Virus record (IMG/VR): IMGVR_UViG_3300028025_000965
Span: 1 to 35,778 of that record
Length of the DNA stretch: 35,778 nucleotides
Strand: one strand, 5' to 3'
Source of the DNA: a virus
Below are positions 1 through 35,778 of this stretch, one piece after another (position 1 is the stretch's first letter; the number at the start of each line of letters is the position of its first letter). The position numbers and the translations under genes are program-made. The notes beneath the pieces are model-generated. The model saw only the letters and a list, made by a program, of their open reading frames with translations. It had not been told where the DNA came from and ran no database searches.

Positions 1-12
1 CACCGACACGAC

Positions 13-41
13 TTGACAAGGGTATTCAAGAGTGGTATCCT
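13..41 (+). promoter_or_regulatory. Sigma70-type promoter P1
   Basis: A consensus -35 box TTGACA at 13-18 and a -10 box TATCCT at 36-41 are separated by 17 bases. This is the first of five similar promoters on this strand. The predicted transcript begins near 48 and crosses a small hairpin (ACCGA 85-89 with TCGGT 94-98) before P2. Confidence 0.7.
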
Positions 42-101
42 TGCGGTGTTAATTGAATAGGGGTTAATCCCGAAAGAGCGACACACCGAAGAATCGGTAA
101 C

Positions 102-131
102 TTGACAAGAACTTGTCGGGTGTGGTATCCT
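102..131 (+). promoter_or_regulatory. Sigma70-type promoter P2
   Basis: TTGACA at 102-107 and TATCCT at 126-131 have an 18-base spacer. The bases around the -10 box (GGTATCCTT) match those of P1, which suggests duplication. Its RNA would start near 138 and carry the whole structured leader 149-219 into the first gene. Confidence 0.68.
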
Positions 132-148
132 TCGGTTACAAGTTAATA

Positions 149-285
149 GAGAAGGTTAGGCTTGATTAGTTACCTAGTAGAAGCGGGTCGCCCGTGGGTA
201 TCACGACTCTAACCTTCTCGCCTAACTTGACAAGCAGAATTTAATAGTGTAAGATACGGGCAAGAACTAAGAGAGAGAAGGTTAG
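149..285 (+). promoter_or_regulatory. Structured leader with mutually exclusive pairings
   Basis: The 11-mer GAGAAGGTTAG occurs at 149-159 and again, identically, at 275-285. Its exact reverse complement CTAACCTTCTC lies between them at 209-219. The second copy contains the purine-rich ribosome-binding site of the gene starting at 289. The inverted copy can therefore pair either with the upstream copy, forming a closed 71-nt domain and freeing the site, or with the downstream copy, hiding the site. Within 160-208 further arms can form: GCGGG 183-187 with CCCGT 191-195, and a weaker TAG/CTA arm near 167-176. Promoter P3 lies between the inverted and second copies, so its transcripts would escape the switch. 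The repeats are seen directly; the regulatory role is inferred. Confidence 0.5.
227..255 (+). promoter_or_regulatory. Sigma70-type promoter P3
   Basis: TTGACA at 227-232 and TAAGAT at 250-255 have a 17-base spacer. This is the promoter closest to the 91-aa gene. Transcripts would start near 262 and lack the inverted element at 209-219, giving a leader of under 30 nt with an exposed ribosome-binding site. Confidence 0.72.
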
Positions 286-288
286 ATT

Positions 289-564
289 ATGTATAGCCCC
301 TACGGGGGTTCGGGCAGTATCGTAGTTCCACCGCGTCAAGTTCGTGGCACAAGCACACGGCTAGGCTCACGCGGTTGGCGACTAACCGACACTACGCATG
401 GCAAGGCGGTGCGCCGTAAGCGTAACGCTATCGCCAGCGCGGGTGATAGGATACTCCCTACCCTTAGCGATGAACAAGCAGAACTAGCGATGAATAGGCT
501 TATGTCTGATCTGAACTCTGACAAGGGTGTGGCACAAGTCAATAACAATATCCATAATAAGTAG
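289..564 (+). CDS. Hypothetical small basic protein (91 aa), first early gene
   Basis: I do not recognise the family. The ATG at 289 is preceded by the purine-rich site GAGAGAGAAGG (271-281) at good spacing and by promoter P3. The N-terminal half is Gly/Ser/Arg rich with a basic patch near residues 37-46 (HGKAVRRKRN), so nucleic-acid binding is possible. The C-terminal half is more acidic and probably helical. The gene ends in three tandem in-frame TAG codons (562-570). Its place as first gene behind stacked promoters and a structured leader suggests an abundantly made, regulated early protein. Confidence 0.6.
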   Translation: MYSPYGGSGSIVVPPRQVRGTSTRLGSRGWRLTDTTHGKAVRRKRNAIASAGDRILPTLSDEQAELAMNRLMSDLNSDKGVAQVNNNIHNK

Positions 565-569
565 TAGTA

Positions 570-619
570 GTCGCGCCCATAGTGGCACGAGAGTGGTCGG
601 TGCGAGTCCGACACGCGAC
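570..619 (+). ncRNA. Possible miniature cloverleaf (tRNA-like) RNA element
   Basis: A closing stem GTCGCG (570-575) pairs perfectly with CGCGAC (614-619). Inside are three consecutive hairpins: CCA/TGG (577-579 with 583-585), CAC/GTG (586-588 with 593-595, loop GAGA) and GTCGG/CCGAC (596-600 with 608-612). The last has a 7-base loop TGCGAGT, with the 5-bp stem and 7-nt loop of a tRNA T arm. The first two arms are far too short for a normal tRNA and no anticodon arm exists, so it is not a functional tRNA. It could be a structured intergenic RNA, a tRNA mimic, a processing site or a relic. The pairings are seen; the function is unknown. Confidence 0.35.
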
Positions 620-638
620 ACGCTGAAGTTAGGGCAAC

Positions 639-667
639 TTGACTTCACGCCGTAGGTATGCTATACT
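639..667 (+). promoter_or_regulatory. Sigma70-type promoter P4
   Basis: TTGACT at 639-644 and TATACT at 662-667 have a 17-base spacer. The promoter lies just after the cloverleaf-like element and upstream of the membrane peptide gene at 696. A possible TTG start at 639 would lie inside the -35 box, which argues that the real start of that gene is the ATG at 696. Confidence 0.72.
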
Positions 668-695
668 TACGCCACAAGTTAGAGAGGATAGAGTA

Positions 696-824
696 ATGCT
701 ATTATCTAATGGCGACTTGTTCGCCTTAATGATAGCCCTAGTGCTAGGCAACACCACGCTAATCTTAGCGTTCCGTAGAGTCTATGTCCTAGAGCAACGG
801 GTTAGGCGGTTAGGTGGTCGCTAA
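696..824 (+). CDS. Small single-pass membrane protein (42 aa)
   Basis: The ATG at 696 is chosen over an in-frame TTG at 639 because the TTG sits in promoter P4 and would not be transcribed. A site AGAGAGGA (681-688) precedes the ATG. Residues about 6-26 form one hydrophobic segment, followed by a basic and leucine-rich tail (FRRVYVLEQRVRRLGG) that probably stays in the cytoplasm. The stop overlaps the next start (TAATG). I do not recognise a family. A small early membrane protein could act in superinfection exclusion or membrane remodelling, but nothing here proves that. Confidence 0.55.
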   Translation: MLLSNGDLFALMIALVLGNTTLILAFRRVYVLEQRVRRLGGR

Positions 825-1009
825 TGAGTGATAACCTATTACTAGACTTGACACCTCGGCAAGTAGAGGTAGTGCGACAAGCACTACGGCTACAAGAAGA
901 AGCGCACAAGCGCAACGGCTTCAAGGTATTAGAGATAGAAGCGCAAGAGTTTCGATCTTATATATCTGACGCAGTAATAGATAGCCAACGGAACTTGACA
1001 AGGGCATAG
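824..1009 (+). CDS. Hypothetical helical protein (61 aa)
   Basis: The ATG overlaps the stop of the preceding membrane peptide (TAATG), indicating translational coupling. The product is highly charged and predicted helical, with a start (LTPRQVEVVRQALRLQEEA) that resembles an amphipathic or HTH-like helix. It is too short for a confident family call. The 3' end of the gene contains the -35 box of promoter P5, so it also serves as regulatory DNA. Confidence 0.55.
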   Translation: MSDNLLLDLTPRQVEVVRQALRLQEEAHKRNGFKVLEIEAQEFRSYISDAVIDSQRNLTRA

Positions 1010-1023
1010 AGATATGCTATACT
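995..1023 (+). promoter_or_regulatory. Sigma70-type promoter P5
   Basis: TTGACA at 995-1000 and TATACT at 1018-1023 have a 17-base spacer. The -35 box lies inside the last codons of the preceding gene. P5 would drive the amidoligase and glutamine amidotransferase genes. It has the best overall match of the five promoters. Confidence 0.75.
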
Positions 1024-1051
1024 ACAACTATGAAAGAGAGGGGGTGAGAAT

Positions 1052-2314
1052 ATGGAAGAAGTAGAGTGCCACGATTGCAGTAATATCGCCGACATGAACT
1101 TAGAGATGAACGGCGACTACTACTGCGAAGATTGCGCTAATGCTTGCGGTAATTGTAGAGGCGTTCACGCCACCGATAGACTTCGGTGTGTCGGAGATGA
1201 ACTATGGTGTGAAGAGTGTTCTACCGAGTGCCAGCGTTGCGATAGCGGTGTAGATAGAGATGATACTTATAGCGTAGATGGCGAAGAATGGTGTCAGAGT
1301 TGCTATGAGTATAATACCTTCTATTGTAGCAGTTGCGAAACAAGTTACGATAATCACTATGATTACTCTAGCGTTGGCGATGATACTGTCTGCGAGAGTT
1401 GTTATTCCGATAACTGCTACTACTGCGATGATTGCAACGAGAACTACTACGATGATGATCCGTGTGAGTGCCAACTAGGTATTAGTGGTCGCCCATGCCG
1501 TTGCCGTGCCGTAGTGCATGACTACAACTGCAAGCCACCCGTTACTTTCAAGGGTGCTTCTAGACATGGTGTCTATCTAGGCTTCGAGTTGGAAACAGTA
1601 ATCAACGGAGATTATTCCAACGCCTCTAACTATGCTTCGACCAACCTACAAGGTATCGCCATGCTCAAGCATGACGGAAGCATAGGTGCTAACGGCTTCG
1701 AGATAGTAACCGAACCACACTCTCACTCAGAATACCGAGAGAATAGTAAGATACTATGGGATACCATAGACACACTACGCACCGAGCATGGTGCTAGGAG
1801 TTGGGATACCGAGAGTTGCGGACTTCATATCCATATCTCACGGGCAGGGTTTAGTGGCGGGGCACACACGCACCGCTTCTTATCTCTAGTCTATAAGAAC
1901 TCCGAGATGATGATGAAATTTGCGGGTCGCAAGTCCCGTTACGCTAGGTTCAACGATGTCTATACCTTCGATGAGTATGACAAGCCCGTGTTCTCACTCA
2001 AGCACAAGTTAAAGTTAGGTGAGCAGACGGAGAGATACACCGCGGTCAATACTAATAACCGCGACACACTAGAGTTGCGCTTCTTCAAGGGAACTATGAA
2101 CACAAGCGGTGTTCTATCTGCCCTAGACTTAGCGCAAGCAATGGTAGAATACACCCGTGATCTGCGCTTAGATGATGTCAAGCGTGGTGCGTTATCATGG
2201 GATTGGTTCGCCGACTATGTAGTTCAGAATAACGGACTATATCCCGACCTATATATGCGACTTAATAAAATAAGTGGCGTAGATATCAACCGACCAGCAG
2301 AACTAAACGCCTAA
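1052..2314 (+). CDS. Zinc-finger amidoligase (COOH-NH2 ligase) fusion protein
   Basis: This is a two-part protein of 420 aa. Residues about 6-151 hold a dense series of CxxC/CxxH pairs (C6/C9, C25/C28, C32/C35, C53/C56, C60/C63, C81/C84, C92/C95 and more), read as several treble-clef or LIM-like zinc fingers. Residues about 173-400 match the putative amidoligase family: GFELE at 177-181, a KHDGS turn near 206, FEIVTEP at 216-222, CGLHIHIS at 256-263 and LELRFFKGT at 340-348. That fold is related to glutamine synthetase and joins a carboxylate to an amine using ATP. The start follows a strong site GAGAGGGGGTGAG and promoter P5. The next gene, 14 bases on, encodes a glutamine amidotransferase; this pairing is known for phage and bacterial amidoligases. 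The substrate is unknown; cell wall, a peptide or a host protein are all possible. Confidence 0.8.
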   Translation: MEEVECHDCSNIADMNLEMNGDYYCEDCANACGNCRGVHATDRLRCVGDELWCEECSTECQRCDSGVDRDDTYSVDGEEWCQSCYEYNTFYCSSCETSYDNHYDYSSVGDDTVCESCYSDNCYYCDDCNENYYDDDPCECQLGISGRPCRCRAVVHDYNCKPPVTFKGASRHGVYLGFELETVINGDYSNASNYASTNLQGIAMLKHDGSIGANGFEIVTEPHSHSEYRENSKILWDTIDTLRTEHGARSWDTESCGLHIHISRAGFSGGAHTHRFLSLVYKNSEMMMKFAGRKSRYARFNDVYTFDEYDKPVFSLKHKLKLGEQTERYTAVNTNNRDTLELRFFKGTMNTSGVLSALDLAQAMVEYTRDLRLDDVKRGALSWDWFADYVVQNNGLYPDLYMRLNKISGVDINRPAELNA

Positions 2315-2328
2315 GAGGGGGTGAAAGT

Positions 2329-3165
2329 ATGTGTCTACTTGTAGTGTGTGAGCCTAACGGCATACCTAAACAAGAAGAACTACACGCAGGTGCTTGTAGT
2401 AATCCACACGGCTACGGCTTCGCTATTGTAGCAGGTGATAAGATTATATCAGAGCGTAGCATGTCGGCTAAGAAGTCTATTAAACGCTTCTTAGAATTGC
2501 GCGAGCAATACCCTAATGACTATGCTATATGGCACGCAAGATACGCCACGCATGGAGTAAAGAACGAAGCGAACTGCCACCCGTTCAAGGTAGGTGGTAG
2601 TGATCTGACTTACCTAGCGCACAATGGTGTGTTAGATGTAGCAATACCAGCAGGAGATAAGCGTAGCGATACCCGTATCCTAGCCGAAGATATACTACCG
2701 AAGATAGGTGGTGTTGCTTCGCTAGATGATGATACTATATGGAGTATGCTTAGCAAGTGGGCTAGTGGTAGCAAGATAGCGGTGCTTAATCTTGACCCTA
2801 GTGCGGGTAGTCAGATGTATATTATCAACGAGGAATTAGGTAGTTGGGATAGCAACGGCGTATGGTGGAGTAATAGTTCCCACAAGCGCAGTAACTATGT
2901 CGCACCCACCGCTAGTCTATACGATAACGAGTATTGGGTTAGAGAATATAAAGATTACCCCGTGTTAGATGTAGTAGATGAGACTACGGAGTCATTAGAC
3001 TTCTGCCCCTTCTGCCAAGCCTTAATAGATCTTAATGAGAGTGAGTTCTTCTGCGAACTATGCGACACCTGCTTCGATTGCGAGTCGGTGTTAGTAGACT
3101 GCCTATGCTATACTCCTAAGGGTATGTGGCGTAGCGAGAGAAGTCTGCATGACTTCTACAACTAG
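2329..3165 (+). CDS. Class II glutamine amidotransferase with C-terminal zinc ribbon
   Basis: This is an N-terminal-nucleophile hydrolase that would release ammonia from glutamine. After Met removal the catalytic Cys2 is exposed. Family motifs follow in order: NPHGYGFA at 25-32, WHARYATHG at 68-76, AHNG at 97-100 and SDTRILAE at 113-120. The C-terminus (about 226-260) carries a Cys-rich zinc ribbon with CPFC, CELCDTCFDC and CLC, echoing the zinc fingers of the amidoligase upstream. The start has the same GAGGGGGTGA-type site as the upstream gene, so the two are probably made in matched amounts. It likely supplies ammonia to, or trims amides made by, the partner amidoligase. The substrate is not deducible. 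Confidence 0.82.
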   Translation: MCLLVVCEPNGIPKQEELHAGACSNPHGYGFAIVAGDKIISERSMSAKKSIKRFLELREQYPNDYAIWHARYATHGVKNEANCHPFKVGGSDLTYLAHNGVLDVAIPAGDKRSDTRILAEDILPKIGGVASLDDDTIWSMLSKWASGSKIAVLNLDPSAGSQMYIINEELGSWDSNGVWWSNSSHKRSNYVAPTASLYDNEYWVREYKDYPVLDVVDETTESLDFCPFCQALIDLNESEFFCELCDTCFDCESVLVDCLCYTPKGMWRSERSLHDFYN

Positions 3166-3168
3166 AAT

Positions 3169-3191
3169 TCCACAAGTAAAATGCTTGTGGA
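3169..3191 (+). terminator. Intercistronic hairpin
   Basis: TCCACAAG (3169-3176) pairs with CTTGTGGA (3184-3191) around a 7-base loop, an 8-bp perfect stem directly after the amidotransferase stop. No T-run follows, so it is more likely an mRNA-stability or processing hairpin than a full terminator. Confidence 0.4.
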
Positions 3192-3215
3192 TTAACCAAT
3201 AATAGAGAGGCAATA

Positions 3216-3479
3216 ATGACCAACAATACAATACTAAATCTCGCAGATGAACTGCGGATTATCGCTGACGAAATCTCATACAATGCGTATGATGTATCAT
3301 CAGACTTCCACCCACGTGGAACTATCGTCAAGGCACTACCTACACAGACACGCTTCAAGCCTAAGTCTATGTGGGTATCACTAGGTGACGGAACTTACAA
3401 GCACCTTACAGGTAGCAAGGGTTTAACCGCTACTCACTCACGCCTTGAAGGCTACACCGAAGTTATCTTTCAGGGATAA
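3216..3479 (+). CDS. Hypothetical protein (87 aa)
   Basis: I do not recognise a family. The ATG follows AGAGAGG at suitable distance. The N-terminal third is an acidic amphipathic helix (LADELRIIADEI). The rest looks beta-rich, with a KSMWVSLGDGTYKHL segment that may be a small beta-barrel or substrate-contact region. It lies downstream of the amidoligase pair after a hairpin and may be expressed with it. It is complete, and no membrane segment or metal motif is visible. Confidence 0.55.
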   Translation: MTNNTILNLADELRIIADEISYNAYDVSSDFHPRGTIVKALPTQTRFKPKSMWVSLGDGTYKHLTGSKGLTATHSRLEGYTEVIFQG

Positions 3480-3538
3480 CTAGCTCGACCTGAGCATGTC
3501 GCGAATAAACTGCTCTACTATTATAGAGAGGATATGAT

Positions 3539-3694
3539 ATGGCTAATGAACCACAATGGGTAATGGGAGATGACATCGCTAGAGGAATCTATCCTCGATG
3601 TGATAGGTGCGATGAACGCCACGAAGAAGATGATTGTGGTGCTAGTGTCGATGATCCCGATAACCTATACGACTCTATGAATGAGAGGTATTAA
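3539..3694 (+). CDS. Small acidic zinc-knuckle protein (51 aa)
   Basis: This is a short gene with a good site GAGAGG (3526-3531) before the ATG at 3539. An overlapping ATG at 3534 stops after nine codons. The product is acidic and holds CDRCDERH followed by a further Cys at residue 33, a plausible single zinc site (C21, C24, H28, C33). It is one of a run of tiny Cys-rich proteins in this operon and ends two bases before the WhiB start region. The function is unknown; an adaptor or anti-host role is speculation. Confidence 0.5.
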   Translation: MANEPQWVMGDDIARGIYPRCDRCDERHEEDDCGASVDDPDNLYDSMNERY

Positions 3695-3696
3695 CT

Positions 3697-4080
3697 ATGG
3701 GTAGACGAGCAGGTATACCTAATAAAAAACCTAGGCTAGAGATACCAGCAATTAATATTGTAGGGACATGCTCTAGTAATGAGTTCGACCCTGACCTATG
3801 GTGGCATGATACGCCAGATACAGATACAGGATACAAGGCAACCCGAGCAGAAGTTAAGAAGTGTATTGATGACTCAAGTTTCGCGTTGTCTATATGCAAT
3901 AGATGTCCGTCTCAACCCGCTTGCCTTGCTGAAGGTATGCGCCCTGAGAATTTAGAGTGGGGTATATGGGGTGGGCTTACGTCAGGCGAAAGATTATCCC
4001 GTGCCAATGCCGTTGGTGCTGATGTCGTCCGAGAACGTAAGGTAAAATTCTCCGAGAAGATAAGGGCGAATATGAAATGA
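3697..4080 (+). CDS. WhiB-family [4Fe-4S] transcriptional regulator
   Basis: WhiB-like proteins bind an iron-sulfur cluster and region 4 of the housekeeping sigma factor, altering promoter choice. All four cluster cysteines are present in the family spacing: C25, then C67-x2-C70-x5-C76. The GIWGG turn follows at 89-93 with LTSGER. The tail is basic (RERKVKF near 112-118), as in DNA-binding members. The N-terminal extension is rather long. Its stop overlaps the start of the transglycosylase-like gene (ATGA). WhiB genes are restricted to Actinobacteria and their phages, which gives the host phylum. The phage copy probably modulates host sigma-dependent transcription. Confidence 0.9.
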   Translation: MGRRAGIPNKKPRLEIPAINIVGTCSSNEFDPDLWWHDTPDTDTGYKATRAEVKKCIDDSSFALSICNRCPSQPACLAEGMRPENLEWGIWGGLTSGERLSRANAVGADVVRERKVKFSEKIRANMK

Positions 4081-4469
4081 GATCACTACTATTCTTACTG
4101 TTTGTGTCGGTATCATTAGTTCTATTTGACACTCCAACAAGCGGACCGCAAAATAAAAAAGCAGAAGTTCAGACTTCGTGGAGTGAAGCAGATAGCAGGG
4201 CATACGCCCGTGATATGCTACACAAGTGGCAAGATAAACAATGGCTATGCCTTAGTAGATTATGGGGTAAAGAGTCAGCATGGAATCCCAAGGCTTACAA
4301 TAAGATTAAAGTAATGGGCAGGAACGCTGGCGGTATACCGCAACTACTAGGGCTTAGCCCTAACACGCCACCACCATTACAGATAGAGCGTGGCTTATCA
4401 TATATTTACTACCGATACGACACGCCTTGTAATGCGTGGCGACACTTCCTAAAGAAAGGGTGGCACTAA
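4077..4469 (+). CDS. Secreted transglycosylase/APF-like muralytic protein
   Basis: The start overlaps the WhiB stop by 4 bases. Residues 1-17 form a hydrophobic signal or anchor segment after MR. The core from about 57 matches the SLT-like C-terminal domain of actinobacterial aggregation-promoting and transglycosylase proteins: WLCLSRLWGKESAWNP with candidate catalytic Glu66, an AGGIPQ turn at 84-89, the GLSYIYYRY helix and a C-terminal W-x-H segment. C58 and C118 could form a disulfide outside the membrane. It would cut glycan strands of peptidoglycan. It sits in the early operon, far from the late CHAP lysin, so its job may be wall remodelling, superinfection exclusion or host growth rather than lysis. 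Confidence 0.75.
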   Translation: MRSLLFLLFVSVSLVLFDTPTSGPQNKKAEVQTSWSEADSRAYARDMLHKWQDKQWLCLSRLWGKESAWNPKAYNKIKVMGRNAGGIPQLLGLSPNTPPPLQIERGLSYIYYRYDTPCNAWRHFLKKGWH

Positions 4470-4696
4470 TGGCTAAACATATTACAGAACTTAAACCTGA
4501 TTACACTAAGGCTATGGATATCCGTGGTAAACCAACCACAGTATGCCCTTGCGGATGTAACATATGGAACTTAAAAACTTTATTCGAACCTGACACAGGG
4601 GAGATCGAAATGTATTTCCTTGACATGGAGTGCGCTGATTGTGGCACTCTTGCAACAGCACCAACACCGATAGATGACGGAGAAGATTGTGACTGA
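4469..4696 (+). CDS. Small zinc-ribbon protein (75 aa)
   Basis: The ATG at 4469 overlaps the upstream stop (TAATG) and follows AAAGAAAGGGTGG, so it is preferred to an in-frame GTG at 4436. The protein contains CPCGC (residues 27-31) and CADC (about 55-58), the two knuckles of a zinc ribbon, with beta-strands between. It ends in an acidic tail. The family is not recognised; such ribbons often bind nucleic acid or protein partners. Confidence 0.55.
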   Translation: MAKHITELKPDYTKAMDIRGKPTTVCPCGCNIWNLKTLFEPDTGEIEMYFLDMECADCGTLATAPTPIDDGEDCD

Positions 4697-4910
4697 ATTC
4701 TTACACGATGTAGTTCGCAAACAGAATCTAGATACCTATATGCGCAACAACAATAATGATTGGGACGACTTCTTATCCTCGACACAAGAACCGTGGTCTG
4801 ACATAGGCTTAACTCAGATAGCCGTGGACTGGTTAGCTGCCGCAGCCGAGCAACTCCGAACACCAGATACAACAGAACACAATGTCCATTATAGTGGAGG
4901 CCCATACTAA
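4674..4910 (+). CDS. Hypothetical protein (78 aa)
   Basis: The reading frame overlaps the preceding gene by 23 bases if ATG 4674 is used. An in-frame GTG at 4689, close behind CGGAGAAG, is an alternative that gives 73 aa. It has no Cys motif. The sequence is acidic in the middle (NNNNDWDDF) with an amphipathic helix near DIGLTQIAVDWLAAAAEQL. Its stop overlaps the next start (TAATG). The function is not recognised. Confidence 0.5.
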   Translation: MTEKIVTEFLHDVVRKQNLDTYMRNNNNDWDDFLSSTQEPWSDIGLTQIAVDWLAAAAEQLRTPDTTEHNVHYSGGPY

Positions 4911-5083
4911 TGCCGACATATGAATATAGATGTAACAAGTGCCTAGCACTACAAGTTCTAAGCCGTAGCGTAGATGATAGAGATCAAGAAGTTATCTGCG
5001 TATGCGGTGAGCAAATGAATCGCGTATACAACACACCTGGAATCCAATTCAAGGGTTCAGGTTTCTATTCCACAGGGGGGTGA
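4910..5083 (+). CDS. FmdB-type zinc-ribbon protein (57 aa)
   Basis: The N-terminus MPTYEYRCNKC is the signature of FmdB-like putative regulatory proteins, followed by a second knuckle CVCG (30-33). Together they form one zinc ribbon. The C-terminus ends in a conserved-looking FKGSGFY segment, also typical of the family. The start overlaps the upstream stop. Phage copies are common; their role is unproven but probably regulatory or protein-binding. Confidence 0.75.
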   Translation: MPTYEYRCNKCLALQVLSRSVDDRDQEVICVCGEQMNRVYNTPGIQFKGSGFYSTGG

Positions 5084-5085
5084 GA

Positions 5086-5226
5086 ATGGATATTATATAT
5101 GACGAAGGTTGGGAAGATATGCCTGAAGATTTTGTGGCAGATATCACCGATGAAGAAGTTGTAAAGATTGTAGAAGAACTAATCGCTTTAGATATAGATT
5201 ACGAACAGGTGTCTGAAGAGATTTGA
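5086..5226 (+). CDS. Small acidic protein (46 aa)
   Basis: This is the last gene of the rightward operon. The ATG at 5086 lies just behind GGGGGGTGAGA, the same kind of site used at 1052 and 2329. The product is strongly acidic and helical (TDEEVVKIVEELIALDID). It is short, but the start site and tight packing support it. A DNA mimic or inhibitor role is possible from charge alone; no family is recognised. Confidence 0.45.
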   Translation: MDIIYDEGWEDMPEDFVADITDEEVVKIVEELIALDIDYEQVSEEI

Positions 5227-5261
5227 TTTGGCTTATAAGATTGCTACTAAAGGTAACAAAA

Positions 5262-5307
5262 AAAGTGCCACCTATTCCGCTATTTATTATAGTGGTAGTG
5301 GCACTTT
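5262..5307. terminator. Bidirectional terminator between convergent operons
   Basis: AAAGTGCCAC (5262-5271) pairs perfectly with GTGGCACTTT (5298-5307), a 10-bp stem around a 26-base AT-rich loop. On the minus strand the stem is followed by a run of seven T, a classic intrinsic terminator for the leftward operon. On the plus strand the T-tract is shorter (TTTACTTT). It lies exactly between the stops of the converging genes. Confidence 0.75.
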
Positions 5308-5316
5308 ACTTTGGTA

Positions 5317-6000
5317 TTATATATTCTCTTCTTGGGATTCTTCTTCTATTTGATTTTCTTCTTCCGAGATACTAGGATTGTCTGGGTCTCTGTAAGGTCT
5401 GTAACCACCAAGCTTAATGATTAATCTTTTGACTGCTCGACCACCTCTCATTCGGGCAGCATCATCGCTACCTAGAGATAGATAATTTGCTATCTCTTTG
5501 TAGTCCATAGACTCAGCATAACGGAAGAAGAGTATCTTTCTATCCTCTTTACTCAACTTCCAATATGCCGAGTCTATTTCCATCATCATCACCGCTAGGT
5601 TACCACCTTCTGATGGCACACTATGGCCTCGAAGTCCACCTAGATCAAGCTTATTTGTAACACCATACTCATTACGCAACACAGCAGGGAGCAGTGCTTC
5701 TACAACTTCTGCCTCATAATAATATAGATCAGAGTAATCATAACCTATACTCTTGGCCTTCCAACGCTGACAATAATCTAATGCTTGATTGCGAAGCGAA
5801 CGATAGATTAAATTCTTTGCGTCTTTTTCTCCGATACTTTCCCAGTCATCAAGTTTATTAGGGTGAGTAGCAAACCATTCATATAAGGTTTGCTTTATAT
5901 CTTCGAGTTCAACCATGTCAAACTTACGGTGATACTCAGACGCTACTGCGGTAGCAATATAATCCCACTTCTCAATGCGTTCCCAATCCAATGCTACCAC
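5317..6000 (-). CDS. Sigma-factor-like transcription protein
   Basis: The frame opens to 6105 but would overlap the upstream phosphoesterase by 112 bases. GTG at 6000 overlaps that gene's stop and has GGAAAG upstream, giving 227 aa. Residues about 145-197 look like sigma region 4: DRKILFFRYAESMDYKEIANYL, split by KEIA in the turn of the helix-turn-helix, then a basic recognition helix ending GGRAVKRLI. Residues about 15-80 (KWDYIATAVASEY ... ARNQALDY-like helices) could be region 2. The C-terminus is a Glu-rich tail. As last gene of the leftward operon it may direct RNA polymerase to late genes. Confidence 0.65.
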   Translation of the reverse strand: MVALDWERIEKWDYIATAVASEYHRKFDMVELEDIKQTLYEWFATHPNKLDDWESIGEKDAKNLIYRSLRNQALDYCQRWKAKSIGYDYSDLYYYEAEVVEALLPAVLRNEYGVTNKLDLGGLRGHSVPSEGGNLAVMMMEIDSAYWKLSKEDRKILFFRYAESMDYKEIANYLSLGSDDAARMRGGRAVKRLIIKLGGYRPYRDPDNPSISEEENQIEEESQEENI

Positions 6001-6734
6001 TTCCAAGTCTTTCCATCTACCGTAAATGAATTGTTTACAATAGGAACAAGTTGTGGTATAACAGTCTTGCCGTCTACCTTTAAGATACCGAAGCCTTGTT
6101 GCCATGTAAACAAGCCAGCCTTAATATACTTAGCGTTGCGATAATCCATTAGGTTACCCAACTCCATACCCCACACAGTCTTAGGCTTACCGCCACGATA
6201 TGTCTGTGTCTGGTGTGTCAACCCCATTCTATGCGTGTGTCCACATACCACGCTCATGCCTGAACGCTTGGCTAAACCAAGTGCAGTAGCACCAGCAGTA
6301 GGCTGGACATTACCTTCATCACCATGCATAAGTAACCAGCCTGGTGCTAATTCATATGGGTCAGTGTGATACTTAATCTCAAGTTCTTTAAGTCCCAAGA
6401 AGTTTTCTAATTGTAATTCAGGTAGCCCTAGTAATCCAGGGGCACGCATAGCAACCGTGTTAAACAAGCGGTCAGTATGGTTACTTCTCACCATATGCTC
6501 AACAGTTAAATCATATAGAACCTGACGAGTCAAGTCACGGTCACGCCCAATAGAGCGTTCAAACTCCAACTCAGTTCCCTTACTCCACTTCGAGATTGTT
6601 TGCATATCCATCTCATCACCACACGATACAACAGTATCAGGTTGGTATGCCTTAATGAATTTAGCGACAGCTTTGGTTGCTTCTACATCGTGATACGGAA
6701 CTTGAAGATCAGAAATGCATACAATAGTTTTCAT
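5994..6734 (-). CDS. Calcineurin-like metallophosphoesterase
   Basis: The ATG at 6734 overlaps the upstream stop (TAATG); an ATG four codons earlier is possible. The product is 246 aa. The metal-binding motifs of the superfamily occur in order: D-x-Q-x-P-x-H near 9-15, GDEMD at 39-43, SNHTD at 84-88 (in place of GNHD), HGDE at 137-140 and GHTHRMG at 165-171. It would hydrolyse a phosphoester using two metals. Substrates could be nucleic-acid ends, cyclic or dinucleotide signals, or protein phosphate. Its place among nucleotide and replication genes favours a nucleic-acid or nucleotide substrate. Confidence 0.82.
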   Translation of the reverse strand: MKTIVCISDLQVPYHDVEATKAVAKFIKAYQPDTVVSCGDEMDMQTISKWSKGTELEFERSIGRDRDLTRQVLYDLTVEHMVRSNHTDRLFNTVAMRAPGLLGLPELQLENFLGLKELEIKYHTDPYELAPGWLLMHGDEGNVQPTAGATALGLAKRSGMSVVCGHTHRMGLTHQTQTYRGGKPKTVWGMELGNLMDYRNAKYIKAGLFTWQQGFGILKVDGKTVIPQLVPIVNNSFTVDGKTWKW

Positions 6735-7117
6735 TAGATATCCCACTGTTCTCTTAGAACTAGCAACCCTATGATTGCATAGTTAGCCATGTCCTTGAAT
6801 GAATCTTCCAAACTCTCGTGCTCAGGGCTTGCGCCACTATCTACTAAGTTATTTATGCGAGCTAACTTGTCATGCATTCTTACTCGAAGGCCGTTAAGTG
6901 CACCCCCAGGTGCATCTGAGATGTTCCTTGGGCCATAGTCTCTATGCTTACTGAGTAATAATTCAGTTAACTCGTTAGAGATTTGATATAAAGATAAGCT
7001 TAAGCCGTCTTCCCTAGAAGCAAAGGTATCTCTAGCGTGACGATTAAAGTATTCTCCATCTTTTTCAACGAGGTAACTTGGAATCCTTGGTCCGTTAAGT
7101 GGTTCATTACTTGCCAT
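6734..7117 (-). CDS. MazG-like / DUF1599 nucleotide-associated protein
   Basis: The 127-aa product matches the DUF1599 (Nmad1-type) fold: HRDYGPRN near 57-64, then RVRMHDKLARINNL and a helix ESLEDSFKDMANYAIIGLL with spaced acidic residues suited to binding metal. Related phage proteins are annotated as MazG-like nucleotide pyrophosphohydrolases or as partners in nucleotide modification. The stop overlaps the downstream phosphoesterase start. It probably cleanses or channels nucleotides during replication; the exact substrate cannot be read from the sequence. Confidence 0.72.
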   Translation of the reverse strand: MASNEPLNGPRIPSYLVEKDGEYFNRHARDTFASREDGLSLSLYQISNELTELLLSKHRDYGPRNISDAPGGALNGLRVRMHDKLARINNLVDSGASPEHESLEDSFKDMANYAIIGLLVLREQWDI

Positions 7118-7123
7118 ATCTCT

Positions 7124-7462
7124 TCATTCTCCATCTTCCAAGAGTTGTTTGAGTTCTTCATCTATTCCTACCATACTAGAGCCAACAATCATATCGTGAA
7201 CTACTGCACCTAATGTTTCAGGTGATGTTTCTGCTGTGAATAGCGTAAGATAAGTTGATTGCGCTACACTTTTAACCATATCAGGTTCGTCTGCGTATCT
7301 ATATATACAACGCAATAAAGAACCAACTAATAATCTATAACCATTAGGCAGAATCAATGCTGGGTCAAACTCTTCATCATCCTCGAGCATATGGTCTATT
7401 GATTCAAAGACATCTTCAAATACTTCGCCACAATCTGGGCACTTATTCTCATCTTTATTCAT
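7124..7462 (-). CDS. Hypothetical zinc-finger protein (112 aa)
   Basis: The N-terminus holds CPDCG (residues 8-12) and a His at 24 in a C2H2-like arrangement. The rest is helical and acidic (SIDHMLEDDEEFD; EELKQLLEDGE). The start ATG overlaps the stop of the Toprim gene by 8 bases, indicating coupling to the primase. The family is not recognised. A helper for primase or replication is inferred only from position. Confidence 0.5.
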   Translation of the reverse strand: MNKDENKCPDCGEVFEDVFESIDHMLEDDEEFDPALILPNGYRLLVGSLLRCIYRYADEPDMVKSVAQSTYLTLFTAETSPETLGAVVHDMIVGSSMVGIDEELKQLLEDGE

Positions 7463-8081
7463 TACCCAATCCTATCTTATCTCTAATGAACTCAGCTCCA
7501 TACTTTGTGTATGCTGAGTTTACATCTTCTCCATCTGGGAAACTGACGATAGTAACTGGTAGCTCCCGCGCCAAAGAGTTAGCGAATTCTTTCCCTGGTT
7601 GGTCGCCGTCAGCAAATACGAATACTCGTTCAAAATCTGCGAGCAATCTTGTGTAGTGTTTTTTCCACGAGTTCGCACCAGGAACACCGACACAAGGAAC
7701 ACCAACACAACGAGACATAGTAAGGGTATCAAGTTCACCTTCACATACTCCAATCCAATCGCCTGCTCTATCAATATCTAACACGTTATACATCTTGGTT
7801 TCAGCACCAGTCATACCCATATACTTCGGTTCAACAGCAGGATTAAGACTGCGAAAACGCAGATCGACCACGCCAGTCTTGGTAATATACGGTATGGATA
7901 ATCGTCCGAGGAATTGTTCGTGTCCAACTTCAGGCTCCGCGACTACGCCTAATCGAGCCAGACGTGCTACTTCTATTGTTATACCCCTGCTTTTCAGGTA
8001 ATCTTCTGCCTGATAAATGTTTTCCTGATACTTGCGAACTGCTGACTCCAGCAAATCCTTCTGCGAATCTCGCTGCTTCAC
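7455..8081 (-). CDS. Toprim (C-terminal) half of DnaG-like primase
   Basis: The open frame extends to 8144, but the start is uncertain. GTG at 8081 has AAGAAAGG upstream, and the product may instead be joined to the CHC2 half by a +1 shift. The Toprim signature is clear: VCEGELD near 133-139 (acidic catalytic Glu) and FADGDQPG near 177-184 (DxD), numbered from 8144. The preceding segment (YLKSRGI, IPYITKTGVVDLRFRS, PKYM) is typical of the primase polymerase linker. It would synthesise RNA primers with the zinc-binding half encoded immediately upstream in an overlapping frame. See the frameshift finding. Confidence 0.75.
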   Translation of the reverse strand: MKQRDSQKDLLESAVRKYQENIYQAEDYLKSRGITIEVARLARLGVVAEPEVGHEQFLGRLSIPYITKTGVVDLRFRSLNPAVEPKYMGMTGAETKMYNVLDIDRAGDWIGVCEGELDTLTMSRCVGVPCVGVPGANSWKKHYTRLLADFERVFVFADGDQPGKEFANSLARELPVTIVSFPDGEDVNSAYTKYGAEFIRDKIGLGNE

Positions 8082-8295
8082 GTATGTCACACCTTTCTTG
8101 TTGAGCAATAATTTGTAAGCTATTCCCTTGCACTCCACACGCAAAGCAAACGAACAAGTTCTTATCTAAGTTTGCTGTTCCTGACTGGTGACTATCACCG
8201 TGGAACGGACACTTTAGATTTACTTGACCGTGGTCTCGGCGTATAATACCGCCGTAATGTTCAAGCACTTCTTTGATTGGTGGTAAATCACTCAC
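7930..8295 (-). CDS. CHC2 zinc-binding half of DnaG-like primase
   Basis: The N-terminus matches DnaG-type primases: C29-x2-H32 and C50-x2-C53 (KCPFHGD, FVCFACG) form the CHC2 zinc finger, then the helix QIIAQQERCDIREAARFAEGF. After residue about 80 the frame degenerates into Ser/Arg-rich sequence with no primase character, while the +1 frame continues as a good primase (LLESAVRKYQ, AEDYLKSRGI). The genuine product is therefore either short or a frameshift fusion with the Toprim part. The ATG at 8295 overlaps the upstream methyltransferase stop by 8 bases. Confidence 0.75.
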   Translation of the reverse strand: MSDLPPIKEVLEHYGGIIRRDHGQVNLKCPFHGDSHQSGTANLDKNLFVCFACGVQGNSLQIIAQQERCDIREAARFAEGFAGVSSSQVSGKHLSGRRLPEKQGYNNRSSTSGSIRRSRGA

Positions 8296-8758
8296 CCTTC
8301 ATCACCACAACCGCTGATGGAAATGGCGCAGAGTTTTTTTGATTACCAAATTTTAATCTTCCTTTAATAAATCTAACTTCATGTTGAATACAATAGTCAT
8401 GCCACCACTTAGTGTCAGTTCGTGCTGGCACTAAACAAACAACAGTTAGTCCACGCTTAGTGGCTTCATAGTTCGCTTTGTTAAGCCAGTTCTTAATTGA
8501 TCTACCATAAGGTGGGTTCAACCAAACAGTTTTAGATGGTGCATATTGTGACCAGTCCATAACAAAAGCATCTGTAAGGTTAGAGTCATCATGGTCTGGC
8601 CCAAACCAATTGTCACATAGGGCTGATGACTTCATTGCTGCTGCGTCAAGAGAGAAACTAAACTCTTCATTTAACCTATCGTAAAAGTTACGCGGTGTTG
8701 TCCAAGTGTCATCACTAGATGTCTTGAACGTGTCGGTCTTATAGAATCCTTCAGTCAT
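8288..8758 (-). CDS. dam: Phage DNA N6-adenine methyltransferase (Dam type)
   Basis: The ATG at 8758 overlaps the upstream stop (TAATG); the longer frame to 8950 has an Arg/Ser-rich non-coding-like extension. The 156-aa product matches phage N-6-adenine methyltransferases: DTWTTP near 17-22, LDAAA at 37-41, catalytic NPPY at 81-84, a LVPARTDTKWWHDY segment and a C-terminal APFPS strand. It transfers methyl from SAM to adenine in DNA. Lying beside a nuclease and a second methyltransferase, it may protect phage DNA from host restriction. The target sequence is unknown. Confidence 0.85.
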   Translation of the reverse strand: MTEGFYKTDTFKTSSDDTWTTPRNFYDRLNEEFSFSLDAAAMKSSALCDNWFGPDHDDSNLTDAFVMDWSQYAPSKTVWLNPPYGRSIKNWLNKANYEATKRGLTVVCLVPARTDTKWWHDYCIQHEVRFIKGRLKFGNQKNSAPFPSAVVVMKGE

Positions 8759-9120
8759 TAGAATATATCCCCTAGCCTGAAGACCACATACGATTCTGAA
8801 ATAGGTTTGCCTCTGGCTTTGATGATGAGGGCTGCGAGGACCGCTTCTTGTGGTAGTCCTCTTGCTGTTGCGTAATGGTTGGCTTCGATGTTCGCTTCCT
8901 TGGTCCAACCGCTGAGGTCGATGGCGTTTCCTGCGCCAGGAGCTTTGCACTCGATGACACCAATGCTTCCAAGGAAATCGCTACGGACTGCAACATCTCC
9001 TTCGTCTCTTGCACCAGTTCTTGCAAGTCGTTCAGCATCGTATCCATTTGTTCTAAACCAATCTCTGATGTCTGTTTCAAAACTAGCACCCCTTTGCTTG
9101 TGTGATTTTCTAGTTGTCAT
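8758..9120 (-). CDS. PD-(D/E)XK nuclease, Holliday-junction-resolvase-like
   Basis: The ATG at 9120 overlaps the preceding stop (ATGA); an ATG at 9135 is an alternative. The 120-aa product has the ordered catalytic set of the archaeal/phage resolvase group: Glu15 (RGASFE), GD at 41-42 and ECK at 57-59 with a following W-x-x-E helix. It would cut branched DNA during replication or packaging. It could instead be a small restriction-type nuclease, given the adjacent adenine methyltransferase, but the resolvase-like spacing is the better fit. Confidence 0.72.
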   Translation of the reverse strand: MTTRKSHKQRGASFETDIRDWFRTNGYDAERLARTGARDEGDVAVRSDFLGSIGVIECKAPGAGNAIDLSGWTKEANIEANHYATARGLPQEAVLAALIIKARGKPISESYVVFRLGDIF

Positions 9121-9677
9121 ATTTTCTGCACCCATACTTGGTAGTCTTTGGTTAAAATAGTATACTCACCTTCATGAAACTCAAGGAAGTTATCAATGGC
9201 TGGTCTAGGTGTAAGTTCAGGCTTCATGTCCTGGCCCCACATATAGTCATCAAAGGCAAGGATACCATCCTTCTTTAATAGTTCCCAAGAATACTCAGCA
9301 TCAAATGCTACAGCATCGGCTGTATGGTTAGCATCTATATAAATAAAATCATACTTGCCAAGTGGAACATTGGTAAAGAATTCTTTAGTTGTCATTATGT
9401 AAGGGACACAAGGCTTCTCTTGTATCTTAACGCTATATACATTAAAAACTTCATTAAAGTTTATGTTCTCATGTTCCCGTTCATCACTACCTTTCCAGGT
9501 ATCAACATCACGCAGAAAACTATTCTTACCTGTAAGTATATTGTCACACAACCATACGCTAGCATCACCTGTATACGCACCAAGTTGTAAAAATCTTAGA
9601 TTAGGTAAGCCCTTGAATCTTTCAAGATGCTCTTCGAAGTTATACTTCTGACCTTCAAACCAATTCGGAAATTCCAT
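9117..9677 (-). CDS. Class I SAM-dependent methyltransferase
   Basis: The Rossmann-fold methyltransferase motifs are clear: LQLGAYTGDAS at 30-40 (SAM-binding loop), YDFIYIDANH at 109-118 and GILAFDDY at 138-145. The DANH/AFDDY layout matches the Methyltransf_24 group, which often modifies sugars, lipids or small molecules rather than DNA. It is complete at 186 aa and coupled to the helicase upstream (TAATG) and the nuclease downstream. The substrate is unknown. Confidence 0.78.
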   Translation of the reverse strand: MEFPNWFEGQKYNFEEHLERFKGLPNLRFLQLGAYTGDASVWLCDNILTGKNSFLRDVDTWKGSDEREHENINFNEVFNVYSVKIQEKPCVPYIMTTKEFFTNVPLGKYDFIYIDANHTADAVAFDAEYSWELLKKDGILAFDDYMWGQDMKPELTPRPAIDNFLEFHEGEYTILTKDYQVWVQKI

Positions 9678-10459
9678 TAGGAGTTCTCTGGTATGTCGTC
9701 GATAAACATATACTCAGGGTTAAATGCTACCCAAGTCATAAGCGTTCCGTTTGCGTCGGCTCTACCGTATCTGTTTTTAACTGGCGCGACACCCATAGAA
9801 GTGCCCACAACACCAAGGGTGCAAATAAGAGCAGGTAGTTGAGCGACCTTACCTTGAATCGCTGAGCGCGGTTGGCACGGCGTGCCTTGGACCGCTTCGC
9901 TTGTGTGGTGAAGGACAACAACGGCAGCATTCGTAGCACGGGCAAGATACTTCAGCTCCTTCATAATCGCACGCATTGATGCGAACTCTTCGCCACCATC
10001 AGTGGCTACATCCATTAAGTTATCTACAATAATCATTGTCGGTGAGCATCCCCATTGTTCTTCGAATGCTTGGACTTCTTCATCTATATCTTGAAGTGAT
10101 GGTGCTGATTCGAATGACCAAACAATATGACTTCCTCTTGCGAGTGTAGCCTTGGTCCAACCTGGGTCTGTTATTAATAATTGTTCTACGTCTGTTTGTG
10201 ATTTACCTGATATCATTGAGGCTAAACGCATAGCCATAGTATGTGCGTTGGTGTCGGCCGAGATGTATAGTGTTGGAACTTTCATCTTCAAGGCTAATGC
10301 AAGTGCTAGTGTTGACTTTCCTACTCCTGGTGCTGCTGCAAACATCGAAACTTCAGACCGTCTAATGATGATCTTGTTTGCTTCGAATGCTTTGAAACAA
10401 CTAGGTAGCGGTTCTCCACCAATACTGGGACGACCAACTGAGCGGACAAGTGTGCGCAT
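9677..10459 (-). CDS. RecA-fold replicative helicase/ATPase (DnaB-like)
   Basis: The 260-aa product is a single RecA/KaiC-type ATPase core. Walker A APGVGKST is at 43-50, a Walker B strand MIIVDN at 142-147 and the sensor strand VVLHHT at 181-186, with a glutamine-containing AIQGKVAQLP after it. It lacks a DnaB N-terminal domain, like short phage helicases of the Gp4/RepA kind. It would unwind DNA at the fork with the downstream split primase. The start is the ATG at 10459, weakly preceded by a purine-rich stretch. Confidence 0.8.
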   Translation of the reverse strand: MRTLVRSVGRPSIGGEPLPSCFKAFEANKIIIRRSEVSMFAAAPGVGKSTLALALALKMKVPTLYISADTNAHTMAMRLASMISGKSQTDVEQLLITDPGWTKATLARGSHIVWSFESAPSLQDIDEEVQAFEEQWGCSPTMIIVDNLMDVATDGGEEFASMRAIMKELKYLARATNAAVVVLHHTSEAVQGTPCQPRSAIQGKVAQLPALICTLGVVGTSMGVAPVKNRYGRADANGTLMTWVAFNPEYMFIDDIPENS

Positions 10460-10540
10460 CCTGATTCATTCCCTTCTCTAAAGAAAGAACGTAGCCACCT
10501 TTCAGCAGGTGATAGATGACTACGCACTCTCACGGTTAAT

Positions 10541-10957
10541 TTAGTTTACTGGTTTGCATTGGTCAGGCGTGCCTTGCGGAGTCGGACATGCCCAGAAAGC
10601 GTAAGGCTTTCCAGTTGTCTTGCTCGTTCCGCTTCGGAAGATCCTTGCTCCGTGAACGCAGGTAGGGCTCGCTTGCCCCGTTGGTGTTATCGCGCTTGGC
10701 GGTGTTGAAGGGGACGGACCCTGCCCCTGGCTGGGAGCGGAGTATCCAGAGGGCGCTGTGCTTGGAGTTGAAGTCGCTGTCCCCAAAGGGGCCGCGTTGT
10801 ATGCACCAGTAACCAACCGTTGCACTGCTGCAATCTGCACAGAATAGTCGCCTACTCCTTCAAGCAGGACGCTAAGTTCATCAGCCGTCTGTGCTCTGAC
10901 GTTAATCATATCACCAGACGGAGTCTTGTATGATACCTGTAGTTTCCATTCTTCCAT
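10541..10957 (-). CDS. Pro/Ser-rich linker protein with Cys/His zinc site
   Basis: The protein has an N-terminal beta-rich domain (1-55), a long Pro/Ser/Thr/Ala linker (56-98) and a C-terminal Cys/His knuckle with C100, H102, C124 and C134 framed by KTTGKPYAFWACPTPQG. That layout, folded end plus low-complexity linker, resembles accessory replication or single-strand-binding proteins, but no family is recognised. The start has AGATAGGA upstream. It sits between the nuclease and helicase genes. Confidence 0.6.
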   Translation of the reverse strand: MEEWKLQVSYKTPSGDMINVRAQTADELSVLLEGVGDYSVQIAAVQRLVTGAYNAAPLGTATSTPSTAPSGYSAPSQGQGPSPSTPPSAITPTGQASPTCVHGARIFRSGTSKTTGKPYAFWACPTPQGTPDQCKPVN

Positions 10958-10960
10958 TTG

Positions 10961-11566
10961 TTATCCTATCTTTGTTGAGAACTGACAGTGTGCTGTCAAT
11001 CCACATTTATATTGGCAGTTGTTTGTATTCGGTAAAAATATTCCAGCCCTGCGTGCTTTCTCAAAGCCACTCACAAGGTATTCTAACTTCTCTTCAGTGT
11101 ATGATTCAAGACTTACTAGGTCTGATACACCAGACTGACGTGCCATCCAATATGTCCCCCACTTAACATCTATGCCGAAGACTTTTTGCAAGCCAACTTT
11201 ATAGAAGCCAAGTTGTAGTGTATTGGCAGGTGTTTGTTGAGAGGTTTTCAAATCAACTATGACCAACTCACCGTTGACTTCAAACACTCGGTCAAGTATC
11301 ATCTTGACAGGCACGCCAGCAAAATCGGGCATCATGGCAAGTTCAATAGCAGGAGCACCTTCAGGTGTCTTCCATATTTTCCAATCAGGATTAGCTAGAC
11401 GCCAGTCAACATAGGCTTGGACCCATCGAGGTCCAGTCTTATGCCAAAAGGTTACGTCTTCCTTGTTGGGATTCTCTTTTGTCTTCTTGCCAGCAACTCT
11501 TGCATTGGTTAAATCTTTATCACCAAGCTCCTCGGTCCAGGCTTTAAGCCATAGGTCATCCTGCAT
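10961..11566 (-). CDS. RecB/Cas4-like PD-(D/E)XK nuclease, main part
   Basis: This 201-aa part carries the catalytic core: E75 in IEL, D92 in ILDRV, D105-LK107 (VIVDLKT) and the Q-x-x-x-Y motif (LQLGFYKVG, 117-125). Three cysteines (C184, C188, C194) at the end match a Cas4/AddB-type iron-sulfur cluster whose fourth Cys lies in the upstream ORF. It would resect or trim DNA ends during recombination. The N-terminal part is encoded in another frame; the two ORFs overlap by 11 bases, and a +1 shift near the AAAA at 11566-11569 would join them. Confidence 0.75.
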   Translation of the reverse strand: MQDDLWLKAWTEELGDKDLTNARVAGKKTKENPNKEDVTFWHKTGPRWVQAYVDWRLANPDWKIWKTPEGAPAIELAMMPDFAGVPVKMILDRVFEVNGELVIVDLKTSQQTPANTLQLGFYKVGLQKVFGIDVKWGTYWMARQSGVSDLVSLESYTEEKLEYLVSGFEKARRAGIFLPNTNNCQYKCGLTAHCQFSTKIG

Positions 11567-11750
11567 TTTCTAAGTCCCACAATTCTGTTGCTCGGTGGAA
11601 GGCTGACCCTCCGACTGACCAGACCGATGGTTCCTCGGGTAATTGCATCAGTCGACCAAGGTAGTATTGATACCCACAGTCAACGTAAGTAGTAAAGGCT
11701 GAGTAACTTATATGCTCAGGTAATGTATAGTCTCCTAGTTGTATGCTCAT
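11556..11750 (-). CDS. N-terminal fragment of RecB/Cas4-like nuclease
   Basis: From the ATG at 11750 the product is 64 aa: SYSAFTTYVDCGYQYYL supplies the first cluster Cys and the GSAFHRATELWD helix supplies the His that opens these nucleases. It ends at a TGA 11 bases past the start of the main part. The longer start at 11777 lies upstream of the promoter -10 box. With the start at 11750 the mRNA has essentially no leader. Alone this fragment cannot fold as an enzyme. Confidence 0.7.
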   Translation of the reverse strand: MSIQLGDYTLPEHISYSAFTTYVDCGYQYYLGRLMQLPEEPSVWSVGGSAFHRATELWDLENAG

Positions 11751-11757
11751 GGGTGTA

Positions 11758-11785
11758 AGTATACAGGGTTTCTCCATATTGTCAA
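11758..11785 (-). promoter_or_regulatory. Leftward promoter giving a probable leaderless mRNA
   Basis: On the minus strand a consensus TTGACA lies at 11785-11780 and TATACT at 11763-11758, 16 bases apart. Transcription would start at about 11751-11750, the ATG of the nuclease fragment. No room remains for a ribosome-binding site. Leaderless transcripts are common in actinobacteria. This is the only clear promoter found for the replication operon. Confidence 0.65.
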
Positions 11786-11797
11786 GTCGAATTTAGT

Positions 11798-11825
11798 TTG
11801 CAAGTATAAAAATCCTGTGTATACT
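11798..11825 (+). promoter_or_regulatory. Rightward promoter candidate for the 57-aa gene
   Basis: TTGCAA at 11798-11803 and TATACT at 11820-11825 have a 16-base spacer. It diverges from the leftward promoter and would run through the AT-rich hairpin at 11848-11866 into the gene at 11915. It is weaker than P1-P5. Confidence 0.4.
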
Positions 11826-11910
11826 TAGATATAATATATACTATATAAGAACCCCGAAGGGGTTCTATATTATATATATATAACTATAATATATATTATA
11901 TAGGAGAAAA
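11806..11910. other. AT-rich divergent region with perfect hairpin; candidate replication origin
   Basis: This stretch is almost wholly A/T, with long alternating TATA tracts. It is interrupted only by AGAACCCC (11848-11855), GAA and GGGGTTCT (11859-11866), an 8-bp perfect hairpin with a 3-base loop. It separates the replication operon from a small rightward gene. AT-rich tracts beside a structured GC element are typical of duplex-unwinding origins, but no iterons are seen. It could also be a terminator for rightward RNA, though no T-run follows. Confidence 0.4.
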
Positions 11911-11914
11911 TACA

Positions 11915-12088
11915 ATGTTGCAAACCTTCTTGCTAGTCTTACTAGCATTAGCAGTTCGTGATATATTCTATGAAGTAGTCAACTGGATTCAAGCCTGGCG
12001 ATACCGACGTGCTATTGACAATAGCCGAAGGTGGGCCTTCGCTAACGATGAGGAATGGGAAGATTTCTTAGACGAAGTTAATCCCTAG
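11915..12088 (+). CDS. Small membrane protein (57 aa), lone rightward gene
   Basis: The ATG at 11915 is preceded by GGAGA (11903-11907). Residues 3-15 (QTFLLVLLALAV) form a hydrophobic N-terminal segment, followed by an amphipathic Trp/Arg-rich stretch and an acidic tail (NDEEWEDFLDEV). It is the only rightward gene in the right two-thirds of the window and is bounded by the AT-rich region and a strong terminator. The family is not recognised. Isolation with its own promoter and terminator suggests separate control. Confidence 0.55.
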   Translation: MLQTFLLVLLALAVRDIFYEVVNWIQAWRYRRAIDNSRRWAFANDEEWEDFLDEVNP

Positions 12089-12094
12089 TAAATG

Positions 12095-12143
12095 ACAAAA
12101 GACCCCCTCGCCCTAGTAGAGATACTAAGGTAAGGGGGTTTTG
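12095..12143. terminator. Strong bidirectional terminator
   Basis: ACCCCCT (12102-12108) pairs with AGGGGGT (12133-12139), and an inner stem CCTAGTA/TACTA(A)GG extends the hairpin. It is flanked by A-rich sequence on the left and TTTTG on the right, so both strands end in T-tracts. It serves the lone rightward gene and the end of the long leftward late operon. Confidence 0.75.
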
Positions 12144-12177
12144 TCGTTATATGGGGCGTTTAAGCCCGATTAAAGGG

Positions 12178-12369
12178 CTACTTAGAGCCCGCTCCGAATG
12201 CTGTTTCTTTAGGGTCGATAGCCTTTAGGACTGGACCTGCCACTGCAGCCACAAAAGCCACAAGTAGATTCTTCGGATTAGTCTCGCCCGCTAGGTAGAG
12301 AGCAATCACTGAGGCAATAGCAGCACGTAGGTATGTGGATGCGATAGCCTTTAGTTTATCCTTGTTCAT
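12178..12369 (-). CDS. Holin-like small membrane protein (63 aa)
   Basis: The ATG at 12369 follows AAAGGAGAAATA; the longer frame to 12471 overlaps the endolysin and is discarded. Two hydrophobic stretches (about 13-26 and 34-49) are separated by a polar loop, with a basic start and charged end. It lies directly downstream of the CHAP endolysin, the usual holin position. It probably forms or regulates the lysis pore. Confidence 0.65.
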   Translation of the reverse strand: MNKDKLKAIASTYLRAAIASVIALYLAGETNPKNLLVAFVAAVAGPVLKAIDPKETAFGAGSK

Positions 12370-12379
12370 TATTTCTCCT

Positions 12380-12880
12380 TTAGTCTTTGAATTTAGGAGT
12401 GCCAAAGCCAACAATAAACGGAGAAAGTCCACGCTTATTCTTTTCCTTGAACGCCCTAATTCTGATAGCAACTTCTCCGCCGTTGGCTTGTGAGCCAGTT
12501 TTCTTTTTCTCGGAAGAAGTGTTACCTTCGATTGTGGTTACAGTTCCATCGCCATTGTCTTTGACAACAATGCCAACGTGTTCAACCGCTGCTCCGCCTG
12601 GAGCAAAGTCAAAGAACACAATGTCTCCTGGTTTTGGTTTAGCAGTTGCTGCATTACTCCAAGTGCCTAAGCCTTGGAAACCTGACTTTCCTGCTGGGGT
12701 ATATACGCAGTTAGGAATCTTTAATTTTACTTGCTTTGCTACCCACATAACAAATGAACCACACCAAGGTTGGAAGTCCATCTTAGTGAACTTGCCATAC
12801 TTAGTTTCATTTTCTTTTGGTCCTTCGGCAGTGCCTACTTCGGCTTGTGCTACCTCTAAGAATTTTGCTACTTGGCTCAT
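12380..12880 (-). CDS. CHAP-domain endolysin
   Basis: This is a 166-aa single-domain CHAP peptidase/amidase. The catalytic cysteine is C40 in QPWCGSFVMWVAKQ, the histidine H101 in AVEHVGIV and an acidic residue E118 in TIEGNTS, in the normal order. It cleaves peptidoglycan peptide bonds or the sugar-peptide amide. No signal peptide or wall-binding domain is present, so it would need a holin to leave the cell. It sits between small membrane proteins in a classic lysis cassette. Confidence 0.88.
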   Translation of the reverse strand: MSQVAKFLEVAQAEVGTAEGPKENETKYGKFTKMDFQPWCGSFVMWVAKQVKLKIPNCVYTPAGKSGFQGLGTWSNAATAKPKPGDIVFFDFAPGGAAVEHVGIVVKDNGDGTVTTIEGNTSSEKKKTGSQANGGEVAIRIRAFKEKNKRGLSPFIVGFGTPKFKD

Positions 12881-12882
12881 AG

Positions 12883-13128
12883 TTATTCCTTCTTTGCTCG
12901 TTTGTCTACAGAAGCAAATGCTTCATTGATTTCTGCTGTTGTTAGTTTGCCATCATCAAGGAAAGCACGGGCTAGTTTTTCAACTACCGTTGCTACGCCT
13001 AGAGTTCCTGCTAGGATTACTGCTTGGATTGTGCTGATTCCAACAACCGCACCAGCACCGATAACTGATAGACCAGAGGCAGCGAAGACTGCCACTATTC
13101 TCATAAAGATGTTGTTAATGTTTTTCAT
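12883..13128 (-). CDS. Holin-like membrane protein (81 aa)
   Basis: Residues about 8-50 form two hydrophobic Gly/Ala-rich segments (RIVAVFAASGLSVIGAGAVVG; QAVILAGTLGVATVV), followed by a charged helix ending KRAKKE. The ATG overlaps the stop of the preceding small membrane gene (ATGA) and the gene ends just before the CHAP lysin. Size, topology and place fit a class II holin. Confidence 0.7.
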   Translation of the reverse strand: MKNINNIFMRIVAVFAASGLSVIGAGAVVGISTIQAVILAGTLGVATVVEKLARAFLDDGKLTTAEINEAFASVDKRAKKE

Positions 13129-13298
13129 TCTTTATCCTTTGGGTTACGTAACCAATAAGTTGCTGACCACATAACCATTGTGAATACAATGGCATAGCCA
13201 ACTACTGTCTTAGCTGAACCGTCAAGGACAACCCAAGCGACGAACATTCCCAGTAAGGTCCAAGCCTGACTTAAGAAGTCTGATAACCAATGTTTCAT
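13125..13298 (-). CDS. Small two-pass membrane protein (57 aa)
   Basis: The ATG at 13298 overlaps the upstream stop (TAATG) and follows AGGAGAAAA. Two hydrophobic segments (about 13-27 and 33-46) with Trp at the interfaces end in a charged tail WLRNPKDKE. The stop overlaps the next holin-like gene. It is probably part of the lysis cassette, as an antiholin or second holin. The family is not recognised. Confidence 0.6.
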   Translation of the reverse strand: MKHWLSDFLSQAWTLLGMFVAWVVLDGSAKTVVGYAIVFTMVMWSATYWLRNPKDKE

Positions 13299-14524
13299 TA
13301 TGGTTTTCTCCTATATGCTACGGCCCCCGCTGATGCTGCTGCTGCTGTTACCGCAGACTGTGTGGCTATGCCACCTACGATTACTGCTGCAACGATTGTT
13401 TCTTCTGATTCCTTGCGTTCTTCTGCTGACATATCAGCACCAATACTTCCTAATGCTAGGAGTGCTTGAGCTGGGTCATCAAAGATTGCGCTTACTAATG
13501 CTGCTGGATTCTCTAGCACTACAAGTGCTGCTGCCACTTCGGCAGTAATAACCACTTCGTTTCCATTCTCATCTTGACGAACTTCAACTGGTGTCTGAGG
13601 TGGTAAGTCAGCGTAAGTAAGACCTGCTTCTGCTATTGCTTCTGCAGTTACTGCTTCACCTTCTGCTGCTTCTATCAAAGCCTCAGCGACTAATTCTTTT
13701 TCTTCTTCAGTAGAGTTCTCATCTGCTACTAAAGGTGGCTCTTCTTCTATTGCAGGTGGTTCTTCTTCCACCGCTGGAGGTTCTTCCTCTACTGGTGGTG
13801 GCTCTTCAGCCTCTACTGGAGGTTCTTCTGCTTCCGTAGGTGGTTCTTCAACAGGTGTTGGTGGCTCAGGTTCTACGACTGGTGGCTCTGGCTCTTCAAT
13901 AGGAGGTTCTGGTTCCACTACTGGCGGTTCAGGTTCTACCGCAGGAGGTGGGTCAGGTATGACCGCAGGGGGTGGGTCTGGAATAACAACAGGCGGCTCA
14001 GGTTGTGGGGTAGGGGCAACAGGGACTGATTCAACTATTACAGTTACAGTTTCCTGTGTTGCAGTAGATGTATCAACCACCGTGATTGTGTCCACAATTA
14101 TTGTAGATGTGTCCACAATTACAGTAGGAGTATCTACGACCACAGTTGGTGTATCTACTACCACCGTAGGTGTGTCTACAACTGCAGTAGAAGTATCCTC
14201 TACTGGAGGTGCTTCAGGTTCTGGCTCTGGTTCTGGCGCAACTCCGTTATACCAACGTAATGATTCGTCAGTAAGGTTGTCAGATACATAAGTTGACTGA
14301 TGTATAAGTTCACAAAAGTGTGCAGCAATATTTCCTTTGTTGGCAAAGTATTGGTTTGAGTTATTCCAACCTGTAGTAAATGTTCCGTTGCTACAAGTTA
14401 CTTGAACCTGACCAGTATTAACCGCATCAGCGGATGGTGCATAAAATAAAGATGTTCCAAGGATTACTGCTAGTATTGCTAGACTATTTCTTACCTTCGC
14501 AAAGCAAGATGTAAATTTGGTCAA
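13298..14524 (-). CDS. Secreted Pro/Glu- and VDTPT-repeat surface protein
   Basis: A TTG at 14524 with GGAAGAA upstream starts a 408-aa protein. Residues 1-34 are a signal peptide ending ADA. A small domain with C44 and C71 follows (about 35-95). Then come a Thr/Val repeat of VVVDTPT units (about 112-158) and a long Pro/Glu repeat of PEPPVVE and EEPP units (170-268). A helical Ala/Glu region leads to a hydrophobic C-terminus and basic RRKP tail. The layout is that of a wall-spanning, membrane-anchored protein. Its place before the lysis genes suggests a host-surface or lysis-related role, or a virion-surface adhesin. Confidence 0.65.
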   Translation of the reverse strand: MTKFTSCFAKVRNSLAILAVILGTSLFYAPSADAVNTGQVQVTCSNGTFTTGWNNSNQYFANKGNIAAHFCELIHQSTYVSDNLTDESLRWYNGVAPEPEPEPEAPPVEDTSTAVVDTPTVVVDTPTVVVDTPTVIVDTSTIIVDTITVVDTSTATQETVTVIVESVPVAPTPQPEPPVVIPDPPPAVIPDPPPAVEPEPPVVEPEPPIEEPEPPVVEPEPPTPVEEPPTEAEEPPVEAEEPPPVEEEPPAVEEEPPAIEEEPPLVADENSTEEEKELVAEALIEAAEGEAVTAEAIAEAGLTYADLPPQTPVEVRQDENGNEVVITAEVAAALVVLENPAALVSAIFDDPAQALLALGSIGADMSAEERKESEETIVAAVIVGGIATQSAVTAAAASAGAVAYRRKP

Positions 14525-14684
14525 CTCGTTCTTCCAATCGGTTCACTTGATCTTTAACGGAACCGCCCCCATTTGGTCTTAATTCATATAGATAATGTTT
14601 AACTAACCATCTAGTGAATCCAGCAAACCCTGCTGCTAATGTCATAAGGGCTACGGCAAAGCCAGCCCATTCTGTTCCTGTCAT
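14484..14684 (-). CDS. Membrane/coiled-coil protein (66 aa)
   Basis: Residues about 7-29 form one hydrophobic segment and residues about 42-62 a heptad-like helix (VNRLEERVDQIYILL). The start overlaps the stop of the 661-aa gene (TAATG). The topology, N-out single span plus cytoplasmic coiled coil, resembles several phage holin/DUF families of tail-lysis regions. It is probably a holin-like or spanin-like helper. Confidence 0.55.
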   Translation of the reverse strand: MTGTEWAGFAVALMTLAAGFAGFTRWLVKHYLYELRPNGGGSVKDQVNRLEERVDQIYILLCEGKK

Positions 14685-16669
14685 TATACTGTCCTAATGG
14701 TTATTTCAAGGATGCCACCAAATCCATCAAATCGCTTATCAGGTGGTGTCATACGGGTGAAGGAGATTTGTTCAATAATAACTTGACGTGATTCTCCAGT
14801 GGTTAAGTCTTGCCAGGTGAGAACATCGCCGTTCTCTTCTAATTCCTCAAGGGCTAATAGGCGAGATTGTGCTCTGCCTTCATAGCCAACTTGAACATTG
14901 TATCTATCTGTTTCAACATCAAAGCAATAGACTGGGAACTTCATAATGCGTTGACGTGGTGTAGCGATTGTTGCTTTAGCCTGGTATCCCTTAAAGATAG
15001 GACCAGTAGACGTAGTTGTTGCATCACGGTTAAGGATGAATTTATAGGCTACATACTCTTGGGCTACGTTTGGGGATGATGTAGTTACTTCAACTGGAGT
15101 AATTCCAGAATCGTATGTGATATGGTCATACTCGGTTCCGTCTTTATCTACTGTTTCAAGAGTCATAGAACCCTTAGAAAAGTCTCCACGTCCAAGAAGA
15201 CGCTTAAAGTTCTTAGGTTCTAATGTGCCATAACGAATGTTACCTGTAGTTAGATAGCCTGATGTTATGAGAGTTGAAGCATCTTCAATATAGTTTGCTC
15301 CATCAGTTGAATTTGAATAAGCGGTAGTGAAGGCTAATCGGCTAGTGTCACCAATAAATGCACAGGCTGTAGTTGTTTTTCCAGTTACACCTGGGTAGTA
15401 AATATCATTAGCGTAGGCAAAGCGTAGTGTTTCTAGTTCGTTGCTTAGGTCAATACGGATAACACCAGGCTCACCAGCAACACCAGTTGCACACCATATG
15501 TAGTGGTCACGGGATGCAAAGTCATAGCAAGGCTGGGTAGTTTCTACAATGAGTGGACCATAATTAAGTGAACCATCTTGGTCTGATACTGCAGCAATGC
15601 GGATGCCTTTACTGGTTCCTATCATCATATAACCAAGGTAGTAGTAAATCTTGTGGACTATCTCGCCAACAGGTAGTTCTGCTGCCACAACTGCTGATGT
15701 TAGCGTAGGCATTACACCTGATGTTGATAGTGTGAATTTTTGAATAGTTGATTGAATGCCATTGTATCCAGCAATGTATATAGCAGGACCCGATGCTGCT
15801 ACAGATGTATACACATATCCAGTTGCTGGGTGGGTATATATGGCTGTAGGCAAGGCTGATGCGGAACTAGATAGTTCATAGATAGAGTTATTGACAGCCA
15901 TTACAATACGTTCTTTGACATACTCCATTACCGCATTAGAGATAACAACGCCTGTTGCTGTAAACATAGTTGTTTCGTCTGCTGTGCTTGCTGAAGAACC
16001 AGTCAATGGTTTCTTAAACATATGAAGTTTATTAGCACCACCTGCTACTGCGTTAGCAACCCAATAGGCATTTGTTCCATCATCACAGATAGCACGCACT
16101 GGTTCAGCGCCAGCAGTTAAGTAGTCAATGAAGTGGGTTACGGTTCCACTACTATCAATCTTGTCAACATCATACTCATCGTGTAGCAATACGCCTTGAT
16201 TAGTGCTCCACTTGATAGAGCGTAAGTGTTGTTGAGGTGTGCCATTACTTGCAATAGGTCCAGTAGTAATGTGACCAGAAGTGCAAGACTTAAGTAGGGT
16301 AACTTGTCCCTTAGTCCAGATATCTAAACCTTTGCTATCTGAGAAACGATAGTGTCCTATTTCATCAGTAGTAGCAGGGTCATAGAACTTAATGCCTGTT
16401 CCAGAGTGGAAAGACATCTGACTTCTAATCCACCAGCCAGTTAGAGATTGTTCTCCTGGCTCAGTCTGATTATCAAACTGCTCCTTACGGAATGGAGCAG
16501 TTTGCCTAATGTAAGGACGTGAGTCATTGATGGCATAGAAGAATGGCAAGCCACCTACTGCAACATCATATGATTCGTTTGTATTCTGCCAGACAGTTCC
16601 AGAAGATACGACACCAACATCAACCGCAATCGCACGCGTAGCACGACCTTCGGTAATATCTCTTGCCAC
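14684..16669 (-). CDS. Large tail protein (661 aa), beta-rich
   Basis: The GTG at 16669 follows TAAGGAGCATCA. The protein is predicted all-beta with several repeating blade-like stretches (AICDDGTNAYWVAN, RIVMAVNNSIYEL, DHYIWCATGVAG), suggesting a beta-propeller, and a C-terminal domain with GRAQSRLLALEEL and EITIRTV. No enzyme motif is seen. It lies downstream of a terminator and of the tail-module cluster. It is most likely a distal tail or receptor-binding component, possibly a tubular/nozzle protein of a short tail. Confidence 0.6.
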   Translation of the reverse strand: MARDITEGRATRAIAVDVGVVSSGTVWQNTNESYDVAVGGLPFFYAINDSRPYIRQTAPFRKEQFDNQTEPGEQSLTGWWIRSQMSFHSGTGIKFYDPATTDEIGHYRFSDSKGLDIWTKGQVTLLKSCTSGHITTGPIASNGTPQQHLRSIKWSTNQGVLLHDEYDVDKIDSSGTVTHFIDYLTAGAEPVRAICDDGTNAYWVANAVAGGANKLHMFKKPLTGSSASTADETTMFTATGVVISNAVMEYVKERIVMAVNNSIYELSSSASALPTAIYTHPATGYVYTSVAASGPAIYIAGYNGIQSTIQKFTLSTSGVMPTLTSAVVAAELPVGEIVHKIYYYLGYMMIGTSKGIRIAAVSDQDGSLNYGPLIVETTQPCYDFASRDHYIWCATGVAGEPGVIRIDLSNELETLRFAYANDIYYPGVTGKTTTACAFIGDTSRLAFTTAYSNSTDGANYIEDASTLITSGYLTTGNIRYGTLEPKNFKRLLGRGDFSKGSMTLETVDKDGTEYDHITYDSGITPVEVTTSSPNVAQEYVAYKFILNRDATTTSTGPIFKGYQAKATIATPRQRIMKFPVYCFDVETDRYNVQVGYEGRAQSRLLALEELEENGDVLTWQDLTTGESRQVIIEQISFTRMTPPDKRFDGFGGILEITIRTV

Positions 16670-16679
16670 TGATGCTCCT

Positions 16680-16721
16680 TAAAATAGAAAAAATAAAATG
16701 AGCAGTTTGAATCCGTGCTCA
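16680..16721 (-). terminator. Intrinsic terminator/attenuator upstream of the 661-aa gene
   Basis: On the minus strand TGAGCA (16721-16716) pairs with TGCTCA (16704-16699) across an 11-base loop and is followed at once by a T-rich tract TTTTATTTTTTC. It lies between the 62-aa zinc gene and the 661-aa tail gene and should reduce read-through into the tail/lysis genes. Confidence 0.65.
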
Positions 16722-16737
16722 GGGATAATTGCTTTAG

Positions 16738-16926
16738 TTATTCAGCAGATATTTCTTGACCTGGTTCTCGTTCTACTTCATTAGCAATAACTGTTTCAGT
16801 AACTAATTCATAGTTACCAGTTTTGCATTTATTGCAAGTAGGGAAAAACAAAGGTTCATCTGCAGCACGGATTTCTATATATTCGTGTCCACAGCAATCA
16901 GATTTATATTCATATTTAACTGTCAT
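16738..16926 (-). CDS. Small zinc-ribbon protein (62 aa)
   Basis: The ATG follows TAGGAGAATAAA. The product holds CCGH (11-14) and CNKC (about 31-34), two knuckles of a zinc ribbon, then an acidic tail. It sits between tail modules and the terminator. It is similar in type to the tiny early zinc proteins but not an obvious copy. The function is unknown. Confidence 0.55.
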   Translation of the reverse strand: MTVKYEYKSDCCGHEYIEIRAADEPLFFPTCNKCKTGNYELVTETVIANEVEREPGQEISAE

Positions 16927-16942
16927 TTTATTCTCCTAAGAA

Positions 16943-17788
16943 TTAGTAATATAGAAGGACACAACCGCTGCCACCATAAGCAGAACCTATGTCGTTTGAA
17001 GGAGAGGCTCCGCCCCCACCTCCACCAGAACCACCACTTCCACCATTGCCAGTTCCTGCGTTGTTACCAGCGGCTAAGTAACCTGCTCCGCCACCTCCAC
17101 CAGTTCCGTTACCAGAAGAGTATGAACCAGCAGCACCACCAGAATAAGTTGATGAGGCTCCACCTGTTCCTCCTGCTGCGTTAGAACCAGAACCGCCACC
17201 ACCGCCGCCAGCAAATACACCAAATCCACCGTTACCACCAGTGCCACCACCAGAACCGCCACCACCGCCGCCAGAGTTTCCTCTGCCGCCAACGCCACCG
17301 TTACCGCCACCATTACCAGCATATCCATTACCGCTGTTACCAGTAATTATAGCGGGTGAACCATAATACGAAAGTCCAGCAGCGCCACCAGTAGTGCCAC
17401 CGCCACCACCAGCACCACCTACAACACCAGCAGCACCTGTAGTTGCATCACCACGACCACCACCTCCTGCAAACATTCCACCAAAATGAGTAGTTCCGCC
17501 AGAAGCGTTACCTGCACCGCCGCCACCAATTGTTACAGGAGTAGTTGATGCGTTAGGAATGACGCGAGTCCAACCTTGAGTTACACCACCCGCGCCACCG
17601 CCACCAGGGCTTGAGTTATAATACTGTCCTCCACCGCCGCCGCCAATAAGAATGGCGTAGACCCAAGTAACACCAGCAGGTATTGTTACAGAAGTGCCAG
17701 ATGTAATGGTTTGTTGTAATGTTAAATCTTTAGGTGCATATCCAGAAGATACTGCACTTGCTGGAACGGGAAATACTGATTGACCCAT
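16943..17788 (-). CDS. Glycine-rich tail fibre/adhesin module (281 aa)
   Basis: A short N-terminal beta domain (about 1-45, with ITSGTSVTIPAGVTWVY) is followed by about 230 residues dominated by Gly with Ser, Asn and Ala (GGGGGG, GGAGG, GNGG). That is the polyglycine-helix type seen in tail-tip adhesins. It ends in a short hydrophobic strand (GGSGCVLLYY). The start overlaps the 100-aa gene upstream (TAATG). It is a longer paralogue of the 140-aa protein at 18290-18712 and is probably the receptor-binding tip. Confidence 0.7.
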   Translation of the reverse strand: MGQSVFPVPASAVSSGYAPKDLTLQQTITSGTSVTIPAGVTWVYAILIGGGGGGQYYNSSPGGGGAGGVTQGWTRVIPNASTTPVTIGGGGAGNASGGTTHFGGMFAGGGGRGDATTGAAGVVGGAGGGGGTTGGAAGLSYYGSPAIITGNSGNGYAGNGGGNGGVGGRGNSGGGGGGSGGGTGGNGGFGVFAGGGGGGSGSNAAGGTGGASSTYSGGAAGSYSSGNGTGGGGGAGYLAAGNNAGTGNGGSGGSGGGGGGASPSNDIGSAYGGSGCVLLYY

Positions 17789-18090
17789 TATGCTATCTCC
17801 ACTCCGCTGATGTGAAATCTAACTGTTGTTGCTGATGCAAGACCAGCAATAATTTTAGTTGTTGCAAGAACTTGCTTAAGGTCAAACATTGCTGTTGTAT
17901 TTGCAGCCAATGCTACATCCTTGAACAAGTCAACAGAATCCAAAGTAATAGTAAATGTAGCAGCAGATGATGCTGAGTTGGTTACTACTATGTTAGTTAC
18001 GACAGTAGTCGTAGATGATGGAACTGTGTATAGGGTTGTGCTTGATGTTGCTGCTGCTGTTCTAGCCAGCGCTTTAGTTGTTGTAGCCAT
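17788..18090 (-). CDS. Tail-associated beta protein (100 aa), module A
   Basis: This is an all-beta, Thr/Ser/Ala-rich protein: TTLYTVPSSTTTVVTNIVVTN, then FTITLDSVDLF and a C-terminal HISGVEIA. It matches the 109-aa protein at 18712-19041 in the TTLYTV start, SSAATF core and GxEI end. It is paired with the 281-aa Gly-rich protein downstream. Probably a fibre chaperone or trimeric connector. Confidence 0.6.
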   Translation of the reverse strand: MATTTKALARTAAATSSTTLYTVPSSTTTVVTNIVVTNSASSAATFTITLDSVDLFKDVALAANTTAMFDLKQVLATTKIIAGLASATTVRFHISGVEIA

Positions 18091-18110
18091 TAGTTACTAC
18101 CTTCCGTTTC

Positions 18111-18281
18111 TTATTCTGTGACTGCTACAGGAAAAAAATCCCCGCCGTCAATGCCATTGTTATAATTCCAGCTATCTGTATAATCAATATACTTGCCTGG
18201 ATTTGCTGCTACTACTTCATCTTCTACGCCAACAATAATGTTTACTACTTTATTGTTTTCTATAACGGCAAATTTTTTCAT
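18111..18281 (-). CDS. Small tail-fibre-type protein (56 aa)
   Basis: The ATG at 18281 has AAGGAGT upstream. The product starts MKKFAVIENNKVVNIIVG, a recurring phage fibre-associated motif of short beta-strands, and ends in a polar Asp/Asn-rich segment. It sits between the two paralogous tail modules and may be a fibre cap or assembly factor. Confidence 0.5.
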   Translation of the reverse strand: MKKFAVIENNKVVNIIVGVEDEVVAANPGKYIDYTDSWNYNNGIDGGDFFPVAVTE

Positions 18282-18289
18282 ATTACTCC

Positions 18290-18712
18290 TTATACCCAAT
18301 ATTCAATTTCAATTTTGCCATCGCCACCAGTAGCACCTTGACCACTAACACCACCAGCACCGTTTCCTGCGCCTTCGCCTTTTGTTGCTGTGACATAACC
18401 AACACCACGAACACCACCAGCCGCAGTTGTTGCACCAGTAAAAGTAGTTGAACCACCAGCAGTGGCTAAGCCTCCGCCAGCACCGATTGAATAAGAAATA
18501 GATGCTCCTGGAGTAGTAGTTACAGTTGATTCAATTACTTGACCACCATAACCATTTTGACCAGCGGTTGCTTCACTACCAGCGCCACCACCAAATAATT
18601 TAACATTAACATAAGTAACTCCAGTAGGAACAGTCCAAGAAGTTCCAGAAGTAAGCGTTTCTATTTTGCGAGTTTTAGCCCCAGCAGCAGGGTTAAGTTT
18701 TGATACAGCCAT
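18290..18712 (-). CDS. Glycine-rich tail module (140 aa)
   Basis: The N-terminal beta domain (LTSGTSWTVPTGVTYVNVKLF) is followed by a shorter Gly-rich segment (GGGAGSEA, GAGNGAGG) and a final strand KIEIEYWV. It is paralogous to the 281-aa protein at 16943-17788 but about half its length, the Gly-rich part being the shorter one. The ATG overlaps the upstream stop. Confidence 0.65.
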   Translation of the reverse strand: MAVSKLNPAAGAKTRKIETLTSGTSWTVPTGVTYVNVKLFGGGAGSEATAGQNGYGGQVIESTVTTTPGASISYSIGAGGGLATAGGSTTFTGATTAAGGVRGVGYVTATKGEGAGNGAGGVSGQGATGGDGKIEIEYWV

Positions 18713-19041
18713 TAGGAAATCTCGCTTCCGAAAGCATTGAAGGATACAGTTGCAGATGATGCGTATACTGTAATGACATCAGTTGCAGCAAGAGTTACAC
18801 CAATGGTTAACATAGTGCTGTCATTTGCTGATACTGTAGAGTCATAAGCAATATAATGCTTTGCTGCTAATGCTTCGCCAGCAGGGCGAATAGCAATACG
18901 AAAAGTAGCAGAAGATGATGCTTGATTAGCCACTGAAATAGTAGATACTACCGCAGATTTGCCAGACCCTACTGTGTATAGAGTTGTTGCTGTTGTTGCC
19001 GAAGGGTTTACTTGCCCTAAGACTTTGTATGTAGTTGCCAT
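18712..19041 (-). CDS. Tail-associated beta protein (109 aa), module A copy
   Basis: It is Thr/Ser-rich and all-beta (TTLYTVGSGKSAVVSTISVAN, SSSATFRIAI) and ends FGSEIS. It is clearly paralogous to the 100-aa protein at 17788-18090. With the 140-aa protein it forms the second copy of a two-gene tail unit. The ATG is at 19041. Confidence 0.6.
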   Translation of the reverse strand: MATTYKVLGQVNPSATTATTLYTVGSGKSAVVSTISVANQASSSATFRIAIRPAGEALAAKHYIAYDSTVSANDSTMLTIGVTLAATDVITVYASSATVSFNAFGSEIS

Positions 19042-19044
19042 TGG

Positions 19045-19173
19045 TTATGCTCCCATTGTCATTAGTGCTGTCGGGGTTGAATCGGCTGCAGCAACTGCTG
19101 CAGTTACTTCTGAATCAGTTGCTAAAACTGTGGCTGAACCAGCCAAGGTTGCTAAATCTCTTGCTTTGCTCAT
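19045..19173 (-). CDS. Short fibre-associated peptide (42 aa)
   Basis: The ATG at 19173 overlaps the fibre stop (TAATG). The product MSKARDLATLAGSATVLATD and onward is Ala/Thr-rich, resembling the helical start segment found at the front of phage tail-fibre trimer domains. It may be a detached piece of the fibre or a capping peptide. It is too short for a firm family call. Confidence 0.45.
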   Translation of the reverse strand: MSKARDLATLAGSATVLATDSEVTAAVAAADSTPTALMTMGA

Positions 19174-21455
19174 TAGTATGCTCCCATAATTTGCATAATA
19201 TTTTGTTCTTCATTTGCAGTCTGAACACTTGTTGTTGTTGCGTAAGATGATAAATCAACTGCAGCCCAAGTTAAACCTGTAGCAGTAGATGAGTCAGCCT
19301 TTAAGAAATATCCATTAGTTCCTACCGTTAACTTGCCTACAGTATCTGCACCAGTGCCAGCAAGTAAATCACCTTTAGCATCAAACAATGTAGGACTAAG
19401 AACATTGGCTAGTTCAAAAGCAGTAAAGGTGATGATTTCAAGAATGTCACCAGCAGCCAAGGCTGCAAGAGAAGTAATGCTTGTTCCATTAGTTGCTACA
19501 TAATCTGTTGTGCGAACTAAAAGAACACCATTGAGATATACTTGCTCTTTACCAGCAATGTATGAAAGAGTTAATCCATTATCATCAGCACCTGACTTAG
19601 ATGTTTCTCCACCAGTTGCTGTATAACGATAACGATAGATATCAGAGGTAGATGAAATAGATGCCCAAGCAGAACCATCCCACGCAAGCATTGCATTAGA
19701 TGTTGAGTTCCAATACAAAGCACCTTCAATAAGAGCATTGCCATCGTTGTCTACGCTAGGAGCAGAAGCCTTGGCTCCAAGATAACGGTCATCAAATGAA
19801 TCATATGAAGCAGCAGCAGCAGACGCAGAGGCTGCAGCAGCGGTTGCAGAACCAGCAACAGCATCTACATAATCTTTAGGTGCTGCGTCTTTAGCATTAA
19901 CTGGAGTTTTTAGATTCTTGACTGTGTAACTTGTATTAGCATCTAAGTCGCCTAGTAGTTGACCAGTAGTTCTGTTAAGGTATGAACCAGACAAATCAAC
20001 TGCGCCAGTTAAACCATCAACAGATAAAACTGCATCTGTTGGGGTGAGTAATTCTTGCCAGTTACCTAGTGTTGATGCAGGTGTTGCTGTAAGAATAAAT
20101 GATTTGTTAACATCTGTGCGAACCGCAACGTCACCAACTTGAGCAGTCAGCGCAAGCATATTAGCCTGTGAGTTAACTACTGATGTTTCAGATATAGCAA
20201 GCGCTGGAAGATGGTCTGTAGGAACCTTACCTGAACCATCAAGTGGCGCAAGACCATTAGCATAGCCAGCAACAGAAGCAATGTAGTTAATGCTTACAGC
20301 ATCTGTTCCAGATGTAGCCAAACCAAGGTTAGTAATCTTTTGGCTGTTCATTGAGAATGAACCTGTAGGTGCAGCAAGGTCTGTTACCTTAGATGTTCTT
20401 ACTTGTGTATCAAAGTCTGAGATAGTTGATGCAGCCTGTGTGCCAGTGTGGTTAGCACGGGCTAGTGGGTCAGTTGCTAACTTGCTAAGAGCAATACCAG
20501 CAGAAGCATTTATGTCAGCGTTAACAATAGTGCCATCTACCAAGTCAGCAGATGTAATAGTTCCACCAAGGTCTAACTTAGTCTTAGCGATAGCGGCAGT
20601 TGCCGATACGTCTGCGTTAACAATTGTGCCATCGGCAATCATTGTTGATGTAACTGTGCCTGTATCACCAGCAGTAATTGCTGTGCCAGAAATCTTTGTC
20701 TTGTCAATAGCGGCTGATGAGTTGATGTCAGCATTGACTATGGTTCCGTCAAGAATCATAGTGCTTGTTACTGTGCCAGTATCGGCTGCTGTAATAGCAG
20801 TTCCTGAAATCTTAGTCTTAGCAATTGCTGCAGATGAATTAATATCGGCATCTACGATAGTGCCGTTGGCAATCATTGTAGAAGTTACTGTTCCAGTATC
20901 AGTGGTATAAACACCATTGGTTACTGTGCCAGCATTTCCAGATACGCTGCCAGTGACGTTACCAGTTAAGTTACCAGTAAAGGTTCCAGCAATTGCACCT
21001 GTTCCAGTAATGGTTGGGCTAGTTAAAGTCTTGTTAGTCAGGGTCTGAGTATCAGTAGTTCCCACTACGGAACCGCTTACTCCGTGAACTGTGTGAGTTC
21101 CTGTTCCATCATTGTAAGCAGCAGATGCTTCAATGTGAAGGTTGGCTTCTCTGAAATCTCTACCTACTGCCATATGGCGAACAACTGCACCAGCAGAGTG
21201 AGCAGAACCAGTGCCAGCATTCTCAACACCACGAGTAATAGTTACTGTGTTGCCAGAAGTATAATTGGATATATCTACAATTTCTTCAAGGGCAGTATCA
21301 GGGTCAATCACCACCGTAAAAGTTTGACCAGCCGATGGGCTTACACCACCAAGAAGTGTTGATGCAGACACAACAGTCATACTTGTATCAGTTGAGTTCA
21401 ATGCGCTACTTAGCGTTGTCTGTTGTGAACGTGAGGAATATTTTCTAGTTGTCAT
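19173..21455 (-). CDS. Long tail fibre protein (760 aa)
   Basis: The N-terminal part has short beta-repeats (TLSSALNSTDTSMTVVSAS) and a GTHTVHGVSGSVVGT segment typical of phage fibre baseplate-attachment regions. Residues about 185-305 hold three 39-aa repeats of the GTVTSTMIADGTIVNAD / SSAAI.KTKISGTAIT type. The remainder is a coiled-coil and beta-helix shaft ending in a KADSSTATGLTWAAVDLSSY tip. It binds the host surface. The start is the ATG at 21455. Confidence 0.8.
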   Translation of the reverse strand: MTTRKYSSRSQQTTLSSALNSTDTSMTVVSASTLLGGVSPSAGQTFTVVIDPDTALEEIVDISNYTSGNTVTITRGVENAGTGSAHSAGAVVRHMAVGRDFREANLHIEASAAYNDGTGTHTVHGVSGSVVGTTDTQTLTNKTLTSPTITGTGAIAGTFTGNLTGNVTGSVSGNAGTVTNGVYTTDTGTVTSTMIANGTIVDADINSSAAIAKTKISGTAITAADTGTVTSTMILDGTIVNADINSSAAIDKTKISGTAITAGDTGTVTSTMIADGTIVNADVSATAAIAKTKLDLGGTITSADLVDGTIVNADINASAGIALSKLATDPLARANHTGTQAASTISDFDTQVRTSKVTDLAAPTGSFSMNSQKITNLGLATSGTDAVSINYIASVAGYANGLAPLDGSGKVPTDHLPALAISETSVVNSQANMLALTAQVGDVAVRTDVNKSFILTATPASTLGNWQELLTPTDAVLSVDGLTGAVDLSGSYLNRTTGQLLGDLDANTSYTVKNLKTPVNAKDAAPKDYVDAVAGSATAAAASASAAAASYDSFDDRYLGAKASAPSVDNDGNALIEGALYWNSTSNAMLAWDGSAWASISSTSDIYRYRYTATGGETSKSGADDNGLTLSYIAGKEQVYLNGVLLVRTTDYVATNGTSITSLAALAAGDILEIITFTAFELANVLSPTLFDAKGDLLAGTGADTVGKLTVGTNGYFLKADSSTATGLTWAAVDLSSYATTTSVQTANEEQNIMQIMGAY
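20550..20905 (-). repeat. Three 117-bp tandem repeats within the fibre gene
   Basis: The phrase ending GTATC recurs at 20900, 20783 and 20666 (117 bases apart each time). It encodes the GTVTSTMI.DGTIVNAD.SSAAI.KTKISGTAIT unit of 39 residues. The repeats are diverged at third positions, so they are old or under selection for length. Further looser copies of the IVNADI phrase follow toward 20530. Confidence 0.8.
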
Positions 21456-21462
21456 TTTTTAC

Positions 21463-22383
21463 CTATCGGCTGTAGTGGACGCGGATTGGATAGAGCGTTT
21501 GTTGTCTTTGTGTTTCTTCGTTCAAGCGTTGTGTATATAGAGCATAAAGTTGCTTGGTAGCAGACTGAGATGAACCGTATGGGCGTTTAGCATCTGTCTC
21601 ATCAGCCTGTGGGCTGACCTGAGCAGCACGTGCTGGGTCAAGATAGGTAAGCAAACGATATGCAGAACCTAGAGTAATTACATCCTTACAAGATTCTGGT
21701 AAACCAGTTTGTGTTGAGAAGTCTTGACTGTTAGTTGTAAACGCTTCTGGGTCTGTAGCGTAGATAACTTTTACGGTTCTTCCAGGGGTAATATAGTCAC
21801 CAATGGTTATGGTTTGAGCATTCGCTCCAAAGGTTGTAGAATCTGCTACTGAATCCCAAGACCAACGGCGGACAGGAATCCATTCTTCAGATGGACCTAC
21901 TGACTGCCACATAATGGTTAAGATATTTTGGATGTTCAAATCATTAAAATCATAAGTTGTCTTAGCAGCGTTGAATGTAAAAGTAGTTACCTTAGCAGCA
22001 AAGATAGAAGAACCAACTGCACGAATTGTATCGTTGATTGCCTTTTTAATCACATAACGTGGGAATGTAGGTGAGATAGTAACCTTAGAATCTAGTGTAT
22101 GAGTTGCTGCTGCAGTTCCCAAGTATCCTCTACCCCAAGGAGCGACAGTTGCTGTGTTAGAGATACGGTCAAATGAATCAATCCACATTAACTCTTCATC
22201 AACCTCTACTACACCCTTGCCAATGTTCTCAGTAGAACCTAGGTCCAATACTGTAGGTGAAGCGCTAGATGATGTTGTTGTAGATACAGCAGTGCGAAGA
22301 TAGGTTGCTCTGTCCTGGTTAAAGGTATAACCTGAAAGGTTAAGTTGGACTTCATCAATGATGTTGGTTAGTGTAGTTGTCAC
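21463..22383 (-). CDS. Virion neck/connector-type protein (306 aa)
   Basis: The GTG at 22383 overlaps the upstream stop (GTGA). The product starts with a helical hairpin (TLTNIIDEVQLNLSGY) and then beta-rich blocks, including VVEVDEELMWIDSF, a GRGYLGTAAATH loop and IMWQSVGPSEEWIPV. The C-terminal helix is QLYALYTQRLNEETQRQQ. The size and N-terminal helices resemble tail-tubular/neck proteins of podovirus-like phages. A connector role is inferred from position between capsid and fibre. Confidence 0.55.
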   Translation of the reverse strand: MTTTLTNIIDEVQLNLSGYTFNQDRATYLRTAVSTTTSSSASPTVLDLGSTENIGKGVVEVDEELMWIDSFDRISNTATVAPWGRGYLGTAAATHTLDSKVTISPTFPRYVIKKAINDTIRAVGSSIFAAKVTTFTFNAAKTTYDFNDLNIQNILTIMWQSVGPSEEWIPVRRWSWDSVADSTTFGANAQTITIGDYITPGRTVKVIYATDPEAFTTNSQDFSTQTGLPESCKDVITLGSAYRLLTYLDPARAAQVSPQADETDAKRPYGSSQSATKQLYALYTQRLNEETQRQQTLYPIRVHYSR

Positions 22384-22646
22384 GCGTTGATGCTCCTTAA
22401 GGCTGCAGGGGCTGCTAAGCCAGTTGTTCCAGCAAGTTCATTACAGATGCCATCTAAGTCTTTAAACTTATCTCTTGTGCGTCCAGCCTGTGCTTTGATA
22501 TTAAGAGCACCAACAGTAGGCATACCAGTAGTTCCAGCCCAAGCATTAGCAGCGCCTTGTTCATCAAGGTATTTTGTTACATCAGTAATACCAGCAAGAC
22601 GATTAAGTTCTGCGGTAAGACTGCTTCCTGCTTTGCCAAGTGCCAT
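22380..22646 (-). CDS. Hypothetical virion protein (88 aa)
   Basis: The product begins MALGKAGSSLTAELNRLAG and has Gly/Ala/Thr-rich repeat-like phrases (AGTTGMPTVGALN, AGTTGLAAPAAL). Similar short proteins are common in actinophage tail or head-tail regions. The function is unknown. It overlaps the neck gene by 4 bases (GTGA). Confidence 0.55.
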   Translation of the reverse strand: MALGKAGSSLTAELNRLAGITDVTKYLDEQGAANAWAGTTGMPTVGALNIKAQAGRTRDKFKDLDGICNELAGTTGLAAPAALRSINA

Positions 22647-22654
22647 TTGTTGTC

Positions 22655-23389
22655 CTATCTAGGTGTAATGATTTTCTTTTCTGGAGTAATAAGTTTTGAC
22701 TTAGGTGCTTCTTTAGGTTTACCAAAGAATGCTTTGTAGTAATGCTCATCCAGTGAGAAGCGTTTCATATGTGGAGCAGTGGCTGCCGTATGGCAGTAGA
22801 GTGGAACTTCAGCCTTATCGCATAGGGCGAAGAAGAATATATCTTCACCTATGAACTTAGTGCCTCTGCCCATCTCCATAAACATCTGCCCCTCTGGGGC
22901 TACAGTGCGGACCTTCTCAACCACACTACGGTGCATCAAGATATATCCCATACCTGCTGCATCTACTTTAATTAACTTGTTCTCTGGAAGTGGATGAACT
23001 CTTGCCAATCCAAATCCGCCCTCACCAGTATTAGTAAAACTAAATACGGTAGGCATTGGAACCATTAGTGGCTCTTCTGGGTTATCTGTTGTGAAGTAAA
23101 CACCTGTAACCATTGGACGCTCTTTAGCATCCTTGTTGTCCCATAGTAACTTGAATGTATCTGGACTAATCACTACATCTGAATCTACCCATAGTAGCCA
23201 TTCGTGGTCAGTCTTGTCATACCAGTATTCAATTACTGTCTGTCGTTGTCTTGCAATCTGGTTGCCTTGGCTCCGCAAAGAAGTGCTAAATGTAATACCA
23301 GACTTAAGTAATACATCTGTAACACCTTGCATAAACTTGCCATCAACCATACCATTATCGCACCAGGCGATTGCTACTGATTCTTGCAT
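22655..23389 (-). CDS. Glycosyltransferase (GT-A type)
   Basis: This is a 244-aa protein with a GT-A fold. Its nucleotide-sugar site WVDSDV (67-72) is the DxD motif that binds metal and donor. A second acidic motif GEDIFFF (181-187) and His200 fit the catalytic pocket, and a Gly-rich NTGEGGFGLAR stretch lies between. It could glycosylate virion proteins, or host wall polymers to block other phages. Its place among head and tail genes favours modification of the virion. The ATG follows TAGGGGACA. Confidence 0.75.
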   Translation of the reverse strand: MQESVAIAWCDNGMVDGKFMQGVTDVLLKSGITFSTSLRSQGNQIARQRQTVIEYWYDKTDHEWLLWVDSDVVISPDTFKLLWDNKDAKERPMVTGVYFTTDNPEEPLMVPMPTVFSFTNTGEGGFGLARVHPLPENKLIKVDAAGMGYILMHRSVVEKVRTVAPEGQMFMEMGRGTKFIGEDIFFFALCDKAEVPLYCHTAATAPHMKRFSLDEHYYKAFFGKPKEAPKSKLITPEKKIITPR

Positions 23390-23403
23390 TGTCCCCTACT
23401 TTC

Positions 23404-23661
23404 TTACCACTTGACTTTATCAGCCCAATAGGCTGCAGACATTTTTCCTTTGGCTATATTCTTTGCGTGACGTGCTTTGAATGAAGCCTGTCTAGCAGTT
23501 GGCTTCTTGTCACCAGTTACGCCTTGTTGCCCGAAGCGGATAGTCTTTATTTTGCTACCCTCTTTGGCCACAACTACGTGTGATTTCTCTGGGTGATTAG
23601 GGGTGCGCTTAGGTTTATTAAACCCTGACACCCCTGCTCGCTTTAATCTTGGGTCTTGCAT
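23404..23661 (-). CDS. Basic small virion-region protein (85 aa)
   Basis: The product is Lys/Arg-rich throughout (RLKRAGVSGFNKPKRTPNHPEKSH, HAKNIAKGKMSAAYWADKVKW). The ATG overlaps the upstream stop (TAATG). It is the third of three adjacent small basic proteins. It could bind DNA or RNA inside the head; no family is recognised. Confidence 0.5.
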   Translation of the reverse strand: MQDPRLKRAGVSGFNKPKRTPNHPEKSHVVVAKEGSKIKTIRFGQQGVTGDKKPTARQASFKARHAKNIAKGKMSAAYWADKVKW

Positions 23662-23849
23662 TATTGAGCCGTATTTGGATATGAGCCAGTCTTTTTGCGG
23701 ATGGCTTCTTTAAGGGCTAGACCTTTTTCAAAATCAGATAGCTGCTTCTTGCGTGCCTTAGTATCAAGTGGAGACACCTTGGTCTTACCAGTAAGCATAT
23801 CCTGAATCTTTTTTGGATTCAGTCTAGGAGTATTAGGTTGGTTTGGCAT
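23661..23849 (-). CDS. Basic small virion-region protein (62 aa)
   Basis: A Lys-rich helical protein (PKKIQDMLTGKTKVSPLD, KARKKQLSDFEKGLALKEAIRKKTG). The start follows directly on the stop of the 49-aa gene (TAA ATG), which suggests coupling. Probably nucleic-acid binding; function unknown. Confidence 0.5.
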   Translation of the reverse strand: MPNQPNTPRLNPKKIQDMLTGKTKVSPLDTKARKKQLSDFEKGLALKEAIRKKTGSYPNTAQ

Positions 23850-23999
23850 TTACTTCTTCTTGCCCATCTTCTTCATACCCTTTTTCATTTCCATCATTTT
23901 CTCAGCTTTAGATTCCATCTTCTCACCCTTGGCGTAAGCCTTGGCAGCCTTCTTACCTTTTGCTGTGTATGGGAATTTCTTGTCTCCTACTTTTGGCAT
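23850..23999 (-). CDS. Extremely Lys-rich peptide (49 aa)
   Basis: The ATG is at 23999 and the stop at 23850 is followed at once by the next gene's ATG. Around 40% of residues are Lys, and the C-terminal half is a Lys/Met/Glu helix. Such polycations condense or neutralise DNA. It lies in the head/neck part of the late operon, suggesting a packaged DNA-binding peptide. Confidence 0.5.
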   Translation of the reverse strand: MPKVGDKKFPYTAKGKKAAKAYAKGEKMESKAEKMMEMKKGMKKMGKKK

Positions 24000-24460
24000 T
24001 ATACTTGTCCAATCTCTTTAAGAATTGCTGCGGATTTTTTATTTATATCTTTTGCTTTGGGCATAGTCTCAGAGTTATAAGCCTTATTTAAGGTCTCAGA
24101 AGCTTCGTGTGCTTCCTTGATATGTCTCATCGACGTTCCCGCTGGTTGCATACCTTGAGACTTGGCATCTCTATAAGCTTGCAATTCAGCATTCCATTTC
24201 TTATCTGGAATATCTCTTGTTGCATCTCCTGCATTCATTTGTAATGTTTTAACTTTACAGCCAAAACAATTACAGTCTTCAGTGCAGTCTTCTACTTGTA
24301 TGGTGTATTGGCCATAGCCTTCCCATACGGTAGAAGATGTTTCTTCGCAGTTAGTGCAGCCCCATAAGGATACACTTTCTTTAAACTGTCCTTCTTCTAC
24401 CCAGTAATCAGTCTTCAATACCTTGCCTATGTGCCCTCTTGTTTTGCAATCGTATGTCAT
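23999..24460 (-). CDS. Cys-rich zinc protein (153 aa) in head/neck region
   Basis: Cysteines C5, C35/C38, C59, C63, C65 and C68 cluster in the N-terminal half (WGCTNCEE, EDCNCFGCK) and can bind one or two zinc ions. The C-terminal half is helical and polar (ELQAYRDAKSQG, HIKEAHEASETLNKAY). The ATG follows TAAGGGGACAA. The function is unknown; a structural or completion role is inferred from position. Confidence 0.55.
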   Translation of the reverse strand: MTYDCKTRGHIGKVLKTDYWVEEGQFKESVSLWGCTNCEETSSTVWEGYGQYTIQVEDCTEDCNCFGCKVKTLQMNAGDATRDIPDKKWNAELQAYRDAKSQGMQPAGTSMRHIKEAHEASETLNKAYNSETMPKAKDINKKSAAILKEIGQV

Positions 24461-24468
24461 TTGTCCCC

Positions 24469-24738
24469 TTACGCTGCTGTAAAGTTTGCCTCTGTTATTC
24501 CTATGCCAGCTGCAATCAATGCTGCTTTAATTGTATCATCAACCGTATGCTTGTGACCACCAATATAAAACTCTTCGTATGTTTCTACGCTTGGGTCTAA
24601 TGGATAACGATTAATTCTGTATGTCCCATTTTGCTTTACTACTGTAGTTCCTACGTTTCTCTTATAGAAATAAAATAGACGATGATTGCCAGTAGGTCCT
24701 TCTTGAACCCTTGGTGTAGTAAAAATATAATCTGCCAT
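24469..24738 (-). CDS. Small virion protein (89 aa) downstream of the capsid gene
   Basis: A beta-rich protein (YIFTTPRVQEGP, HRLFYFYKRNVGTTVV, EEFYIGGHKHTV) with a helical C-terminus (DDTIKAALIAAG). The ATG follows AAGGAGAACTA. It is next after the major capsid gene and a hairpin. It is probably a head-completion, decoration or neck protein. Confidence 0.55.
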   Translation of the reverse strand: MADYIFTTPRVQEGPTGNHRLFYFYKRNVGTTVVKQNGTYRINRYPLDPSVETYEEFYIGGHKHTVDDTIKAALIAAGIGITEANFTAA

Positions 24739-24766
24739 TAGTTCTCCTTAGTGAACTCAATGTAAA

Positions 24767-24786
24767 CCAGGAGCCGAAGCCCCTGG
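24767..24786 (-). terminator. UUCG-loop hairpin after the capsid gene
   Basis: On the minus strand CCAGGGGC pairs with GCTCCTGG (one G-T pair) around a TTCG loop, a very stable tetraloop. Only TTT follows, so it is probably a weak terminator or 3' stabiliser that keeps capsid mRNA abundant relative to downstream genes. Confidence 0.55.
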
Positions 24787-24801
24787 CCTACCTTCAATCA
24801 A

Positions 24802-25758
24802 CTAAGCGATTGATGAACCTGATTCGATTCGGTATAGTGCTTCTTCGCGGTAGCGCTTGAACCCAAGAACGCCATACCAACCCATTGGGCGGTGACGCAT
24901 CAAACGGTCAACTACTGGTCCGATAACTACGTGTGGCTCTTCAGCAACTGCTTCTGCAAGTGCTTGTTGGCCAGCAAGAATTGTGCGGTAAACGCGTGCA
25001 GATGAAGAACCATCTGTTGCGTTGTAAAGACGTGGAGATTCTACGAAGTATGCACCTTCGTATTGTCCGATTTCTCCAGCCCAGATGCGGTCTTGTGCAG
25101 AACCGTATTGGTTTGGAAGCAACCAGCCAGCAGAACCTGTCTCAGCACGAAGGTCGTGTGAAACTTCTGGGTGGATACCAGCCCAGTATAGGCTGCCCTT
25201 ACGAGCAACTGACTTGTTAGCACGTAGCTTCGCAACAGCCTTACGGATGTTAGCAGAAGAAATTGTTGCAGCAGCAGTAATTGTTGCTGTAGATGTTGCT
25301 GTTGAACCTGAGTAGATTACGTTTGATCCTTGGCGAAGTTCAGTCATCGCGATTGAGTCAATAGAATCTGCAAGGTTGAAAGCAATAATGTTAGCGATTG
25401 CTGGGTCTACATCAGCAAGGCTGAAGAGTTCCAACGCACGTGTAACAAGAACTGAGTTACCATACTCTGCAAGAGTAATGGTTACTGATGTTGGTGTAGA
25501 CATTGCTACTGAGTCAACATCATCGTTTTCAGTTAGTGCTGTTGTTGCGGTTGATAGGTCAACATAGCGTTGTAGAACGACTGTTGAGCCAGGTGTTGAT
25601 TGGTTGGTTGGGCGCTTATCTGCGACAGAACGAATTAGGGGTTCTGAGCGCAAAGCGAATTCTAGAAGACGGTCATACGCCTTCTGGACCAGACCAGCAG
25701 CACCAGCTGTTCCTCCTAGTGAAGAAGAACCTGTTGTGGTATAGGCTACTGTAGCCAT
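24802..25758 (-). CDS. Major capsid protein (318 aa)
   Basis: Size, composition and layout fit a HK97-fold capsid protein, of a type similar to the N4 gp56 group. The N-arm has a long helix (VQKAYDRLLEFALRSEPLIRSVAD), then VVLQRYVDLSTA (E-loop start), a helix-strand unit TITLAEYGNSVLVTRALELF and the P-domain SADIDPAI-like helix. A conserved-looking AGIHPEVSHDLR and C-terminal VVIGPVVDRLMRHRPMG complete it. The gene has the strongest ribosome-binding site seen (GGAGGTGA) within a hairpin, follows the scaffold gene and precedes small head proteins, as expected. Confidence 0.85.
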   Translation of the reverse strand: MATVAYTTTGSSSLGGTAGAAGLVQKAYDRLLEFALRSEPLIRSVADKRPTNQSTPGSTVVLQRYVDLSTATTALTENDDVDSVAMSTPTSVTITLAEYGNSVLVTRALELFSLADVDPAIANIIAFNLADSIDSIAMTELRQGSNVIYSGSTATSTATITAAATISSANIRKAVAKLRANKSVARKGSLYWAGIHPEVSHDLRAETGSAGWLLPNQYGSAQDRIWAGEIGQYEGAYFVESPRLYNATDGSSSARVYRTILAGQQALAEAVAEEPHVVIGPVVDRLMRHRPMGWYGVLGFKRYREEALYRIESGSSIA

Positions 25759-25762
25759 TGCG

Positions 25763-25777
25763 TCACCTCCAAGGTGA
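25763..25777 (-). promoter_or_regulatory. Ribosome-binding site of capsid gene inside a perfect hairpin
   Basis: TCACCT (minus strand, 25777-25772), loop TGG, then AGGTGA (25768-25763) form a 6-bp hairpin. It contains the strong Shine-Dalgarno GGAGGTGA, six bases before the capsid ATG. Such pairing can delay or tune capsid translation. Confidence 0.6.
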
Positions 25778-25796
25778 TTAAGTTAAACTATGATTA

Positions 25797-26273
25797 TTAT
25801 TGTGAACGAAGAAGTGAAAGAATCTCATCCGCCGATTGAGCGTTATCAAGTTTCATATTCAAATCTTCTGATTTGTCAGGTGTAAGTGCACCCTGTGTAA
25901 CGTTATCTTGCTGACGTAATGCAGCACGGTCAACGTCACTTACCTTAGATGCTTCCTGCGATTGGGTTAATCCAAACAAATCTCCGTTATCATCGAGCCA
26001 GTTATTAACTGATTCTTCGTTAACAGTATCTAAGTCTTTAAGGATTAGTCTAACTGCTTTAGGATTTACACCCTTCTTTTCTAGGACTTCTTTAACGGTC
26101 CGCTCACGCTGCTCCTTGGAAAAACTCTCAAGTTGCTCAGTGAGTTCTTTGATACGCTTTTCATCTGCACGCTTGGCTTTGCGTAACTTTTTAAGTAAGT
26201 CACTTCCGTCCATCGGTGCGTCTGACTCAGTATCTAAGTCGTCTTCGTCTTCATCCCAGTAGTTGTTGCTCAT
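25797..26273 (-). CDS. Scaffolding protein (158 aa)
   Basis: A strongly charged, mainly helical protein: acidic N-terminus (DEDEDDLDTESD), coiled-coil KLRKAKRADEKRIKELTEQLESF, then a flexible Gln/Asp-rich C-terminus (TQSQEASKVSDVDRAALRQQ) with a final ADEILSLLRS helix. It sits immediately upstream of the major capsid gene in transcription order, the usual scaffold position. The ATG has AGAAGGGTGGG before it. Confidence 0.75.
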   Translation of the reverse strand: MSNNYWDEDEDDLDTESDAPMDGSDLLKKLRKAKRADEKRIKELTEQLESFSKEQRERTVKEVLEKKGVNPKAVRLILKDLDTVNEESVNNWLDDNGDLFGLTQSQEASKVSDVDRAALRQQDNVTQGALTPDKSEDLNMKLDNAQSADEILSLLRSQ

Positions 26274-26391
26274 AGCAACCCACCCTTCTATTCGTTGTTA
26301 GTCGCAGGCCTCAGTTCAGTTCGGGGAAACTGGCTGGCTCCTACTCTCGGTCTTATACGCTGCACAGGGCCGATAGGTCCGTGTCAGGATT
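26274..26391. other. 118-base intergenic gap between 415-aa and scaffold genes
   Basis: No gene is supported here. The minus strand holds a TATAAG element without a convincing -35 box, and a short imperfect hairpin lies on the plus strand (CAGTT with AACTG near 26320-26332). Only a ribosome-binding site for the scaffold start (AGAAGGGTGGG) is clear. It may hold a weak promoter, but I cannot support one. Confidence 0.35.
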
Positions 26392-27639
26392 CTATATTTG
26401 TCCTGCTGTCTTTCCTTCAGACAAGGATACTTTACTCATACCAGATGAACCAGAGAATTGTGCAACCTCTCGGGCTGTCAATTTCTGACGGGCACGTTGC
26501 GCAGAGGCAAGAGAATTAAAGACTTCTTGTTCTGCCTTTGACTGGTCGTAGCCTTCCATAGTTGTTCCATAGATGCTGCTAAGCTTTTCAGCTGTAGGCA
26601 AGATGTCTGCTATAGTGGCGTATCCCTTTTGGGCTTCTGCTTGGGTGACTCCTTGTGCTGCTAGTTGCTCAGCTACATTCACACCAGCCTTTAGTCCTTG
26701 GCGTCCAGCAGCTACACCAATTTCAGCGGCAGCAACTTGACGTTGAATCTTCTGGAACTGTTGTGCTGGGTCTAATACGTATGCTACTAGGTCGGTATCG
26801 CCTATGCCGTAATAATCTTTAAGTTGTGATTGCACTGCTGGGTCAGCGTTACGAACCCTTTGCACTGCCGTTACTACTCGGTTAGATAGCTCCGTAGGAG
26901 ATACATCATTGGCAATGAACTGCTTAACATAAGCATCGTTATCGAACTGTGTAAGCCCATATGATCTAAGAGTCTGGCGGTAGGCATCTTCAACTGCTAG
27001 GTATTCAGCAGGGGAAAGGATGGATAAATTCTTTTTAAGCCTATCTTGATTAGCAGAAAATCTTAATTTATATTCTTCCGTGTTGGCTAATTCAGCCTTA
27101 ATTGTTTCTTCTCCGACACCACTGACGGCTAATTCTTTAATCTTAGGAATTAAACTAGCAAGTCCATAAGTTGTAAACTTAGCCGTAAGAGCTGCCATAA
27201 TATCATTAGCTTCCTTAGAAGCTTTCAATTCATCTGCTGTAGCAGTTGGAGTCTTTTGTCCTAAAGCTATTTGAGATAACCGTAATTGATTTCTAAGGGT
27301 ATCTGCTTCTTGCTGAAGGCGTAATTTATCTGCTTCGCTTTTTGCTTGTATTCCCTCAATATAAAGTCTATTCAGTTCATCCATTGCAGCTTGAACTTGA
27401 GCAGCTTCTTCATCCATTCGAGCAAATTCTTGGTTTGTTTTTTCTTCCATAGCAGCAAGATCAGCTTCAAGTTTTTGAGCTGGAGAAGCAGCTTTTTGTG
27501 CAGCGGCATTCTTAGCAGCGTTCTGAAAGCCTATGTCAACTAACTTCTCTGCAGCCATAGTATTAGCAGTATCTTTTACAGAGGTCTGAAATCCTTTAGC
27601 CATTGCATCAGCCATTTGTTGTTCTAAAGATTTTGCCAT
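26392..27639 (-). CDS. Large internal-virion-type helical protein (415 aa)
   Basis: The N-terminal half is a coiled coil rich in Ala, Glu and Gln (KLEADLAAMEEKTNQEFARMDEEAAQ; EADKLRLQQEADTLRNQLRL), then a globular helical part (YGLTQFDNDAYVKQFIAND, YGIGDTDLVAYVLDP). The start overlaps the upstream gene (TAATG). There are no enzyme motifs. It is one of four consecutive large helical proteins before the scaffold, like the internal core or ejection proteins of podovirus-like phages. Confidence 0.55.
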   Translation of the reverse strand: MAKSLEQQMADAMAKGFQTSVKDTANTMAAEKLVDIGFQNAAKNAAAQKAASPAQKLEADLAAMEEKTNQEFARMDEEAAQVQAAMDELNRLYIEGIQAKSEADKLRLQQEADTLRNQLRLSQIALGQKTPTATADELKASKEANDIMAALTAKFTTYGLASLIPKIKELAVSGVGEETIKAELANTEEYKLRFSANQDRLKKNLSILSPAEYLAVEDAYRQTLRSYGLTQFDNDAYVKQFIANDVSPTELSNRVVTAVQRVRNADPAVQSQLKDYYGIGDTDLVAYVLDPAQQFQKIQRQVAAAEIGVAAGRQGLKAGVNVAEQLAAQGVTQAEAQKGYATIADILPTAEKLSSIYGTTMEGYDQSKAEQEVFNSLASAQRARQKLTAREVAQFSGSSGMSKVSLSEGKTAGQI

Positions 27640-28538
27640 TAGACGACACCCCCAAAGAAATCATTAGCTACTACATTCATGAGTTTGTTTACCGTCTCTG
27701 TGCCGTTCTTAGTCTTGCCCCAATCAGGGTCAGACTTGATAAGCTTTTCTTTCATCCAGCCTGGCATAACTCCTGGCTTGCCTGTGGTTGGGTCTACATA
27801 CTGAGTAAGTTTATTTACTAGTGAGCCATATTTAGTTCTTGCTACGTTCTCATCTACTTCTAGCCAGTTAGCTACACCCTTGATAGCATCGGAGCCATTG
27901 GCATCCATAGCACTATTAGCCTTAATTTGGTCAGCGTAAGCTGGGTAGTATGACATAGAAAGATCTCTTATCTCTTTCTGTATGCCCTCGACAGTGATGT
28001 CCCCAGCAAACAAAGCCTTTTGTTTTGTATCCCAGTATGAAGAACTTAATAGTCCATCTACCCAATATTGATTTGCATATGCCTGCAAAGATGTGATACT
28101 GCCTAGGCTTGTGCCGCCAAGATCTCCAAGGTCTAATTTACCTATAGAGTCAGCCTTTAATATATTAGCTTTTGTATCATAAATATTAGAACCAGATAGG
28201 AATGATAGCTTAACCTGTGCTTCAACCTCTGGAGACCATTGTATGTCAGACAGGGCTGTCTTTACTTGTGATGCAAAGTTTTGAAAGTCTTGTTCAAACG
28301 CACCAGGTTGATTAATTTGTGCGGTCTTACGGGTGCGTGCAGTTTCTAGGTTGTTCTTGAAGAAATCACTAGTTTCAACAGCAGCGTTAAAGCCACCAAT
28401 GTCATCAGCAATAAATGCTTGATATGCTTCTTCTAGTTTAGGGTCAAGACTTCGCATTGCTTTAATCATATTGATTTGAGCTATTACTTGAGGGTCAGAA
28501 AAATATCCTTGGTTTGCTTTATCTTTTGGCTCAGCCAT
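27639..28538 (-). CDS. Internal-virion-type protein (299 aa)
   Basis: A helical, acidic protein with the start overlapping the upstream stop (TAATG). It contains AIDDIGGFNAAVETSDFF-type helices, a WVDGLLSSSYWDTKQKALFAGD segment and a C-terminal PGVMPGWMKEKLIKSDPDWGKT end. No catalytic motif is seen. Context with the 384- and 1569-aa proteins suggests an internal core or DNA-ejection component. Confidence 0.5.
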   Translation of the reverse strand: MAEPKDKANQGYFSDPQVIAQINMIKAMRSLDPKLEEAYQAFIADDIGGFNAAVETSDFFKNNLETARTRKTAQINQPGAFEQDFQNFASQVKTALSDIQWSPEVEAQVKLSFLSGSNIYDTKANILKADSIGKLDLGDLGGTSLGSITSLQAYANQYWVDGLLSSSYWDTKQKALFAGDITVEGIQKEIRDLSMSYYPAYADQIKANSAMDANGSDAIKGVANWLEVDENVARTKYGSLVNKLTQYVDPTTGKPGVMPGWMKEKLIKSDPDWGKTKNGTETVNKLMNVVANDFFGGVV

Positions 28539-29692
28539 TATATAGCACCTCCACCAATCTTCTTCATTAAAGCATCATTAAAGCTAAGGTTATTCTGGCG
28601 CTCTGTTTCCAAAGGATTCTTTTTTTCCATTTGTTTTTCAAACTGTCTACGCATTTCAGCTTGGGTAAGACCTTTGTCGACAACACTCTTATCTATAGCC
28701 TTGCCGCCACCTGCATTAACTATTGAGTTCTGGCTGTAGACACCACGGTTCTTCTTCTCAAAGTCTTCAAATGCTTTCTTTAATACTTTTTCTCCAGGAA
28801 CAAACCCAGATGTATTCAAAGCTACTTCTCTCAATAGGTCGCGGACCTCAGCGTAGTCTAACTTTGTTTTTGTTAAACTATCTTTAGGAGCTGCGTTCTT
28901 CTTCATATTAGCTAGGTCATCTTGCATCAAGTCATACGGAGTAAGCTTCTTACCCTTACCACCTTGATAAACTATAGCTGCTCTTTCAACATATGTATCC
29001 CATAGTTGTGAGGCATCCCATTGAGTTAGGGTTTTTCCTACAGAAGCGTAAGCTCCCATGATTTGGTTTTTAATACTATCATTAGTCCAGAACTCTCTTT
29101 GGATATTAGCTTTGTATCCGACATCATCTGTCTCTTCTACCATTTTGCGGTAGCCAACACCCTTGGTTCCTTTTCTTTTTGTTTCAATGGTTTTCCCTGG
29201 GCCCATATATACAGAAGAAACATTTCCTAATCCACCATTATACCAAGCAGCATCATCTCCGATTGGAATCCCAGCACCAATGAATTGTTGCTTTACATCT
29301 TCTGTAAGATAGGGTGCTTCTTTAGATACCTTAAACTTTCCATATCTATCTTTGCCAGCCTGCTCATATTCAAAGGCTTTTTGAGGGTCTGATATAGCTA
29401 CATCTAAAGCTTGAATCTTTTCTTCTAGAGCGGCAATCTCATACTCTTTATCACGCTTAAGTATTTCTATTGCATATTTTTCAGATGCTGTTAGATTGCT
29501 TTGGTAGGTATTGTATGAAGAAGACGAGGTTCCTTTAGGCGCATCAGCCTTAGATATTTCTTTTCTAAGATTAGCAATCTTGTAAAGAAGATCGTCTTTG
29601 TCCTGTTGTAATTTTCTAGTATTGTTCTTAATCTTTTTTTGGTTAGAATCTGTTGAGAGATCTTCGTCAGGCTTAGGTGCGTTACTTACCAT
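28538..29692 (-). CDS. Internal-virion-type coiled-coil protein (384 aa)
   Basis: The ATG follows GGAGATA. The N-terminal helical region (QKKIKNNTRKLQQDKDDLLY; EKYAIEILKRDKEYEIAALEEKIQALD) is a coiled coil. The middle has a Gly-rich turn (GNVSSVYMGPG) and the C-terminus is polar and Lys-rich. The stop overlaps the next gene. It is probably part of an internal virion complex; no enzyme is recognised. Confidence 0.5.
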   Translation of the reverse strand: MVSNAPKPDEDLSTDSNQKKIKNNTRKLQQDKDDLLYKIANLRKEISKADAPKGTSSSSYNTYQSNLTASEKYAIEILKRDKEYEIAALEEKIQALDVAISDPQKAFEYEQAGKDRYGKFKVSKEAPYLTEDVKQQFIGAGIPIGDDAAWYNGGLGNVSSVYMGPGKTIETKRKGTKGVGYRKMVEETDDVGYKANIQREFWTNDSIKNQIMGAYASVGKTLTQWDASQLWDTYVERAAIVYQGGKGKKLTPYDLMQDDLANMKKNAAPKDSLTKTKLDYAEVRDLLREVALNTSGFVPGEKVLKKAFEDFEKKNRGVYSQNSIVNAGGGKAIDKSVVDKGLTQAEMRRQFEKQMEKKNPLETERQNNLSFNDALMKKIGGGAI

Positions 29693-29694
29693 TA

Positions 29695-32600
29695 TTAGTA
29701 TCTCCCAACATTAGAATCATACACGCTATCTTGTGATAAAAACCTATCGTATATTTGAGCAAATTCTAGATCTCCAGCTTTAAGCTGACTGATATAATAA
29801 TCCATAATCATCCTTAAGTCTTTGTTCTCTTCTGCATCAATAGATTTAGATGGTCTGCCTACTAGCATCTTAGCCATATCTTCTCTGACTTTAACGTATA
29901 TGCCAATTGATTTCCAAGTAGGGTCATCCGCCTTGTCGGCCATGAAGTCATCGTCAGCTACAATCTTCTTCAATCCCTCTACTGTGCGTGCTGCTTTAGT
30001 TCCGTCCATATCTCTATAGTCGGTATACCATGCACTAACAGTTGCTGTTCTTTTGTTTGTAACTGGGTCAACTTCTGAAGAAAGACTACGTATCATTGCA
30101 TTCTTTGCTTCTAGTAAGTCTTCTGCACCAGACTGATTGATAGATGTTAAGCCTCTTTTAATAAGGTTCTCATCTATGATAGCCATACCTTTTCGGTATA
30201 TAGCCCAGCCCTTGCGTGCTTCATTTTCCCTTTGAGCTTCAACTGGGGATATGCTAGCGCGGAACTTATCTGGAGAACCAGAACTAATATTAGTTTGTTT
30301 TTGCCACCAAGAAGCAGTTGCGCTATACTTAGAGTCAGGTCCTGTATCTGTAATCAATCCCACAAGAGCAGGGTTGTCATTGTATACTTTGTCAATTAAG
30401 CCTTTGTTCTTCTTAGCCAAAGCTATGTTATCATAAGATGCATCAACGTTAGCTGGGTTCTTGGTTAGCTTTGTAGCAAACTCAAAGAAGTCAGGGTAGT
30501 CATCAAGGAATCTACTATCGGCTTCTAGGCCATATTTCTGGCTATACTCGCTCCATCTGTCCATGTAATAACGATAAGGACTCTGGAACTGTGGAGAGAA
30601 TGGCAAGACAAGAGAAGATACTAACTTTAGATTATAGAAGTTATCGGTTAACTTACGAACTTCTTTCTCTGTTAAGTATTTACGTCCCTCATCACGAGCC
30701 TTGTGTTGTTCCGTTAACCATATTAGTTGATAAGCTCTAGCATAATTGTCATCATTCATGCCTGAGTTTCTTTCAACAACACCTCTAAGCCATGTAGGAA
30801 GAACAGATTTAACTTCACTATTTGGGCCGTAAGGCATAGCCCACTCTAGAGATTTTCCTAGTTCTGGCTTTAACTTTAAGACCTGTGCTAATGGAACAGC
30901 AGTGATAGGCCCAATGCTTACTTCAAATGGGTTACCTTGGAATACAACATCTAGGCTTCGCTTGCTAATGGATACTTGATTTAAAGATTCCATTCCTTTG
31001 CCAATCCAAGGAAGGTTTTTAAGCTGCTTTGGCACTGGCAACCATAATGAATCGTTACCGTTTAGTGGTCGTTCATTAGGTGCAATTGGATCACCGTTCT
31101 CATCTGTTACAAGACCCATTCTTTCAGGCGCATTGTAGATGATATTAGCTCTGCTAATTATGACTGGCTTCTCTGAAGCAATTCTTAACCAAGTTTTAAC
31201 TGAGTTCTCTTGAGCTGAGAAGAATGGAGATATAAAGCGTAGCATGTGAGCTGCGTTACTTCTACGTTCTACGTTATAAAGAGTCTTCTTTACAAACTTA
31301 AGTGCATCGTCACGAGCTGCTTTTTCAAGAGCATACTGTATCTCTTGGAATTCATCCTGTGTGAATCGTTGGCCCTTTACAAACTCAGCTTGAGCGAAAC
31401 GCTTTTGTATTGATTCTTGATATATTCTATTGAATAAAGGATGACGTGCCCAAGCATCTTCAGGCATAGTAGCCAAGAACTTAAACACACTAGAGATAGC
31501 ACGTTGTGATACGCGACCACTGACATTTTCTATTCCCTCAATAAGAAGGTTTCCATGCACAACTGGAAGCTTCTCTGGGTCAGTTACTGCATCACGTAAA
31601 AACTTCTCAGATACAGGGACATCTGATAATACAGCTTCGCGTATACCAGTTCCTTGTGGAGCGTAGTCTTCAACAAATTGCTTTGACCTATATACGTGTT
31701 CTCTAACATCTTGCTGTGTCTTTAGAGCGAAACCTTTTCTATATGCAGAATCATTCTGCCAAATATCTAGAACTATCTTCTCTGGGTCTTCATTATCCAT
31801 AAGTCTACGTGCTACTTTAGCGTTAGCGAATACCTTATTGAGAGCGTCTGACCATGCTGTATAGTAGTTGTCATCTCCTGGCTTTACTGTGCCAATCTTT
31901 GATGAGTAACTTGAATCAAATAGTTTAGCTGAGCTATCTAGTATGTTAGTATTAGTTTTAGATGCAGAGTTAATAGACATATACAAAGGACCATTGTTAC
32001 CACCGAAAGCTCCAGCTGCTCGATAGGTATCGTCTACACCTTCAATTGAAGATTTAATAACTATATCTTCTTGTCCTAAGGTTTTCTTATCTATACCTTT
32101 GACAGCCGCTTCTCTTTTAGCCATAGTGGCACTATTAAGATTATAAGCCTCTGTAACTTCTGCTAAAGATTGTTGCTTGAATACCAATTGACTTGCTAAA
32201 TCTATATCGTCTGGGTTCTTAGCTGTATCTTTATTTAGTTGAGAAATTTCTTTTTCTAATTTTGCTTTAGCAGCACCTTGAGTTTGCAATTCTTTTTTAA
32301 TTGAAACATAGTCAGCTTTGCCAACTGAATCAACCTTGTCTACTAGGCGTTGTCCTTTTGCTCTAGTATTTTGAGTCAGTCTTCTGATTCCACCAGCTGT
32401 GTGACGTAAGGAAGTCAAGGCTCCAACGGTTGCCCAGATACGTAGTTGAGAATCAATACCGTTTCTAATAGGATAACCTATACGGAGAAGGACTCCAGCT
32501 TTCCACAAGTCACTTGTAGTGCTAAGAAGATCTAATGTTCCACCATATGCTGCAAGCAAAGAGTTTGAAGATCTATTCAACACATTATCAATCATGTCAA

Positions 32601-34404
32601 AGTCAGCCATCGGAACGATGTTTGCAAATTGTGATTCAAATTGCGGAACATCTAAAATTGTTTCAGGGTCAAAGGAATCAATCATGAATCCTTGTTCTCT
32701 TTGATCCTTTAGGTAGCCAGCACGTTTCTTAATGTGTGTATTTGCTAGAACTACAGCATCTTCTGGTGACAAACCATGCTTTGCTGCAAGAACTTGGTAG
32801 CCTCTTGTTTCAAGCTCATGCAATACAGCCTGACGTTGTTCGGTTGTTTGAGCGCCAGCGTATTTTTCCATAAAAGTTGCGCCTTCTTCGGCTGTAAATC
32901 CACCTTCACCTGGTAAGGCTCTTCTAAGCATAGCAACTGTTGGACGTGCTGCAGTAGGAATAGATATTGACCTACCAGCAACCTTAACTTTTCCAGCAAG
33001 TGGCTTGCTAACTTGAATTAAACGCTGAACTCCTGCTTTAATTTCTTCAATTGAATCTGATTCGTTAAGATTAAGCTGTCCGCTTCCTCTTTCACGTAGT
33101 CCCCAACTTGCTTTGTAGTAAAGTTTGTGGAATTTAGTTGGTTGATACGCTTCAATCTTAGGACTACCAGGAGTTAATTTTTGAAATGGCACATTTCTTG
33201 CAGTTGCAATCTCTGCAGCGCGACGAGTTGCTCTACCAAATCCTTCTGTAAGTGGAGCAGCTGCTGCCAAAGCCATATCATCTGTGCCTTTAGCACCATT
33301 TAATAATCTTCCAGCAATAGCATCATGCTTTGCCCAAGCATTTAGATAGTCTGCTACTTCTTTTAACTCATCAGGGTCAGTGTCTACTTTGAAAAGAGAG
33401 TCTTGGTATATATCATCTGTAAATTTTTTCTCTTTGCCAAATGTATCAAGTTCTTTAATTGTGCTTCTAGCTTCTCTACGAGCAATCTGACCTTCCCAGG
33501 TATTTGATTCCAAGATAGATACATCAGCTTTACTGATATCACCATTTGCAAGTTTTAATGGCACGGCTAGGTCAGGTCGGCTCAAGTCGCTCAAAGCTTT
33601 TGCAGCTTTACCGTCTCCCATCAAAGCAAGCATAGCATTAAGAGCTTCTTCTTTACTCTTTGTTGCACCAAGAACGTAAGAAACTGTTGATGGGTCTGCG
33701 CTATCTTTAACCCATTTGTGCCCTCTAGCCCAGTTACTATCATTCTTTGCAAAGTCATCTGCAAGTATACTGTATTTATTAATTAAAACAGTTTCTTTTT
33801 TGCTTGTTCCAGAAATTCCATCACGTGCATATTCAATTGCTTTCATTGCATCTGGAATTTTATCTACAGCTTTGTATGCCATGATTGCTTTGCCACCGAC
33901 AATAGAAACATCGCCAAAGATTTGAGCTGTTGTATCTACTAAGCCAGAGGCTACTCTTCCATAAATGCTATTTTCAAAAGCTGCTTTTCTATCTTGCTTG
34001 TCATAGATGTCAAAGTCAGAATTTACGGCTCCAATATATCCACCGATAACAGACTGACCAAAGGAAATGCGATTTCTACTTTTCCAGGCTTGATCCCAGC
34101 CCTTATCAGTATTATTTAAATACAACATAGCCGCACTTAATGGTTCGCGGATTATGTTTCTATTTATATTTTCAACAGCCATGATAGCTCCGCCGATAGG
34201 ACGGCCAACAGCTTTAGCAGTTTCCATGCCAGCTGTTCTTAAGCTTTGAGCAAAACCATTATACTCTTCATTATCATTCCATAATGATTGAGTCATATCC
34301 CAAGCAAACTTTGCTCCAGTAAGGGATACAGCTCCTAGAGCTACATCACCTAGCCAGTCTTTGGTTCCTTCTGCAAGGTCACCTAAGCGATTCCATACAT
34401 TCAT
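29695..34404 (-). CDS. Giant internal-virion/ejection-type protein (1569 aa)
   Basis: This is the largest gene in the window. It starts with an ATGA overlap on the upstream stop. The N-terminus has hydrophobic helices (GDVALGAVSLTGAKFAWDM; GRPIGGAIMAVEN) that could cross a membrane. The centre has long charged helices, one a coiled coil (LQTQGAAKAKLEKEISQLNKD), and the C-terminal third has aromatic-rich helices (RFISPFFSAQENSVKTWLRI; LVLPFSPQFQSPYRYYMDR). Size and place match the largest internal core proteins of podovirus-like phages, which enter the host and form a DNA channel; polyvalent proteins are an alternative. No transglycosylase or polymerase motif is seen. Confidence 0.6.
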   Translation of the reverse strand: MNVWNRLGDLAEGTKDWLGDVALGAVSLTGAKFAWDMTQSLWNDNEEYNGFAQSLRTAGMETAKAVGRPIGGAIMAVENINRNIIREPLSAAMLYLNNTDKGWDQAWKSRNRISFGQSVIGGYIGAVNSDFDIYDKQDRKAAFENSIYGRVASGLVDTTAQIFGDVSIVGGKAIMAYKAVDKIPDAMKAIEYARDGISGTSKKETVLINKYSILADDFAKNDSNWARGHKWVKDSADPSTVSYVLGATKSKEEALNAMLALMGDGKAAKALSDLSRPDLAVPLKLANGDISKADVSILESNTWEGQIARREARSTIKELDTFGKEKKFTDDIYQDSLFKVDTDPDELKEVADYLNAWAKHDAIAGRLLNGAKGTDDMALAAAAPLTEGFGRATRRAAEIATARNVPFQKLTPGSPKIEAYQPTKFHKLYYKASWGLRERGSGQLNLNESDSIEEIKAGVQRLIQVSKPLAGKVKVAGRSISIPTAARPTVAMLRRALPGEGGFTAEEGATFMEKYAGAQTTEQRQAVLHELETRGYQVLAAKHGLSPEDAVVLANTHIKKRAGYLKDQREQGFMIDSFDPETILDVPQFESQFANIVPMADFDMIDNVLNRSSNSLLAAYGGTLDLLSTTSDLWKAGVLLRIGYPIRNGIDSQLRIWATVGALTSLRHTAGGIRRLTQNTRAKGQRLVDKVDSVGKADYVSIKKELQTQGAAKAKLEKEISQLNKDTAKNPDDIDLASQLVFKQQSLAEVTEAYNLNSATMAKREAAVKGIDKKTLGQEDIVIKSSIEGVDDTYRAAGAFGGNNGPLYMSINSASKTNTNILDSSAKLFDSSYSSKIGTVKPGDDNYYTAWSDALNKVFANAKVARRLMDNEDPEKIVLDIWQNDSAYRKGFALKTQQDVREHVYRSKQFVEDYAPQGTGIREAVLSDVPVSEKFLRDAVTDPEKLPVVHGNLLIEGIENVSGRVSQRAISSVFKFLATMPEDAWARHPLFNRIYQESIQKRFAQAEFVKGQRFTQDEFQEIQYALEKAARDDALKFVKKTLYNVERRSNAAHMLRFISPFFSAQENSVKTWLRIASEKPVIISRANIIYNAPERMGLVTDENGDPIAPNERPLNGNDSLWLPVPKQLKNLPWIGKGMESLNQVSISKRSLDVVFQGNPFEVSIGPITAVPLAQVLKLKPELGKSLEWAMPYGPNSEVKSVLPTWLRGVVERNSGMNDDNYARAYQLIWLTEQHKARDEGRKYLTEKEVRKLTDNFYNLKLVSSLVLPFSPQFQSPYRYYMDRWSEYSQKYGLEADSRFLDDYPDFFEFATKLTKNPANVDASYDNIALAKKNKGLIDKVYNDNPALVGLITDTGPDSKYSATASWWQKQTNISSGSPDKFRASISPVEAQRENEARKGWAIYRKGMAIIDENLIKRGLTSINQSGAEDLLEAKNAMIRSLSSEVDPVTNKRTATVSAWYTDYRDMDGTKAARTVEGLKKIVADDDFMADKADDPTWKSIGIYVKVREDMAKMLVGRPSKSIDAEENKDLRMIMDYYISQLKAGDLEFAQIYDRFLSQDSVYDSNVGRY

Positions 34405-34889
34405 ACAGTTGGAGTTTCATTTGCTGCGTTTTGAGCTGCTTCAATCAGAGAATTAATTACTTGAACCGAAGCTAAAGATGTAGTTGGACGAGATGCTATA
34501 AACTTTAATACAGGAGCATAGTTTAAAATTGCTTGATTATATTGAGCGTCTGTTGGTTGTGTTGGAGTTGGTAAGCCAGGGACAGTATTTAATCCAGGGC
34601 CAACTCTTGCTCCGTCGGTAACAGGAGTATCGGGCTGGGCTGTTGGATCTGTAATATTAGGAAGGGCCTCTAATGGAACTTGAGTAAATGGAGTTGTCCC
34701 ACCGCTAGCCTGGATTGAACTGACTGCAGCATTACCTTGAGAACTTTGCTCGTTAATAGCTTTATTCATGCCATAAGCAAACCCTGAAGCTTTGCCACTT
34801 TGAGTATTTCCTCCACCAGCACCAATATTATTAGGATTGTTTTGTGGGGCTAAAGGGCGTTCTCCGCCTCTATTTTCAGTAATTGCCAC
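34401..34889 (-). CDS. Low-complexity virion-region protein (162 aa)
   Basis: The GTG at 34889 follows TAGGAGATACT. The first half is Gly/Gln/Asn/Ser-rich and disordered (GGERPLAPQNNPNN, GGGNTQSGKASG), then a Pro-rich stretch (ITDPTAQPDTPV, VPGLPTPTQP) leads to a short helical end (NSLIEAAQNAANE). It is coupled to the 1569-aa gene by ATGA. Probably a linker or chaperone of the internal proteins. No family is recognised. Confidence 0.5.
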   Translation of the reverse strand: MAITENRGGERPLAPQNNPNNIGAGGGNTQSGKASGFAYGMNKAINEQSSQGNAAVSSIQASGGTTPFTQVPLEALPNITDPTAQPDTPVTDGARVGPGLNTVPGLPTPTQPTDAQYNQAILNYAPVLKFIASRPTTSLASVQVINSLIEAAQNAANETPTV

Positions 34890-34897
34890 AGTATCTC

Positions 34898-35440
34898 CTA
34901 CTTAATATGTTTGGGTTGCGATTTCGAATAGTATGGTCCAGCTGTAAATGCTGTAAGTTTAGCTGCAATTTCCATTGCTTCATATGCATCAACACCTGCG
35001 TGTAATGCGCCTAGTGCATATGCTGCTCCAGAACCTGCTGCATATATACCACTTTTATTTTTACTTACTGATAGTTCGTGGTCAATGTCAAAGACCTCAC
35101 CACATACTGCAATTATAAATTGAAATCTAGTTTCAGTTTTAGCTTCATCAAAGTTATATCCATTTTCAGATAGACACTTACGAAGTGAAGGCATTGCCTT
35201 TGTAATCATGAAATGATAAAGATTAAGTTTATCTTTAACTGAAGGCTTTGGTGGGTCCCATATATGTTGTGCTACATCGCAAGGTAGAACCTCACCACTA
35301 CCACCAATTATAAATGAGCCACGTTCTGATAACTTTTTTACATCTGGATGATTATAGATAAAACCATTATCATCTGTTGTCTGACTATCAGCGACTAGAT
35401 AACAACTATCTTCTAGTTCAATACCAATAATTGTCGTCAT
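34898..35440 (-). CDS. Proteasome/HslV-like Ntn hydrolase (180 aa)
   Basis: After Met removal the N-terminal Thr2 (MTTIIGIE) is the candidate nucleophile, with Asp18 (VADSQT) and Lys35/36 (DVKKL) in the positions of the HslV/proteasome charge relay. The helix start GSGAAYALGAL near 130-145 is characteristic of proteasome-type beta subunits. No ATPase partner is encoded nearby. In the late operon it may be the capsid maturation protease, or a peptidase that degrades scaffold or host proteins. The ATG follows GGAGGGGACA. Confidence 0.75.
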   Translation of the reverse strand: MTTIIGIELEDSCYLVADSQTTDDNGFIYNHPDVKKLSERGSFIIGGSGEVLPCDVAQHIWDPPKPSVKDKLNLYHFMITKAMPSLRKCLSENGYNFDEAKTETRFQFIIAVCGEVFDIDHELSVSKNKSGIYAAGSGAAYALGALHAGVDAYEAMEIAAKLTAFTAGPYYSKSQPKHIK

Positions 35441-35455
35441 TGTCCCCTCCTAGTT

Positions 35456-35773
35456 TTAAAGTTTTCGGCTTGTTCTTACGCTTGCTGTTGGAACTCCACC
35501 ACCAGTTATACCTGATAGTAAGCTCATAATATCTGGTTGTGGTTCTGCTTGTGCTCCTGGTTCCATAGGAGATGGGCCTCCTACTGGTGCGCCAACGGGA
35601 GCAGGGGACGGTTGCTCAACCGCTTGTGGTGCTCCAGCAGGAGGAACCGCTTGCTGCTGAGGGGCAAAGGTTGCTTCAATTGCATCCTCAAGTGCCTGTC
35701 CCTTTTGGCGTGCCTTTATGACAGCAGCAATTTTACGCACTACTTCCGAAGCATCCTGGCCTTGAGTAGCCAT
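35456..35773 (-). CDS. Small Pro/Ala-rich virion-region protein (105 aa)
   Basis: The N-terminal helix (ASEVVRKIAAVIKARQKGQALEDAIEATF) is followed by a Pro/Ala/Gln-rich stretch and a short GITGGGVPTASVRTSRKL end. The start is at the window edge and the upstream context is not visible. It lies next to the Ntn hydrolase, possibly downstream of the unseen portal gene. The function is unknown. Confidence 0.5.
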   Translation of the reverse strand: MATQGQDASEVVRKIAAVIKARQKGQALEDAIEATFAPQQQAVPPAGAPQAVEQPSPAPVGAPVGGPSPMEPGAQAEPQPDIMSLLSGITGGGVPTASVRTSRKL

Positions 35774-35778
35774 CTGTG

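Follow-up and report, generated by a model that had tools for sequence, protein, structure and literature searches.

We have analyzed a stretch of viral DNA of 35,778 bases, which we call the window. Two adjacent genes near its beginning code for an amidoligase with an N-terminal array of predicted zinc sites and for a class II glutamine amidotransferase (GATase). The two open reading frames are separated by 14 nt (the first ends at 2314, the second starts at 2329), and each of them is preceded by a GAGGGGGTG ribosome site. The features of the locus and of the genes which follow it are these:

995 to 1023, plus strand: sigma-70-type promoter with an extended -10, before the amidoligase gene (TTGACA-17-TATACT, 11 of 12)
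1052 to 2314, plus strand: zinc-array amidoligase gene, 420 aa (open reading frame, Pfam and PHROG)
1067 to 1471, plus strand: N-terminal LIM-like array with five predicted four-cysteine zinc sites (aa 6–140; net charge -30 over 150 aa)
1559 to 2311, plus strand: GS-fold amidoligase catalytic domain (aa 170–420; invariant E179, E181, E217, H259, H261, R293, N333, E341 and R343)
2329 to 3165, plus strand: class II GATase gene, 278 aa (Pfam, similarity to GlmS and PurF)
2329 to 2892, plus strand: glutaminase domain (aa 1–188; nucleophile Cys2; invariant R71, N99, G100 and D114)
3004 to 3108, plus strand: predicted C-terminal zinc tail (aa 226–260; C-x2-C-x12-C-x2-C-x2-C-x2-C-x6-C-x-C)
3216 to 3479, plus strand: 87 aa protein without known domain, next gene after the pair (highly conserved within this phage group, 68 of 82 loci)
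3697 to 4080, plus strand: WhiB-like regulator, same early gene block (PF02467, 1.9e-8)
4077 to 4469, plus strand: small transglycosylase-like protein which begins with a hydrophobic stretch (phrog_12661, 1.6e-17)

The relatives of this virus reach 38–41 kb, and the record ends inside the portal gene, so the window is probably incomplete.

The amidoligase

A preliminary description of this DNA assigned the C-terminal domain of the first protein to the amidoligases, which is confirmed both by Pfam and by the predicted fold. The protein matches Amidoligase_2 (PF12224) with 26.8 bits (cut-off 22, aa 213–365) and PHROG 2443, annotated as 'amidoligase enzyme' (2e-10): The profiles place the domain inside this family, not outside it. 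The structure predicted for the single chain has a mean pLDDT of 90.6. Its catalytic domain resembles YbdK in fold comparisons (Z 13.4–13.8) and also matches plant glutamate-cysteine ligase and glutamine synthetases (Z 11–12); GmaS and the Pup enzymes Dop and PafA are also among the Foldseek matches. When 74 ligase sequences are aligned, S210 is found to be invariant as well as the nine residues listed above. Of the features which characterize Amidoligase_2, the protein thus has a profile score above the cut-off, a predicted GS/GCS fold and conserved acidic and histidine active-site residues.

The N-terminal region (residues 6–140) contains 20 cysteines in paired motifs and is modelled as a series of short hairpins. 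Each of the zinc-site cysteines is kept in 48–74 of the 74 aligned relatives, and almost all losses are alignment gaps by which entire pairs disappear, mainly towards the N-terminus. Judging from this pattern of conservation, the motifs are not due to chance. PINCH LIM domains match the profile of the 74 relatives (2.8e-6, a type of score which is partly compositional in cysteine-rich regions), and Foldseek pairs the predicted array with PINCH LIM4-5 (3.3e-4). All predicted zinc ligands are cysteines, and successive modules are separated by 3 or 7 residues in the array of the ligase and by 2 in the GATase tail. Since this departs from the exact LIM spacing, we call the array LIM-like rather than LIM. 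It is strongly acidic (over 90 relatives, the median charge per 100 aa is -14), which favours a protein over a nucleic acid as its target.

The glutamine amidotransferase

The second protein scores above the cut-off for GATase_4 (24.2 bits, cut-off 23) and just under it for GATase_6 (25.1 bits, cut-off 27), and sequence comparison shows its similarity to GlmS and PurF. Residues C2, R71, N99, G100 and D114 are present in all 52 GATases aligned. The predicted fold (mean pLDDT 85, moderate in the zinc tail, about 72–86) superimposes on the GlmS glutaminase with Z 14.1 and rmsd 3.6 over 173 aligned residues. The protein therefore shows the features of class II GATases, that is, a cysteine after the initial methionine, the arginine, Asn-Gly and aspartic acid residues, the profile and the glutaminase fold. 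Its C-terminal tail contains eight cysteines. Pfam, the predicted fold and this motif agree with the preliminary description, according to which the partner of the ligase was a class II GATase carrying a zinc tail of its own. No hydrophobic segment was found in either protein.

Compared with the two nearest relatives, dN/dS is 0.16–0.19 for the amidoligase gene and lies within 0.13–0.19 for the GATase gene. The zinc parts alone give 0.11–0.19, a constraint similar to that of the enzyme parts. By this measure, purifying selection acts on the zinc part and on the enzyme part of each gene.

Distribution of the pair in phages

Both genes are found in 196 loci of close relatives, and the loci with a single gene are mostly cut at contig ends. 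These loci are redundant, so we sampled more widely, using as seed a diverse ligase alignment and then the catalytic domain alone. With the diverse alignment, a GATase is present in 71 of 80 distant loci, in 66 of them on the same strand and no more than 200 nt away; of the nine loci without it, seven stop at a contig edge. When the catalytic domain is used, zinc plays no role in the ranking of loci. The GATase is then directly downstream of the ligase in 70 of 78 loci, and five others stop at a contig edge. Almost all relatives whose flanking sequence is long enough thus have the two genes side by side. Its occurrence elsewhere had been predicted, with a search among other actinophages as the proposed check: The pair does recur, for example in the actinophage Marvin.

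At least two CxxC motifs precede the enzyme domain in 66 of the 78 amidoligases found with the catalytic domain. Among 47 non-redundant pairs, zinc motifs are present on both partners in 24, only on the ligase in 16, only on the GATase in one and on neither in six. Going by these motifs, fusion to zinc modules is normal for this branch: most relatives have it on the ligase, and about half of them on the GATase. The presence of zinc on both partners, which had been thought unusual, is therefore common.

The 47 non-redundant pairs have no third gene which recurs beside them, except actinophage genes such as WhiB. Some relatives lack one of the elements: In AR1086-1, a phage of Clostridioides difficile, and in two related contigs (G016 and G017) the ligase is present and no GATase was found anywhere in the record. 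Neither the GATase nor the zinc motifs are therefore strictly required in the family as a whole. In AR1086-1 (L366, 3677–5866) the ligase has no zinc motifs, and its neighbour looks by eye like a nucleotidyltransferase.

Two further observations were set aside. In one locus (L322, 2443–4023) ligase and GATase are joined in a single frame. We do not take this fusion as proof of interaction: The N-terminus of the GATase and its catalytic cysteine are missing, and the zinc region of the ligase is apparently in a different frame. The locus resembles a degenerate copy or a product of misassembly. The apparent association between zinc on the ligase and zinc on the GATase (Fisher p = 0.04) treats the 47 non-redundant pairs as unrelated and was not accepted either; the numbers of CxxC motifs on ligase and GATase are not correlated (Spearman 0.13, p = 0.37).

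Pairs in Nocardia genomes

The pair had been regarded as a phage system, a view which has to be widened, as it is also found in Nocardia genomes. When genomes of bacteria and archaea are scanned, relatives appear in Nocardia and in a small number of metagenome bins, part of which could be contigs of phages. The GATase is present in 34 of 98 sampled Nocardia genomes, always in at least two copies, and about a third of the sampled Nocardia species carry the pair. All 16 Nocardia regions which we fetched have a ligase-GATase-ligase-GATase tandem, with a third pair in two of them. Every copy has zinc motifs: most ligases have about ten CxxC and most GATases four. The loci from Nocardia genomes are L373–L388, together with L190, L194 and L196. 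Another conserved gene, with a CxxC...HxxC motif, is found close to the pair in most Nocardia regions.

As the two genes remain neighbours in widely different phages and also in Nocardia, they very probably act as one machine.

Genomic setting and expression

Besides the WhiB-like gene, this virus encodes a protein of the mycobacteriophage L5 gp49 type, and both indicate an actinobacterial host. The promoter before the ligase is kept in the same place in most relatives inspected (it is absent in L026, L028 and L038). It belongs to a row of sigma-70-type promoters with TTGAC(A/T) in the first 1050 nt of the window, with starts at 13, 102, 227, 639 and 995. Promoter-like sites between 1 and 5400 are about twice as frequent as in shuffled sequence, and several of them have an extended -10. 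Positions 1–1050 are likely to be an early control region, and the row of TTGACA promoters, one of them before the ligase, suggests early expression by the host polymerase.

The 87 aa protein was considered as a third partner or substrate and discarded, as it is confined to this phage group and is not recognisable elsewhere. Marvin gp107 is similar in size and place; it shows no resemblance by eye and gives no match. The transglycosylase-like protein could be an early protein which acts on the cell wall. A group of genes on the minus strand (5317–9677) includes a sigma-factor-like gene, a calcineurin-like phosphoesterase, a DUF1599 protein, a Dam methylase and a second methyltransferase.

Possible function of the pair

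We favour, with some confidence, the interpretation that the pair is a cytosolic two-subunit amide ligase dependent on glutamine, whose zinc modules would dock a macromolecular substrate. The GATase would hydrolyse glutamine by means of its N-terminal cysteine and release ammonia. The GS-fold subunit would use ATP to activate a carboxylate and join to it the ammonia transferred from its partner, or another small amine, to form an amide. Both steps are proposed because of the families to which the two proteins belong. The acidic LIM-like arrays of the ligase, and the zinc tail of the GATase where present, would dock a macromolecular target, such as a host or phage protein or a peptide; this role is suggested by their likeness to LIM and their acidity, a weaker basis than that for the chemistry. 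The zinc modules, which according to the preliminary description may bind the same target or each other, might in addition keep the two subunits joined. Expression would be early, from the host-type promoter.

A more specific version can be put forward as a tentative suggestion, which we consider possible and rather doubtful. The arrays on ligase and GATase might recognise one host protein early in infection, whose carboxylates, in side chains or at the C-terminus, would be amidated, while the tandem copies in Nocardia might serve the cell itself. We know of no dedicated protein-amidation system of this kind in bacteria or phages. If the suggestion were true, this would be a new post-translational modification system in them. 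The change of a carboxylate to an amide modifies the mass by -0.98 Da. A two-gene branch with candidate docking modules on both partners, present in phages of Mycobacterium smegmatis (the Marvin group) and in Nocardia, makes the question of the substrate testable.

Other functions have to be weighed. The pair might amidate cytosolic precursors of the cell wall, blocking superinfection or tuning lysis. Peptidoglycan modification has been proposed for the related genes of the phiEco32/PSA-HP1 cassette (PMC5498523; cited also in PMC10580990 and PMC11318856), and the gene block of the pair also codes for the transglycosylase-like protein, which is conserved in 64 of 82 loci. However, two other genes of that cassette, coding for a COOH-NH2 ligase (PF14395) and a gamma-glutamyl cyclotransferase (PF06094), were not found in any of 16 near-full-length records, including that of the window, nor in Marvin, MEP402 and MW202733; the LUZ24 and phiEco32 controls were positive for both. 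The profile for the RimK-like ATP-grasp protein of the cassette also gives 0 of 16, but it is insensitive, since it misses LUZ24 and remains below the cut-off in phiEco32. Moreover, CxxC motifs are entirely absent from the amidoligases LUZ24 gp18 and phiEco32 gp84, and a long acidic LIM-like array would be odd for a small lipid-linked precursor. We consider this function unlikely.

Still less probable is the production of a small amide metabolite or peptide. Secondary metabolism is mentioned for phage Marvin in PMC10580990, and the tandem pairs of Nocardia would be a plausible setting for two successive amidations, but among the neighbours of the pair in the 47 diverse loci there is no recurrent gene for a precursor peptide or for biosynthesis.

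GATase domains occur in some pathways of deazaguanine synthesis, and this phage group encodes a Dam methylase and a DUF1599 protein, but a modification of DNA bases, such as the amidation of a carboxylated deazaguanine, is very improbable: The zinc arrays are acidic, and QueC (PF06508) and tRNA-guanine transglycosylase (PF01702) are found in 0 of 16 near-full-length relatives, with positive cellular controls. A role in anti-phage defence was also considered and dropped, as PADLOC gave no match.

Comparison with known systems

Pairs of amidoligase and GATase have been noticed in phages since 2009. In the literature we have searched, no substrate is named for them and no mention of the zinc parts was found; Iyer et al. 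2009 and Mageeney et al. 2012 lie outside that search.

The catalytic domain of the ligase shares its fold with the superfamily which includes YbdK, glutamine synthetase, GmaS and PafA-Dop. To our knowledge, these enzymes have neither a zinc array nor a dedicated GATase partner.

In the cassette of phiEco32, LUZ24 and PSA-HP1, a PF12224 amidoligase adjoins a class II GATase, as in the window. This cassette differs in its much longer GATase and in the addition of a COOH-NH2 ligase, a RimK-like ATP-grasp protein and a gamma-glutamyl cyclotransferase. We therefore place our pair outside it, because two diagnostic genes of the cassette are not found with the pair and the ligases of the cassette have no CxxC, although the principles are related.

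The Nocardia arrays have the same gene order as the window and zinc motifs on both partners, but they are double or triple tandem pairs in bacterial genomes.

In phages MEP401 and MEP402 of OM43 (Methylophilales), amidoligase and GATase are adjacent and overlapping, in the same order as in the window, and have been published as PF12224 plus PF13522. They differ in being almost devoid of zinc motifs (the ligase has a short cluster of cysteines, the GATase none), in a long unrelated N-terminal region and in a Gram-negative host.

Marvin gp105/gp106, from a Mycobacterium phage, also has the gene order of the window, with 30% identity in the ligase and 33% in the GATase. Zinc cysteines are present on both partners, and the cysteine tail of gp106 is very similar to that of the GATase in the window. 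The differences are a shorter zinc array and a long extra C-terminal part in gp105, and a gap of 79 nt between the genes. Another 18 phage records resemble this pair. Marvin gp105/gp106 and the MEP401/MEP402 genes, already annotated as amidoligase and GATase, are the closest published relatives of a pair which is real, conserved and poorly described.
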